Below are positions 1-61,839 of a DNA stretch of 61,839 bases, one piece after another; positions within the stretch are counted from its first letter, which is position 1, and each line of letters starts with the position of its first letter. Location: positions 1 to 61,839 of the forward strand of contig QCUA01000004.1 of the NCBI GenBank assembly GCA_003210915.1, given 5' to 3'. The notes beneath the pieces are model-generated. The model ran no database searches. It worked only from the letters and a program-made list of their open reading frames with translations, and was not told the DNA's origin. The position numbers and the translations under genes are program-made. Source of the stretch: Prochlorococcus sp. AG-676-L21 (GTDB taxonomy: Bacteria; Cyanobacteriota; Cyanobacteriia; PCC-6307; Cyanobiaceae).

Positions 1-758
1 CCACCCTAACTGCAAATCTTGGCATTGCGCTTGCAAATAGTGGGGCTTCAACAGCTGTGCTAGATGCTGATTTTGGATTAAGGAATTTAGATCTTCTCTT
101 AGGTTTAGAAAATCGTATTATTTATACGGCTCAAGATGTTCTCGATAAGAATTGTCGTCTTGATCAAGCATTAGTTAGACACAAAAAGGAGCCTAATTTA
201 GCTCTGTTACCAGCTGGTGATCCTAGGATGCTTGATTGGATGAAGCCTGAAGATATGAAAAAAATTAGTAAATTACTCAGTGAGAAGTTTGATTACGTTT
301 TGGTAGATTGTCCTGCGGGAGTTGAAGACGGTTTTAAAAATGCTCTCTCAGCTTGCAAAGAAGCAATAGTAGTTACAAATCCTGAATTATCTGCAGTTCG
401 TGATGCAGACAGAGTAATAGGAATTTTAAATACTTCTGATATAAAGCCAATACAGTTAGTAATCAATAGAGTTCGCCCTAACATGATGGCTAATCAAGAA
501 ATGCTCTCTATAGAAGATGTTCAAAGTATCCTTTCACTGCCGTTGTTAGGTATTGTTTTAGAGGATGAACAAGTAATAATAAGTACAAACAGAGGAGAGC
601 CCCTTACTCTTTCTGATACTAAATCTCCTGCTAAAAAATGCTATTTAAATGTATCTCAAAGGCTTATAGGGAAAGATATTCCAATTATCGATCCAAAGCA
701 TGAAGGGAAAAGCCTTAAGGATAAATTCATGAGATTAATGCAAACAAAGATTTTTTAA
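1..758 (+). CDS. minD: Septum site-determining protein MinD, 5' end outside the window
   Basis: ParA/MinD-family ATPase that, with MinC and MinE, keeps the division septum at mid-cell. The reading frame is open from base 3, giving 251 visible residues. The deviant Walker A (GKGGVGKT) lies just upstream of the window, because the visible part begins with the following helix (TLTANLGIALANSG). The family signature VLDADFGLRNLDLLLG and the Walker B-type DCPAG are present. The C-terminus (LKDKFMRLMQTKIF) is a plausible amphipathic membrane-targeting helix. minE follows after 3 bp, the usual minD-minE operon. The true start cannot be seen. Confidence 0.96.
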   Translation, partial: TLTANLGIALANSGASTAVLDADFGLRNLDLLLGLENRIIYTAQDVLDKNCRLDQALVRHKKEPNLALLPAGDPRMLDWMKPEDMKKISKLLSEKFDYVLVDCPAGVEDGFKNALSACKEAIVVTNPELSAVRDADRVIGILNTSDIKPIQLVINRVRPNMMANQEMLSIEDVQSILSLPLLGIVLEDEQVIISTNRGEPLTLSDTKSPAKKCYLNVSQRLIGKDIPIIDPKHEGKSLKDKFMRLMQTKIF

Positions 759-761
759 AAA

Positions 762-1082
762 ATGATGACTCTCAGAGACCTTATAAACAAATTGTTAGGC
801 AGAGAAACGGCCAGTGCCAATACTGCCAGAGAAAGATTGCAATTAGTTTTAGCTCATGACAGAGTTGACATGAGCTCATTAACAACTGATCTTTTGGATA
901 AGATGAGAAAAGAAATACTTGATGTAGTTGCTAAATATGTTGAGATTGATTTTGAGGAAGTAGCTGTAAGTCTAGAAACTGAAGACAGAATGACTGCATT
1001 AGTCGCAAATCTGCCTATAAAAAGAACTCTTACAGGAGAAATTGAATTTAAAAAAAATGATGACACCCTTAAAACCAAATAA
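762..1082 (+). CDS. minE: Cell division topological specificity factor MinE
   Basis: A 106-residue protein with the standard MinE layout. It has an N-terminal amphipathic membrane-binding segment ([12 protein letters not shown]), then the anti-MinCD helix ([13 protein letters not shown]) and a C-terminal alpha/beta dimerisation domain. MinE stimulates the MinD ATPase and drives pole-to-pole oscillation. It starts 3 bp after minD, so the two are almost certainly co-transcribed. Two ATG codons are adjacent at the start (MM), and either could be used. Confidence 0.95.
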
Positions 1083-1147
1083 AAGTTTTAAAAATCCAAA
1101 TTAATAAATATAAAAATAACACCTAGCTGTATGTAAAATAAATTTAT

Positions 1148-1219
1148 GCCGGCTTAGCTCAGCGGTAGAGCAGCGCTTTTGTAAAGCGAAGGTCATCAGT
1201 TCAAATCTGTTAGCCGGCA
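1148..1219 (+). tRNA. tRNA-Thr (anticodon TGT)
   Basis: 72-nt cloverleaf. The acceptor GCCGGCT pairs with AGCCGGC, with discriminator A at 1219. The D arm contains AGCTCAGCGGTAGAGC, the anticodon loop is TTTGTAA (anticodon TGT) and the T arm contains GTTCAAATC. The outermost anticodon-stem pair is a G-A mismatch. CCA is not encoded, as is common in cyanobacteria. Confidence 0.95.
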
Positions 1220-1222
1220 TTT

Positions 1223-1399
1223 TTACAATTCCATATTTGATTCCTCTTTTTTTGTCGAAAATAGAAAAATAAAAAGGGATAAAAGAAAAATTGGCAAAAA
1301 TTTTATCTCTAATAGATTAGTTAAAAATGATGTTAAAGGTTCAAAAATCCAGTAAGAAAAAACTTGTGTTAAAAAAATAAAAAATATAAGAAGAAGCAT
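1223..1399 (-). CDS. Small hydrophobic membrane protein of unknown function
   Basis: Not recognised by name. I chose the ATG at 1399 because it overlaps the tsaC stop in a TGATG arrangement, which is typical of translational coupling. This gives 58 residues with two hydrophobic segments separated by FEPLTSFLTNLLEIK and a charged C-terminus (STKKEESNMEL). A longer in-frame start at 1447 would add a basic segment (ENNKRRRSLNPRYK) but would lie inside tsaC. It is last in the minus-strand run ferredoxin-psbM-prmC-tsaC. The function is unknown. Confidence 0.6.
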   Translation of the reverse strand: MLLLIFFIFLTQVFSYWIFEPLTSFLTNLLEIKFLPIFLLSLFIFLFSTKKEESNMEL

Positions 1400-1980
1400 C
1401 ACTTTATATCTGGGATTGAGACTTCTCCTTCTCTTATTATTTTCCATTTACCATAATTCACCCAAGAAATTATGGTACTCGCCTTACCACTACATTTTTC
1501 CCAAGGAATTGGTCCAAGAATATTAACATTAGGCAAATTAATCGAGATTTCTTTTGCACTAGTAGCGGTAGGCAAACCTGATATATTTGCACTTGAGGTT
1601 AGTAATGGTCCACTTTCCTTTAAGAGTAATTTAGCCATATTTGAATTTGGTATTCGTAAACCCAATGTAAAATTACTGGTGGAGGAAAATGATCTTCTTT
1701 TTTCAGAGATGGGGATAATTATTGTTAAGGGTCCTGGCCAATAACAAGAAGCCATATTTTTGAAATCATCTAATGCCGATTCATGAACCAACTCATCAAA
1801 TTTAAAATTATCAGCTCCCATTAAAATTAAAGGTTTTTTAAAATCTCTTTTTTTTATCTTATAAATCATTTCTGAAAACTTTGGTAAGCATCCAATCGCA
1901 GGCAAAGTATCAGTCTGAAAAACTATAGGCAAACCACTATTTAATTTTTCTAAAGCTAATTTTTGATCTATGACATTCAT
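1399..1980 (-). CDS. tsaC: L-threonylcarbamoyladenylate synthase (Sua5/YwlC/YrdC family)
   Basis: 193 residues, a YrdC-type domain without the C-terminal Sua5 extension. The family makes threonylcarbamoyl-AMP from threonine, bicarbonate and ATP for t6A37 in ANN-decoding tRNAs. Seen in the sequence: the early substrate-site motif QTDTLPAIGC, the KIKKRDFKKPLIL region that matches the conserved KxR...KP stretch, WPGPLTIII, and LLTSSANISG near the C-terminus. It lies 20 bp downstream of prmC on the same strand and is probably in one operon with it. Both genes act on translation. Confidence 0.9.
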   Translation of the reverse strand: MNVIDQKLALEKLNSGLPIVFQTDTLPAIGCLPKFSEMIYKIKKRDFKKPLILMGADNFKFDELVHESALDDFKNMASCYWPGPLTIIIPISEKRRSFSSTSNFTLGLRIPNSNMAKLLLKESGPLLTSSANISGLPTATSAKEISINLPNVNILGPIPWEKCSGKASTIISWVNYGKWKIIREGEVSIPDIK

Positions 1981-2000
1981 TTAAATTATTAACCAATAAT

Positions 2001-2870
2001 TTATTTATATCTTCCTATTGTAAATCTTCCAATCCCAGAAAAATCTTTTAATACTTTTACAGAAGTAAATCTATTTTCAAGAAATAATTGTTTAACTCTG
2101 TCACCTTGATCAAAATGATTCTCAATCAACAACCACCCTTTTTGTTTTAAATATATCGGCGCATGTTGAATTATTTCATGTATATGATCTAGACCTTCTT
2201 CCCCTCCCAAAAGAGCATTTTTAGGTTCAAAATTCTTTACTTCTATCGGTAATACTTCATAAGTATCTTGAGGTATATAGGGAGGATTAGCCACAGCCAA
2301 ATCTATTTCACCTTTATATGTTGCAAGAGGATCCCACCAATTCCCATTGTAAAATTTTAAATTAGATTGATTAGAATTATTCGCAAAATTTCTCGATGCT
2401 ATATCAATAGCATTTTTATCAATATCCGTTGCAATTCCATTCCAATTTGGATTAGCCAATGCTAAAGCTATGCTAATTGCACCTGAACCAGTACCTAGAT
2501 CTACAAAGGTTATTTTTTCTTCCTTATTTTTGAATATCCCGGCAATTATTTCAATAATAAGTTCAGTTTCTGGCCGTGGGATAAGAACTCTATTTGAAAC
2601 CTCTAATTTAAGATTTCTCCAAAAAGAAATTCCACTTAAATATTGTATGGGTATGGAAGTATTAAGGTGTTTATCCCAAAATAACTCAAGTAAATCTAAA
2701 TTTAATTTTAAATTTAAATTTTTTTCAGACTTAATTTTAAGTAAATTTAATTCTTTATTTGATAATCCAGCTAATGAATCAATCAAAAGATCGAGAGAAT
2801 TGTTATCTCCTCCTTTTGATATTTGTTTTTTTTTCCACAATGAAAATTTTTCAGCAGAAATTACACACAT
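2001..2870 (-). CDS. prmC: Peptide chain release factor N5-glutamine methyltransferase
   Basis: 289-residue HemK/PrmC-type methyltransferase that methylates the GGQ glutamine of release factors RF1 and RF2. RPETE is at residues 99-103, the SAM-binding motif VDLGTGSGAI at about 123-132, and the catalytic NPPY at 195-198. The N-terminal helical domain (about 1-90) is the release-factor recognition part. It starts 12 bp after the psbM stop and is followed by tsaC. Confidence 0.94.
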   Translation of the reverse strand: MCVISAEKFSLWKKKQISKGGDNNSLDLLIDSLAGLSNKELNLLKIKSEKNLNLKLNLDLLELFWDKHLNTSIPIQYLSGISFWRNLKLEVSNRVLIPRPETELIIEIIAGIFKNKEEKITFVDLGTGSGAISIALALANPNWNGIATDIDKNAIDIASRNFANNSNQSNLKFYNGNWWDPLATYKGEIDLAVANPPYIPQDTYEVLPIEVKNFEPKNALLGGEEGLDHIHEIIQHAPIYLKQKGWLLIENHFDQGDRVKQLFLENRFTSVKVLKDFSGIGRFTIGRYK

Positions 2871-2882
2871 TAAATAACTAGC

Positions 2883-3035
2883 TTAGCGTTTTGGGCCAAG
2901 TTTACCTTTACTAGAATCTGAATAAAAACTTGATTTTTCTCCATCTTGGGTCGAAATAAATAAACCAATAAGAAAGATTGTTGGTACTCCCACAAAAAGA
3001 AGACTTGCTACGAAACCAAAATTTGTTGTTTCCAT
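2883..3035 (-). CDS. psbM: Photosystem II reaction center protein M
   Basis: A 50-residue ORF with start METTNFGFVASLLFVGVPTI, one transmembrane helix at about residues 8-27 and a hydrophilic tail ending GKLGPKR. This is the PsbM pattern, extended at the C-terminus as usual in marine picocyanobacteria. PsbM sits at the PSII dimer interface in the thylakoid membrane. It lies between the ferredoxin gene and prmC on the same strand. Confidence 0.93.
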   Translation of the reverse strand: METTNFGFVASLLFVGVPTIFLIGLFISTQDGEKSSFYSDSSKGKLGPKR

Positions 3036-3138
3036 TTAAAAAGACAAATTCAATAATAATTAAGACTATAATCATTTAAATAGGAATTAAGTGAAAAAAA
3101 TCAAAAAGTCGACTAACTCATTAACAGTCTTAAACAAT

Positions 3139-3501
3139 TTATCTAGGTAATTTTTTGTTTTCAGCAGATTCTTTCAAATCCTTGAGGTTTGAGGGAGGGG
3201 ATTGAGGCTTAGTAAGAATTAATGCAGATGAATTTATAAGAGTTTGACATGCCAGTCTCCAGTTATCAGGTCTATTTTTGAGTTTATCTTCCTCAACTGC
3301 AGTAAGTGGGCTAAGGGAATTTTTGGTTCCTCCTTCAACAGACACAAAACAGGTACTGCATTGCCCAACACCACCGCAATTTCCAAGTATGCCCTTTAAT
3401 CCATAAAGTTGTAAGTTCTCTCTAATTACAAACTCTCTCAAATTTTCTCCAGGTTTACATTCTATATCTATCCCTTCTCGGATGAATCTGATAATTGCCA
3501 T
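3139..3501 (-). CDS. 2Fe-2S ferredoxin-like protein
   Basis: 120-residue plant-type [2Fe-2S] ferredoxin fold. Cluster ligands are visible as C42-x5-C48-x2-C51 and C85 (GNCGGVGQCSTC ... LACQT). The basic N-terminus (AIIRFIREGIDIECKPGE) and the extended tail (after about residue 100) differ from the abundant photosynthetic PetF, so this is a specialised ferredoxin whose partner cannot be told from sequence. It is divergent from psbB across a 224-bp gap and first in the run leading to psbM. Confidence 0.88.
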   Translation of the reverse strand: MAIIRFIREGIDIECKPGENLREFVIRENLQLYGLKGILGNCGGVGQCSTCFVSVEGGTKNSLSPLTAVEEDKLKNRPDNWRLACQTLINSSALILTKPQSPPSNLKDLKESAENKKLPR

Positions 3502-3559
3502 TTTTTTTTGTTATTTTTATCTATTTTGGCGCTTTACTTTGAGAATTGTGACCAAAATA

Positions 3560-3577
3560 TTAACATATTTTTGTTAA
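3560..3577. repeat. TTAAC-N8-GTTAA inverted repeat between ferredoxin gene and psbB
   Basis: A perfect 5-bp inverted repeat with an 8-bp spacer in the divergent intergenic region, about 60 bp upstream of the ferredoxin start and about 150 bp upstream of psbB. Its size and symmetry fit a dimeric regulator site, but in AT-rich DNA such palindromes also occur by chance. No regulator can be named. Confidence 0.25.
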
Positions 3578-3725
3578 AAATTCCCTCAAACTTTAGTGAT
3601 ACAAAGACAACTGACCTATTTTACTAAGGAAATTAATTTATTTACAAAACTCTCTCAACGCCCAAAAAACCCTTACTATCATGATGTTTAGCTGTTTATT
3701 CAGCATCGTTACAAGAATTTAACCG

Positions 3726-5249
3726 ATGGGATTGCCTTGGTATAGAGTTCACACAGTAGTTATTAACGACCCCGGTCGACTACTTGCTGTGCATCTCATG
3801 CATACTGCATTATTAGCCGGCTGGGCCGGTTCTATGGCTTTATATGAATTAGCCATTTTTGATCCTTCAGACGCTGTTCTCAATCCAATGTGGAGACAGG
3901 GAATGTATGTCATGCCATTTATGGCGAGATTAGGGATCACAAGTAGTTGGAACGGATGGGATATAACTGGTGCAACTGGAGTTGATCCAGGATTCTGGAG
4001 CTTTGAAGGTGTCGCAGCAGCTCACATTGTTTTTAGCGGACTTTTAATGCTTGCTTCAATCTGGCATTGGACATATTGGGATTTAGATCTATGGGAAGAT
4101 GAAAGAACTGGGGAACCTGCTCTTGATCTCCCAAGAATATTTGGGATTCACCTTCTTTTATCAGGTATTACTTGCTTTGGATTTGGAGCTTTTCATTGCG
4201 CGAATGTCGGCATTTTCGTTTCAGATCCCTATGGTTTAACTGGTCATGTCGAACAAGTGGCACCATCTTGGGGAGCAGATGGATTTAATCCATTTAATCC
4301 TGGTGGAATAGTTGCAAATCATATTGCAGCTGGCCTTTTGGGGATTATTGGTGGAATATTTCACATAACGAATAGACCTGGAGAAAGGCTTTATAGAGCC
4401 CTTAAGCTTGGAAGTTTGGAGGGAGTATTAGCTAGTGCTCTTGCCGCCGTTCTATTTGTATCTTTCGTTGTTGCAGGAACAATGTGGTACGGCTCCGCCA
4501 CCACGCCTATTGAATTGTTTGGACCAACAAGATATCAATGGGACTCTGGTTACTTCAAAACTGAAATAAACAGGAGAGTTCAAACAGCTATTGATAATGG
4601 AGCAACTAAGGAAGAAGCATACGCTTCAATTCCAGAAAAGCTTGCATTCTACGATTATGTAGGGAACAGCCCTGCGAAAGGAGGATTGTTTAGGGTTGGT
4701 GCTCTTGTAAATGGAGATGGTTTACCAACAGGTTGGCAAGGGCATATTGCTTTTACAGATAAAGAAGGCAACGACTTAGAAGTTAGAAGAATTCCAAACT
4801 TCTTTGAAAACTTCCCAGTTATTTTGGAAGATAAAGAAGGGAATGTGAGGGCTGATATCCCCTTTAGAAGAGCTGAAGCAAAGTATTCATTTGAACAAAC
4901 TGGCATTACAGCGACTATTTACGGGGGTGATCTTAATGGTCAAACATTTACAGATCCTGCTGTAGTTAAAAGATTAGCTAGGAAAGCACAACTTGGTGAA
5001 GCATTCAAGTTTGATAGAGAAACTTATAAATCTGACGGAGTATTCCGAAGTTCTCCAAGAGCTTGGTTTACTTATGCACATTTATGTTTCGGGTTATTAT
5101 TCTTATTCGGTCATTGGTGGCATGCTTCAAGAACACTTTACAAAGACTCCTTTGCTGGTATTGATTCCGAGATAGGTGATCAAGTTGAATTTGGTCTCTT
5201 TAAGAAACTTGGAGACGAAACCACTAGAAGAATCCCAGGAAGGGTTTAA
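3726..5249 (+). CDS. psbB: Photosystem II chlorophyll-binding core antenna CP47
   Basis: 507 residues, the usual CP47 length, beginning [21 protein letters not shown]47 binds chlorophyll a (divinyl chlorophyll in Prochlorococcus) and passes excitation to the PSII reaction centre. The expected alternation is present: six transmembrane helices with paired chlorophyll-ligand histidines, then a large lumenal loop between helices 5 and 6 (about residues 255-450), and the tail [12 protein letters not shown]. psbT follows after 23 bp, the conserved psbB-psbT arrangement. Confidence 0.98.
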
Positions 5250-5272
5250 TTTAAACTTTATTATTTTTTCTC

Positions 5273-5371
5273 ATGGAAGCTTTTGCTTACGTTCTTATCT
5301 TAACTCTCGCAGTTGTTACTCTATTTTTTGCTGTCGCTTTTAGAGATCCACCTAAATTCGACAGGAAATGA
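5273..5371 (+). CDS. psbT: Photosystem II reaction center protein T
   Basis: A 32-residue single-helix protein: [20 protein letters not shown] followed by [12 protein letters not shown]. This is the canonical PsbT sequence. PsbT sits near the PSII dimer interface and helps stabilise and repair the QA region. It is directly downstream of psbB and followed within 10 bp by a strong intrinsic terminator. Confidence 0.96.
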
Positions 5372-5379
5372 AGAAAAAA

Positions 5380-5413
5380 AATCCCTCCCACAATATGGAG
5401 GGATTTTTTTTTT
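5380..5413 (+). terminator. Intrinsic terminator of psbB-psbT
   Basis: A perfect 9-bp stem AATCCCTCC / GGAGGGATT (5380-5388 with 5397-5405) with an 8-nt loop, running into ten T residues (5404-5413). It is placed just after psbT and before nrdR. Confidence 0.9.
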
Positions 5414-5476
5414 GCTACTTTTCATAATCGTGATATTAATCTACTATTAGAGTTGAAGATTGTATTAATTCACTAT

Positions 5477-5956
5477 ATGCAGTGTCCAACCTGTCAAAAT
5501 ACAGATAGCAGAGTTTTAGAATCAAGATCTGCTGATACAGGAAAAAGTGTCAGAAGAAGGAGAGAGTGTTTAAATTGTAGCTTTAGATTTACCACATATG
5601 AAAGAGTTGAGACAATGCCAATTTCTGTTCTTAAAAAAGATGGGAACAGAGAATTATTTAATAAAGATAAATTAGTTACTGGTATTTCTAGAGCATGCGA
5701 AAAAACAACATTTTCAAGAGAAGCAATTATTAATTTTGTAGATTCAATTGAATCGCAAATCGTACAAGACTCGAATAAAGATATTAAATCTTCTCAAATT
5801 GGAGAATTAATTCTTAAAGGATTAAGGAAAGAAAACGAAGTTGCTTACATAAGATATGCCTCAGTATATAGGGAGTTTAACGGGGTAAAAGACTTTGTTT
5901 CCACTCTTGAATCTCTAAAAGGTAGTTCAAAAAATGAATTAGCTTCAATTTTATAA
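5477..5956 (+). CDS. nrdR: Transcriptional repressor NrdR
   Basis: 159 residues. It is a zinc-ribbon plus ATP-cone regulator of ribonucleotide reductase genes. Zinc ligands are C3, C6, C31 and C34 (MQCPTC ... CLNC). The basic segment KSVRRRREC is between them, and the ATP-cone domain covers about residues 48-138. I chose the ATG at 5477, because the family begins M-x-CPxC; a TTG at 5453 would add eight atypical residues. No nrd gene is in this window. It follows the psbT terminator and so has its own promoter. Confidence 0.95.
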
Positions 5957-6063
5957 ATTCAGCCTAATGAAGTGTAGAATATAACTTACAATTACTTTGC
6001 TCTTTAGTTCGCAGGCTAAAAGCATTCCTTTCTAGCCACCTTAGGTGGTCTGCGTTATAACAA

Positions 6064-7155
6064 ATGATCGAAAATCCTTCCCAAACCTTAAAAGAAATTT
6101 CAGACGAAAAAGAAATTGAAAATTCAACTATAGAAGAGAATATTTCAGAAACTCAAAAAGAGGAAGATTTATCATTTGATCCTAAAGATATTCCCTCTGC
6201 AGATTCCTCCTCAAGCAGACGAAATAGTGATTTAGATACAGCAGGATTTACTCAAGAAGAGTTTGCATCATTATTAGGAAAATATGATTATAATTTCAAA
6301 CCTGGCGATCTTGTAAAAGGTACAGTTTTTGCTTTGGAGCCTAAAGGAGCAATGATAGATATAGGAGCTAAGACTGCAGCTTTTATGCCTATGCAAGAAG
6401 TTTCTATAAATAGAGTTGAAGGACTAAGTGATGTTTTACAACCTTCAGAAAGTAGAGAATTTTTTATAATGAGTGAGGAGAATGAAGATGGCCAATTAGC
6501 TTTATCAATTAGAAGGATAGAATATCAAAGAGCATGGGAAAGAGTAAGACAATTACAAAAAGAAGATGCAACTATATATTCTGAGGTTTTTGCAACTAAC
6601 AGAGGTGGGGCTTTAGTCAGAGTTGAAGGATTGAGAGGCTTTATCCCTGGTTCTCATATTAGTGCCAGAAAAATAAAAGAAGATTTAGAAGGTGAATATT
6701 TACCTTTAAAATTTCTTGAAGTGGATGAAGAAAGAAATAGATTAGTTTTAAGTCATAGAAGGGCTTTAGTCGAGAAAAAAATGAACAGACTTGAAGTCGG
6801 CGAAGTTGTTGTAGGTTCCGTAAAGGGCATAAAACCTTATGGAGCTTTTATTGATATCGGGGGCGTGAGTGGTCTTTTGCATATTTCTGAAATTAGTCAT
6901 GAACACATTGAGACACCTCATAATGTTTTAAATGTAAATGATCAGATGAAAGTAATGATAATAGACTTAGATTCCGAGAGAGGAAGAATTTCTTTATCAA
7001 CCAAAGCCCTGGAACCAGAACCAGGAGATATGCTAACTGACCCACAAAAAGTTTTTAATAAAGCTGAAGAAATGGCTGCAAAATATAAGCAAATGTTACT
7101 TGAGCAAACTGATGAGAACGAAGTGCAAGCAACAGAGATTGCTGAAAGCGTATAA
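6064..7155 (+). CDS. rpsA: 30S ribosomal protein S1
   Basis: 363 residues with three S1 RNA-binding repeats after an acidic, low-complexity N-terminus (about 1-78): GDLVKGTVFALEPKGAMIDI, then a second less typical repeat (SEVFATNRGGALVRVEGL), then GEVVVGSVKGIKPYGAFIDI. Cyanobacterial S1 is shorter than the six-repeat enterobacterial form, so this length is normal. The protein binds mRNA leaders on the 30S subunit. The acidic tail ends NEVQATEIAESV. Confidence 0.95.
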   Translation: MIENPSQTLKEISDEKEIENSTIEENISETQKEEDLSFDPKDIPSADSSSSRRNSDLDTAGFTQEEFASLLGKYDYNFKPGDLVKGTVFALEPKGAMIDIGAKTAAFMPMQEVSINRVEGLSDVLQPSESREFFIMSEENEDGQLALSIRRIEYQRAWERVRQLQKEDATIYSEVFATNRGGALVRVEGLRGFIPGSHISARKIKEDLEGEYLPLKFLEVDEERNRLVLSHRRALVEKKMNRLEVGEVVVGSVKGIKPYGAFIDIGGVSGLLHISEISHEHIETPHNVLNVNDQMKVMIIDLDSERGRISLSTKALEPEPGDMLTDPQKVFNKAEEMAAKYKQMLLEQTDENEVQATEIAESV

Positions 7156-7294
7156 ACTCTTATTTTTAATTTTTTTAATAACTAATAAACAAATTAATTC
7201 TAGATTAGAAAAATTATTGTAATTTCAAGTAAATAAGTATTGATTAATATTTGCCATTTAATTTAGGATTAGATTATTACTAAATTATTAATAA

Positions 7295-8536
7295 ATGAGT
7301 GATTTTATATTTACTTCTGAATCTGTAACGGAAGGGCATCCTGACAAGATATGCGATCAAATTAGTGACGCTGTTTTAGATGCTTTATTGACTGAAGATC
7401 CAGAAAGTAGAGTGGCCTGCGAAACAGTAGTCAACACAGGTCTTTGCTTACTTACAGGTGAAATAACTTCTAGAGCAAAGCTTGATTATATAAAACTTGT
7501 CAGAAAAGTAATTAGAGAAATTGGATATGAAGGTTCAAAAGCTGGAGGCTTTGACTCAAATAGCTGCGCCGTTTTAGTAGCTCTTGACGAGCAATCACCT
7601 GATATTTCCCAAGGAGTAAATGAAGCAGATGATATGAATGAGGATTTGGAAAACAATACTGGGGCTGGTGATCAGGGGATAATGTTTGGCTATGCATGTG
7701 ATGAAACACCTGAATTAATGCCATTACCAATTAGCTTGGCTCACAGATTAGCAATACAACTTTCGAAAGTAAGGCATGAAAAAGTTCTTGATTATCTTCT
7801 ACCTGATGGGAAAACTCAAGTAAGTATTGATTACAAAAAAGGGGTCCCAGTTTCAATAAACACCATTTTAATTTCAACTCAGCATAAGGCTGAGATTGAT
7901 GGAATTACAAATGAAGAAGAAATTCGTCAAAAGATAAAAGAAGATTTATGGAGCAATGTTGTATTACCAGCAACAGAAGATTTAGAAATCAAACCATCAA
8001 GTCAAAAGACCAGATTCCTAGTAAACCCTACAGGTAAATTTGTAGTGGGGGGACCCCAAGGAGATGCAGGACTCACTGGTAGAAAAATTATTGTTGATAC
8101 TTATGGAGGATATGCAAGGCATGGAGGGGGCGCATTCTCTGGGAAAGACCCTACTAAAGTTGACAGATCAGCTGCATATGCTGCACGTTATGTCGCTAAA
8201 AGTATTGTTAAAGCAAAATTAGCAAAAAAAGCAGAAGTACAATTAAGTTATGCCATTGGAGTTGCCAAACCAATTTCAATTCTTGTTGAAACATTTGGTA
8301 CTGGTGTTATTTCTCAAAATAATTTGAAAGAACTAATTAAAAATAACTTTGATTTAAGGCCTGCAGCAATAATAAAAGAGTTTGATTTAAGAAATCTTCC
8401 AAAAAAAATGGGTGGGGAATTTTTCAGAAAAACTGCATCTTATGGACACTTTGGCAGAAATGATCTAAAGCTTCCTTGGGAAAGTGTAGAAGAAAAATCA
8501 ATCCAATTAGTAGAGGCCTCCAAAGAATTTTTGTAA
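7295..8536 (+). CDS. metK: S-adenosylmethionine synthetase
   Basis: 413 residues. It makes SAM from methionine and ATP. Seen: the ATP-site GHPDK near residue 15, GAGDQG at about 120, and the phosphate-binding [19 protein letters not shown] around 275. Length is typical. The 139-bp leader is very AT-rich and I see no conserved SAM riboswitch in it. The sugar kinase gene starts 6 bp downstream, so the two are probably co-transcribed. Confidence 0.97.
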
Positions 8537-8542
8537 GATTTT

Positions 8543-9775
8543 ATGCCTGATAAATTTTTTGGAGGGTTGGATTTTGGGACTAGCGGCGCAAGAATATCCA
8601 TAATTAATCATCAAAAGGAATTAAAATATTCAAATTCAGTTCCCTATGAATATGGCTTTAAAAATCCAAAATCTTGGATTAATTCTTGTGAAAATCTTCT
8701 AGACAATTTACCTCATTACATAAAAAATAAAATTATTAATTTGGCAATCTCTGGCACCTCTGGAACTTTAACAGCTTGTAATTTAAGAGGAGATCCGATA
8801 GGAGAAGCTATACCTTATGATCAACCATGCAATGAAAATAAAATTCTCATTGAATCCATCACGGTTGGAGAAGATCATTTACAAACCCCATACAGCAGTC
8901 TCGCTAAAGCATTAAAACTAATAGATAAGTTTGGTGAAAATATTCTTTTAAGACATCAATCCGACTTCATAAATGGCTGGTTTTTGAAAAATTGGAAATA
9001 TGGAGAAGAAGGTAATAATATCAAGCTTGGTTGGGATCTAATAAAAGAATCTTGGCCAAAAAGTTATCTCAATACTTCATGGCAAAAATGCTTACCTAAA
9101 ATAATTAAAAGTGGAAAAATCTTAGGTCAAATCGATACTGACTTAGCAGAAAAGTTCAAATTAAATAAGAAGATAATATTAGTCTCAGGAACAACTGATT
9201 CAAATGCAGCTTTTTTAGCTGCAGGTTTGGGAAAAGAGGAAGGTCTAACAGTGTTAGGAACCACAATCGTAGTTAAAAAAATTAATAAGACCCCAATAAA
9301 AGAGAAGGGAATTACAACTCATCGAGTAAGTGAAAACTGGGTATGTGGAGGGGCATCAAATGCTGGCTGTGGAGTTTTATCTCAATTTTTTTCTGATTTA
9401 GAAATAAAAGAACTTAGCAGACAAATAAATACCTCAAAAAAAACTTCCCTTAATCTTTTACCACTCAACAGTAGAGGTGAGAGATTTCCTGTTAATAATC
9501 CTTTTTTAGAACCAATTCTTAGCCCTAGGCCAGTAAGCGACTCACTTTATTTACAAGCATTATTCGAGGGGTTAGCAAGAATTGAATTAAAAGGATGGGA
9601 AAAACTTTATGATCTGACAGGTTCATTTCCAAAAAGAATTGTTACTACTGGTGGAGGTTCAAAAAATCCTCAATGGAGAGCAATAAGAGAACGAGTTATT
9701 AATATCCCTATAGTTTCATGTAAAAAAACGACTTCATTTGGGACGGCTTTATTAGCAATTAATCCAAATCAATAG
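8543..9775 (+). CDS. FGGY-family carbohydrate kinase
   Basis: 410 residues. The N-terminal ATPase-fold phosphate motif GGLDFGTSGARISI and the C-terminal adenosine motif TGGGSKNPQW place it in the FGGY kinases (ribulokinase, xylulokinase, glycerol kinase relatives). It phosphorylates a sugar or polyol. The plant/cyanobacterial branch closest in pattern has D-ribulose kinase activity, but the substrate here is inference. It is coupled to metK by a 6-bp gap. Confidence 0.85.
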   Translation: MPDKFFGGLDFGTSGARISIINHQKELKYSNSVPYEYGFKNPKSWINSCENLLDNLPHYIKNKIINLAISGTSGTLTACNLRGDPIGEAIPYDQPCNENKILIESITVGEDHLQTPYSSLAKALKLIDKFGENILLRHQSDFINGWFLKNWKYGEEGNNIKLGWDLIKESWPKSYLNTSWQKCLPKIIKSGKILGQIDTDLAEKFKLNKKIILVSGTTDSNAAFLAAGLGKEEGLTVLGTTIVVKKINKTPIKEKGITTHRVSENWVCGGASNAGCGVLSQFFSDLEIKELSRQINTSKKTSLNLLPLNSRGERFPVNNPFLEPILSPRPVSDSLYLQALFEGLARIELKGWEKLYDLTGSFPKRIVTTGGGSKNPQWRAIRERVINIPIVSCKKTTSFGTALLAINPNQ

Positions 9776-9867
9776 ATTTCCTTCGTTAAATCTTTAATCA
9801 AGATATAAAAATTTAATGAAAAGGGTTTCACAAACTACACATCTTAATTTAGAGTATAGAAGTTATA

Positions 9868-9940
9868 GCCGGGATAGCTCAGTTGGTAGAGCAGGCGACT
9901 GAAAATCGCCGTGTCCCCAGTTCAAATCTGGGTCCTGGCA
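9868..9940 (+). tRNA. tRNA-Phe (anticodon GAA)
   Basis: 73-nt cloverleaf. The acceptor GCCGGGA pairs imperfectly with TCCTGGC and the discriminator is A. The D arm is AGCTCAGTTGGTAGAGC, the anticodon stem-loop is GCGACTGAAAATCGC with anticodon GAA, and the T arm contains GTTCAAATC. An intrinsic terminator starts 8 bp downstream. Confidence 0.96.
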
Positions 9941-9948
9941 CCTTTATA

Positions 9949-9972
9949 AACCTGTCATTGACAGGTTTTTTT
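9949..9972 (+). terminator. Intrinsic terminator after tRNA-Phe
   Basis: 8-bp stem AACCTGTC / GACAGGTT with a 3-nt loop and a T run at 9966-9972. It lies between tRNA-Phe and the convergent secreted-protein gene and may help to end both transcripts. Confidence 0.85.
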
Positions 9973-9996
9973 GTGAATATTTATAAATTTAAATTT

Positions 9997-10416
9997 TTAA
10001 TTATCAACTCTACATACTTGACGAATCACACCCAATATTAGTTGGTCTCCATTTGGATCTTGCCAATCAGCAAGATTATTTAAACGACTATTTTTCTCAT
10101 CTGTGAAAACATCAACATCTCTAAAAGATTTTTCAAAACAATTTATGTCCATTGTGTAAAGAATATCTTGTGTTATTTCACTTTTAGTTTTTGGAATAAA
10201 TTTACTCAATACCCTAACAGATCCATCTTCATTCCTTTTTATACTTTTTCTATCCCATAATTGTTCACCGTATTCACTAATTGGAACCCCAACCCAATCA
10301 TGAGAAAAAGCATATGATTGTTTTATTGAAATACAAAAAGAGCAAATTATAGACAGAACTAAAGACAAGAAATTAACAACAAGTTTTGATGAAAAGATAT
10401 TCTTGGCTTGAATCAT
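9997..10416 (-). CDS. Small secreted protein, surface-adhesin E-like (tentative)
   Basis: 139 residues from the ATG at 10416; a longer frame to a TTG at 10482 adds an unlikely hydrophobic leader. The N-terminus is a clear signal peptide (KLVVNFLSLVLSIICSFC then a cleavage region near QSYAFS). The mature part has a W near its start, the stretch YGEQLWDRKSIKRNEDGSVRV, and two later cysteines (INCFEK, RQVCR) that could form a disulfide. The layout resembles short periplasmic 'surface-adhesin E' proteins, but that is a weak family guess. Function unknown. Confidence 0.7.
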   Translation of the reverse strand: MIQAKNIFSSKLVVNFLSLVLSIICSFCISIKQSYAFSHDWVGVPISEYGEQLWDRKSIKRNEDGSVRVLSKFIPKTKSEITQDILYTMDINCFEKSFRDVDVFTDEKNSRLNNLADWQDPNGDQLILGVIRQVCRVDN

Positions 10417-10642
10417 AATATTTTTGAATATTGAAATCAATAAATTGAATTTTTGAAAAGAATAAATATTATTAATTATCAATTTTGATTCAGAATTTAC
10501 TAATTTAGTTTGCTTAAAATCTAAATTTAAAAAAAATAAGATTATAAACTTTGTAAAAAATTTTATTGATTACTATTTCTATTATAGATACAATCAACTA
10601 TTAATTTCTAAAGTTAGCTTTCAAAAAATTTTCGGACCAATA

Positions 10643-11278
10643 ATGAATAAAATTCAAAAATTCCTCTCAATAGTTTTTTTTGTAGCAATATTTGTTGTAT
10701 TAATTTATTTCATACAAAACTATGGCATTGAACCTCTTAGGAACAAGGTAGAGAGTATGGGAATATGGGCACCTTTTGGAATATTTGTTCTAAGAGGAGT
10801 AAGTATAATTTTACCTGCTCTCCCAAGTTCGGCATATTCACTTCTCGCTGGCTCCTTACTAGGATTCCAAAAAGGTTACATAACAATTATCTTTTCTGAT
10901 ATCGTTTTTTGCCAAGCAGCTTTTTTTATAGCAAGATATTTTGGTCGTGATCCTGTACGTGGTTTAGTAGGCTCAAAAGCTATGAAAAGAATTGAAAGTT
11001 TTAATCAAAACCAATTAGAAGAAAATTTCTTCCTAATGACAGGTCTTCTAATGACTGGACTTTTTGATTTTCTCAGCTATGCAATAGGTATTGGAGGAAC
11101 TCGGTGGAAAATATTCACTCCAGCTTTACTAATAAGTCTTCTAATCAGTGATTCTATTCTTGTTGCTGTTGGAGCTGGAGTCAGTCAGGAAGCAGGTTTA
11201 TTCCTAGGAATAGCTCTTTTAGGCATGTTTGCATTAGCAACTATTTCAGGTTTAGCAAAAAGAAGAATTCCAAAATAA
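10643..11278 (+). CDS. TVP38/TMEM64 (VTT-domain) family membrane protein
   Basis: 211 residues and about six hydrophobic segments. The VTT-type core is visible: FVLRGVSIILPALPSSAYSL, then GSLLGFQKGYITII and a re-entrant-like FFIARYFGRDPVRGLVG. Family members (DedA/TVP38/TMEM41) are linked to lipid scrambling and envelope homeostasis. The substrate here is unknown. It stands alone between a divergent secreted-protein gene and a small unknown gene. Confidence 0.87.
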   Translation: MNKIQKFLSIVFFVAIFVVLIYFIQNYGIEPLRNKVESMGIWAPFGIFVLRGVSIILPALPSSAYSLLAGSLLGFQKGYITIIFSDIVFCQAAFFIARYFGRDPVRGLVGSKAMKRIESFNQNQLEENFFLMTGLLMTGLFDFLSYAIGIGGTRWKIFTPALLISLLISDSILVAVGAGVSQEAGLFLGIALLGMFALATISGLAKRRIPK

Positions 11279-11394
11279 GGCAAGAATTAATAGTCCTAAA
11301 ACCATCCATAAAAGATATAACATTTTTGCAAAAAACAACATTAAAAATGACTATTCATGTAAGAATATAATTCTGTTGAATTTAAAAATTTTTG

Positions 11395-11574
11395 ATGACT
11401 ACTTTTAGACCTACATCACACGATCGTCCTGGAGAACAAATATCAACTACGCCTTCCGGATTAAAAGTAACTTCTGCAAAAAGATTAATGGTTGATTCTA
11501 TGGTAAGGATGATTCAAAAAGCTACCAATCATTCAGTAGAAGATAAACTTGACGAAGAATCAAATAACAATTAA
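11395..11574 (+). CDS. Small conserved-looking protein of unknown function upstream of cpeS
   Basis: 59 residues from the ATG at 11395 (a TTG lies one codon earlier). It starts [20 protein letters not shown] and is hydrophilic and basic in the middle ([16 protein letters not shown]), with an acidic Asn-rich tail. There is no membrane segment or known motif. Its end overlaps the likely cpeS start by 26 bp in another frame, so the two are probably one transcript. I do not recognise the family. Confidence 0.65.
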
Positions 11575-12100
11575 TCAATTTATTCAGAAAAGTTTAGGAG
11601 AGTGGAAATCCATAAGAAGCACTCATTCTTTGGCTTTTCAGGAAGTTGAAAATTCAACTAGCAAAATAGTAATAAAAGAGTTAGAAATCAATAATAAAAA
11701 TGTGATCGAACTTTTAGAAAAATATAATTCCAGCTCTAAACCTTCTGTTATTGCATTATCAATTAGTTGGAAGGCAATAAGCGATTGGGAGGTGGATCAA
11801 AAAGTTGAAGAAGATAAAACTATATTATTATTTTTACCAAAAGATAAAAATAAAGGAATTGTTCTTCGAAATAAGGGATATACCGAATCTGAGATTTCAT
11901 CATCAGAATATTTGATTGATGAAAATGCGAACTTAAATATTAAAACTATTTACAGTTCAACAGTTTCTGAAGAAAGAATTTGTTTTTTATCAAATCATAT
12001 TAGATCCAGATATTCAGTAATTAGAAATCAAGAAAACAATACTGTAATACAAACCTCGCACACATCAGAGATAAGAAATATGTCTATCTTAAAAGATTGA
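11549..12100 (+). CDS. cpeS: Phycobiliprotein lyase, CpeS/CpcS family
   Basis: 183 residues. The family N-terminal pattern is clear: [20 protein letters not shown], with the GxWxSxRxxH motif. A central strand-rich lipocalin-like region ([12 protein letters not shown]) and a late R-S-R-Y ([10 protein letters not shown]) follow. CpeS-type lyases attach phycoerythrobilin to Cys82 of beta-phycoerythrin, as shown for Prochlorococcus MED4. The probable substrate, cpeB, is convergent and its 3' end overlaps this gene by 17 bp. The TTG start is uncertain. Confidence 0.85.
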
Positions 12101-12611
12101 TTATTCTTTCAAATTGAAACTCTGTATTAGAAATTAAATCAGGAAGAAATTCTTTTTCTCCTTTCATAATATCTACAGTAGATTTTAAATCAGAAATTGT
12201 TGAATCTCTCATAAGTTCAAAAACTCGGATAGCATTTTTTAGAGGTACACCAAGGGCTAAATAAGTATTTTTAAGGTCCTTTAAACAGTTTTTAGATAAA
12301 ACTGATTCATCATCAGATATTAAAAGGTAAGAAACAATCCTTAAAATTATTTCTCCATCTCTTAGACAAACAGACATCTTATTTGTGTTATTTATAGATA
12401 TTTTTGCATTAACTGAATCTTGATTTTCACAAATCATTGCGGTTACAGCATCAGCGGCAATTGCGTGAGAATTATTTGTTATTGAATTTATTGCATCTAA
12501 TCTTGAGTTTGCAGTATTTATAAATTCTTTTATGTATTCTATATTTTTATTACCTATATTTTCTAGTTCTCTATCAGTTGATAAAATTTGGTTACTATTT
12601 GAAACTATCAT
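12084..12611 (-). CDS. cpeB: Degenerated phycoerythrin beta chain
   Basis: 175 residues of globin-like phycobiliprotein. The best-conserved part is around C82 ([13 protein letters not shown]), then [16 protein letters not shown] with C109. C61 (MICEN) is kept. The Cys at position 50 of ordinary CpeB is Ala here ([11 protein letters not shown]), and the Cys165 region is replaced by EFLPDLISN. This leaves one standard chromophore site, C82. No cpeA or linker is nearby, so it cannot build normal phycobilisome rods. This matches the relic phycoerythrin known from high-light Prochlorococcus. Confidence 0.92.
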
Positions 12612-12792
12612 TCTTAAATCTAAAAATTTGAAATTTCTATTTATTCATAATAGATTAGAGCAAATTAAAATAATTAAATCTTCTAATAAACGAAATGGTT
12701 CTTAATCAAAAACTACATTTCGAAGTGATATTAAAAATACTGTAAATAAAAATTATTTTTCGCTAAGATATAAATATTATTCCTTAAAAATT

Positions 12793-12993
12793 TTGGATAA
12801 AGAAGAATTAGAATTATCAAAAAAACTTGTTTCTTCTTATAAAAAAAGATTAGAAAAAGAAATTTTTGAGAGAAGTATAAAATTAAAAATGCCTCATAAC
12901 AAGTTCGAAGAAATTATCAATAATAATAATGAACTAATAAATCTAAAAAAAGCATTACAAGAATTAGAGACTAACCCTCAATCTTCAAATTAA
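12793..12993 (+). CDS. Small charged helical protein of unknown function
   Basis: 66 residues from a TTG start. It is Lys/Glu-rich with a heptad-like pattern (LSKKLVSSYKKRLEKEIFER), suggesting one long helix or coiled coil. The tail is polar. No known motif was recognised. It lies 38 bp upstream of the helicase gene on the same strand. The rare start codon and short length make it less certain than its neighbours. Confidence 0.55.
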   Translation: MDKEELELSKKLVSSYKKRLEKEIFERSIKLKMPHNKFEEIINNNNELINLKKALQELETNPQSSN

Positions 12994-13031
12994 AGTAAGG
13001 TAAAAATTTTTAATAATACAACATATAAAAA

Positions 13032-15440
13032 GTGCATCAAACTAACAACTTCCTTTTTAAATCCCTAAATAATGCACAACTAAAAGCTGTAAATCATATC
13101 AATGGGCCACTGCTCGTTGTAGCAGGTGCAGGTAGTGGAAAAACCAAGGCTCTTACTCATAGAATTGCTAATTTAATTGAGAATAACTCTGTAGATCCTT
13201 ATAACATTCTCGCAGTAACTTTTACAAATAAAGCTGCTAAAGAAATGAAAGCAAGACTCCAAGTACTACTTGCACAAGAAAAAGCTTTAAATCAATTTGG
13301 ACAACCTTGGTCAACCCTCAAGGAATATGATCAGAATCAATTAAGAACAAATATTGATCAAGAGAGACTAAGGGACCTATGGATAGGAACTTTTCATGCA
13401 TTATTTTCAAGACTTTTAAGATACGATATTGAAAAATATCAAGATCCTGAAGGCCTAACCTGGACACGGCAATTTTCAATTTATGACGAGACAGATTCTC
13501 AGACCCTAGTAAAAGAAATTGTTAGTCAAGATATGAGTCTTGATCCAAAAAGATTTGATCCTAAGAAAATTAAGAGAGCCATTAGTAACGCAAAAAATCA
13601 ATGTTTTACAGCTAATGACCTTGAAGAAAAAGCTGATAATCATTTTGATAAAATAGTTGCAGATGCTTACAGAAGATATAGGATATCTCTCTCAAAAAAT
13701 AATGCTTTAGATTTTGATGATCTTCTACTACTTCCTGTGTTTTTATTAAGGCAAAATGATTTAGTTAGGGATTACTGGCATAAAAGATTCCAACACGTAT
13801 TAGTTGATGAATATCAAGATACAAATAGGACACAATATGAACTGATAAAATTAATTACCGCCGGGAATACTGAACCAAACAAATTTTGCGAATGGATTGA
13901 TAGATCAATTTTTGTTGTTGGAGATGCTGATCAAAGTATTTATAGTTTTAGGGCAGCAGATTTCAGAATATTAATTGGATTTCAAGAAGACTTTAAAAAT
14001 TTATCTAATAATGATCAGAAAGCCTCTCTTGTTAAATTAGAAGAAAACTATAGATCTTCATCAAATATTCTTACCGCTGCAAACTCTTTGATTGAAAATA
14101 ATACTGAAAGAATTGATAAAGTTTTAAGGCCTACAAGGGAAGAAGGAGAACTTTTAAAATTGCTTAGCTGCGATGATGAGATATCTGAAGCTGAGGCAAT
14201 AACAACAAAATTAAAATCTTTAAATAATTACAATAATCAACCAATCTGGAAAAATTTTGCAATCCTCTATAGAACTAGGGCTCAATCTAGAGTATTAGAA
14301 GAATCTCTAGTAAGATGGAGAATTCCATATACAATCTTTGGCGGATTACGTTTTTATGACAGAAGAGAAGTTAAAGATGCTGTCGCCTATTTAAAAGTCT
14401 TAGTAAATTCTTCAGATAATGTAAGCCTTTTAAGAATAATAAATGTCCCGAGAAGGGGAATAGGAAAAACAACTATTCAAAAGCTTAATGAGCTATCAAA
14501 TAAGTTGAACATTCCTTTATGGGAGGTCATAAATGATAAACAAAGCTTAGATGAGACTATAGGCAGATCATCAAAGGGCATTAATAAATTCACAGAGCTT
14601 ATGAATGACCTGCTTTGCTATATGGAAAACTCGGGGCCTGCTCAAATTCTCCAATTAATTTTAGAAAAAAGCGGTTACTTAAGTGATTTATTAACCAGTG
14701 GTTCAGAGGAATCAGAAGATAGAAGAAATAATCTTCAGGAATTAATAAATGCTGCTACTCAATTTGAAGAAGAGACCGAGAACCCTGATGTAGAGGGATT
14801 CTTGTCAACAGCAGCTTTAACAACAGACAATGATACAAAGAAAAATCATCCTAACTCTGTCACCTTAATGACTCTCCATAACAGTAAAGGACTAGAATTT
14901 CAAAATGTATTTATAACTGGACTAGAACAAGGTTTGTTTCCAAGCCACAGGTCAATTGATACTCCTTTTCTTCTAGAAGAAGAACGAAGATTATGCTATG
15001 TAGGTATAACAAGAGCTAAAGAGAGAGTTTTCTTATCACATGCAAGAGAAAGAAGATTGTGGGGAGGTATGCGAGAAGCAACAATTCCTTCGATATTCCT
15101 CTCAGAAATACCAGAGGAATTAATTGACGGGGAATTACCTCAATCCGGTGGTGCTTCTATCAGAAGGGATCGTCATCTTGACCGTTTAACAAGAGTGGAT
15201 CGAAACGATTCAAATGAATTTATTAATAAACCTATAAATGCAGTAAGAAAACTATATTCAGGACCCAGTAAAGGTAAAAGTTGGTTGGTTGGAGATAAAG
15301 TAATTCACTCCAAATTTGGCAAAGGTGAAATCATACATATTTTTGGCAGTGGCGAAAAAATATCTTTAGCAGTAAAGTTTGGTGATAAAGGGAGCAAAAT
15401 TCTAGACCCAAGATTAGCTCCAATAAGAGCAATAAACTGA
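13032..15440 (+). CDS. pcrA: ATP-dependent DNA helicase, UvrD/PcrA type
   Basis: 802 residues, SF1A helicase. Walker A is AGAGSGKT (31-38); further motifs are FTNKAAKEMKAR, GTFHALFSRLLR, VDEYQDTN, GDADQSIYSFRAAD, EENYRSS, TLHNSKGLEF and YVGITRAKER. Such 3'-5' helicases act in excision repair, mismatch repair and removal of RecA or stalled polymerase. A GTG start is used at 13032. The cca-type gene starts 7 bp downstream. Confidence 0.95.
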   Translation: MHQTNNFLFKSLNNAQLKAVNHINGPLLVVAGAGSGKTKALTHRIANLIENNSVDPYNILAVTFTNKAAKEMKARLQVLLAQEKALNQFGQPWSTLKEYDQNQLRTNIDQERLRDLWIGTFHALFSRLLRYDIEKYQDPEGLTWTRQFSIYDETDSQTLVKEIVSQDMSLDPKRFDPKKIKRAISNAKNQCFTANDLEEKADNHFDKIVADAYRRYRISLSKNNALDFDDLLLLPVFLLRQNDLVRDYWHKRFQHVLVDEYQDTNRTQYELIKLITAGNTEPNKFCEWIDRSIFVVGDADQSIYSFRAADFRILIGFQEDFKNLSNNDQKASLVKLEENYRSSSNILTAANSLIENNTERIDKVLRPTREEGELLKLLSCDDEISEAEAITTKLKSLNNYNNQPIWKNFAILYRTRAQSRVLEESLVRWRIPYTIFGGLRFYDRREVKDAVAYLKVLVNSSDNVSLLRIINVPRRGIGKTTIQKLNELSNKLNIPLWEVINDKQSLDETIGRSSKGINKFTELMNDLLCYMENSGPAQILQLILEKSGYLSDLLTSGSEESEDRRNNLQELINAATQFEEETENPDVEGFLSTAALTTDNDTKKNHPNSVTLMTLHNSKGLEFQNVFITGLEQGLFPSHRSIDTPFLLEEERRLCYVGITRAKERVFLSHARERRLWGGMREATIPSIFLSEIPEELIDGELPQSGGASIRRDRHLDRLTRVDRNDSNEFINKPINAVRKLYSGPSKGKSWLVGDKVIHSKFGKGEIIHIFGSGEKISLAVKFGDKGSKILDPRLAPIRAIN

Positions 15441-15447
15441 AATTTGC

Positions 15448-16695
15448 ATGAATGATATTTCTGCTTATATAAATTCAGCAATATTAAAAATTCCATTTAA
15501 TTTATTTAATATAATTTCTGAGTATATAGAATTGAATAGTAGAGTTAAAGTTGCTATTGTAGGTGGCTATATAAGAGATTTATTAATCACTAAAATACAT
15601 AAAAAGACTTTTTTTAAACCACTCGATATTGATATAGTTACAGAAGGATCTTCAGTTGATTTAGCAAAATTCATAAAAAAAAATATCTCAAATGTTGAAC
15701 TTTGTTTGATAAAAGAATTTGAAATATACGACACTGTAGAACTAAATATTAATGATTTAAAAATTGATATAGCTTCTGCAAGAAAAGAGAATTATGAATC
15801 TCCAGGATTAAATCCAATCGTAAAACATGCAAATATTGAAGAGGATTTACAAAGAAGAGATTTTAGTATCAATGCAATAGCTTTTGAATTCTCAAAGCAA
15901 GAAATTTATGATTTTTTTGATGGCATAAAACACATAGAGGAAAAAGAATTACATTTGCTGCATGAAAATAGTATTCAAGATGACCCTAGTAGATTGATAA
16001 GATGCGCAAGATATGCTTCCAGATTAGGTTTTAAAATTTCAAATAAATCACTTCAACAATCTCAAAGTATTGTCCAAAGATGGCCATGGGAAATTAAAAA
16101 CGATGATACTAAATCTAGATTTCCGCCTGGCATAAGTATAAGAATTAGGATGGAATTGTCAGAAATATACAAATACGATAATCTTGCAAAAATAGTTTCT
16201 TTATTAAATGATTGGGAAATTATTTCTATCCTTAATAAAAATATTATTGTTAATAATAAATTTTTAAGGGGTTTAAAGTGGATTAAAAAACTAAATGGTA
16301 ATTATATTCTCTACATATTAAAAAATTCAGAAAATTTAGAGCTTACTTGTCAAAGATTTTTTATTAATAGCAGGGAAAAGAAAATTCTCAAAGAGTACTT
16401 AAGTATCACAAATCAATTAGAAAATGAAAAAGAAAAATTTCTCTATTTAACCCCCTCGCAATGGACTGAATTTATTGAAACAAAAAATTTAGATGAAGAG
16501 ACAGTGAAATTATTAATTTGCAATGGGGGTTTATTTTGGAAATCATTTTTTAAATGGCTTTTTATTTTTAAATTTATCAAGTCAAAGAAAAGTGGAGAAT
16601 TTTTAAAAAGTAAAGGGTGGCAACCGGGGAAAGAAATGGGGGATGAAATTAAAAGGTTGAGATATATAGAGATCGATAAGATCAAAAAGAAATAA
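15448..16695 (+). CDS. cca: CCA-adding enzyme / poly(A) polymerase family nucleotidyltransferase
   Basis: 415 residues, class II tRNA nucleotidyltransferase. Seen: VAIVGGYIRDLL (G39-G40), the metal-binding DID at 60-62, the conserved QRRDFSINAIAFEF, and RLIRCARYASRLGF. None of the four tRNA genes here encodes its own CCA, so such an enzyme is needed. Sequence alone does not show whether this copy adds CC, A, the full CCA or poly(A). The lysine-rich C-terminus is poorly conserved. Confidence 0.87.
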   Translation: MNDISAYINSAILKIPFNLFNIISEYIELNSRVKVAIVGGYIRDLLITKIHKKTFFKPLDIDIVTEGSSVDLAKFIKKNISNVELCLIKEFEIYDTVELNINDLKIDIASARKENYESPGLNPIVKHANIEEDLQRRDFSINAIAFEFSKQEIYDFFDGIKHIEEKELHLLHENSIQDDPSRLIRCARYASRLGFKISNKSLQQSQSIVQRWPWEIKNDDTKSRFPPGISIRIRMELSEIYKYDNLAKIVSLLNDWEIISILNKNIIVNNKFLRGLKWIKKLNGNYILYILKNSENLELTCQRFFINSREKKILKEYLSITNQLENEKEKFLYLTPSQWTEFIETKNLDEETVKLLICNGGLFWKSFFKWLFIFKFIKSKKSGEFLKSKGWQPGKEMGDEIKRLRYIEIDKIKKK

Positions 16696-16698
16696 CTA

Positions 16699-18867
16699 TC
16701 AATTTATTACTTCTCCGACCTTATACCATTCATCCTTTAAAAATTTTTCATACTTAGGATCACAACTTATCAAAAGCGGCCCGCAAGTTTGTGGATCTAA
16801 CAATAATGAGATTTTTTCTTTAAAGCTGTCACTATTAACTTTATTTTTTTTTGAAAAAGAGATGATTCTATTATTACGTTTTTCTGCAATAATTTGATCA
16901 AATATTTCTTTATTTGATTCGAACAGAGAACTTTTGATCCCTTTATGTATTAATTCAAATACTCCTGGATAAGCTTTAAATGCCAATAAATCCAATAAGA
17001 CTCTGATAGGTTCAAGGTTATTATTTTTCCTCAATAAATTAGATGAATCGATCATCTCTTTAAGGTGTCCTATAAATCCATAGCCAGTTACATCAGTAGC
17101 TGCATTTATAAATGTTTCGCCAAACTTATCTTGAAGTAAATAAATTTTTTCAATTAATGGTTGCTGACTTGTAACTAAATTTCTCATTATCTCCTCTGAA
17201 CTATCTTTCAAATTAATATTTTGCATTTGAGCAGCAAAAAAAACTCCCACGCCTAGAGGTCTAGACATTAGGATAATATCTCCTTTTTGCATACCGGATT
17301 TTAACCATGGTTTTGCTCCATTTTTCAAAACCCCCTGAACAGTTAGAGAAATATCGATTCCTAAAGAATAAGGTTGATCAACAAAACTTCTTGACTCAAA
17401 AGTATGCCCTCCAATTAACTTACCCCCTTCTTCTTCAACTGTTGTTTTTATCCCTTTAAGACAATGAGAAAAAAGGTAGCTTTGAAAATCTTTTCCTACT
17501 TTTGGAAGAGATATTAAGGCCTGTACAGATGAAAGTTTTACTCCGCAAGCCCATAAATCTGAACAAGCATGCAATACAGTAATTTTTGCATTTAGCCAAG
17601 GATCACTTATCAACGCTGGAAATCCATCAACACTTTGAAGAATAATATCTTGATTATTTTTATAAATTTCAATAGCATCTTCAGGAGAAGTTGCAAAATT
17701 TTCAAGTTGAGCACTTCTTAAGGATTTATTTAAAATACCTTGAGGAATTTTAGCGGCACATCCTCTACAGTCTTCCATCCCATCTTCTATAACTTTTTGA
17801 TTCATATTCGAATCTAAAACACGAAATTTCTTTATGAAACCTTCGTCAATTTTATTTTTAAGGTACCAAATAAGAAAATAAGGCCCAATAACAACATCAC
17901 CATAAAAAGCAAAAGCTTTCGGAAGCTTTCTAGGATAAGAATTTACTATTTGCAATCCAAATTTTTGGGGAGACCATTTTTTTAATGATTCACCTTTTAT
18001 TTCCTTCTGAATATTATTTGCCAATATATTTAAAACTTTTACTGCAAATATTCCAGAAGAAGGTCTCTTAGAAGTTTCTATGACTGCGCAATCACCAGTA
18101 GCAAAAGTTCCCAAAAAATTTTTCAACCTTAATTTTTGATTTGTAAAAAATCGTCCTTTTGAATCCAATTCTGAATTATATTTTTGTACCCAATATGGTG
18201 ATGAATTTCCTGTACATAAGAGAATCTTTCCATAATCAACAGGAAGTTTTCCAACTACTTCTATATTCGATCTATAAAAAGTTTTTAAAATTTTATCATT
18301 TACCTTATTTGATTTGCATAGAATTTTTAAAGATCTTTTTTTCCATCTTTTTCTCAAGGCAAAAGCAACTTCAATCGCTGCGAGCCCACTTCCAACAATT
18401 ACAAAAGATTGTGCAGTTTCAGAATCATGCTGATCTTCTTTTTTAATTAACTCATAAGCCTTAAAAAAAGGTTTAATTGGGAAAGCAATTTGATTATTGA
18501 CTAAATCCTCAAATTCTCCTGAAATTTTGGTTTGACTTCCATAGTTAAGTACTAATTTTGAGTAACCAATTGATGGTCTATTTTTTAAGAAAATTTTTTT
18601 TAACTGAAAATCAATATTTATTACCTCTTCTTTTATGAAAGAAACTCTTGACTTTTTAGCTAAAGATCTAATATCAATTAAGCTTTCATCTAAAGAAATA
18701 GATTTAGAAAGAACAGAAGGGAACATCGCCGAATAAACTAAATGAGTATCTCTAGATATAATTGAGATAGGGATTTCTGGCATTAATTTCGGATACATCA
18801 ACCATTTTCTAATCAAAAGAACATTTGTATGTCCGCCTCCAATTAGTACTAGATGATTAATAGTCAT
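16699..18867 (-). CDS. selD: NADH dehydrogenase-like / selenide, water dikinase fusion
   Basis: 722 residues from the ATG at 18867 (an upstream ATG at 18891 adds eight residues). The first half is an FAD/NAD(P)-dependent oxidoreductase: start MTINHLVLIGGGHTNV, second dinucleotide motif VIVGSGLAAIE, and TGDCAV. From about residue 365 it is SelD, with GCAAKIP holding the Cys and Lys equivalent to C17 and K20 of E. coli SelD; the Cys at 19 is Ala. SelD makes selenophosphate from selenide and ATP. The fusion suggests coupled selenium/redox chemistry (inference). The Cys codon is TGT, so no selenocysteine is encoded there. Confidence 0.9.
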   Translation of the reverse strand: MTINHLVLIGGGHTNVLLIRKWLMYPKLMPEIPISIISRDTHLVYSAMFPSVLSKSISLDESLIDIRSLAKKSRVSFIKEEVINIDFQLKKIFLKNRPSIGYSKLVLNYGSQTKISGEFEDLVNNQIAFPIKPFFKAYELIKKEDQHDSETAQSFVIVGSGLAAIEVAFALRKRWKKRSLKILCKSNKVNDKILKTFYRSNIEVVGKLPVDYGKILLCTGNSSPYWVQKYNSELDSKGRFFTNQKLRLKNFLGTFATGDCAVIETSKRPSSGIFAVKVLNILANNIQKEIKGESLKKWSPQKFGLQIVNSYPRKLPKAFAFYGDVVIGPYFLIWYLKNKIDEGFIKKFRVLDSNMNQKVIEDGMEDCRGCAAKIPQGILNKSLRSAQLENFATSPEDAIEIYKNNQDIILQSVDGFPALISDPWLNAKITVLHACSDLWACGVKLSSVQALISLPKVGKDFQSYLFSHCLKGIKTTVEEEGGKLIGGHTFESRSFVDQPYSLGIDISLTVQGVLKNGAKPWLKSGMQKGDIILMSRPLGVGVFFAAQMQNINLKDSSEEIMRNLVTSQQPLIEKIYLLQDKFGETFINAATDVTGYGFIGHLKEMIDSSNLLRKNNNLEPIRVLLDLLAFKAYPGVFELIHKGIKSSLFESNKEIFDQIIAEKRNNRIISFSKKNKVNSDSFKEKISLLLDPQTCGPLLISCDPKYEKFLKDEWYKVGEVIN

Positions 18868-18876
18868 TTCATTGCC

Positions 18877-19776
18877 ATGAATAAACAGCATTTATTACCA
18901 ATTAAAGAATCAAGATTAGGAGTAATTGGTGGGAGTGGTTTCTATTCGATTGACAAAATAGAATGTCATAAAGAAATCGAAGTCAATACACCTTATGGTA
19001 AACCTTCTGATTCAATTAGGCTCTTTAAAATTGGTAATTTAGAAATTGCTTTTATAGCGAGGCATGGTAGGACACATAAGCTGAATCCGACAGAAATACC
19101 ATACAAAGCTAACATTTGGGCTCTCCGATCAATTGGTGTTAGGTGGATAATCGCTCCATCAGCAGTTGGCTCCCTTCAAGAACAAATCAGGCCTCTTGAT
19201 ATTGTTATTCCAGATCAATTTATTGATCGAACTCATAAAAGACCAGCAACATTTTTTAATGAAGGAGCAGTAGCTCATGTAACTATGGGGGATCCTTTCT
19301 GTATGAACTTATCAAGAATTTTAGGCAATGTTGGCGAAAACAATATTCCGGGAGGAAGACAATTACATAGAGGAGGAACATATCTAGCGATGGAGGGGCC
19401 AGCCTTCTCTACCCGAGCAGAATCTAATTTATATAGAAGTTGGGGTTGTTCAATAATAGGTATGACTAATCACACCGAAGCAAGATTAGCTAAAGAAGCT
19501 GAGATAGCTTATTCTTCTCTGTCTATGGTTACTGATTATGATTGCTGGCATCAAACTCATCAAGAAGTATCAGTAGAGATGGTTTTGGAAAATCTCAGAG
19601 CGAATACTGAAGTTGCTAACAAAATTGTCTTTGAAATCGCGAAAGTTATCGATATAGAGAGACCTCAAAGCAAATCCCATTATTCTTTAAAGGATGGTTT
19701 AATAACTCAAAAAGAAAATATCCCTAGTCTTACAAAAGAAAAACTAAAGATATTTACAGATTCTTATTGGAACTAA
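18877..19776 (+). CDS. mtnP: S-methyl-5'-thioadenosine phosphorylase
   Basis: About 299 residues from the ATG at 18877; an ATG at 18853 would overlap selD. MTAP phosphorolyses methylthioadenosine to adenine and methylthioribose 1-phosphate in methionine salvage. Seen: RLGVIGGSGFYSID, ARHGRTHKLNPTEIPYKANI, IAPSAVGSLQ, MEGPAFSTRAES and GMTNHTEARLAKEAEIAY, all typical of the family. The selD start is only 9 bp away on the other strand, so any promoter must lie within selD. Confidence 0.94.
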   Translation: MNKQHLLPIKESRLGVIGGSGFYSIDKIECHKEIEVNTPYGKPSDSIRLFKIGNLEIAFIARHGRTHKLNPTEIPYKANIWALRSIGVRWIIAPSAVGSLQEQIRPLDIVIPDQFIDRTHKRPATFFNEGAVAHVTMGDPFCMNLSRILGNVGENNIPGGRQLHRGGTYLAMEGPAFSTRAESNLYRSWGCSIIGMTNHTEARLAKEAEIAYSSLSMVTDYDCWHQTHQEVSVEMVLENLRANTEVANKIVFEIAKVIDIERPQSKSHYSLKDGLITQKENIPSLTKEKLKIFTDSYWN

Positions 19777-19809
19777 ATACTACTAGATAGTAAAAAAGTA
19801 ATAAAGGCT

Positions 19810-20004
19810 TTAGCCTGCACCAACTCCTTGATATGAACCGTAGAAAAATATACCTAATACGAAAATAACCGCTATTCCTCCCGCTGTAGCAACTAGCCAA
19901 AGAGGAAGGGTTCCTTCTGTCCATCTTCTTTCCCACGCTACAGCTGGTCTACCATCAGGTAACCTATCGGGAATTCTGCCATCAGGGCCTTTTAATTTAC
20001 TCAT
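19810..20004 (-). CDS. psbJ: Photosystem II reaction center protein J
   Basis: 64 residues with one transmembrane helix ([20 protein letters not shown]) and the PsbJ ending [12 protein letters not shown]. The N-terminal extension ([20 protein letters not shown]) is typical of picocyanobacteria. PsbJ affects electron flow from QA and PSII assembly. It is last in psbEFLJ. Confidence 0.97.
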
Positions 20005-20013
20005 AATTTTAAT

Positions 20014-20133
20014 TTAGTTGAAAAAGTAACTGGAAAATAAAATTCCTAAAACAAATACTGATAATAAGCCTAAATAAAGGCTGGTACGATTAAGTTCTAC
20101 TGGAACTTTATTCGGATTTTCGTTTACTTGCAT
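20014..20133 (-). CDS. psbL: Photosystem II reaction center protein L
   Basis: 39 residues: [20 protein letters not shown], then one transmembrane helix ending LFSSYFFN. Canonical PsbL; it supports the QA site and dimer stability. The frame stays open upstream, but the ATG at 20133 gives the family start. psbF ends 11 bp upstream and psbJ starts 9 bp downstream. Confidence 0.97.
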
Positions 20134-20144
20134 AATTAATAAAG

Positions 20145-20288
20145 TTATCTTAAAAATTGCATAGCTGCTATAGCACCTAAGAAAAATACTGAAGGAATCG
20201 CCAGCGCATGAACTGCTAGCCAACGAATAGTAAAGATAGGATAAACGCGGACTTCAACAGCCTGCATTGGAGCTTGAGAATTTGACAT
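20145..20288 (-). CDS. psbF: Cytochrome b559 beta subunit
   Basis: 47 residues: [20 protein letters not shown] forms the transmembrane helix, with His27 as the heme ligand. The C-terminus is AAMQFLR. With PsbE it forms heme-bridged cytochrome b559 in PSII. It lies 2 bp downstream of psbE, so translational coupling is likely. Confidence 0.97.
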
Positions 20289-20290
20289 AG

Positions 20291-20539
20291 TTATTTTGTT
20301 CTTAAATCTAATTGAGATTTAGCTTCATATCTTTGCGTTACAACAGGTGCTTTTGATTCAGAGGCCTGGAAATAACTATCCGGACGTGGAGTTCCAAAAG
20401 CATCATAGGCTAAGCCTGTATAGACAAATAGAAAGCCCGCTATAAATATAGCTGGGAGTGTTACTGCATGAATAATCCAGTATCTAATACTGGTGATTAT
20501 TTCAAAGAATGGGCGTTCACCCGTTGAACCTGCGGCCAT
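20291..20539 (-). CDS. psbE: Cytochrome b559 alpha subunit
   Basis: 82 residues from the ATG at 20539 ([20 protein letters not shown]). The helix [18 protein letters not shown] carries heme ligand His24, and the lumenal part [16 protein letters not shown] is conserved. It is first in psbEFLJ. The 131-bp gap to ycf48 contains the likely operon promoter. Confidence 0.98.
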
Positions 20540-20670
20540 AATCACAATTATTTACTTTATGATCTTACAAGGAAAAATCCTAAGTTTGTGAAGAAATTTA
20601 CAGCTTGGTTACAGACAGTTGTTAAATTGCAACAAAATTAAGTATTTTTTTATTTTTTAATTTGATGGAA

Positions 20671-21684
20671 TTAGCCGTTCCACCTCAGGATATAACCCCT
20701 TTCTCCCAGAATAAAGCCTTTTTTAGCATCTAATTCATCTTTTTCTAAGAATTGAATCTTGATGTAGTTAGTTGGCAGATTTGAAGCAACAGGATCAGAA
20801 TCCCATGTTTTACCATCATCTTTACTAACTATTAAAGTACCATTACCACCGCCAGCCCAGATATTTCCTTCAGGGTCCCAACCCATATCCAAATAATTGT
20901 AGCCATTTAGAATTGGAACTATTGGTTTAGTCCAGCTTTCTAAATCATCACTATCCTCATTAAATCTTATTTCAGCTCCTCGAGATAACATCCATAAATT
21001 ACCGTTTGGATTAAATCCTATACTTTGTACTCTCTTACTACTCGCTCTTTGATGAGCAATCCAAGTATCACTTTCATTTTCAAGAGTAGAGAAAAAATTA
21101 CCAAGACTACTTACACTTACATAATCTCCATTAGATGTTCTTCTTAAATCTCTAATGCCCCCCTGTTCTGAAGGGTCTGATACTTTTGATTCCCATGTTT
21201 CACCACTATTTGAGGTGACATAAATAGCAGCTGAAGTTGTTGCCAATTCAGCTACACCATCATCAATAGTTGAGACTAAAAAAGGCTGGCCAGGCAACTT
21301 ACCAAGGGATAACCTAGTCCAGTTTTTGCCTTCATCAATCGTATGCATAACTAAAGAAGGTTGTCCTATCAACCACCCCTCAGAACCCCTAAAATCTATA
21401 TCAAGTAAACGGAAATTCTCCTCTGCAGCAATATCTAAAGATCTTTTTTCCCATGATTCACCTCCATCATTAGATTCCATAATTAGCCTATTTGATCCAA
21501 CTAAAAATCCATGATTATTATCTATGAAATCTATATCTAATGCATTGGACTGATCTTCAAATTGAATTGTTTCCCAGGGACTACTCTCGCTCATTTTTAC
21601 ACCTGTTGAAGAACAACTACTTAGAATAAAGCAAAGCGTAAATGTTAAAAGAAGATTTGGAATACTAGTTAAAAATTTTTTCAT
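20671..21684 (-). CDS. ycf48: Photosystem II assembly factor Ycf48 (HCF136 homologue)
   Basis: 337 residues. A lipoprotein signal is clear: hydrophobic stretch then LSSC with C24, so it is probably a thylakoid/periplasmic lipoprotein. The rest is a seven-bladed beta-propeller with BNR-like repeats ([48 protein letters not shown]). It binds the D1 precursor during early PSII assembly. It sits between rubA and psbE on the same strand, the conserved rubA-ycf48-psbEFLJ cluster. Confidence 0.96.
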
Positions 21685-21693
21685 GAATATATT

Positions 21694-22122
21694 TTAATGC
21701 AAAGAGTACAAAGAAAGGAAACATGCAGCGGCAAATGCTAAACCACCAAATATTAAAATGTTTTTCTGACCAGGTGGCAAACTATTGAATCCAAAGCCGT
21801 AAGTTAAATTCTCTTCAAAACCACTAGGTTTTTCTCTAGGGCCTATATCTTTATATAAATTTTTACCTGCTCTACAGACTGGACAAGCAAAAGTGTTTCC
21901 ATCTATTGCTAAAAAAGAGGTATTTTTAGGAATGTTAAGTTTCTTGTTTCCTTCAGTAGGATCATAAATATATCCACAACTTCTACATTCGAATCTATTT
22001 TGTTCTAAATTAGTTATAAGTTCTTTATCTTTAAACTCTAGAAGTTTTTCAGAAGATTCTTCATTTGCTAAATCCTCAACTATTTGGATATCCTCAGAAG
22101 ATGGTTGAATGTTTTCACTCAC
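21694..22122 (-). CDS. rubA: Membrane-anchored rubredoxin RubA
   Basis: 142 residues: an acidic N-terminal region, then a rubredoxin domain with iron ligands C46, C49 (ECRSCGYIYDPTEG) and C80, C83 (CPVC), then a C-terminal transmembrane helix (ILIFGGLAFAAACFLSLY). RubA is needed for photosystem II assembly. It is 9 bp upstream of ycf48 and divergent from ndhC. Confidence 0.95.
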   Translation of the reverse strand: MSENIQPSSEDIQIVEDLANEESSEKLLEFKDKELITNLEQNRFECRSCGYIYDPTEGNKKLNIPKNTSFLAIDGNTFACPVCRAGKNLYKDIGPREKPSGFEENLTYGFGFNSLPPGQKNILIFGGLAFAAACFLSLYSLH

Positions 22123-22194
22123 GATTTAGTATTTAACTTTAGAGACTCTAAAAGATTTTGCTGAATTAAGCGAATTTTCCAACAATTTTTTTAA

Positions 22195-22557
22195 ATGTTT
22201 TCATTACCCGGCTACGAATATTTTTTAGGTTTTTTAATAATTGCAGCGGCAGTTCCAATTTTAGCTTTAGTTACTAACCTTATAGTTTCCCCAAAAGGAA
22301 GAACAGGCGAGAGAAAGCTTACCTACGAATCAGGGATGGAGCCTATTGGGGGAGCTTGGATTCAATTCAATATTAGATATTACATGTTTGCATTAGTATT
22401 CGTTATATTTGATGTAGAGACTGTATTTCTCTATCCTTGGGCGGTTGCATTCAATAGGCTAGGTTTACTAGCATTTATTGAAGCTCTGATATTTATTGCA
22501 ATATTAGTAATTGCTCTTGCATACGCCTGGAGAAAAGGAGCTTTAGAATGGAGTTAA
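22195..22557 (+). CDS. ndhC: NAD(P)H-quinone oxidoreductase subunit 3
   Basis: 120 residues with three transmembrane helices. The conserved loop is [15 protein letters not shown]; the second helix contains [15 protein letters not shown]. It is a membrane-arm subunit of cyanobacterial NDH-1, which takes part in respiration and cyclic electron flow. First gene of ndhC-ndhK-ndhJ. Confidence 0.97.
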
Positions 22558-22561
22558 AAAA

Positions 22562-23296
22562 TTGAACAATTCACTCTCACCAAAAGCAATAAGAGAACTT
22601 AGAGAAGAAACTTGTAATCCTCTCGGTGCTCCCCAAGTCACTACCGACTTAAGCGAAAATATTATAATGACAAGTTTAGATGACCTTCACAACTGGGCTA
22701 GATTAAGTAGTCTATGGCCACTTTTATATGGAACTGCATGCTGTTTTATAGAATTTGCAGCACTCATAGGGTCTCGATTTGACTTTGATAGATTTGGCTT
22801 GGTACCTAGAAGCTCCCCAAGACAAGCAGACTTACTAATTGTTGCTGGAACAGTCACAATGAAAATGGCACCAGCATTAGTAAGATTATATGAGCAAATG
22901 CCAGAACCAAAATATGTCATTGCCATGGGAGCTTGTACCATAACTGGTGGAATGTTTAGTGCAGACTCAACAACAGCAGTTAGAGGAGTTGATAAATTAA
23001 TACCAGTTGATTTGTACCTTCCTGGATGCCCCCCTAGACCAGAAGCTATTTTTGATGCTGTAATAAAATTAAGAAAAAAAGTTGCTAATGAGAGTATTCT
23101 TGAGAGGAGTAAAGCTGAACAAACTCATAAATATTTAACTGTAGATCATGAAATGAATCTTATTTTTTCAGAAAACACTGGTGAGTATTTAAATAAAAAA
23201 TCTAAAAAGTCAATTGAATCTTCTAATCTTAATCAGATAGAAGAAAGTAGTGAAAATATTTATGAAAAAAATTCTATAGATAAAGAAATAAAATAA
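22562..23296 (+). CDS. ndhK: NAD(P)H-quinone oxidoreductase subunit K
   Basis: 244 residues, NuoB/PSST type. The N2 [4Fe-4S] ligands are C60, C61 (GTACCFIEF), C125 (MGACTITGG) and C156 (LPGCPPRPE). The first 35 and last ~50 residues are less conserved and polar. A TTG start at 22562 puts it 4 bp after ndhC; its stop overlaps the ndhJ ATG by one base (TAATG), so coupling is expected. Confidence 0.96.
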
Positions 23297-23826
23297 TGGG
23301 AAATAATACTCCACCTGAATCTTCAGAAAAAATTGTAAAACAAATTGGAATAGTAAGTAATCAGCTTTCTGAAGATGGAATTACAAACGAATCTTTAGGT
23401 AATGATCATATAGGTGTTGAGATACTTTCAGTAAAACCAGAAAAACTGTACGAAGCAATATCTACTTTAAAAAGATATGGCTTTAACTACCTTCAGTGTC
23501 AAGGAGGTTACGATGAAGGGCCAGGAAAATGTCTTGTAAGTTTTTACCATCTAATCTCACTTGGGGATATTCAAGACATAAAAGAGATTAAAGAAATAAG
23601 AGTAAAAGTTTTTTTAAATAGAGACTCAGACTTATCTGTACCTAGCCTTTATAAAATCTTCAAAGGAAGTGATTGGCAAGAAAGGGAAACCTATGACATG
23701 TTTGGAATCAATTTTGCTGATCATCCAAATCCAACAAGACTCCTAATGCCAGAAGACTGGAGAGGATGGCCATTAAGAAAAGATTATATACAACCTGACT
23801 TCTATGAATTACAAGATGCTTATTAG
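23296..23826 (+). CDS. ndhJ: NAD(P)H-quinone oxidoreductase subunit J
   Basis: 176 residues, NuoC type. The C-terminal signature is intact: [20 protein letters not shown] followed by [17 protein letters not shown]. It is a hydrophilic subunit of NDH-1, last in ndhCKJ. The gene converges with the YvcK-like gene, 9 bp apart, with no obvious terminator. Confidence 0.97.
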
Positions 23827-23835
23827 AAAAATTTA

Positions 23836-25221
23836 TTAATTTAATTTCTTCAATTTTTTATTAATAAACATTACTGCCCTTGCAAGTCTTCGGGGGTCAT
23901 GCCTAAGTGTTGGAGTTATCTTTCTTGAATAAAGAGGAGCTTGCAATACGTAATATCCTTCTGATATTAATTCTTCTTTATTACAAATCACTGGCATGGC
24001 ACCTCTACTTTGGTAATAATCAACAAGCGGAGACTTTTCAAATTGAATTTGAGAAAGTATTGCATTAAATATTCGATTTTTTACACCAAAATTTGATAAT
24101 TGCTTTTCTATTGCTTTGATGTGTTGATATACGTCAAGATTATCTGTTTCCCCTGGTTGAGTCATCAAATTACTTATGTAGATTTTGGGAGCATTACTTT
24201 TCAGAAGAGCATCTACAATTTCGGGGACCAGTAAATTAGGTAGCAAAGATGTATAAAGACTTCCTGGCCCAAGTATTATTAGGTCTGCTTCTTTAATAGA
24301 TTCAAGAGCACTAGGAAGAGCTGATGGATTTTCGGGCAGATAACCAATCCTAGAAATCACCTTTTTTGATTGACTTATTTTACTTTCACCAAATATTTTC
24401 TCACCGTCTTCAAGTTCTGCCCAAAGCATTACATCTGTATTTGTTGCAGGCAATACTTGCCCTTGTACTGCCAACACTTTACTGGAAGCCTGAACCGCTT
24501 TTTCTAAACTCCCCGTAATTGTTGTTAAAGCAGATAAGAATAAATTGCCAAAACTATGTCCCTCTAATCCACTACCTCCAGAAAATCTGTATTGAAACAA
24601 TCTTGTTAATATTGGTTCTTCATTTGATAAGGCTGCTAAACAATTTCTTATATCTCCAGGTGGTTGAACTCCTAATTGTTTTCTTAAAACCCCGCTACTA
24701 CCTCCATCATCTGAAACTGTAACTATTGCAGTTATATTACTACTGTAGTTTTTTAGGCCTTTCAATAATGTTGACAAGCCGGTTCCTCCTCCAATAGCAA
24801 CAATATTTGGGCCTCTATTTAATTTACTTTTTACTCTTAGTGCATCTACTAAAAATGTATTTTTTTCTGGAACAAGAGCTTTTTGTATTGAATTAATACT
24901 TCTATTTTGCCCAATACCAATCAAGAGAAGACCAAACAAAAGGATTAATGGTCCTAAAACTGAAATAGGCAAAATTTTTGTTGCCAAGTTCATTATCGAG
25001 AAAAAGACATCTATTAACCAATAAAGAGGTCTTAAATTAGTCCAGATTGCAATCCCTAATAAAGAAGTTAATAATCCAATAGCAGAAGTTATCATCCATC
25101 TTTTTATTACTAACCCTGGCAATAGCCAACTTAGAATTCTTATAATTTTATTTATCAAACCTAAATTCGACTTTTTGAAATAAGTTAAGGTTCTCTTTAT
25201 TCTTTTTTTCTTCTTCTGCAT
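23836..25221 (-). CDS. YvcK/CofD-like protein with N-terminal membrane segments
   Basis: 461 residues from the ATG at 25221, which has a good AGAGGA ribosome-binding site; the ATG at 25281 lacks one. The N-terminus is very basic (MQKKKKRIKRTLTYFKK), followed by about three hydrophobic segments (residues 30-105). The CofD/YvcK domain follows: VAIGGGTGLSTLLKGLK, VSDDGGSSGVLRKQ, PPGDIRNCLAALS and LGPGSLYTSLLPNLLV. YvcK proteins bind UDP-GlcNAc and affect envelope growth and carbon metabolism. The membrane anchor is not in the B. subtilis form. Confidence 0.87.
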   Translation of the reverse strand: MQKKKKRIKRTLTYFKKSNLGLINKIIRILSWLLPGLVIKRWMITSAIGLLTSLLGIAIWTNLRPLYWLIDVFFSIMNLATKILPISVLGPLILLFGLLLIGIGQNRSINSIQKALVPEKNTFLVDALRVKSKLNRGPNIVAIGGGTGLSTLLKGLKNYSSNITAIVTVSDDGGSSGVLRKQLGVQPPGDIRNCLAALSNEEPILTRLFQYRFSGGSGLEGHSFGNLFLSALTTITGSLEKAVQASSKVLAVQGQVLPATNTDVMLWAELEDGEKIFGESKISQSKKVISRIGYLPENPSALPSALESIKEADLIILGPGSLYTSLLPNLLVPEIVDALLKSNAPKIYISNLMTQPGETDNLDVYQHIKAIEKQLSNFGVKNRIFNAILSQIQFEKSPLVDYYQSRGAMPVICNKEELISEGYYVLQAPLYSRKITPTLRHDPRRLARAVMFINKKLKKLN

Positions 25222-25314
25222 CAAAATCCTCTTAAATTTATTAAAATTTAAATATATAAATTGATTATAAATCAAATACATACATCCTTTTTTTATTTTT
25301 AAAAAGTAGGCAAT

Positions 25315-26134
25315 ATGTATTTAAAGACAAATTGCTCTATATACATTTTGAAAAAAACAAAACATGTCGTAGAAACCAATAATCTCTCAATTAGTTGGGG
25401 AGAACTTAATGTACTAAATAAAATTAATTTAAAACTTTATGAAGGAGAAAAATTAGCTATTGTTGGCCCTTCAGGTTCTGGGAAATCAACTATATTAAAA
25501 ATCTTGGCAGGTTTGATTTTACCCACTGCGGGTGAGTTAAGCATATTTGGACAAAAACAAACTTACTTAAGATTAGATCAAAATAATCCTCCAGATGTAA
25601 GATTAGTTTTTCAGAATCCTGCTTTATTAGGATCTTTAACTATTGAAGAAAATGTAGGCTTCATACTTCAAAAGAACAAAAATTTATCCAAGAAATTTAT
25701 TCAAGAAATTGTAAGAGAATGCTTAGAAGAAGTAGGATTATTTAATGTTGAAAAAAAGCTTCCAAATGAATTAAGCGGTGGTATGCAAAAAAGAGTAAGT
25801 TTTGCAAGAGCGTTGATTAGAGATCAAGATTCAGATAAAAAAAAGTCAGCCATTATTACTTTTTGATGAACCTACTGCTGGTCTTGATCCTATTGCTTCA
25901 TCAAGAATTGAAGACTTAATAAATAAGACAAATAATAAAGCCAATGGATCATCCATTGTTGTTAGCCATGTTCTTAGTACTATAGAAAGGACTTCAGAAA
26001 AAGTTGTTATGCTTTATGGAGGTAAATTCAGATGGGCTGGTTCGATTGATGAATTTAAAAAGAGTGATGATCCTTATGTTTTTCAATTTAGAAATGGGAA
26101 ACTTACTGGACCGATGCAACCAAAAGACATTTAA
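25315..26134 (+). pseudogene. MlaF-like ABC transporter ATP-binding protein interrupted by a frameshift
   Basis: Walker A GPSGSGKST and the signature LSGGMQKRVSFARAL are in one frame, which stops at 25866 after a short nonsense tail. Walker B and D-loop (LLLFDEPTAGLDP), the H-loop (VVSHVL) and the C-terminus are in the +1 frame, ending at 26134. The switch falls at a run of eight A (25837-25844). Seven A would give a normal ATPase of about 272 residues. The cause may be a true mutation, a sequencing error or transcriptional slippage. The start is uncertain (ATG 25315 or TTG 25348). mlaD follows 5 bp later, so it looks like the ATPase of an MCE lipid transporter. Confidence 0.85.
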
Positions 26135-26139
26135 AAATT

Positions 26140-26985
26140 ATGCGTAGAAGCTTAAGAGATTCGATAGTAGGATTTTCCTTGTTAGGGGGAATATTAGTAT
26201 TTACATTTTTTTCATTCTGGTTGAGGGGTGTAAAACTATCTTCAAAAAATTGGTATCTTTTTGCAGAATTTAACAATGCAAGCGGTTTATCAAAAAAATC
26301 TCCAGTGACTTACAGAGGGATTTTAGTAGGTTCAATTGAGGATATTCTATTTACTAATGAATCAATCAAAGCAAAAATTGTTTTAAATAATCCTGACATT
26401 ATTCTCCCCAAACCAGCATTCGCAAGAGTTGTTACTAATTCATTTCTAGGAGGTGATGTTCAAGTTGCATTAGAAACGAATGAAAAAACAATTCCAAAGA
26501 ATACTGCCAAAGCTATATCAGAAAAATGCGATAGTAAATTAATTATTTGCCAAGGAGATACTATTACTGGGAAGCAACTTTCGAGCCTCTCAAATATTAC
26601 TAACAGGATAAATCAACTACTTAAGGAATCAAATCAAGAAAATTTAATTGAAAATGTAGTTAAGTCAATAGACCAATTTGATAAAACACAAGAAAATCTA
26701 GATGAACTAATTTATTTATCAAAGCAAGAAATTATTAGAATTAAACCTCTTATAAAAGAAGTAACCATAGCAGCAGGCCATTTAAACAATATTTTGTCTA
26801 CCCTCAATGACGAAGAAACTCTTAAAGATATTAAATTGACAATCGGAGCAGCTGAATCAATATCAGGCAAATTTGATAACATGAGTGATGATTTTGAACA
26901 ATTAATGAAAGATAAAGAATTAACTAAATCTATAAGAGATTTAACAATTGGATTATCAAAATTCCTTAATGAGATTTACCCATGA
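26140..26985 (+). CDS. MCE/MlaD-domain protein
   Basis: 281 residues: a short cytoplasmic N-terminus, a transmembrane anchor (about 10-28) and an MCE domain (about 37-120) with the typical YRGILVGSIEDI. A helical, coiled-coil-prone tail follows. MCE proteins bind the permease/ATPase pair and carry lipids between membranes. It is directly downstream of the MlaF-like gene. The permease (MlaE) is not in this window. Confidence 0.9.
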   Translation: MRRSLRDSIVGFSLLGGILVFTFFSFWLRGVKLSSKNWYLFAEFNNASGLSKKSPVTYRGILVGSIEDILFTNESIKAKIVLNNPDIILPKPAFARVVTNSFLGGDVQVALETNEKTIPKNTAKAISEKCDSKLIICQGDTITGKQLSSLSNITNRINQLLKESNQENLIENVVKSIDQFDKTQENLDELIYLSKQEIIRIKPLIKEVTIAAGHLNNILSTLNDEETLKDIKLTIGAAESISGKFDNMSDDFEQLMKDKELTKSIRDLTIGLSKFLNEIYP

Positions 26986-26990
26986 AAAAT

Positions 26991-29147
26991 TTAAAATTCA
27001 TTTATTGCATTTAAGGCCATGGCGGCAATTGTCTTATCAGTAGCTTTAGGCAATTGAACATATTTCCCTTGTGCAGCTTCTGCAAGTTCTTTTCCAAAGC
27101 CACTAGCTATAAATTTTCTTTCTGTATCTATAATTAATAACTTTATTCCTAACATGGGGTATTTAGCGGCAATATCTAATACTTCTTGTTTTAAATCCAC
27201 ATTTTCGTTTTCATTAACTTCTACTTGACCTAATGATGCACCTAAAGGGACATTCCCTCTCCCATCAGTTATTCCAACAACAATGACCTGACCTATATCT
27301 CCTGTAGAAAGAGCATTTTTTGCTACTTTTGCTGATTGAGTTAACCCATGAGCTAAAGGAGATCCTCCTCCACATGGCATAGTTTCTAACCTTCTTTTTG
27401 CTGCTGTAATAGATCTTGTTGGAGGCAAAAGTACCTCTGCTTGATTCCCTCTAAATGGTATAAGAGCTACTTCATCTCTATTTTCATAAGCCTCAGTCAA
27501 AAGTCTTATGACGGCACCTTTAGCACTTTGCATTCTATTAAGTGCCATAGATCCACTAGCATCAACTAAAAAAATAACCAAAGCTCCTGCCTTTTTTTGA
27601 AGGAGCTTTGCCCTAAAGTCATTTTCTTCAATAATTATAGTTTTATTAGGATTCTTTAATCTTCTAGATTTCTGATATGGAGCAGCGGCTCTTAGAGTTG
27701 CATCGACAGCAATTCTTTTTACTTTACCTCTTGGAATTAAAGGTCTGACATATCTACCTCTGCTTTGACTTAGAATTACTGATCTACTTCCACTATTTCC
27801 TGCTTTAGATTTTGCTGATGAAAAAAGCAATAAATCAGGATCTACCATGCATGATTCAGGATCAAGAATAAATTCTTCTGGAATATCAGGATTAGAATCT
27901 TCTTCCCCATCAGAATTATCTTGTTCTTCTTCTTGATTATCCTCATTTTCGTTAGATTCAGGTTCGGAATCTTCATTATTTGACTGAGGTGGGGGTGGGC
28001 TTTGATCCTCAGGAGGTGGGGGTTGAATATCATCATCCTGAGGTGGTATTTGCGTCGCTCTTGGAAGAATTACTAACCTTACTGCAACTTTTAAATCATC
28101 AGAATTAACATTCTCATCACCTCGAAGGGCTGCATTTGCTTTGGCAACTTTTACTGCAAACAATTCAGATCTATGTCCTTCGACTCCACCTCTAAGGGCT
28201 TCATTTACTAAATAAGTTATTTGTTCTTTAGTGATTTTTACATCCTTTAACCATTGCCTAGCCAAAATTAACTGGGTGGATAAATTATCGGATTCTTCAG
28301 ACCATTTTTCTGAAAACTTGATATTGTTTTCAGCATGAGATAATACAGATTTTGTTATTTCAACTCTTTGGTTATTATCTATCGATTGATCCGCAGAAAG
28401 AACAATTGCAAATCTATCTAATACATGATCTCTTAAAGCTCCTTCTTCAGGATTATAAGTTGCAATCAAAAGTGATCTGCAAGGATGAGAAAGACTTAAT
28501 CCATCTCTTTCAATATTATTTTGTTCTCTACCAGTAGCTTCAAGAATTAAATTTACAATCCCGTCATCCAATAAATTAATATCATCAACATACAAAACAC
28601 CCCTATGAGCCTCTGCTAAAACTCCTGGCTGAAAAACTTGCTCGCCTGTATTCAATGAAGCAGAAACATCTATAGATCCAACGAGTCTGTCTTCCGTAAT
28701 TCCAATTGGGACTTGAATAAATGGAGCCTGTACGACCTTGCTTGGAATACTTTCAATTTGATTAAGGTAATTAATACCAAAAATTTTCGCTATTAATTGA
28801 TTAATATTTTTATCCCATTCCTCAGGTTTAGTTGGATCTAAATTTCTACTTATTGGTCTGAAAGAACTCTTATTATCAGTTAATTTCTCGAGTATTAATT
28901 CATTATCTATTATTTCTATCGGAGGGATTAAGGAATGCAAACCTCTTGCCAATACCGACTTGCCGGTACCTCTACCACCTGCAATTATTACTCCTCCTAA
29001 GCTAGGATCGACAGCTGCTAAAAGTAAAGATAATTTTAATAAGCTGTGACCTGTAATTGCAGCCAATGGAAAGGCTCTAAACGAATCCTTCTTTTTCATT
29101 AAATCATTTATGTCTTCTTTCCCATTTAACTTTTGTTCCAAAATCAC
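26991..29147 (-). CDS. chlD: Magnesium chelatase subunit D
   Basis: 718 residues. The AAA+ domain has [13 protein letters not shown] (about 57-69). The linker is rich in Pro, Glu, Asp and Asn (about 365-420). The C-terminal von Willebrand A domain has a MIDAS motif ([11 protein letters not shown]). ChlD with ChlI and ChlH inserts Mg into protoporphyrin IX, the first committed step to chlorophyll. A GTG start at 29147 is given; an ATG at 29099 is a plausible alternative. It is divergent from folK and converges with mlaD. Confidence 0.96.
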
Positions 29148-29195
29148 TTTAAAATTACCTGATATAGAATTTATCCAATAACACAGTTTTTTGTA

Positions 29196-29762
29196 GTGGA
29201 ATTATCAAATCTTAATATCAAAAATGGACTATGTATATCTCTAGGAGCAAATATTGATAGTAATTATGGTAAACCTATCGAATCATTAATAATTTGCAAA
29301 CCAAAAATAGAGAACCTTATCAAGAATTGGATAAATCAATCTAAATCTTTTGAACAAGAAATTGAATCATCAAAAATAATTTTTTATTGGTCCTCAATAT
29401 ATGAAACAAGTCCTCATGGAGTTAAGGATGATCAACCAAATTATTTAAATACTCTTCTTTTAGTAAAAAGTAAGTTTTTTCCAAAGTTAACAACAAACAA
29501 CGCAAAATTACTCCTAAGAGAATTGAAAAATTTGGAAAAAAATTTTGGGAGAAAAAAGACACCCAATAATATGAAATGGCTATCTAGATGTTTAGATTTA
29601 GATATTTTATGGTGGGAGGATTTTTGTTTCAAAGATGAAGAATTAATATTGCCTCACCCAAGATTTATGAATCGTAATTTTGTAATATCTCCTTTGTCTG
29701 AGGTCCTAAGCAGAATACAAACAGTAAAAAAAATAGAAGAAACAAGATGGCTTGTTGATTAA
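29196..29762 (+). CDS. folK: 6-hydroxymethyl-7,8-dihydropterin pyrophosphokinase
   Basis: 188 residues, GTG start. The HPPK pattern is visible: LGANIDS near the N-terminus, [17 protein letters not shown], the conserved LDLDILWW, and [19 protein letters not shown]. It transfers pyrophosphate from ATP to the pterin in folate synthesis. The protein has a longer insert near residues 25-60 than E. coli HPPK. It is divergent from chlD with 48 bp between the starts. Confidence 0.93.
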
Positions 29763-29807
29763 TGTACAAAATTCTAAAATAATTGTTAGGGTATTTTTAT
29801 TTAAATT

Positions 29808-30371
29808 ATGGAAGATAAAAATCACTTCAGAAAAGCCATTTTCAAAGAAAAAATATCTGAATTAAGAACAAAAAAATTTAGTTTTGAAATAAATAGAATT
29901 CAACTTCCCAATGGACATGAAGATGAATACGGACAAATAATATTCCCAAACGCTGCATTAGCTGTACCAATAACAAATGAAAATAAAGTTATACTTCTTC
30001 GCCAATATAGATTTGCTGTATCACGATATTTACTTGAGTTTCCAGCAGGTACTTTAGAAATAGGAGAGACCCCAATAAACTCAATCAAAAGAGAAATTCA
30101 GGAAGAGTCTGGATATAAAGCAGAAAAGTGGGATGAACTAGGAGCTCTAGTTAATGCTCCTGGATATTCAGATGAAGTAATTCATTTATTTCTTGCACGC
30201 GATTTAAGCAAATTAAACAATCAGGTAAAAGGTGATTTAGATGAAGATATAGAAGTTTTACTTATGGAACCTAAAAGTTTAGATAATTTAATTTGTAGTG
30301 GTAATGAAATTCTGGATGCAAAAACTGTAACAGCTTGGTTTAGAGCAAAGCAATTTTTGGAAATTAAATGA
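29808..30371 (+). CDS. NUDIX hydrolase, ADP-ribose pyrophosphatase-like
   Basis: 187 residues. The Nudix box runs from about residue 83: GTLEIGETPINSIKREIQEE followed by SGY. Upstream LLRQYRFAVSRYLLEFPAG is typical of the ADP-ribose/sugar-nucleotide branch. It probably hydrolyses ADP-ribose or a related nucleotide. The stop overlaps the photolyase start (ATGA), so the two are co-translated. Confidence 0.9.
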   Translation: MEDKNHFRKAIFKEKISELRTKKFSFEINRIQLPNGHEDEYGQIIFPNAALAVPITNENKVILLRQYRFAVSRYLLEFPAGTLEIGETPINSIKREIQEESGYKAEKWDELGALVNAPGYSDEVIHLFLARDLSKLNNQVKGDLDEDIEVLLMEPKSLDNLICSGNEILDAKTVTAWFRAKQFLEIK

Positions 30372-31804
30372 ATAACCCCAGAATACTTTTTTGGCATAGA
30401 AAAGATCTTCGAATAAATGATAATAATGCTTTGAAAAAAGCATTTTCTTTATCAAATGCTATTACTTCAACCTATATTTTAGATCAAAATTATTCTTACG
30501 ACTTCAATGCGAAATCCAGAGCATGGTTTCTTGGGAATTCACTCGAAGAATTAAGTAAAAATTGGGAAAATCTCGGAAGTCGATTGATTATAGATGAGGG
30601 TGATCCCTTAATTCTGATACCTAAATTAGCTAAATTAATTGATGCTAAGTTTGTTGTTTGGAATAAAACGATAGAACCTTATGAAATTAATCGGGATTTA
30701 GAAATAAAAGATAATTTAAAAAAATTTAATATTGAGTTTATAGAATTATGGGATCATCTATTAATAGAGCCTTCTCAAATTTTCACTGGAGGTAACAAAC
30801 CATATTCAGTTTATGGTCCATTTTACAAGAAGTTAAAATCGAAAATTAATTTAGTAAATTCGAAAAAAAATTTGAATAATATTGCTGATCTAAAAGATTT
30901 AGAAATAGGGATTAAAGAAAAAAAGAGAATTGATACATCAAGATTAATATTAGATCAATTTCATAAAAATATAAATTTTGCTGGAGTTGATTTATGTCCT
31001 TGCAAACCAGGAGAGCTCGCTGCAGAAAAATTATTAGATCAATTTATTTGCCAAGATAAAATTGAATCTTACGAATCTTCAAGAGACTTTCCATCTCAAA
31101 ATGGAACATCTTTCCTTAGTGCTTCATTGAGATTTGGGACTATAAGTATACGAAAAGTCTGGGATGCAACATTATTTCCTGAATTAATAAATATAAATAA
31201 ACACAATCGACTATCAATAGAAACTTGGCAGAAAGAATTAGTTTGGAGAGAATTCTATCAACATTGCTTATTTAATTTTCCAGAATTAGAGAAAGGGCCC
31301 TATAGAAAAAAATGGGACCTTTTCCCTTGGCAAAATAATCATGAATGGTTTACTCGATGGAGCGATGGGCAGACTGGAGTTCCTATTATTGATGCAGCAA
31401 TGAGACAACTTAATAGTTCTGGTTGGATGCATAATAGGTGTCGAATGATAGTGGCTTCATTTCTCGTAAAAGATCTTATTTGCAATTGGCAAATGGGTGA
31501 AGAAAAATTTATGAAGGTATTGGTTGATGGTGACTTAGCGGCAAATAATGGAGGCTGGCAGTGGAGTGCTAGTAGTGGTATGGATCCAAAACCATTAAGA
31601 ATTTTTAATCCTTATACTCAAACAAAAAAATTTGATCCTATTTGCAAATATATTAAATTCTGGATTCCTGAATTATCTAAGGTTTCTAATACAGATATTC
31701 TTAATGGTGAGATATCTGATTTGGAAAAAAATAATTATTCAGGGGCTTTAGTTAATCACAATATTCAGCAAAGACTTTTTAAGGATCTTTACGCACAAAT
31801 CTGA
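30368..31804 (+). CDS. phrB: Deoxyribodipyrimidine photolyase
   Basis: 478 residues, class I CPD photolyase/cryptochrome family. Start NNPRILFWHRKDLRINDN is the antenna-domain signature. The FAD-binding domain has WQKELVWREFYQH, TGVPIIDAAMRQL, SGWMHNRCRMI, DGDLAANNGGWQWSASSG, and ends IFNPYTQTKKFDP. It uses blue/UV-A light to split pyrimidine dimers, which fits a high-light surface organism. The 3' end overlaps the convergent aminotransferase gene by 16 bp. Confidence 0.95.
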   Translation: MNNPRILFWHRKDLRINDNNALKKAFSLSNAITSTYILDQNYSYDFNAKSRAWFLGNSLEELSKNWENLGSRLIIDEGDPLILIPKLAKLIDAKFVVWNKTIEPYEINRDLEIKDNLKKFNIEFIELWDHLLIEPSQIFTGGNKPYSVYGPFYKKLKSKINLVNSKKNLNNIADLKDLEIGIKEKKRIDTSRLILDQFHKNINFAGVDLCPCKPGELAAEKLLDQFICQDKIESYESSRDFPSQNGTSFLSASLRFGTISIRKVWDATLFPELININKHNRLSIETWQKELVWREFYQHCLFNFPELEKGPYRKKWDLFPWQNNHEWFTRWSDGQTGVPIIDAAMRQLNSSGWMHNRCRMIVASFLVKDLICNWQMGEEKFMKVLVDGDLAANNGGWQWSASSGMDPKPLRIFNPYTQTKKFDPICKYIKFWIPELSKVSNTDILNGEISDLEKNNYSGALVNHNIQQRLFKDLYAQI

Positions 31805-32994
31805 AGTTCATTAATACAACTTTTTAAAATAATATTTAAATTTTCTGCCACATAAACTTGCTCTTCGTAAGAAATTTCTGGATACATTGGGAGACTAAGT
31901 ACTTCAGTACAAACTCTTTCTGTATTAATGAGTTTTTCTCTAGAAAAATTTTTATTTTTATAGGCTATTTGTGCATGTATTGGTATTGGATAATAAATAA
32001 TAGAATTAATTCCTTTCTCAGAAAGTCTTAGTTTCAATAAATTTCTTAAAGAATTATTTTTGTTAAAGTCAGTTTCAAATAATTCAGAATAATCATAATT
32101 TATATCGTAATTATAATTTTTTAATTTGATCACAAATTGATTCCAAGAATGAGAAACGTTTTCAGAATCAATCTTGGGTAAATTAATAAAACTATTTTTT
32201 TCTAATAAATCAAGATAATTATTAGCTATTTTTGTACGCTTACTAATCCATTTTGATATAAATTTTATTTTAATATTTAAAACCGCTGCTTGTAAGGTAT
32301 CTAGCCTACTATTTAAACCTATTTGAGTATGATGATACCTTTTAGGACTTCCATGAACTGCCAACTCTCTGACCTTTTTTGCAATATTTTTGTCTGAAGT
32401 TGTAACTGCCCCTCCATCTCCAGCAGCCCCTAAATTCTTAGTTGGAAAAAAGCTAAAGCATCCTATATCTCCAATACTTCCTACTTTAGAATTTCCCCAC
32501 ATAGTACAAGTTGCCTGCGCGCAATCCTCAATTATTTTTAGATTATATTTTTTAGCTAATGCTTTTATTGACTTCATATTTACAGCATTACCAAATAAAT
32601 GGACTGGCATAATAGCTTTAGTATTAGAGTTGATTTCTCCTTCAATTAAATCAATATTAATTAAATAATCATTTGGATTAATATCAACCAAAACTGGATT
32701 GGCGCCTACTGCACTTATAGCTTCAGCAGTTGCGAAAAAGCTGAAAGAAGAAGTAATCACTTCATCTCCTTTACCAATATCTAAAGCACGTAAAGCAAGT
32801 ATTAATGCATCAGTGCCACTATTACACGCAACAGCATGATTTACCCCAATAAGAGATGCAAAATTCTCTTCAAATTCAGCAATCTCTTGACCACCTATAT
32901 ATTTCCCACCTTTAAGAACTTTCATAACCGCCTCCTCAATATCAGAGCCGATTTCCTGGAACTGTCGTTCTAATGTAAATGGAGGTATTTGCAT
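31789..32994 (-). CDS. DegT/DnrJ/EryC1/StrS family aminotransferase
   Basis: 401 residues. The PLP lysine is K186 (FFPTKNLGAAGDGGA). Other family parts are CNSGTDALILALRAL, EDCAQATCT and IYYPIPIHAQIAY. Members transfer an amino group to a keto-sugar nucleotide for surface polysaccharides. No other sugar-nucleotide gene is adjacent, so the exact product is unknown. Confidence 0.92.
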   Translation of the reverse strand: MQIPPFTLERQFQEIGSDIEEAVMKVLKGGKYIGGQEIAEFEENFASLIGVNHAVACNSGTDALILALRALDIGKGDEVITSSFSFFATAEAISAVGANPVLVDINPNDYLINIDLIEGEINSNTKAIMPVHLFGNAVNMKSIKALAKKYNLKIIEDCAQATCTMWGNSKVGSIGDIGCFSFFPTKNLGAAGDGGAVTTSDKNIAKKVRELAVHGSPKRYHHTQIGLNSRLDTLQAAVLNIKIKFISKWISKRTKIANNYLDLLEKNSFINLPKIDSENVSHSWNQFVIKLKNYNYDINYDYSELFETDFNKNNSLRNLLKLRLSEKGINSIIYYPIPIHAQIAYKNKNFSREKLINTERVCTEVLSLPMYPEISYEEQVYVAENLNIILKSCINELQICA

Positions 32995-33047
32995 ATTTAT
33001 TATATTAGCTTTAAAGGTTTTTCTCTGGGATAAATATTATATTTAAT

Positions 33048-33641
33048 TCATTTAAACCAATCAGGCTCTTTACCTGGAGTCCATTTTATATTGCATCCAA
33101 GCGATGGTTGTTGAGGATGAGGATAATTACTATTTTTATTTAAGCCTTTAACAGCGGCATGTAAATCTTGACCAGTGATAGAAATATCATTACTAGGTCT
33201 ACTACTATCAAGTTGGCCATGATAAAAAAGGGCGAATTTTCTATTTCCAGCATTCGAGAAAAGATAAAAATCAGGCGTACATGCAGCCTTTAGCTCTTTG
33301 GCAAAAACTTGACTTTCATCATAAAGATAAGGAAAACTCCAGCCTTGTATTTGAGCTTGATTTCTTAAACAATCTGGAGAATCTGAAGGATGAGTAACAA
33401 TATCATTACTTGAAACTGCGATAGTTTGAACTTTATCCTCAATATCACTACTTAAAACTGAAATATAATTTTCGATATATTTCACAAAAGGGCAATGGGC
33501 ACAAATAAACATTAAAAGTAAATGCCTATCATCTAGTTTGGTTAAATTATAGTTTTCTTGATTAGATGAATTGGTATTCATCATTTCGAAAGAAGGTAAT
33601 TGAGTCCCTAATTCCAAAAACATTGAATTTGTTTTAACCAT
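33048..33641 (-). CDS. Thioredoxin-fold (AhpC/TSA-like) protein
   Basis: 197 residues from the ATG at 33641; a TTG at 33722 would add an unsupported segment. A redox motif CAHC (FICAHCPFVKY) sits at the usual thioredoxin-fold place, followed by IAVSSND and WSFPYLYDESQVFAKELKA. A conserved cis-Pro region is seen in ACTPDFYLF. It is probably a thiol-disulfide or peroxiredoxin-like protein. No signal peptide is visible, so it is cytoplasmic. It is divergent from fabI. Confidence 0.85.
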   Translation of the reverse strand: MVKTNSMFLELGTQLPSFEMMNTNSSNQENYNLTKLDDRHLLLMFICAHCPFVKYIENYISVLSSDIEDKVQTIAVSSNDIVTHPSDSPDCLRNQAQIQGWSFPYLYDESQVFAKELKAACTPDFYLFSNAGNRKFALFYHGQLDSSRPSNDISITGQDLHAAVKGLNKNSNYPHPQQPSLGCNIKWTPGKEPDWFK

Positions 33642-33742
33642 ACTTAAAAAATATTCCCTATAGTTGAAATTTATTGTATATTTTGGATTAATTCGCAAAG
33701 AAGTGTACTTTTTGTAGGACAATTATATAAATAAGAAATAAA

Positions 33743-34525
33743 ATGCTTCTAAATTTAACTGGCAAAAAAATTCTAGTTACTGGAATTGCCAACAATCGTT
33801 CAATAGCATGGGGAATTGCTCAGCAACTTTCAAAAGCTGGGGCTGAACTAGGAATTACTTATTTACCTGATGAAAAAGGAAGGTTTGAATCAAAAGTAAG
33901 AGAATTAACTAAAGATTTAGAGCCATCATTATTCCTCCCACTTGATGTTCAAAATCCTTCTCAAATTGAAGAAATTTTTGAAAATATTAAAACCAATTGG
34001 GGTCAAATTGATGGGTTAGTTCATTGTCTTGCATTCGCAGGTCGTGACGAATTAATTGGAGACTATAGCGCAACTTCATCCGAAGGCTTTGATAGAGCTT
34101 TGAATATTAGTGCTTATTCTTTAGCACCTCTATGTAAGGCAGCAAAACCACTTTTCAGCGATGGTGCTGGGGTAGTTTCTTTAACTTATTTAGGATCTGA
34201 GAGAGCTATACCTAACTATAATGTAATGGGTGTAGCAAAGGCAGCTTTGGAGGCTTCAGTAAGATACCTTTCTGCAGAACTGGGCCCTGAAAAGCAAGTA
34301 AGAGTAAATGCAATTAGTGCTGGTCCAATTAGAACACTTGCGAGTTCTGCAATAGGTGGCATTTTGGATATGATCCATAATGTTGAAGAAAAAGCTCCCC
34401 TACGAAGAACAGTGACTCAAACAGAAGTAGGAAATACAGCTGCTTTTCTTTTAAGTGATCTTTCAAGTGGCATATCAGGCCAAACTATTTATGTTGATGC
34501 AGGTTATTGCATTAATGGAATGTAA
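33743..34525 (+). CDS. fabI: Enoyl-[acyl-carrier-protein] reductase (NADH)
   Basis: 260 residues, SDR family. Start LTGKKILVTGIANNRSIAWG is the FabI dinucleotide motif. Catalytic residues are Y149, Y159 and K166 (Y159-x6-K166). The C-terminus GQTIYVDAGYCINGM is typical. It does the last reduction in each round of fatty-acid elongation. hisB follows after 21 bp. Confidence 0.96.
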   Translation: MLLNLTGKKILVTGIANNRSIAWGIAQQLSKAGAELGITYLPDEKGRFESKVRELTKDLEPSLFLPLDVQNPSQIEEIFENIKTNWGQIDGLVHCLAFAGRDELIGDYSATSSEGFDRALNISAYSLAPLCKAAKPLFSDGAGVVSLTYLGSERAIPNYNVMGVAKAALEASVRYLSAELGPEKQVRVNAISAGPIRTLASSAIGGILDMIHNVEEKAPLRRTVTQTEVGNTAAFLLSDLSSGISGQTIYVDAGYCINGM

Positions 34526-34546
34526 ATTACAATTTAAACAAACAAA

Positions 34547-35152
34547 ATGTCATCTTCAAGACAAGCTGAAATTAAAAGAAAAACAAATGAAACAGATATT
34601 AGTATTTTTCTTAATATAGATGGCAATGGAATTTCTGAGATTGATACTGGTATACCTTTTTTAGATCATATGTTGCATCAAATATCTAGTCATGGATTAT
34701 TTGATTTAAAAATAAAAGCTAATGGAGATACACATATTGATGACCATCATACAAATGAGGATGTTGGCATTGCTCTTGGGAAAGCCTTTACTAAAGCACT
34801 AGGAGAAAGAAAAGGGATAAACAGATTTGGGCATTTTTTTGCACCTTTAGATGAGGCTTTAGTTCAAGTAACATTAGATTGTTCAGGGAGGCCTCATTTG
34901 TCTTATGATCTCAAATTAAAAGCACCCAGAATAGGGAATTATGATACTGAATTAGTAAGAGAATTTTTTATAGCTTTTGTAAATAATAGTGGAATCACTC
35001 TTCATATCAATCAAATACAAGGTACAAATTCTCATCATATAGTTGAAGCATGTTTTAAAGCCTTTTCAAGAGCAATGCGAATGGCTTCTGAAATAGATAT
35101 CAGAAGATCTGGAACTATCCCAAGTAGTAAAGGAATGTTAGAAAGTGATTAG
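34547..35152 (+). CDS. hisB: Imidazoleglycerol-phosphate dehydratase
   Basis: 201 residues, single-function HisB. Metal-binding histidine motifs are [23 protein letters not shown] and [17 protein letters not shown]. It dehydrates imidazole glycerol phosphate in histidine synthesis. Placing it after fabI gives a mixed-function operon, as is usual in these genomes. Confidence 0.97.
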
Positions 35153-35232
35153 ATAGGTAAATTCAGTATTTTTCTGAATTAGCCACAATTTCATTTATTT
35201 TTGGCGAAAATAAATGGAGTCAAGATTTCAAA

Positions 35233-36720
35233 GTGACTTATATTCAAGAAAAACAAATCAATAATAATCCATCTTTTAACAAAGAAGACTGGGCTAGTGC
35301 ATACAAAAATGTTGAAAAAGAATTAACAAATGAACCATTAAATACAAGTAAGGGGGGGGATATTGAGGAATTAAATGGAACTCTATTCAGAAACGGGCCA
35401 GGGATATTAGAAAGAGGAGGCCAATGGGTTCATCATCCCTTTGATGGAGATGGAATGATTACAGCAATTAGATTTGAGAATGGAAAACCATCATTAACAA
35501 ATAAGTTTGTGCAAACTAAAGGTTTTTTAGAAGAAAAAAAGATTAACAAATTTATTTACAGAGGAGTTTTTGGTACTCAAAAAAGTGGAGGAATTTTAAA
35601 TAATGCTTTAGATTTAAAATTCAAAAATATTGCTAATACACACGTTATAAAACTAGGCAATGAAGTGCTTGCACTATGGGAAGCAGCGGGTCCACATGCC
35701 TTAGATCCTAACAATCTTGATACCATTGGACTAACAACTTTAGGTGGAGTTTTAAAGAGCAACGAAGCATTTAGCGCTCATCCAAAAGCTGATTTTAATT
35801 CAACTATGTCATCTGAACTTTTGGTAACTTTTGGAGTACAAACCGGTCCAAAAAGTACTATTAGATTAATGGAATTTTCAAATGCTGGTGATAATGCTGG
35901 TGAATTGATAATAGACAGAAAAGATACATTTAATGGATTTGCATTCCTTCATGATTTTGCAATTACAACAAATTGGGCGATATTTTTACAAAACGCTATC
36001 GACTTTAATCCTTTGCCATTTGTAATGGGCCAAAAAGGAGCCGCTCAATGTTTGAAATCAAATCCTAATAAAAAAGCTAAATTTTTTATAATCCCAAGAG
36101 AAAGTGGTTTATTTAAGGGTCAACCACCAATAATTATTGATGCACCAGATGGATTTGTTTTTCATCATGTTAATGCATACGAAAAAGATTCAAACATAAT
36201 TTTGGATAGTATTTTTTACGATGATTTTCCTTCTGTTGGGCCCGATGAAAATTTTAGGGATATTGACTTTGATAAGTATCCAGAGGGTAATTTAAAAAGA
36301 TCTATTATCGACTTAAAGGGGGGAACTTCTAAGCTTGAAACTTTAAGCTCACAATGTTGCGAATTCGCTACAGTTAACCCTAAACTTTTAGGATTAAAAG
36401 CATCTTACTCATGGATGGCTTGTACAGATAAGAAAATAGGTAATGCTCCTTTACAAGCTATAAAAAAAATAAATTTGATTACCAAAGAGGAAATTTCTTG
36501 GTCAGCTGCACCTAGTGGATTCGTTAGTGAACCAATAATGGTCCCATCACAATCATCAAACAAAGAAGATGAGGGTTACTTATTTATTCTTTTATGGAAT
36601 GGTAGTAGAAGAGGAAGTGATCTTGTGATACTAGATGCTAAAGACTTAAAAGAATTAGCTATTTATGAACTTCCAATATCAATTCCGCATGGCTTACATG
36701 GATCTTGGGTTAATAATTAA
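35233..36720 (+). CDS. Carotenoid cleavage oxygenase (apocarotenoid oxygenase/RPE65 family)
   Basis: 495 residues. It has the family start NGTLFRNGPGILERGGQ and HHPFDGDGMI. The four Fe(II)-ligand histidines are seen in SAHPKAD, FLHDFAIT, FVFHHVNAY and IPHGLHGSWV. It is a seven-bladed propeller that cleaves carotenoids or apocarotenoids with O2, often making retinal-like products. The substrate cannot be told here. It converges with rdgB; the stop codons are adjacent. Confidence 0.93.
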   Translation: MTYIQEKQINNNPSFNKEDWASAYKNVEKELTNEPLNTSKGGDIEELNGTLFRNGPGILERGGQWVHHPFDGDGMITAIRFENGKPSLTNKFVQTKGFLEEKKINKFIYRGVFGTQKSGGILNNALDLKFKNIANTHVIKLGNEVLALWEAAGPHALDPNNLDTIGLTTLGGVLKSNEAFSAHPKADFNSTMSSELLVTFGVQTGPKSTIRLMEFSNAGDNAGELIIDRKDTFNGFAFLHDFAITTNWAIFLQNAIDFNPLPFVMGQKGAAQCLKSNPNKKAKFFIIPRESGLFKGQPPIIIDAPDGFVFHHVNAYEKDSNIILDSIFYDDFPSVGPDENFRDIDFDKYPEGNLKRSIIDLKGGTSKLETLSSQCCEFATVNPKLLGLKASYSWMACTDKKIGNAPLQAIKKINLITKEEISWSAAPSGFVSEPIMVPSQSSNKEDEGYLFILLWNGSRRGSDLVILDAKDLKELAIYELPISIPHGLHGSWVNN

Positions 36721-37296
36721 TCAGGCAATTATATTTAACAATTGAGGAATGATTTTTTTAACTGCTTTACCACGATGACTACATAAATCTTTTAATTCAT
36801 TATTCATCTCAGCGAATGTTAATTTACTTGATAACTCCTCAAAAATAGGATCATAACCAAAACCACTATTTCCTCTGGGGCTTAGAATAATGTTTCCAAA
36901 ACATTTAGCCTCTGATTCTAATATCACATCCCCATTTGGAGAGCAAACACAAACATTTGCAATAAAGAAAGCACCTCTATTTTCTTCTCCATCAAGTTCA
37001 TGTAAAACTCTTTCTATTCTTTTTTGATCATTTTCTGCATATCTTGATGAGTAAATTCCTGGCCTACCGTCCAAAGCATCAATACATATTCCTGAATCAT
37101 CTGCAATGGCATAGTTTCTTGTTTTTTTAGAAACTTCACTTGCTTTTTTGATTGCATTCTCCCTAAATGTAATCCCATTCTCCTCAACTTCTATTGATTC
37201 TGGTTGAAGCAATAATTGGCAATTAACGTTTAATAGTAATTTTTTATATTCTTCAATTTTACCTTGGTTTTTACTTGCTAAATATAATTTTTTCAT
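36721..37296 (-). CDS. rdgB: dITP/XTP pyrophosphatase (HAM1/RdgB)
   Basis: 191 residues. SKNQGKIEEYKKLL at the start, ADDSGICIDALDGRPGIYSS in the middle and GNSGFGYDPIF near the end are the RdgB signatures. It removes inosine and xanthosine triphosphates from the nucleotide pool. Its ATG overlaps the upstream phosphohexomutase stop by 4 bp. Confidence 0.95.
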   Translation of the reverse strand: MKKLYLASKNQGKIEEYKKLLLNVNCQLLLQPESIEVEENGITFRENAIKKASEVSKKTRNYAIADDSGICIDALDGRPGIYSSRYAENDQKRIERVLHELDGEENRGAFFIANVCVCSPNGDVILESEAKCFGNIILSPRGNSGFGYDPIFEELSSKLTFAEMNNELKDLCSHRGKAVKKIIPQLLNIIA

Positions 37297-38753
37297 TTTA
37301 TATTTTTTACTTTATTTATATATTTTTGACTCCATTCCAAAACCTCATTTAAATCATTTTCAGATTTTGCCTCACAATACAATCTTAAAAGCGGCTCTGT
37401 TCCTGAGAACCTGAATAATAGCCAAAAATTATTATCCATTCTCAATTTTATGCCGTCGATATTATAGATATTCATAACAGTATAACCACATATTTTTGAA
37501 GGAATATTATTTTTAATATATTTTTCAAGAATTTCTTTTTCTGATTGATTTGGAAATTTAACATCAATTCTTCTATAAAAACTTGGACCAAAATTTTCTT
37601 GAATTTGATCTAAAGTTTCATATAAATATTTTGATTTTTCTGCGATTCCATTTAATAAAATCATAGCTGCATATAAAGCATCTCTCTCCGGCATAAATTC
37701 TCCAAAACCTACCCCTCCTGATTCCTCTCCTCCAATAAATATTTTTTCTTTAATCATTTTTTTTGCGATATATTTAAAACCAACCGGCAGTTCGAAAACC
37801 TCTCTATCTTGACTTTTTGCGATATTACTAATTATGTCTGAACCACTAACAGTTTTAAGTACTGGATATAAATTCTTATTCTTTTCTCCCAAATAACTAA
37901 TAAAGAAAGGTAATAAAACTTGAGTACTACAAAATCTTCCTTTTTCATCAATTACAGCAATCCTATCACCATCCCCATCAAAAATTATGCCTAGCGTTTT
38001 AATACCATTTTTAGAAGTTCTTGTTAATGTTTCAGTTAAATCATCTAAATATTTTAGCAGTGGCTCTGGAGGATTCCCTCCAAATAAAGGATCATAATCT
38101 GCTCTAATTTCAGTAACAATTTTTGAATCATAACCTTCAAAAATCTGACTAAGGCAATTTGCTGCTGAACCATGCATAGAATCAACAAAAATATGCAAAT
38201 TCATTTTCTTTAAATTACTCGCAATAAAATCAATATTAAAATTAGATTTGATCTGATCTAAATGAAACTCCTTAATGTCAACTTTTTCATATTCATCTTC
38301 CAATCTTTCAATTGGGTTTCCCAGAAGCAACCTTTTCTCAACTTCCTTTGTAAAAGATTCATCTACAGAACATCCTTTAAAACTTTTAATCTTTAAACCC
38401 AACCAATTATAAGGATTATGACTTGCAGTGATAACTAAACAACCTAAAAACATAAATTTTTTGGCGTATAAGCTACAGGAGGGCGTTGGAGCATAACTAG
38501 TAGAAAGGATGGGTTCCAAACCACATCCCTTCACAAAAGATGCTATCTCCTTTGCAAACTCATTTGCCATAAATCTACGATCGTACCCTATAAGAATTTT
38601 TTTAGAATTAGTTTCTTCGAAGTATTGATAATATAATTCCTGACATGAAGCTACTACGACTCTAGAGAGATTTGATAGATTGAAATCTAAACCAATTATT
38701 CCTCTCCAGCCATCAGTTCCGAATTTTATTTCATCTAGTTCATTTACAGACAA
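37293..38753 (-). CDS. Alpha-D-phosphohexomutase (phosphoglucomutase/phosphomannomutase)
   Basis: 486 residues, TTG start. Active-site serine S111 is in VITASHNPYNWLG. The metal loop is DGDGDRIAV, the sugar-binding loop GGEESGG, and the phosphate-binding FRFSGTEPLLRLYCE is near the C-terminus. It interconverts 1- and 6-phosphates of glucose or mannose; specificity is not clear. It is coupled to rdgB and divergent from the TM0106-like gene. Confidence 0.93.
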   Translation of the reverse strand: MSVNELDEIKFGTDGWRGIIGLDFNLSNLSRVVVASCQELYYQYFEETNSKKILIGYDRRFMANEFAKEIASFVKGCGLEPILSTSYAPTPSCSLYAKKFMFLGCLVITASHNPYNWLGLKIKSFKGCSVDESFTKEVEKRLLLGNPIERLEDEYEKVDIKEFHLDQIKSNFNIDFIASNLKKMNLHIFVDSMHGSAANCLSQIFEGYDSKIVTEIRADYDPLFGGNPPEPLLKYLDDLTETLTRTSKNGIKTLGIIFDGDGDRIAVIDEKGRFCSTQVLLPFFISYLGEKNKNLYPVLKTVSGSDIISNIAKSQDREVFELPVGFKYIAKKMIKEKIFIGGEESGGVGFGEFMPERDALYAAMILLNGIAEKSKYLYETLDQIQENFGPSFYRRIDVKFPNQSEKEILEKYIKNNIPSKICGYTVMNIYNIDGIKLRMDNNFWLLFRFSGTEPLLRLYCEAKSENDLNEVLEWSQKYINKVKNIK

Positions 38754-38822
38754 AGTTAAATAGTTCCTTGATTTCCAATAATTATCTATATTAATTTATA
38801 GGAGTAAAAATTTAAACTGCCT

Positions 38823-40253
38823 TTGCAAAAAAATTTGAATAATCTTTATTTAAAAAGTTTTATAAGATGCAAAAGAAAAGCTTGGCTTGATTATCAGGGT
38901 AATAAGTCTCATAAAATTTGGTCACCACATCAATCTATAGAAATAATTAACCGATACAAAACCTTTTATAAACTAAGTGATGGAAATTTGTATTCTGGAA
39001 CAAAAGCCTGCAAGAGGGGTTCAAATGGGGTAATTGGATTAAAAGCAAGATCTAAATTAATCAATAATATAAATGCAGAAATCCAACCTCAATTACTTAA
39101 AAAAGTAGATGGTCATAGCAAATGGGGAGAATATAAATATATACCTGTTGTATATAAGTTAGGCCATAGAACAACAAAAGAGCATCTATTCGATTTGGCT
39201 TTTTGTTCGATTTTATTAGAGCCCTTTCAAGAATCAAAAATTGAAAAAGGATTAGTAATTTCAAATTTTTCAAACCAAATTAATATTGAAAAAATTGATT
39301 TAAATCAACAGTTAAGAAAAAAAGTATTAAATACCTTTTTAAATTTAAATGAATATCTAAAAAGATCTATTCCAGATATTACTGAAGACAGGAAAAAATG
39401 TACGATATGTTCATGGCAAAATTTTTGCAATACAGAAGCAAAAGATAATGGATTTCTAACTGATATAGATGGTATCGGTTCTAAAACAGCCTTATTTCTC
39501 CAAAAAAATGGAATATCTAATATTAAAGAACTAGCTGCTGCTAGGAAAATCGATTTAGGAGAAAAACTTTTACAATTCAAGGAGCAAAGATTTGAAAAAG
39601 CTTCAAAGTTTATAAAGCAATCAAACGCATATTTATCAGGAATACCAATTCGAATTTTTGAAAATAAGAACTTATCTTATCTTTTAAAAAATAAAGATTC
39701 AGGATTCTTTGTTTTTGATATTGAGTCAAATCCAGATGAGAAACATGATTTTTTATATGGATTTTTAAAAGTAAATAATTTGTTTGAAAATATTGAAGAT
39801 GATTTTTATGATCCAATATTAAACCTTAATAATAATACTAAAAAATCTAATCAAGAAATTATAAAAAAACTTTTTTCTCAAAAAGACTGGCCAGTTTTGC
39901 ATTATGGAGAGACTGAGAGAATAGCAATTTTAAATTTAGCTAGGCAATCAGATCTAGATGTAAAAGAAATTGAGATCCTAAATTCCAGGTTTATAGACTT
40001 ACACTTAATTGTAAGAGGATCATGGATATTACCTATTAGAAATTATAGTTTAAAAACAGTTGCTAATTGGATAAACTTTAAATGGGAACAACAAAATGTA
40101 AGTGGATCAAAAGCTTTATATTGGTGGATTCAATATCAAAGTACTTTAAATGATCTTTTCTTAAAAAAAATAATTAAATATAATCGAGATGACTGTTTAG
40201 CTACACTTCAAATTGCGAAGTGGTTAATCAAAAAAAATGAAAGGGTTAATTAA
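38823..40253 (+). CDS. TM0106-family RecB-like nuclease with Fe-S cysteines and RNase H-like domain
   Basis: 476 residues, TTG start. N-terminal Cas4/RecB-type region: first Cys in FIRCKRKAWLDYQG, then CTICSWQNFC (CxxCx5C), a likely [4Fe-4S] set. A helix-hairpin-helix follows (LTDIDGIGSKTALFLQKNGI). The last third is an RNase H-like fold (FVFDIESNPDEK ... YNRDDCLAT). In the RecB core, the usual acidic residue before the catalytic Lys seems to be Val (PVVYKLGHR), by alignment from memory. The cell role of the family is poorly known. Confidence 0.82.
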   Translation: MQKNLNNLYLKSFIRCKRKAWLDYQGNKSHKIWSPHQSIEIINRYKTFYKLSDGNLYSGTKACKRGSNGVIGLKARSKLINNINAEIQPQLLKKVDGHSKWGEYKYIPVVYKLGHRTTKEHLFDLAFCSILLEPFQESKIEKGLVISNFSNQINIEKIDLNQQLRKKVLNTFLNLNEYLKRSIPDITEDRKKCTICSWQNFCNTEAKDNGFLTDIDGIGSKTALFLQKNGISNIKELAAARKIDLGEKLLQFKEQRFEKASKFIKQSNAYLSGIPIRIFENKNLSYLLKNKDSGFFVFDIESNPDEKHDFLYGFLKVNNLFENIEDDFYDPILNLNNNTKKSNQEIIKKLFSQKDWPVLHYGETERIAILNLARQSDLDVKEIEILNSRFIDLHLIVRGSWILPIRNYSLKTVANWINFKWEQQNVSGSKALYWWIQYQSTLNDLFLKKIIKYNRDDCLATLQIAKWLIKKNERVN

Positions 40254-41098
40254 AGAAAAGTTGAACTTACAGATTTATCTATTGAAATCTGGCCAAAATT
40301 ATCAGAGAAAAAAGAATTTTCATTATCTAAATATTTCCTCTTTATTATTGCCAAGCCTTTTATTATTCGAAAATCTAATTTATAAAAACTGGTAATGTAA
40401 CCAACCGATTTTTCTTTTTTCTGATTATTGTAAATATTCTTATTCACAGATTCTAAATTCAAATCTTTATCCTTAGACGTCCACACTCTGATCTCCTGCT
40501 TTAAAGAAGAAACATTCCTGATTTTTGACATTGTTTCTTGACCCAAATAACAACCTTTATCGAAATCGATAAAATCTGTCAATCCTAATTCAAGTGGATT
40601 ATTTTTTCCATTAATTTCACTATTTAGAGATGGTATAGCCTGATTAATCTTCCACAATTGCAAGTCATTAGAATTCATTAAATTTGGATTATTTTTATAA
40701 AAATCATATTTTTTATCTTCATTTTTAAAAAAAATAGGTTGAGTGATTTTCCATGAATTGATATCATCAACTTGCTGAAGTCTATTTATTGAAAAAGTAT
40801 CACTTAATGAAACATCGTCAGACGGAAAAATAATATCATTAAAGTATTTTCTAATCTCACAAGTATCTCCTACTAAGACAATTACTTTTATTTCATTATC
40901 TAAGCAATTAATTTCAAGTAATGCTTTTAAAATTCCATTTGGGGATAACCAGCAAGATTTTAAAACCTTGTTATTTAAATCAACAATATTTCCTGTCGTT
41001 ATTCCATTTAAGAATCTTTTACTATCTTTTCCAGTAATAGAAAAGCAATGAAATTTTTCAAGCCAAAACTGTTCTTTATTTTCTTTACTTTTTGACAT
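40250..41098 (-). CDS. ygfZ: YgfZ/GcvT-domain folate-binding protein
   Basis: 282 residues. The YgfZ signature is KGCYLGQE with its cysteine. The N-terminal part has FLNGITTGNI, typical of the GcvT-like fold. YgfZ helps build or repair certain Fe-S proteins, using folate. Its gene is 3 bp after pyrE and ends with a 4-bp overlap with the convergent nuclease-like gene. Confidence 0.88.
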   Translation of the reverse strand: MSKSKENKEQFWLEKFHCFSITGKDSKRFLNGITTGNIVDLNNKVLKSCWLSPNGILKALLEINCLDNEIKVIVLVGDTCEIRKYFNDIIFPSDDVSLSDTFSINRLQQVDDINSWKITQPIFFKNEDKKYDFYKNNPNLMNSNDLQLWKINQAIPSLNSEINGKNNPLELGLTDFIDFDKGCYLGQETMSKIRNVSSLKQEIRVWTSKDKDLNLESVNKNIYNNQKKEKSVGYITSFYKLDFRIIKGLAIIKRKYLDNENSFFSDNFGQISIDKSVSSTFL

Positions 41099-41101
41099 TA
41101 T

Positions 41102-41662
41102 TTATTGAAAGTCTTCTATTGAAAATAAGCTTTTTAATTGTATTTTTTGTTCTTTTAAGGCCTCATATCCTCCTTCTCTTCTGTCAACAATAGACAAAAC
41201 TTCTTTAACTAAAAGATTATTTTCTCGTAACTTATTAATTGCTTTAATAGCTGATCCAGCAGTAGTGATAACATCTTCTAAGACAGTTACTACAGTTCCT
41301 TCTTTTAAGGTAGGCCCCTCTAATCCAGCCTTTGTTCCATATTCTTTTATTTCTTTCCTGATGATTAAAGCATCTAGTAATAATCCTTTAGAAGCAGCTG
41401 TTACGATTAAACCACTAACCAAAGGATCGGCTCCTAAAGTCAACCCAGCCACAGCTTTTGAACTTGGATCCATTAACTCTAAAAACAAATTACTAATTAA
41501 TTGCAACCCTGTACCATTTAAGGATACAGGTTTACAATTTAGATAATGAGCACTTTGTTTACCTGATGCCAAAGTAAAGTTTCCTTTCTTATAAGATTTT
41601 TCAATTAAAAGTTGTAACAAATTCTTCTTATTTAAATTATTCTTCTGCGAGAAATTGTTCAT
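41102..41662 (-). CDS. pyrE: Orotate phosphoribosyltransferase
   Basis: 186 residues. The PRPP-binding motif is [35 protein letters not shown] and the early [16 protein letters not shown] are typical of PyrE. It joins orotate to PRPP to make OMP in pyrimidine synthesis. It is followed by ygfZ in a two-gene unit. Confidence 0.95.
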
Positions 41663-41801
41663 TAATAAAAGGTAAGCTTATATTTCAAGATTAAGAGAAA
41701 AAAAAGAAATCTCACAAAAACTTACTAAGTTGGTGCTTTTTGAAATATTATTTTTATATTGTATATAAATTAAATGTAATTACTCATTACTGCAAAAAAC
41801 T

Positions 41802-41874
41802 GGGGGTGTAGCAATCTGGTGAATGCACCAAACTCATAATTTGGCTTAGGCGAGTTCGATCCTCGCCACCCCCA
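41802..41874 (+). tRNA. tRNA with CAT anticodon (Met, or Ile2 with lysidine)
   Basis: 73-nt cloverleaf. GGGGGTG pairs with CACCCCC, discriminator A. Anticodon stem-loop CCAAACTCATAATTTGG has anticodon CAT. It is not an initiator, because the first acceptor pair is matched G-C and the anticodon stem lacks three G-C pairs. The anticodon arm and following variable region resemble plastid tRNA-Ile(CAU), so the amino acid could be isoleucine after TilS modification. Automatic tools usually label it Met. Confidence 0.9.
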
Positions 41875-41892
41875 TCACTAATTTGTTATTGA

Positions 41893-43161
41893 ATGAAAAT
41901 AACTTTACTATTATTACTTTTGATATTTCCAGCTTTTTTTGCTGCAAGTGAACTCTCATTTTTATTAATAAGGCCGAGCAAAGTTTTAAGACTAATAGAA
42001 GAGAAAAGAAAAGGAGCATTTTCCATTTTAAAAATTCAAAAAAGATTCAGATCTTCCTTAATAGCATCTCAATTTGGCGTGACAATTTCTCTTATAGCTG
42101 TTGGTTGGTTAAGTAAAGGTTTGGCTAATGATTTTTGGAACGTAAATAAATTTTCAAATCGAATATATGATCTCTTATTATTTTTAATTATTGTACTTGT
42201 GGTAACCCTTATATCCGGTCTTATTCCTAAAGCATTAGTAATTAACAATCCAGAATCAGCCGCTTTGAGATTAACTACAATTTTTGATGCAGTTCGCAAA
42301 GGAATGCAACCTATTGTTTCTGTAATTGAATTTTTTGCGAGTGCTTGTTTAAGGTTATTTAATCTAAACAACAAATGGGATTCATTAAATTCAGTATTAT
42401 CGGCAGGTGAATTAGAAACATTAATAGAAACAGATAATGTCACGGGATTAAAGCCTGATGAGAAAAATATCTTAGAAGGTGTTTTTGCTTTAAAAGATAC
42501 TCAAGTCAAAGAAGTAATGATTCCAAGATCTGAGATGGTAACTTTGCCAAAAAATATTACTTTTGCTGAACTTATGAAACAGGTTGACAAAACAAGGCAT
42601 GCTCGTTTTTTTGTAATTGGAGAATCACTAGATGATGTTTTAGGAGTTTTAGATTTACGTTATCTAGCAAAACCAATATCTAAAAGCGAAATGGGCTCAA
42701 ATACATTACTAGAACCTTTCCTTTTACCAGTAACAAAAGTAATAGAGACATGCTCATTAGCAGAGATATTACCTATCGTTAGAGATTACAATCCATTTTT
42801 ACTGGTTGTTGATGAACATGGTGGGACTGAGGGACTTATCACTGCAGCTGATCTTACTGGAGAAATTGTTGGGGAAGAAATGCTGAATAGCAGAGTATAT
42901 TCTGAGATGAAAATGTTGGATAATTTCTCTAAGAAGTGGTCAATTACTGGCAAAGCAGAAATAATAGAAATCAACAAAAAGTTAGGATGTTTTCTTCCAG
43001 AAGGAGCTGATTATCATACACTAGCAGGATTTCTTCTTGAAAAATTTCAAATGGTTCCAAAAATTGGAGATAGTTTAGATTTTAAAAATATTAAATTTGA
43101 AATAATTTCAATGTCAGGTCCTAAAATTGATCGTGTAAAAATATTTCTGCCAAAAAGTTAA
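41893..43161 (+). CDS. HlyC/CorC (CNNM/DUF21 plus CBS) membrane protein
   Basis: 422 residues. The N-terminal DUF21/CNNM domain has about four hydrophobic segments (e.g. ITLLLLLLIFPAFFAASELS). Two CBS repeats follow (LKDTQVKEVMIPRSEMV and VIETCSLAEILPIVRDYNPF) with DEHGGTEGLITAADLTGEIVG, and then the C-terminal CorC_HlyC domain. The family is linked to Mg/Co efflux. The substrate here is unknown. It starts 18 bp after the tRNA. Confidence 0.92.
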   Translation: MKITLLLLLLIFPAFFAASELSFLLIRPSKVLRLIEEKRKGAFSILKIQKRFRSSLIASQFGVTISLIAVGWLSKGLANDFWNVNKFSNRIYDLLLFLIIVLVVTLISGLIPKALVINNPESAALRLTTIFDAVRKGMQPIVSVIEFFASACLRLFNLNNKWDSLNSVLSAGELETLIETDNVTGLKPDEKNILEGVFALKDTQVKEVMIPRSEMVTLPKNITFAELMKQVDKTRHARFFVIGESLDDVLGVLDLRYLAKPISKSEMGSNTLLEPFLLPVTKVIETCSLAEILPIVRDYNPFLLVVDEHGGTEGLITAADLTGEIVGEEMLNSRVYSEMKMLDNFSKKWSITGKAEIIEINKKLGCFLPEGADYHTLAGFLLEKFQMVPKIGDSLDFKNIKFEIISMSGPKIDRVKIFLPKS

Positions 43162-43211
43162 AATTGACATCTAATGAAGCATAATAAATAAATATACATG
43201 GACTATAAAAT

Positions 43212-44216
43212 ATGAAACCAACCTCATCCTCAGTAAAGGTTGGAGTCATTGGTATAGGAAATATGGGATGGCATCATGCTCGAGTGCTTAGTTTACTAAA
43301 AGATGCAGATTTAGTGGGAGTTGCCGATCCAAACGAAAATAGAGGTAAATTAGCTGTAGAGCAATTTCAATGTGAGTGGTTTAAAGATTATCATGATCTC
43401 ATTTCTAAAGTTGATGCAATTTGTATTGCCGTTCCTACACTTCTCCATCACAAAGTAGGCCTAGATTGTCTTAAAGCAGGTGTTAATGTTCTAATTGAAA
43501 AACCTATTGCAGCTAATGAGTTAGAGGCAAAATCTTTAATAAATGCCTCTAAGGTTAGTAAATGTCTTCTACAAGTAGGTCATATTGAAAGATTTAATCC
43601 TGCTTTTAGGGAGCTAAATAAAATAGTTCAAAATGAAGAAATTGTTGTTTTAGAAGCAAGAAGGCACAGTCCTCATGCTGATAGAGCAAATGATGTATCA
43701 GTAGTCATGGATTTAATGATTCATGATATTGATCTAGTTCTTGAATTAGTTAATTCAAAGATACAGAAATTAGCCGCCGTTGGAGGAAGAAATAGTGATG
43801 GCTTAATAGATTATGTAAATGCTACTTTAGTTTTCAACAATAACATTATTGCAAGCTTGACTGCCAGCAAAATGAGTCATAAAAAAATTAGGAATTTAAG
43901 CGCACATTGCCAGAATGGTCTAGTTGAAACGGACTTCTTAAATCATTCTCTACAAATCCATAGAAAAGCCCATGAATCCTATACAGCAGAGCATGGAGAA
44001 TTAGTTTATAGAAATGATGGTTATGTTGAGGAAGTAAGTACAACTTCTATTGAACCTTTATATGCAGAATTAGAACATTTTCTTAAGTGCGTACAAGGTA
44101 AAGAATTACCAGAAGTTGATGGAGAACAAGCATCAAGGGCGTTAAAAATTGCAGACTTTATTGAGTGTGCAGTAGAAAACTCTGGTGATGCAATATCCCT
44201 TGAAATACCCTTCTAA
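43212..44216 (+). CDS. Gfo/Idh/MocA family NAD(P)-dependent oxidoreductase
   Basis: 334 residues. The Rossmann motif is VGVIGIGNMGWHHARVL, followed by the family-typical IEKPIAANELEAKSLI and VGHIERFNPAFREL. A conserved HD region (MDLMIHDIDLVLEL) is also seen. Members oxidise sugars or sugar nucleotides. The exact substrate is unknown. It lies 50 bp downstream of the CorC-like gene. Confidence 0.92.
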   Translation: MKPTSSSVKVGVIGIGNMGWHHARVLSLLKDADLVGVADPNENRGKLAVEQFQCEWFKDYHDLISKVDAICIAVPTLLHHKVGLDCLKAGVNVLIEKPIAANELEAKSLINASKVSKCLLQVGHIERFNPAFRELNKIVQNEEIVVLEARRHSPHADRANDVSVVMDLMIHDIDLVLELVNSKIQKLAAVGGRNSDGLIDYVNATLVFNNNIIASLTASKMSHKKIRNLSAHCQNGLVETDFLNHSLQIHRKAHESYTAEHGELVYRNDGYVEEVSTTSIEPLYAELEHFLKCVQGKELPEVDGEQASRALKIADFIECAVENSGDAISLEIPF

Positions 44217-44229
44217 TTTATAAAAGATT

Positions 44230-44370
44230 TTATTTAAACCCAACTGCAGCTTGCCAAACAAAAACTAATAAAAAGAAAAATAAAGGTATTAAAGGAAGAA
44301 CGTCAACCGTTGGAGCGAAAGCCTTATATGCTTCAGGCAATTCAGCGAATGTATTTAAAAGAGTGAGCAC
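44230..44370 (-). CDS. psbK: Photosystem II reaction center protein K
   Basis: 46 residues with a GTG start: (M)[17 protein letters not shown] then [20 protein letters not shown] and the ending WQAAVGFK. This is the mature PsbK pattern (KLPEAY...VD.LP..P). PsbK is a one-helix PSII subunit near CP43. It is 33 bp downstream of tgt on the same strand and ends 13 bp from the oxidoreductase gene. Confidence 0.95.
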
Positions 44371-44403
44371 CTTCTTAATAAATTAATTAATTATGTTAAG
44401 ACG

Positions 44404-45522
44404 TTACCACGTATGGTGAGCAATAGAGGATCTTTTCCAAGGAGCGAAATCTATTGTAAAACAATTATCTTTAATTGCAGCAGAAATGGCATTTGTAAAT
44501 CGAATCAGGTGAGAAATATTATGTAAGCTTATAAGCGTTAGGCCTAATATTTCATCATTTCTAACTAGATGATGCAAGTATGCACGAGAATAAGATTTAC
44601 AAGTTTCACATTTACAAGTTTTATCTATTGGAGAAAAATCATTTTTAAATCGAGCATTTCGCAAATTCAATCTTTCATCATTAAAAAGTGCAGTCCCATG
44701 TCTTCCCAGTCTTGTAGGCAAAACACAGTCAAATATATCGAATCCTTTTGCAACTGCTAAAGAAATTTCTCTTAGAGAGCCAATTCCCATTAAATATCTT
44801 GGTTTATTTATTGGTAAGAATTTCGGGACGTAATTAATTACACTATGTATTTGTTCGACTGCCTCTCCAACACTGACACCTCCTACCGCTATTCCAGGTA
44901 GATCAAAAGAACTTATAAATTTTGCGCTATGTTCTCTTAATCTTGGATACTTACCACCTTGGACTATTCCAAATAATGCTTGATTTGATTTCTGATGAGT
45001 CTCAACACATTTTTGCAACCATGAATGAGTTCTTTGTAAAGAGTCCTCAATATCATTTTCGTTAGCTGTGTGCGGAGGACAATGATCAAAAGCCATCGCA
45101 ACATCAGAACCAAGATCCATTTGAATCTGCATTACTTTTTCAGGTGATAAAAATACATGACTACCATCTCTTGGATTTTTAAATTCCACACCTTTATCAG
45201 AAATATTATTTAATTTGGCCAAACTAAAAACTTGATATCCACCTGAATCAGTAAGAATAGGCTTATCCCAATTCATAAACTTATGTATTCCACCAGATTC
45301 TTTAATTAGTTTTTCTCCAGGTTGCAAATGAAGATGGAAGGTATTTGAAAGAATCATTTCTGATCCTGTAGAGATTAACTGTTTAGATGAAATTCCTTTA
45401 ACCGTTGCCAAAGTACCCACAGGCATAAATCTTGGAGTGTTTACCTGACCATTTGGGGTTTGAAATATACCAGTTCTTGCCTCTGTATTACTACAATTCG
45501 ATTTAATTTCAAATTCAAACAC
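44404..45522 (-). CDS. tgt: tRNA-guanine (queuine) transglycosylase
   Basis: 372 residues, GTG start. Catalytic region [28 protein letters not shown] and the zinc site [17 protein letters not shown] are present. It swaps guanine 34 for preQ1 in GUN-anticodon tRNAs. psbK follows downstream. Confidence 0.96.
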
Positions 45523-45620
45523 GATAATTTATAAAATTTTTTGATCCTTTTTTATTAATCTACCCTATTATTTAATATTGAATCTATTTTTATCTCATCA
45601 AAAAATATTTAATAAAAAAT

Positions 45621-46361
45621 TTGGCCGGATCTTGGATTTTCTATACGACATTTCCAAAGATACCTTTAATTAATCCCGAATTTAAAAATATTGCACAATT
45701 TGCTCCGCCTTTGGGATTTTTTATTGGAACAATACAGAGTTATATTTTTATTTTTTTAAGCGTAAACTCTTGGTCTATTTATGCATCTGCTTTAATCTGT
45801 TTGGCTTCAGGATATTTAATTACAGGGGGTCTACACCTCGATGGTTTAATGGATACTTTTGATGGTATTTTTGCGGGTAAAAAGAAACGTTTAAAAGCTA
45901 TGAAAGACAGTAAAGTTGGATCCTTTGGCGTTCAATCTTTATTTTTTATAACTTTAATTCAGATTGCTTGCATACTCAAAATTCAAAACCAAATAATTAT
46001 TGTTTTGCCAATATGCTTATTTTGGGGAAGATTTTCAAATTTATTTTTTATAGAAAAGTTTAAATATATGAGTTATAAGAAAAAATCTATTAGTCACAAA
46101 AAGTTTTGGAATGGATTTAAAAAAGAATCTTTGATTTCCATTGTTTTTCTTTTAATTTTCATCGCATACCAATTTGTTGCAATTACATCCAAAGCAATAT
46201 TAATTAAATTTTTATTTCTAATTTTAATTGGTATTTTTTTTAGTTATTCTATTCCAAACATACTTGGGAATAAAATTGGAGGCTTTAATGGAGATGCCTG
46301 CGGTGCGAGTGTTGTACTAGTCGAAACTGCAATGTTATTTATGAATGCAATTCTTTTATAG
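45621..46361 (+). CDS. cobS: Adenosylcobinamide-GDP ribazoletransferase
   Basis: 246 residues with several hydrophobic helices. The CobS active-site loop is GGLHLDGLMDTFDGIFAG, followed by MKDSKVGSFG. It joins the lower-ligand nucleotide to adenosylcobinamide-GDP; cyanobacteria make pseudocobalamin. The TTG at 45621 is the only ordinary start; the frame is open only 13 codons further up. The 98-bp leader is too short for a typical cobalamin riboswitch. The 3' end overlaps the convergent kinase gene by 23 bp. Confidence 0.9.
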   Translation: MAGSWIFYTTFPKIPLINPEFKNIAQFAPPLGFFIGTIQSYIFIFLSVNSWSIYASALICLASGYLITGGLHLDGLMDTFDGIFAGKKKRLKAMKDSKVGSFGVQSLFFITLIQIACILKIQNQIIIVLPICLFWGRFSNLFFIEKFKYMSYKKKSISHKKFWNGFKKESLISIVFLLIFIAYQFVAITSKAILIKFLFLILIGIFFSYSIPNILGNKIGGFNGDACGASVVLVETAMLFMNAILL

Positions 46362-47475
46362 GAAGTTCTAAATAGAAAATATTCTTCTTCTTAAGACTTT
46401 TTAATTCCTTTACATCATTAATTGAGGAGTTTTCAAGCAATCTCAACTCTCCTCCAATTTGTTTTGCTAATTTCCTCGCTAAAAAAAGTCCAACACCAGT
46501 ACCATCCTTCTTCTTAGCCGCAGATCCTCGAAAGCCTTTTTGAAAAATTTTCTCATTTTCAATTTTGGTTATTTTTTTACCATCATCAAATATGCACAGA
46601 CCTTTACTCATAATGGCGAGTCCAATTTCAGCATCTTTTTGGGCGTATTTAAACGCATTTTCTAATAAATTTGCCACAATTTCAGCAATTACAGCATATT
46701 TAGCCTTTAATGGCGATAAAGTCCAATCTGGCCAAAAAGAAGGTTCCGTCCAATCTCTATTCTCTAAGTTCGCATTAGCTTGACCCCTTTCTAAAATTGG
46801 CCTCAATAAACTCTGAACAGTTATTAGCTTTTTGTTATCTAAATTTGGTGGTAATAATAATCTTTCCTCTCCAATCTCTAGAGGAAGTTGAATAGGTGAA
46901 TTTAATTGCGTAAAAGAGTCCATATAATTATTAATTTGTTTTTGCTCTATTATCATGCGTTCGACTATTTCAATAGAGTCATCATCTGAACCAAGTCTTT
47001 TTATTAGTAATTTTGCATATGTCCTAAGAGCAGCCAATGGATTCCTCAATTGATGGATTATGACATTGACCTGATTTTTTAGAAAATTAATTTCTTCATT
47101 TTTATTTTGACGTTCTAATTCGATAGAAACGCATTTAGCTAAAGATAGTGAAAGTGCTTTTAATCTAGAGTCAAGAGATACTGGCCAATTCCCTTCTTTT
47201 AAATCAGTTTCTACCCTAAGGACACCAAGTAGGATATCGTTTTCTTGAAGCGGGTACCATCTTCTATTAGGAGAAGAAACTTTTAGTGAAGGATCATCTT
47301 CTACTGATATCAGAAGCCTATCAATTTGTGGCCATTGACCAATCATTTCAAAAGATGCTTTAGTGCCTTGCTCCGTTGAAGCAAGATACATAACCAAATG
47401 AGTCACTCCCATTGAGCAACCAAAGCTCTCTAGCTGTTTTATGATTAGTTCTTCAAATTTTTTTGAGAGCTTCAT
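46339..47475 (-). CDS. Sensor histidine kinase, Hik2/CSK-like
   Basis: 378 residues: a GAF-like sensor domain (about 1-125), then a dimerisation helix with phospho-accepting H141 (IIHQLRNPLAALRTY), N-box IVANLLENAFKYAQKD, and G-boxes DDGKKI and GTGVGLFLARKLAK. The H-box form HQLRNPLAALRT is that of Hik2 and chloroplast sensor kinase, which sense redox state and chloride in cyanobacteria. A cysteine at position 20 (SFGCSMG) sits where these proteins have a conserved one. No transmembrane segment, so it is soluble. Confidence 0.85.
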   Translation of the reverse strand: MKLSKKFEELIIKQLESFGCSMGVTHLVMYLASTEQGTKASFEMIGQWPQIDRLLISVEDDPSLKVSSPNRRWYPLQENDILLGVLRVETDLKEGNWPVSLDSRLKALSLSLAKCVSIELERQNKNEEINFLKNQVNVIIHQLRNPLAALRTYAKLLIKRLGSDDDSIEIVERMIIEQKQINNYMDSFTQLNSPIQLPLEIGEERLLLPPNLDNKKLITVQSLLRPILERGQANANLENRDWTEPSFWPDWTLSPLKAKYAVIAEIVANLLENAFKYAQKDAEIGLAIMSKGLCIFDDGKKITKIENEKIFQKGFRGSAAKKKDGTGVGLFLARKLAKQIGGELRLLENSSINDVKELKSLKKKNIFYLELPIKELHS

Positions 47476-47658
47476 AATTTAGTGAAATTTAAAAAAAAAT
47501 CTGAAAAAGGACTTGTAAAATATGAAAAAAGTATTAAGATATATAAAGAGGTCTGACTTTAGCCAGCCTTAAATATGAACATTTAATCATATTTTAAGCT
47601 ACATCAGGGGTTGATGGGTCCTCTATGTAATTTACGTGAATTCAAAATCACAGATATA

Positions 47659-47687
47659 AGATTAGTAAAAATTAATAAGACTAATCT
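47659..47687 (+). repeat. Inverted repeat in the leader of the DUF3155 gene
   Basis: An 8-bp perfect stem AGATTAGT / ACTAATCT with a 13-nt AT-rich loop. It ends about 27 bp upstream of the start codon at 47715 and 13 bp before the AGGAG ribosome-binding site. It could be an mRNA hairpin or a protein site. It is not followed by a T run, so it is not a terminator. Confidence 0.35.
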
Positions 47688-47714
47688 CATTAATAATTCT
47701 AGGAGTAACAATCA

Positions 47715-48083
47715 ATGTCAAAAAAGAGAAAAAGAATCAGCAGAAGAAGATTGGCTGGTCAAAGAGTAATGGCACATGTACCTATTTATCATATCGAAAC
47801 TGGCAACCATAAACCAGTTACAGCTGCAAGAAGATTTATAGCTGAAAATGCTTTATCTGCCCCTTCAGTTTTCAATGTTCGAAGAAATGAACATACCACT
47901 GATAGGTTTTTTTGGGGTGAAAAAGGTTTATTTAGCGCCCAATATGCTGAAGAAAATCATTTTCTATTTCCATCACTAAAAGTCGTAGTTGAGGGAATTG
48001 GTGAAGAAAAAATATTTGAAGGTCTAGAACTTACTGCAGATGATTGGGAAGAGATTGAAGAATACGAATATGCTTTCGTTTAA
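47715..48083 (+). CDS. DUF3155-like conserved cyanobacterial protein
   Basis: 122 residues. The N-terminus is very basic (SKKRKRISRRRLAGQRVMAH), the middle is KPVTAARRFI and NEHTTDRFFWGEKGLFSAQY, followed by EENHFLFPSL, and the tail is acidic (TADDWEEIEEYEYAFV). This matches my memory of DUF3155, found only in cyanobacteria. Function unknown; the basic head suggests nucleic-acid binding. Ribosome-binding site AGGAG is 9 bp upstream. The 3' end overlaps the esterase gene by 4 bp. Confidence 0.85.
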   Translation: MSKKRKRISRRRLAGQRVMAHVPIYHIETGNHKPVTAARRFIAENALSAPSVFNVRRNEHTTDRFFWGEKGLFSAQYAEENHFLFPSLKVVVEGIGEEKIFEGLELTADDWEEIEEYEYAFV

Positions 48084-48697
48084 AAAATATTATTTATATT
48101 TGAACTTATAAAATTAATTAAATTTGGATCAATTTGATGGGATCCATCAAATTCTATTAATTCGCAAAATTTAGAAGACTTAATTTTTACCGTTTCATGA
48201 ATAATTCTTGAAGCATCTATAGGCACCACGTCATCAAATAAACCATGACTAACAATTAATGGTGGGCATTTTTCTCCTGGAGCCCAGTTTGGGTGGGGAT
48301 AACCACTACAAGCAACAATTAGTCCTAATTTTAATTTAAATCCTGCATCAATTGCCATAGCTGCCCCCTGAGAAAAACCCAACAAAATTGTTTTTCCTAT
48401 TGAAATCTGATCAGTATCAAAATTTTTTAATGTACCTAAAAGTTTATTTACTTCAACCTCAGCCCCCTCCCAATCATGAGGGTATAATTGATACCACTGT
48501 CTTCCCTGACCACTTGGATGTAATCCAGAAGCCCTCAAAGAAATTACCTCAAAATCAAGATTTATTTTTTCTATAATCTCCTTTCCAAGTGTTAAAAGGT
48601 CATCTGCATCTGCTCCCCAGCCATGTAGCAAAATTATTCTATGAGTTGCGGTTTGAGAACTAATCCCGACAAATTCATGATCAATATCATATTTCAT
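48080..48697 (-). CDS. Alpha/beta hydrolase, phospholipase/carboxylesterase family
   Basis: 205 residues. Nucleophile S109 is in GFSQGAAM; LLHGWGADADDLL forms the oxyanion region; a later HGLFDDVVPI and FDGSHQI supply Asp and His. This is the acyl-protein thioesterase-like branch. No signal peptide, so it is cytoplasmic. Its substrate is unknown. It is divergent from purH. Confidence 0.9.
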   Translation of the reverse strand: MKYDIDHEFVGISSQTATHRIILLHGWGADADDLLTLGKEIIEKINLDFEVISLRASGLHPSGQGRQWYQLYPHDWEGAEVEVNKLLGTLKNFDTDQISIGKTILLGFSQGAAMAIDAGFKLKLGLIVACSGYPHPNWAPGEKCPPLIVSHGLFDDVVPIDASRIIHETVKIKSSKFCELIEFDGSHQIDPNLINFISSNINNIF

Positions 48698-48730
48698 GTT
48701 TATATTCTTAAGTAAGTAAACTTTTCAATA

Positions 48731-50284
48731 ATGTCACCATTAGCCCTAGTAAGTGTCTCTGATAAAAAAAATATAATCCCATTTTGTAAAGAATTGGTAG
48801 AAAAATTTAATTATAAAATTCTATCAAGTGGAGGCACTGCTAAACATCTAATGGAGGCAAAAATTCCAGTTATTAAAGTCGCAGATTTTACTAATTCTCC
48901 AGAAATACTTGGAGGAAGAGTTAAAACTTTACATCCGAAAATTCACGGAGGAATATTAGCTAAAAGAACAGATGAGGAACATAAAAAAGATATAGAAGCT
49001 TACGATCTTGAACTGATTGAATTAGTAGTTGTCAATTTATATCCTTTTAAGAAAACTGTTGAGAAGGAATCTAAATGGGAAGATGCTATTGAAAATATTG
49101 ACATCGGAGGACCATCAATGATTCGTTCCGCGGCTAAAAATCATAAAGACGTTTCCGTTTTAGTCGATCCTAGTCAATATCAAGAATTTCTTGAAGAGAG
49201 TAAAAAAGGGGAGTTAAAAGAAACATATAAAGCAAAATTAGCATTTGAAGCTTTTCAACATACAGCTGACTATGACACTGCGATATCTAATTGGATAAGA
49301 AAAGAAAGAGGTTTACAATCTTCAAAATATATTGAATCTTATCCACTAATCAAAAACTTAAGATATGGGGAGAATCCTCATCAAAAAGCTTTTTGGTATG
49401 GTTTAAATAATATTGGATGGAACTCAGCAGAACAGTTACAAGGGAAAGAGTTAAGTTATAACAATCTATTGGATCTTGAGTCGGCACTTTCAACAGTTTT
49501 AGAATTTGGGTATGAAGAAAAAGATGAACCTACAACAGACACGTTTGCATCTGTCATTTTAAAACACAATAATCCTTGTGGTGCCTCTATAGGTAATTCA
49601 GCCTCACAAGCATTTTTGAATGCTTTGAAATGTGACTCAGTTAGTGCATTTGGAGGAATAGTTGCTTTTAATTCAAATGTAGATAGTGAAACCGCAATTA
49701 AACTCAAAGATATTTTCTTAGAATGTGTAGTAGCTCCATCTTTTGATGCAGAGGCTTTAGAAATTTTAAAAATCAAAAAGAATTTAAGAATTTTAAAGTT
49801 TTCAAAAGATCAAATCCCAAAAAAGAAGCAAACTTCTACTAAATCAATAATGGGAGGATTACTCGTTCAAGAGACTGATAATAGTGAAGAAAAAACTGAA
49901 AGTTGGATTTCAGTTACTAAAAAAACACCCAGTGCTCAAGATTATTTAGATTTGAGTTTTGCCTGGAAAATTTGCAAACACGTTAAATCAAATGCCATTG
50001 TAATTGCAAAAGATCAACAAACTCTTGGCATCGGAGCTGGACAAATGAATAGGGTTGGGGCTTCAAAAATAGCTTTACAAGCTGCTAAAGAAAATGGTTA
50101 TGGAGGAGTATTAGCAAGCGATGGCTTCTTCCCGTTTGCAGATACCGTAGAACTTGCTCATAAATATGGAATAAGCTCAATTATTCAACCAGGGGGTAGT
50201 ATAAGGGATGAAGAAAGTATTGAAATGTGCAATCTAAAAGAGATTTCTATGGTATTTACAAAAAAGAGACATTTTCTACACTAA
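48731..50284 (+). CDS. purH: Bifunctional AICAR formyltransferase / IMP cyclohydrolase
   Basis: 517 residues. The N-terminal cyclohydrolase (MGS) domain has LVSVSDKKNIIPFCKEL, ILSSGGTAKHL and GGRVKTLHPKIHGGILA. The transformylase part has RYGENPHQKAFW, KHNNPCGASIG and AFGGIVAFN. It carries out the last two steps of purine synthesis to IMP. Length is typical. Confidence 0.97.
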   Translation: MSPLALVSVSDKKNIIPFCKELVEKFNYKILSSGGTAKHLMEAKIPVIKVADFTNSPEILGGRVKTLHPKIHGGILAKRTDEEHKKDIEAYDLELIELVVVNLYPFKKTVEKESKWEDAIENIDIGGPSMIRSAAKNHKDVSVLVDPSQYQEFLEESKKGELKETYKAKLAFEAFQHTADYDTAISNWIRKERGLQSSKYIESYPLIKNLRYGENPHQKAFWYGLNNIGWNSAEQLQGKELSYNNLLDLESALSTVLEFGYEEKDEPTTDTFASVILKHNNPCGASIGNSASQAFLNALKCDSVSAFGGIVAFNSNVDSETAIKLKDIFLECVVAPSFDAEALEILKIKKNLRILKFSKDQIPKKKQTSTKSIMGGLLVQETDNSEEKTESWISVTKKTPSAQDYLDLSFAWKICKHVKSNAIVIAKDQQTLGIGAGQMNRVGASKIALQAAKENGYGGVLASDGFFPFADTVELAHKYGISSIIQPGGSIRDEESIEMCNLKEISMVFTKKRHFLH

Positions 50285-50285
50285 A

Positions 50286-50846
50286 TCAATTTGTTTTTGG
50301 ATAATAAGTGATTTTGTTCGTCTTACGAAGAAGTGCTAATCTTCCTGGTCCTGCACATAAAAAATAAAGAGAGATAGCTCCGTATATGAAAGAAAGCTCA
50401 AACGCATAATTATGACCTTCAACTACTGCTAATGGGAACCCCTCTAAACCTGTATCTAAAAGGTGAAAATAAACAGCAAATGCCATTGTTGAGAAAAGTC
50501 CAAGAGAGCTGAGTCTTGCAAAAATTCCTAATGCTAATCCCAATGGGCATACTAATTGAGTAATAGCGGCTCCATACGTCCAGAGGACAGGATCTCCTGG
50601 TAAGAATGGGAAATATTTACCTACTACAAATTCTCCAAAGCCTTGAGGATCTTGAAGCTTTTCCAAGCCATGATGAATCATCAAAACACTAAAACCAATC
50701 CTTAAAATAAATATAGATAATTCACCTAATATATTGACCTCTGAATTCGTAGAGGGATTAGCCACAACAACTTCGACCTTTTGAGGAGCCTTTGAAGCAT
50801 TCATTTTAGCTGTTTGATCAGGATTAGATTGTGTTGTGTCTTCCAT
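50286..50846 (-). CDS. DoxX-family membrane protein
   Basis: 186 residues: a polar, Asn-rich N-terminus (about 1-40), then four hydrophobic segments. The DoxX pattern is seen in FILRIGFSVLMIHHGLEKLQDPQGFGE and ITQLVCPLGLALGIFARLSS. The family is linked to redox and thiol stress in bacteria. Exact role unknown. A 6-bp inverted repeat (AATAAC/GTTATT) lies in its leader right before the AGGAAG ribosome-binding site. Confidence 0.87.
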   Translation of the reverse strand: MEDTTQSNPDQTAKMNASKAPQKVEVVVANPSTNSEVNILGELSIFILRIGFSVLMIHHGLEKLQDPQGFGEFVVGKYFPFLPGDPVLWTYGAAITQLVCPLGLALGIFARLSSLGLFSTMAFAVYFHLLDTGLEGFPLAVVEGHNYAFELSFIYGAISLYFLCAGPGRLALLRKTNKITYYPKTN

Positions 50847-50941
50847 ACTTCCTAATAACTTTTGGTTATTCTAGATAATAACGAGGATCTTTTGGTGATA
50901 TGTATTTAATAAAGTTAAAAATTATGCAGAAAAATTAATAT

Positions 50942-52138
50942 TTACTTAGTAATAGCAATTAACTTTTTAATAACATCAGCAACTATCTTATCTGGAGTAG
51001 AAGCTCCAGAAGTAATACCTACTTTAATTTCTCCCTCAGGAATAAAATTCTTTTTCAAAACCATTTCAGATTTAAGTGGTTTATGGTGAATAGAATTTTC
51101 ATTAACTGAAATCCTTTCAGGTGTATCAATATGAAAAGAAGGAATATTTTTATTTATAGCTATCTCTTGCAAGTGAGTTGTATTTGAAGAATTGTAACCA
51201 CCAATTACCACAAGGATATCTAAGTCTTCATCAACTAATGAAAACATCGCATCTTGTCTTTCTTCTGTAGCATCACAAATAGTATTGAAAGCTAAAAAGT
51301 GACTATTTAATTTTTCTGGACCAAATTTATGAAGCATTGTTTTTTCAAAAACTTTTCCTATCTCCTCTGTTTCGCTTTTTAACATCGTTGTTTGATTAGC
51401 AACTCCAACTCTATCTAAATCTTTATCTGGATCAAATCCATTGGAAAAAGCCTGAGCAAATTTATTAAGAAAATGATTTTTATTGCCTCTACCAAGAATA
51501 TATTCTGAGACATAATTTGCTTCCTCAAGATTAAGTACTACAAGATATTTATCCGCAAATGAACTAGTAGCAAGAGTTTCTTCATGCTTAAATTTACCGT
51601 GAATAATAGATGTAAAAGTATGTTTTTTATGTTTTTCTACCGTATGCCATACCTTTGAAACCCAAGGGCACGTTGTATCAATAATATGACAACCTTTTTC
51701 ATGAAGAAGTTTCATTTCTTGAACAGTAGCACCAAAAGCTGGCAAGATAACCACATCTCCATCTGAAACCAAAGAAAAATCCTTAATGCCATTTTTTGCT
51801 GAAATGAATTTAACATTCATTTTTCTTAAATGATCATTTACTGAGGGATTATGAATTATTTCGTTTGTTATCCAAATATTCTCATTAGGATAATGTCTTC
51901 TTGTTTCATAGGCCATTGCAACAGCTCTTTCAACTCCCCAACAAAAACCAAATGCCTGAGCTAATTTTATATTTAATCTCCCTTTTGTATATGTAAAACT
52001 ATTATTTCTAATTGAGGTGATTAAATCACTTTGGTAAGCTTCTTCTAAAGCTTGGGCTCTTTTAGTAGGAGAGTCAAAACCTCTTCGGTTATATCTGTCC
52101 GAATGATGAAGAGATCTTCTAAAAGCTTGAGTGTCCAT
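50942..52138 (-). CDS. ispH: 4-hydroxy-3-methylbut-2-enyl diphosphate reductase
   Basis: 398 residues, the long plant/cyanobacterial form. The three Fe-S cysteines are C66 ([16 protein letters not shown]), the one in [11 protein letters not shown] and that in [14 protein letters not shown]. The substrate-site [11 protein letters not shown] is intact. It gives IPP and DMAPP in the MEP pathway, for carotenoids and the chlorophyll phytyl tail. The N-terminal ~50 residues are the usual extension. Confidence 0.96.
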
Positions 52139-52173
52139 ATTTTTGATATTACAACATTTTTAATAATTTATTG

Positions 52174-52208
52174 CAAAAAAAAGAAACCTGACATAAGTCA
52201 GATTTCTT
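52174..52208 (-). terminator. Intrinsic terminator of the ammonium transporter gene
   Basis: On the minus strand, AAGAAATCTGAC pairs with GTCAGGTTTCTT (one G-T wobble) around a 4-nt loop, followed by seven T (plus-strand A run at 52174-52180). It lies 20 bp after the amt stop and before ispH. Confidence 0.88.
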
Positions 52209-52227
52209 GAATTTACTTAAATTTAGT

Positions 52228-53688
52228 TTATTTAGCAGATGCAAAGTCAGGATATGATTCCATACCATGCTCTGAAATATCTAAACCTTGGGTCTCTTCT
52301 TCTTCAGATACACGGATTCCTCCGAATAATCCTCCGATGATAGACCAAGCGATCCAACAAGTAACTAGTGTCCAGATAGCATAAGCTGCTGCACCAAGAG
52401 CTTGAACAAAAAGTAGATTAATACCACCACCATTGAACAATCCCATACCTGCTCCATCTCCTTGAACTGCAGTTCCCCAAAGACCAATAACGAGGGTACC
52501 CCATACACCACAAACTCCGTGAACAGAGAATGCACCAACAGGATCGTCAATTTCAGCTGCATCAAGTGCTGCAACAGAGAATACAACGATAATACCGCCA
52601 ACTAGTCCAGCGAACCAAGCTCCCGCAAGAGTCATATCACCACAACCTGCAGTAATACTTACCAAACCAGCAAGAATACCGTTAATGATCATAGTAAGAT
52701 CTGGCTTTCCGGAAGTTAAAGTAGAAACAATAGTTGCTCCAATAGCACCAGCTGCAGCTGCAAGAGTAGTTGTTACAGCAACATATGGAACCCATTGATC
52801 CATAACAAGTTGAGAACCAGGATTAAATCCGTACCAACCTATCCATAGAACTAAAGCACCTAAAGTAGCAATAGCCATATTGTGACCAGGCATAGCCTGT
52901 GGCTTTCCATCGGAGTATTTACCGATTCTTGGCCCAAGAAGCATAGCTCCCACTAAACCTGCCCATGCTCCAACTGAGTGAACAATTGAAGAACCTGCAA
53001 AGTCAACGAAACCAAGTGAATCAAGCCAACCACCATTCCATTTCCAGCTACCAGCAATTGGATAAATAAATGCTGTTAATACAATCGCAAAAACAACAAA
53101 TTCACCAAATTTAACTCTTTCAGCAACAAGACCAGAAACGATAGTTGCTGCAGTACCTGCAAAAGCAGACTGGAATAAGAAATCAACTGTTGGAACTAAT
53201 CCAGCATCAGTAACCATATCGGCTGTTACTGTGGGATCAAAAAATAAGCCTCCAAAATATAGCCATCCGTCAGCAACACTTCCTCCGTACATTAATGAGT
53301 AGCCAATAAACCAATAAGAGGTTACAGCTAAAGCAAATACGAAAAGGTTTTTAGCAAGAATGTTGACGGCGTTTTTAGACCGACACATACCCGCTTCAAC
53401 CATAGCGAAACCGGCGTTCATGAAGATCACTAAAATAGTAGCGATCAAAAGCCATAAATTGTTAGCTAGAAAAGCTGCATTCAACTCAGGTAAATCAGCT
53501 GCGTGAGCTGAAAGATTAAAAATACCTAAACCAAACAAAGCTAGAGGGACAGTTGCAAGCCACAACATTGAGCGGTTTGAACTGAACCCACGAATACTCC
53601 TCAAAAGGAGCATAGGTCCATTAACAAGACTTGCATCTTGAAGCTTGGACCTAGAGCGCCTTTGAGGCGTTTGCAAAGCAGTGGTCAT
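52228..53688 (-). CDS. amt1: Ammonium transporter (Amt/MEP/Rh family)
   Basis: 486 residues from the ATG at 53688 (MTTALQTPQRR); a further ATG at 53709 adds seven residues. A signal-peptide-like N-terminus ends near SAHAADLP. Eleven transmembrane helices are predicted by pattern, with Amt motifs FMNAGFAMVEAGMCRSKNA, DFAGSSIVHSVGAWAGLVGA and GVCGVWGT. It imports ammonium, the main nitrogen source in open ocean. A possible NtcA site and a terminator-like hairpin are upstream, and a terminator is downstream. Confidence 0.97.
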   Translation of the reverse strand: MTTALQTPQRRSRSKLQDASLVNGPMLLLRSIRGFSSNRSMLWLATVPLALFGLGIFNLSAHAADLPELNAAFLANNLWLLIATILVIFMNAGFAMVEAGMCRSKNAVNILAKNLFVFALAVTSYWFIGYSLMYGGSVADGWLYFGGLFFDPTVTADMVTDAGLVPTVDFLFQSAFAGTAATIVSGLVAERVKFGEFVVFAIVLTAFIYPIAGSWKWNGGWLDSLGFVDFAGSSIVHSVGAWAGLVGAMLLGPRIGKYSDGKPQAMPGHNMAIATLGALVLWIGWYGFNPGSQLVMDQWVPYVAVTTTLAAAAGAIGATIVSTLTSGKPDLTMIINGILAGLVSITAGCGDMTLAGAWFAGLVGGIIVVFSVAALDAAEIDDPVGAFSVHGVCGVWGTLVIGLWGTAVQGDGAGMGLFNGGGINLLFVQALGAAAYAIWTLVTCWIAWSIIGGLFGGIRVSEEEETQGLDISEHGMESYPDFASAK

Positions 53689-53707
53689 AAATAAAAAATT
53701 AGTCTGC

Positions 53708-53729
53708 AAAAAAACAGGAGGTCCTGTTT
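53708..53729 (-). terminator. Terminator-like hairpin in the amt leader
   Basis: On the minus strand, AAACAGG and CCTGTTT form a perfect 7-bp stem (53729-53723 with 53718-53712) with loop ACCT, and the T run reaches 53708 (seven T in all). It is only 20 bp upstream of the amt ATG and downstream of the likely -10, so amt transcripts must cross it. It could be a sfsA terminator, an attenuator or a 5' mRNA stabiliser. Confidence 0.6.
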
Positions 53730-53771
53730 CCTTTCATATATAATTTTGCTCAGAAAACTTATGTATGTCTA

Positions 53772-53785
53772 GTAGTCGTTTATAC
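53772..53785 (-). promoter_or_regulatory. Possible NtcA binding site upstream of amt
   Basis: GTATAAACGACTAC on the minus strand matches the NtcA consensus GTA-N8-TAC exactly. It lies 83 bp upstream of the amt start. NtcA is the nitrogen-limitation activator of cyanobacteria and amt genes are known targets. A possible -10 (TTATAT, about 53743-53738) is about 28 bp downstream, a few bp further than the common 22-23 bp, so function is not certain. Confidence 0.55.
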
Positions 53786-53862
53786 CAATTTAATTGTTGC
53801 GTACCAAAAAATCTTTGTTAAATTAAGGAATTTTTCTAAATCAAATTAAAAATCCCCAAAAA

Positions 53863-54609
53863 TTAATTTAATTTTAAGGGTTTAAATCCGTTCCAAACTA
53901 CATGATCTGAATGAAACTCAAAACAGCATGGCATTAATAACATACCTGCACTAATTGATTCTCTAAAAAGCACTCCATACAATGGATCTGATTCATCTCC
54001 AGGGGCAAAATAATCTATATCTTTTCTTGTAATGCAAGGAACTAAAACACTTTTACTTTCAGGGATTAAGCTTTTTAATTCTATTAAATGTTTTTGCCCT
54101 CTTTTCGTCTCCGTATCAGGGAAAAGAGCTACATTATTTTTTGTCCAAGTAGTATTTTTAACCTCAACATAAATGTTACGATTATCAGGATTTGAAGATT
54201 TTGGAGTTAAAAGAAAATCAATTCTACTTTTTTTATCTTTGCCATAAGGTACTTCAGACTTAATTTTAGCTATCTCCCCGAGTTTATCTTTGAATAAGTT
54301 TTGTTCAATAACTTTTCTAATCAGTTTATTTGCAAATAATGTATTTATCCCAACCCAAACCTCTTTGTTATCACTTCCTATTACTTTTACTTGTTCCCAA
54401 GTCCAAGGAAGCTTTCTTGTAGTTGATGAAGAAAAGCTAATTCTTACTTTAGCTCCTTCGTTTAAAAGACCCTTCATCGGGCCTGTATTAGCACAATGGG
54501 CAGTAACTATTTCTCCATTATCAATCTGAATATCAGCGAGAAATCTTTTATATCTTTTAATTAAAATGCCTTCAATTAATGGTTCAAATTCAATTATTCG
54601 ATCATTCAT
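53863..54609 (-). CDS. sfsA: SfsA family protein (DNA/RNA nuclease-like)
   Basis: 248 residues. The SfsA pattern is [32 protein letters not shown] and the PD-(D/E)XK-like core SRIDFLLT ... YVEVKNTTW. In E. coli SfsA was named as a sugar fermentation stimulator and binds DNA; the core suggests a nuclease. Cellular role here unknown. It is upstream of amt on the same strand and divergent from murJ. Confidence 0.93.
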
Positions 54610-54682
54610 AAAGTGTGAAGTAGATTAAAAACAAAATATAATGGAATCTAAATCTTCTTGAAAAGATTTAACTCAATGTCAA

Positions 54683-56263
54683 ATGCATTCATATTTTAAA
54701 AATAATGTGGCTTCAATTTCGTTTGCCACATCTCTAAGTAAAGTTGCGGGTTTTATCAGACAAATATTTATCGCTGCAGCCTTTGGAATTGGAATAACAT
54801 ACGATTCCTATAACTTCGCCTACATAATTCCAGGTTTTTTACTTATTATTATTGGTGGAATTAATGGCCCACTACATAATGCAGTTGTAGCAGTACTAAC
54901 TCCACTTAAGGAGAGAGAGGGGGGGCTTGTATTAACAAAAGTAAGTATTAAACTAACTTTGTTATTTTTTATTCTAGGAGTAGTTGTATATTTTAATTCA
55001 GGTTTTCTAATAAACTTTATAGCCCCAAATTTAAGTAATGAAGCTAAATCTATCGCAACTTATCAATTAAGAATCCTAACTCCTTGTATTCCTCTTTCTG
55101 CTTTTATAGGGTTGAGTTTTGGAGCTTTAAATTCAAGAAATAAATTTTTCATATCAAGCATAAGTCCAGCTTTAACAAGTCTGACAACAATTTTATTTAT
55201 TTCAGCCAGTTGGATCTTTAGTCATCAAAATACAAATTCTAATTATTTGTTTTATTCAGGATTACTAGCCAAAGCGACCTTAACAGGTACTTGTATACAA
55301 TTTGCTGTTCAGTGGTGGGAAATCAATAAGATCGGCTTATTTAGATTTAATTCAGCTTGGCATTTATTTACAAATGAAGAGAAAAGAATCTTCAAATTAA
55401 TAGCTCCTGGAACAATTTCATCAGGTTTAGGGCAAATTAATGTTTTTGTTGATATGTTTTTTGCTTCAAGCTTTCAAGGTGCCGCATCGGGATTAGCCTA
55501 CGGCAATTTTCTTATACAAGCTCCACTTGGAGTCTTATCAAACGCTTTGATCTTGCCACTACTTCCAAAGTTTTCAAAATTCAATAGTAAGCAAGAGAAT
55601 AGAAACTTAGAAAAAAGTTTAATCTCAGGAATAGAATATTGTTTTTTAACAACTATTTTTTTGACTGGTTTTTTTATCACATTTAATAATCAAATAGTAC
55701 AATTTGTTTTTCAAAGAGGGGCTTTTAATTCCGAAGCCGCACTTTTAGTAAAAAATATTTTAATTGCCTATGCTGTTGGAATTCCCTTTTATCTCTACAG
55801 AGATTTATTAGTAAGAACTTATTATGCAATTGAGAACCCAAAGTTACCCTTTCAATTGTCTTTTGCAGGAATAATACTAAATGTTTTTTTCGATTGGTTT
55901 TTAGTAGGAGCTCCAACTATTAATTTTGGAAACTTATCTCCTTATAATTTCGGTGTTCTTGGGATAATTCTTTCTTCAGGAATAGTTAACTTAATTATTT
56001 GTATTTTTCTTACTACAAACTTTAATAATTATGGAATAAATATCCCTAAAATTATTTTATTAAAAAAATTTCTTCTTATTTCATTAGCCTGCTCTATTAC
56101 AACTACAATTTGCTATTCAGTTATCAAAGATATAAATGGATTAAATTCGAACATTTGGGATTTATTTATATTAATTATGGGATTGTTGGCTTTTTTGATA
56201 ATTTATTTTTCGATAACCAAGTTATTCGGTGTTAATAAATTAAATCCACTAATCAAAATATGA
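54683..56263 (+). CDS. murJ: Lipid II flippase MurJ (MviN)
   Basis: 526 residues with about 14 hydrophobic segments. The MviN start is VASISFATSLSKVAGFIRQIFIA (given in part), then FGIGITYDSYNFAYIIPGF and later FQRGAFNSEAALLVKN. It flips lipid II for peptidoglycan synthesis across the cytoplasmic membrane. The nearest other ATG upstream is out of frame and stops at once, supporting this start. Confidence 0.93.
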   Translation: MHSYFKNNVASISFATSLSKVAGFIRQIFIAAAFGIGITYDSYNFAYIIPGFLLIIIGGINGPLHNAVVAVLTPLKEREGGLVLTKVSIKLTLLFFILGVVVYFNSGFLINFIAPNLSNEAKSIATYQLRILTPCIPLSAFIGLSFGALNSRNKFFISSISPALTSLTTILFISASWIFSHQNTNSNYLFYSGLLAKATLTGTCIQFAVQWWEINKIGLFRFNSAWHLFTNEEKRIFKLIAPGTISSGLGQINVFVDMFFASSFQGAASGLAYGNFLIQAPLGVLSNALILPLLPKFSKFNSKQENRNLEKSLISGIEYCFLTTIFLTGFFITFNNQIVQFVFQRGAFNSEAALLVKNILIAYAVGIPFYLYRDLLVRTYYAIENPKLPFQLSFAGIILNVFFDWFLVGAPTINFGNLSPYNFGVLGIILSSGIVNLIICIFLTTNFNNYGINIPKIILLKKFLLISLACSITTTICYSVIKDINGLNSNIWDLFILIMGLLAFLIIYFSITKLFGVNKLNPLIKI

Positions 56264-56270
56264 TTAAGAT

Positions 56271-56552
56271 TCATAAATTATCAAGTATTTCCTCTAAATC
56301 ACAAATTTGTGATGCAGTTACCAACTTAGACAAAAGAATTGTTTGATTTCCATCTCCAATTTTCACCTCAATAGCTTCTAAGCTTAATTTTGCAGCCTGC
56401 TGGCTACCTTTATCTAAATTGCTAATACATTCCAAAGCAAGATTTCTAGCTAAACCAGCATCTCCAAGATACAGATTCCATTTTTCTATTTTTATAAAAA
56501 TTTTTTCTGAAATAATATTTTCTAGATCACTGATTTGCATCTTAGAATTCAT
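56271..56552 (-). CDS. DUF3181-like small cyanobacterial protein
   Basis: 93 residues, alpha/beta. The stretch IFIKIEKWNLYLGDAGLARN and the central IEVKIGDGNQTILLSKLV recall the cyanobacterial DUF3181 family; this is from memory. No membrane segment or catalytic motif is visible. It converges with murJ (7 bp apart) and follows the small membrane protein gene by 9 bp. Confidence 0.75.
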   Translation of the reverse strand: MNSKMQISDLENIISEKIFIKIEKWNLYLGDAGLARNLALECISNLDKGSQQAAKLSLEAIEVKIGDGNQTILLSKLVTASQICDLEEILDNL

Positions 56553-56561
56553 AATAAAAAC

Positions 56562-56813
56562 TTAAGTTGATTGTTTCTTATAATCCTTAGGCTTTTTTAT
56601 AAATACAAAAAGTAAATGCGATGAGAGAATAACTGCCCATGCAATTGCAAAATTATTAAAAAAAACTAAGTCATGTTTAATCTCTTTAAAAAGCCAAGTT
56701 CCACTTACGACTGCAGTAAATACCATGCAATGAATTACAAAATTTACTATTCGGGAAAAATGTTTGTAAATGGGGTCTTCTGAATCACCATTGCCATACC
56801 ATTTAATCGGCAT
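56562..56813 (-). CDS. Small two-helix membrane protein of unknown function
   Basis: 83 residues. Two hydrophobic helices at about 21-43 (RIVNFVIHCMVFTAVVSGTW) and 52-72 (NNFAIAWAVILSSHLLFVFI), a short polar head (MPIKWYGNGDSEDP) and a basic tail (KKPKDYKKQST). It resembles '2TM domain' proteins in layout only. Probably co-transcribed with the DUF3181-like gene. Confidence 0.7.
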   Translation of the reverse strand: MPIKWYGNGDSEDPIYKHFSRIVNFVIHCMVFTAVVSGTWLFKEIKHDLVFFNNFAIAWAVILSSHLLFVFIKKPKDYKKQST

Positions 56814-56901
56814 AATTATAAATTTAGATTGTTAATATTAGATAGTTTAACTGAAATCTAGTTGACTAAGAGACCCAGGACCAGAGATATTACATAAATA
56901 T

Positions 56902-56975
56902 GCGCCTGTAGCTCAGTGGATTAGAGCACCTGACTACGGATCAGGGTGTCGGGAGTTCGAATCTCTCCAGGCGCG
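56902..56975 (+). tRNA. tRNA-Arg (anticodon ACG)
   Basis: 74-nt cloverleaf. GCGCCTG pairs with CAGGCGC, discriminator G at 56975. D arm GCTCAGTGGATTAGAGC, anticodon stem-loop CCTGACTACGGATCAGG with anticodon ACG, T arm GAGTTCGAATCTC. The A34 is normally deaminated to inosine to read CGN codons. Confidence 0.96.
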
Positions 56976-57053
56976 TTAAAAATTATGAAATATTTTTTTT
57001 ACATTTTCTTTTAAAATATCGTCTATATTTAATTTAAAGTTCCCTTTATTTTA

Positions 57054-58325
57054 ATGAATATTCTTCAAAATCTTAAAGAAAGTGATCCAATCATATCTAA
57101 CTTAATTAATTCCGAAAAAAATAGACAAGAAACTCATCTTGAATTGATCGCTAGTGAGAATTTTGCATCAATGGCTGTAATGCAGGCTCAGGGTTCAGTT
57201 TTAACAAATAAATACGCTGAAGGTCTTCCACAAAAAAGATATTACGGTGGTTGTGAATTTGTAGATGAGATAGAGGAACTAGCAATCGAAAGAGCAAAAC
57301 AACTTTTTGATGCAGACTGGGCGAATGTTCAACCCCATAGTGGAGCTCAAGCAAATGCAGCTGTTTTTCTAAGTTTACTTAAACCTGGCGACACAATATT
57401 AGGAATGGATCTATCGCATGGAGGGCATTTAACCCACGGATCCCCAGTCAATATGAGCGGAAAGTGGTTCAATGCCGTTCACTATGGAGTTGATAAAGAA
57501 ACTAATAAATTAAACTTTAATGAAATTAGAGATATTGCATTATCTACAAAACCAAAACTAATTATTTGTGGATATTCTGCTTATCCAAGAAAAATTGATT
57601 TTGAGTCGTTCAGAAGAATCGCTGATGAAGTTGGAGCTTTTTTAATGGCTGATATTGCTCACATAGCAGGACTAGTAGCAACCAAACTTCACCCTAATCC
57701 AATTCCGTATTGTGATGTGGTAACTACGACAACACATAAGACCTTGAGAGGTCCAAGAGGAGGATTGATTTTATGTAAAGATAAGGAATTTGGAAAGAAA
57801 TTTGATAAATCTGTGTTCCCTGGAACTCAGGGTGGTCCTTTAGAACATATTATCGCAGCTAAAGCTGTTGCCTTTGGTGAAGCTTTACAGCCCAACTTTA
57901 TTAGTTACTCAAAAAAGGTTATCAATAATGCAAAAGTTCTGTCTTCAACATTAATTAAAAGGGGAATAGATATTGTTAGTGGAGGTACTGATAATCATAT
58001 TGTTTTGCTTGACTTAAGAAGTATTAATATGACTGGTAAAGTTGCTGACTTACTTGTAAGTGAAGTTAACATAACAGCAAATAAAAATACTGTCCCATTT
58101 GATCCTGAATCACCTTTTGTTACAAGTGGGTTGAGATTGGGAACTGCAGCTTTAACTACTAGAGGTTTTAATGATGATGCTTTTGTTGAAGTTGGTGAAA
58201 TTATTGCTGATAGATTACTCAATCCAGATGATTTATTAATAGAAAAAAAATGCAAGGAAAGGGTATTAACTTTATGTAATCGTTTTCCTCTTTATGAATT
58301 CAAACTTGAAGCATCAATTAAATGA
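57054..58325 (+). CDS. glyA: Serine hydroxymethyltransferase
   Basis: 423 residues. [10 protein letters not shown] at the start, the PLP lysine in [15 protein letters not shown], and the late [18 protein letters not shown] are the family marks. It converts serine and tetrahydrofolate to glycine and methylene-THF. The gene overlaps cinA by 32 bp. The 78-bp gap after tRNA-Arg is too short for a glycine riboswitch. Confidence 0.97.
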
Positions 58326-59595
58326 TCCTAACTGTAAAGGGGTTGAAATTCTCTCTATAGGAACTGAGTTACTTTTAGGAAATATAGTAAATACTAACGC
58401 TCAATGGATTTCTGAGGAGTTATCAACTTTAGGACTTAACCATTTTAGACAGTCAACTATTGGAGATAATTCTGAAAGGATTACTAAGCTAATTAAAGAA
58501 ATATCTTCAAGAAGTAATTTATTAATTACTACAGGTGGTCTTGGCCCTACTCCAGATGACTTAACTACTGAGGCAATAGCTAAATCTTTTAATGCAACTC
58601 TTTCTGAAAGAGAATATTTATGGGATCAAATAAAAAAAAAGCTTTCAATTTCAGGTTCAACTTTCAACAGATCTAGTTTAAGAAAACAATGTTTTTTTCC
58701 AAAAGATGCTCAAATAATGAATAATCCTAGAGGCACTGCTCCTGGCATGATATGGAAACCAATTGAGGGATTTACCATCCTAACTTTTCCAGGAGTGCCA
58801 AGTGAAATGAAAGAAATGTGGAAAGAAACTGCAGTTAATTATATTAAAAATAATTTTTCAGATGGTTATATATTTTTCTCAAATACTCTTAAATTTTCAG
58901 GAATAGGAGAATCTTCTATATCAGAAAAGATAGATAACCTTTTAAAACTAAAAAATCCTACTGTCGCACCATATGCGAATTTAGGAGAGGTGAAACTTAG
59001 AATAACAGCAAGGGCTAAAAATGAATTAGAAGCAAGAAAAATAATTAATCCAGTAAGAGAAAGTTTAAAAAAAGAGTTTTCGAAATTTATTTTTGGTGAA
59101 AATAATGATAGTTTAACAAGCGTATTAATTAAGGAATTAATAAAAAGAAAAGAATCTCTTGTTTTTGCAGAATCCTGTTCGGGAGGTCTGCTCTCTTCTT
59201 CTATCACCGCAATCCCAGGCTCATCGCAAGTATTTAAAGGCAGTATTATTTCGTACAGTAATGAACTTAAACAATCATTATTAAATATCCCAGAAGATTT
59301 GATAAAAAAATTTGGTGCTGTTTCTGAAGAGGTTGCTAAAGCTATGGCAATTAATGCAAAAGAAAAACTTAATTCTGATTGGTCTATAGCAATTAGTGGG
59401 ATTGCGGGTCCAAGTGGAGGAAATAAAGAGAAGCCTATTGGATTGGTTTATATCTCAATTGCAGGACCAAATAATCACATCACCAATATTAAAAAAATAT
59501 TTAGCTCAAATAGAAATAGAATTGAAATTCAAAGACTAAGTGTAAATGTCTGTTTAAACAGCCTTAGATTAATCTTATTATCTAAAAGTAAGTAA
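58294..59595 (+). CDS. cinA: CinA-like competence/damage-inducible protein
   Basis: 433 residues, two domains. The N-terminal MoCF-like domain has [36 protein letters not shown] and [12 protein letters not shown]. The C-terminal CinA/PncC (NMN deamidase) domain has [26 protein letters not shown] and [10 protein letters not shown]. It is involved in NAD salvage or clean-up. The start at 58294 lies inside glyA. Confidence 0.93.
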
Positions 59596-59607
59596 TTTTT
59601 TTGTAAA

Positions 59608-61017
59608 TTGAGTAAAGATACCTTATTTGATAAAGTTTGGGATTTACATAAAGTTGCAAATCTTCCTGGTGGCTCGGATCAAATCTTTATCGGCCTTCAC
59701 CTTATTCATGAAGTTACTAGCCCACAAGCATTTGGAGCTTTAAAAGATAAAAATTTAAAGGTAAAATTTCCTCAAAGAACTGTAGCTACGGTTGATCATA
59801 TTGTACCAACAGACAATCAAAGCAGGCCTTTCAAAGATAATCTGGCAGAACAAATGATCGACACTCTAGAAAAGAACTGTATCGACCACAAAATTAAATT
59901 TTTTAATATTGGTAGTGGTAATCAAGGAATTGTTCATGTAGTAGCTCCTGAACTTGGCTTGACCCAACCAGGGATGACTATCGCTTGTGGAGATTCTCAT
60001 ACATCAACTCACGGAGCATTTGGGTCAATTGCTTTTGGTATTGGTACTAGCCAAGTAAGAGATGTACTTGCTAGCCAAACCATAGCTATGAATAAACTCA
60101 AAGTCAGACAAATTTGGTGTGAAAATAAATTAGCAAATGGAATTTATGCTAAAGATTTAGTACTACATATAATTAATCAACTCGGAGTTAAAGCCGGAGT
60201 TGGATATGCCTATGAATTTGCAGGTCCTGCCATAAGTGCTTTATCAATGGAAGAAAGGATGACTATATGCAATATGTCCATTGAAGGCGGGGCAAGATGC
60301 GGTTATATAAATCCTGATGAAAAAACGTTTAGTTATATGAAGGATAAATTATGCTCGCCTCAAAATAAAAATTGGGAAAAGGCCGTTAAATGGTGGAAAT
60401 CATTAAAAAGTACTGATAATTGTATTTATGATGATGTATTTAAGTTAGATGCATCCCAAGTAGAACCCACTATTACATGGGGAATTACACCTGGGCAAAG
60501 TATAGGCATAAATCAAAAAATTCCTTCATTAAACAACATACATCCAAACGACCAATTTATTGCTCGAGAGGCATATGAATATATGGGTTTCAAACCTGGA
60601 CAATCAATTAAAAATACTCCTATTAATGTTTGTTTTATTGGGAGTTGCACAAATGGAAGAATAAGTGATCTAAGAGTTGCCGCTCAAGTATTAGAGCGTC
60701 ATAAAGTAGCGAAAAACATAAAAGCTATTGTAGTTCCAGGCTCAGAGAAGGTTGCGAAAGAAGCAAAAGAGGAAGGTCTTGATAAGATATTCATAAAAGC
60801 AGGTTTCCAGTGGAGAGAGCCTGGTTGTTCAATGTGTTTAGCAATGAATTCAGACAAACTTATCGGAAATCAAGTAAGTGCCAGTTCTAGCAATAGAAAT
60901 TTCAAAGGGAGACAAGGATCTCCAAATGGAAGAACGTTACTAATGAGTCCAGCGATGGTTGCCGCTGCATCAATTACAGGAAAAGTCAGTGATGTAAGAG
61001 ATTTTATTAAAAAATGA
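59608..61017 (+). CDS. leuC: 3-isopropylmalate dehydratase large subunit
   Basis: 469 residues, TTG start. Aconitase-family Fe-S cysteines appear in [13 protein letters not shown] and [10 protein letters not shown]. The substrate-loop [14 protein letters not shown] and [14 protein letters not shown] are typical. With LeuD it isomerises 2- to 3-isopropylmalate in leucine synthesis. Overlaps leuD by 4 bp (ATGA). Confidence 0.97.
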
Positions 61018-61631
61018 GTATCAAATTCAAACCTCCAATAGGAAAATTTTCTCGATTGAATGGAAAATGCATCTCATTAGTTGGAGATGATATTGATACT
61101 GATAGAATAATTCCTGCTCGATTTCTTAAATGCATTGATTTTGATTCATTGGGTAAATCTGTTTTTGATGATGACCGTAGAACTCTTAAAGGAAATCACC
61201 CGTTTGATTTAGAGATTAATAAGGGAGCCTCAATACTTATTGTTAATAGTAATTTTGGATGTGGTTCAAGCAGAGAGCATGCTCCTCAAGCATTAATGAG
61301 ATGGGGAATAAAAGCCATCATTGGAGAAAGTTTTGCAGATATTTTTTACAGTAACTGTATTGCGATTGGAGTTCCATGCTTTACTCTTCCAAAAGAATCA
61401 ATAAAAAAAATCCAGCAATATCTGGATATTAAGAATTTATTCTTAGAGATTGATCTTTTAAAATCCACTGCGAAAGCAGAAGATTTGAAATTTAATCTTG
61501 AAATAAAAGAAACTTCAAAAAAAATGTTTTTATCCGGAGAATGGGATGCCACTTCAAAACTACTTGAGAATATGGATTTGATTGAAAATAAATTGAATGA
61601 TTTACCTTACATAAAATTTAATATTAATTAA
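61014..61631 (+). CDS. leuD: 3-isopropylmalate dehydratase small subunit
   Basis: 205 residues. Signatures: [18 protein letters not shown] and [17 protein letters not shown]. It is the swivel-domain subunit that pairs with LeuC. Coupled to leuC by the ATGA overlap. The C-terminal ~40 residues vary more. It converges with the DUF3769 gene, 5 bp apart. Confidence 0.96.
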
Positions 61632-61636
61632 TTAAG

Positions 61637-61839
61637 CTATTCAAAACCAAATAAAGTAAAGTTAATTCCTCCTGATTCATTATGAGGTTGATAAAAAATA
61701 CCAATTTCATATGATCGCTTTTTCCAATTTATTGAGATTTGAGAATTTATAAAATCACCATAATCTTTTGAATCAGTATCTAAATTAAGGGTTGCATTAC
61801 TTTTAAGAATTACAGGTCCAACTAATTGTTGATCTAAAG
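61637..61839 (-). CDS. DUF3769-like outer-membrane-type protein, 3' end only
   Basis: The minus-strand frame is open from the window edge to the TAG at 61637-61639 and gives 66 residues. The ending has alternating beta-strand character: LDQQLVGPVILKSNATLNLD, ISINWKKRSYEIGIFYQP, then INFTLFGFE. The final aromatic residue pattern and the 'Y-E-IGIFY-P' form fit the C-terminal barrel of cyanobacterial DUF3769 (LptD-like) proteins. The identification is from memory and the start is outside the window. Confidence 0.65.
   Translation of the reverse strand, partial: LDQQLVGPVILKSNATLNLDTDSKDYGDFINSQISINWKKRSYEIGIFYQPHNESGGINFTLFGFE

Follow-up and report, generated by a model that had tools for sequence, protein, structure and literature searches.

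The split ATPase gene and its neighbor

In the window, by which we mean the whole stretch of 61,839 nucleotides analyzed here, we characterized a gene for an MlaF-like ABC ATPase that spans positions 25315-26134 of the forward strand and is broken at a tract of eight adenines (A8, 25837-25844). The first frame starts with ATG at 25315 and ends at a premature TGA at 25864-25866, so that the 5' part (25315-25866, forward) encodes 183 aa as assembled, with the tail SDKKKSAIITF before the stop. It scores above the gathering score of PF00005 (E = 6.1e-28) and contains Walker A (GPSGSGKST), the Q-loop and the signature motif (LSGGMQ), whereas Walker B and the H-loop occur only in the next frame. This 3' part (25838-26134, forward) lies in the +1 frame, reads KKSQPLLLFDEPTAGLDPIASSRIEDL...SIVVSHVLSTIERTSEKVVMLYGG...MQPKDI and stops at 26132-26134. 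It runs through LLLFDEPTAGLDP, which is followed by SIVVSHV and the C-terminus, and thereby supplies Walker B (LLLLFDEP), the D-loop and the H-loop (SHV). No second lesion or extra stop was found in the frame between 25838 and 26134. Both frames match a single intact protein of 272 aa in the complete genome G014, the first with 91% identity to residues 1-183 and the second with 93% identity to residues 175-272, and the split is far above what chance would produce. Immediately downstream, at 26140-26985 on the same strand, is an MlaD-family (MCE-domain) gene of 281 aa that matches PF02470 (E = 2.3e-15) and is 97% identical to its G014 counterpart over the full length. An initial annotation had described an ATPase split at the A8 tract, with Walker A and the signature motif in one frame and Walker B, D-loop and H-loop in the next, a downstream half free of further damage and an intact MlaD gene behind it; translation and comparison with G014 bear out each of these points.

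The name given to the ATPase requires a qualification. It is appropriate in that the product is an ABC ATPase, but even the intact G014 homologue misses the cut-off of the NCBIfam MlaF equivalog NF008809 (129.8 vs. 441 bits). Since PDB matches of the intact homologue include the MlaF subunits of known Mla complexes (6xbd and 7ch8) while its score is far under the equivalog cut-off, "MlaF-like" is the proper term. The locus resembles MlaF/Ttg2A-type systems, in which the ATPase acts with MlaD and MlaE as an MCE lipid transporter, in that the ATPase gene directly precedes an MlaD-family gene. It differs from them in the low equivalog score and in the location of mlaE outside the cluster (in G014, about 280 kb vs. 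1,276 kb). All of 10 good relatives have an MlaE-family permease, in G014 far off on the chromosome; it was not found in the host draft, itself 81% complete. Among other genomes of the genus, G152 (100% complete, 2 contigs), G176, G005 and G117 have an MlaE-family match and no MlaD-family match, and the MlaF matches of G152 and G176 are at paralogue level only. In these four genomes, the mlaF-mlaD pair has either been lost or replaced, or it sits in a gap or outside the sequence covered by the search.

The adenine tract in related genomes

When the locus was compared with 150 other genomes of the genus at the DNA level, the nearest relatives (~95% identical) aligned over 819 bases vs. 820 in the host draft. 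Every related locus that was read keeps the tract in frame. Most of the nearest relatives have A7 followed by G, and others have an interrupted tract; a somewhat more distant group has A8 followed by T or C, still in frame; and the larger remaining group is without a long A run. An A8 tract is by itself compatible with normal decoding, because the more distant relatives carry it in frame. Counting the tract in sister strains, a check proposed in the initial annotation, showed the shift in none of the relatives checked.

Protein searches gave the same picture. The ATPase gene was detected in at least 213 of 266 genomes of the genus, and among the matches listed for these genomes, together with a recheck at low scores, only the host draft (G000) had two matches in two frames. 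Other short or low-scoring matches proved on rechecking to be contig ends or diverged sequences and were not split. In high-quality relatives, the gene is present in 50 of 51 by DNA and in at least 82 of 87 by protein at 1e-60. Because only the host draft is split among the matches listed, the shift is private as far as seen, as a homopolymer indel confined to one draft would be. In addition, no frameshift was found in the same gene neighborhood of 80 relatives over 116,249 aligned residues.

Two contigs from other genomes in this set were observed to have a sequence near one end that recurs, inverted, near the other, namely G012:C36 (3-577, forward, and 10534-11108, reverse) and G097:C30 (205-777, reverse, and 9631-10203, forward). 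Such end repeats are what chimeras formed during amplification would be expected to leave in single-cell assemblies.

Further frameshifts in the host draft

The host draft consists of 72 contigs. Comparison with G014 (1,657,990 bases) covered 33 contigs and 1.0 of 1.37 Mb, and yielded nine candidate frame changes in 815 matched genes. Four of the nine are clean +1 homopolymer insertions: the A8 of mlaF, a G7 in glpX, an A6 in menD and a C10 in radA. The glpX insertion (contig C9, about 23167-23234) is private, with an in-frame six-base equivalent in eleven other genomes, and that in menD (contig C26, about 3659-3699) is likewise private, close relatives having A5 or a five-base equivalent. The radA insertion (contig C8, about 15913-15917) was compared with G014 only, which is one base shorter. 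The C10 is a C run within an AT-rich coding gene, where G014 reads ATTCCACCATT; several bases beside it also differ, indicating that the draft and G014 differ there by more than one insertion. One-base homopolymer indels therefore recur in conserved genes of this draft, and those in glpX, menD and radA are probably assembly indels that would mislead annotation. The remaining five candidates were not counted. On contig C18, the candidate lies at the 5' end of an ORF resembling a metallophosphoesterase, has one base more than G014 within a short A run and possibly reflects a start-site effect; on C1, a long protein differs at its C-terminus, where either genome could carry the change; on C2, the difference is in a start region; and the matches on C6 and C20 are diverged. 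The reverse control returned four candidates in G014 relative to the draft, one of which is the same C1 difference. Among the genes of the window, no other coding frameshift was found relative to G014, which indicates that the assembly is good over the rest of this stretch.

The identity of the affected genes is informative. GlpX is the F/SBPase of the Calvin cycle, and photosystem I depends on MenD for its phylloquinone; both glpX and menD are expected to be needed by a phototroph. Given this expected need, a living cell broken in glpX, menD and mlaF at once is improbable, second copies of glpX and menD having been sought by DNA similarity only.

The number of lesions can also be set against published values. 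From its contig number and completeness, we infer that the host draft is a single-cell genome. In benchmark cultures, a Prochlorococcus single-cell workflow is reported to give 3.0 indels per 100 kb on average (PMC6122165), a rate that predicts about 1.9 indels in a stretch as long as the window, and P. marinus has been reported among the cleanest (PMC5519541). One frameshift in 62 kb, and ~4 clear ones in 1.0 Mb, are not above the published rate. The case thus resembles the homopolymer indels described for single-cell and draft assemblies (PMC6122165; PMC5519541) in being a one-base homopolymer change private to one draft, and in belonging to a set of several across unrelated conserved genes at a frequency inside the published range.

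Origin of the extra adenine

In mlaF, a private insertion affects a homopolymer, and the draft holds further private +1 homopolymer insertions elsewhere. These observations point to a technical rather than a biological cause, and the extra A is very probably an indel from genome amplification, sequencing or assembly, a judgment made from the genome sequences compared here. Because the break is unshared by the relatives examined and similar slips affect important genes, a sequence error is the most likely explanation, and not a new form of gene control. The initial annotation had offered three readings, namely a very recent change, a read error and RNA polymerase slippage as a means of expression control. 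The evidence agrees with the first two but does not support the third, since the shift is unshared by the relatives checked, A8 is common, slippage mostly acts in the other direction and equivalent insertions occur in a G run and a C run.

A true mutation in one genome would look identical to an artefact, and a real, very recent replication-slippage event, in this cell or among its closest kin, that left a non-functional allele comes second as an unlikely alternative. Homopolymers are naturally prone to such mutation, and the downstream half of the ATPase holds one private amino-acid codon and five other private codons in 96, similar to relatives; there is thus no measurable decay, and the change is either unreal or very recent. 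Moreover, some genomes of the genus lack both an MlaD match and any strong MlaF match, suggesting that certain lineages may do without the gene pair. However, the +1 insertions in glpX, menD and radA would on this account require several independent and partly lethal mutations in a single cell, and the ATPase gene is kept in nearly all high-quality relatives by either search.

It is far less probable that the eight adenines are real and fixed in the lineage and that RNA polymerase slippage restores the frame in a share of transcripts, lowering expression of the transporter. Such a mechanism would have parallels in insect endosymbionts, where polyA-tract frameshifts of Blochmannia and Buchnera are reported to be rescued, with about 30% full-length transcripts (PMC3017870). 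As in those cases, the genome is AT-rich, the frame change lies in an A tract and the gene is otherwise intact, with a clean downstream frame. In contrast, the endosymbiont shifts can be common to populations or species and come with transcript data (PMC3017870 and works cited there), whereas the shift here is private, its tract is one of hundreds equal or longer, and the accompanying lesions affect G and C runs. Conservation of the frame change in related strains, which would be expected of a slippage site, was not observed by DNA or protein search in the loci read and the matches listed. The A8 is also not special: the 726 genes of the draft that are intact relative to G014 contain 309 sense-strand A runs of at least eight (and 54 T runs), and the A runs would undergo equal slippage. 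In a large fraction of genomes, selection against A/T runs prone to slippage first shows at a length of nine, although this threshold is organism-dependent (PMC1088944); the run here has eight. Homopolymer slippage mainly inserts bases and, in E. coli and Buchnera, is confined to A/T runs (PMC5574713). The mlaF lesion would need the loss of one A (or the gain of two), and the lesions of glpX and radA, lying in G and C runs, would not be accounted for by slippage. The proposal of slippage as expression control, which if true would mean slippage-dependent expression in a free-living cyanobacterium, is consequently disfavored. Less credible still is a programmed ribosomal frameshift at this tract. 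The zero frame of the assembly does read A_AAA_AAG, matching the classical pattern of a -1 slippery heptamer, but a -1 shift leads into 24 codons of unrelated sequence followed by a stop (VSHYYFLMNLLLVLILLLHQELKT), and the continuing ATPase frame would require a +1 or -2 shift. Furthermore, where the tract is A7, as in the nearest relatives, the heptamer falls out of phase, and many relatives are without any run. Taken together, slippage and ribosomal recoding account for a very small share of the probability. Independent translation of the 3' part was also considered and rejected, as its first in-frame start codon, an ATG at 26009, lies behind Walker B and the H-loop; this ground also led us to reject a functional split gene.

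The preferred explanation, then, is a one-base homopolymer insertion that would have been introduced into the A8 tract during genome amplification, sequencing or assembly. More generally, lone homopolymer frameshifts in draft marine cyanobacterial genomes call for caution and should be compared with relatives and with the draft's other genes before a pseudogene or recoding site is called. The organism itself would most likely possess an ordinary, intact MlaF-like ATPase gene, the product of which may work with MlaD and MlaE in lipid transport.
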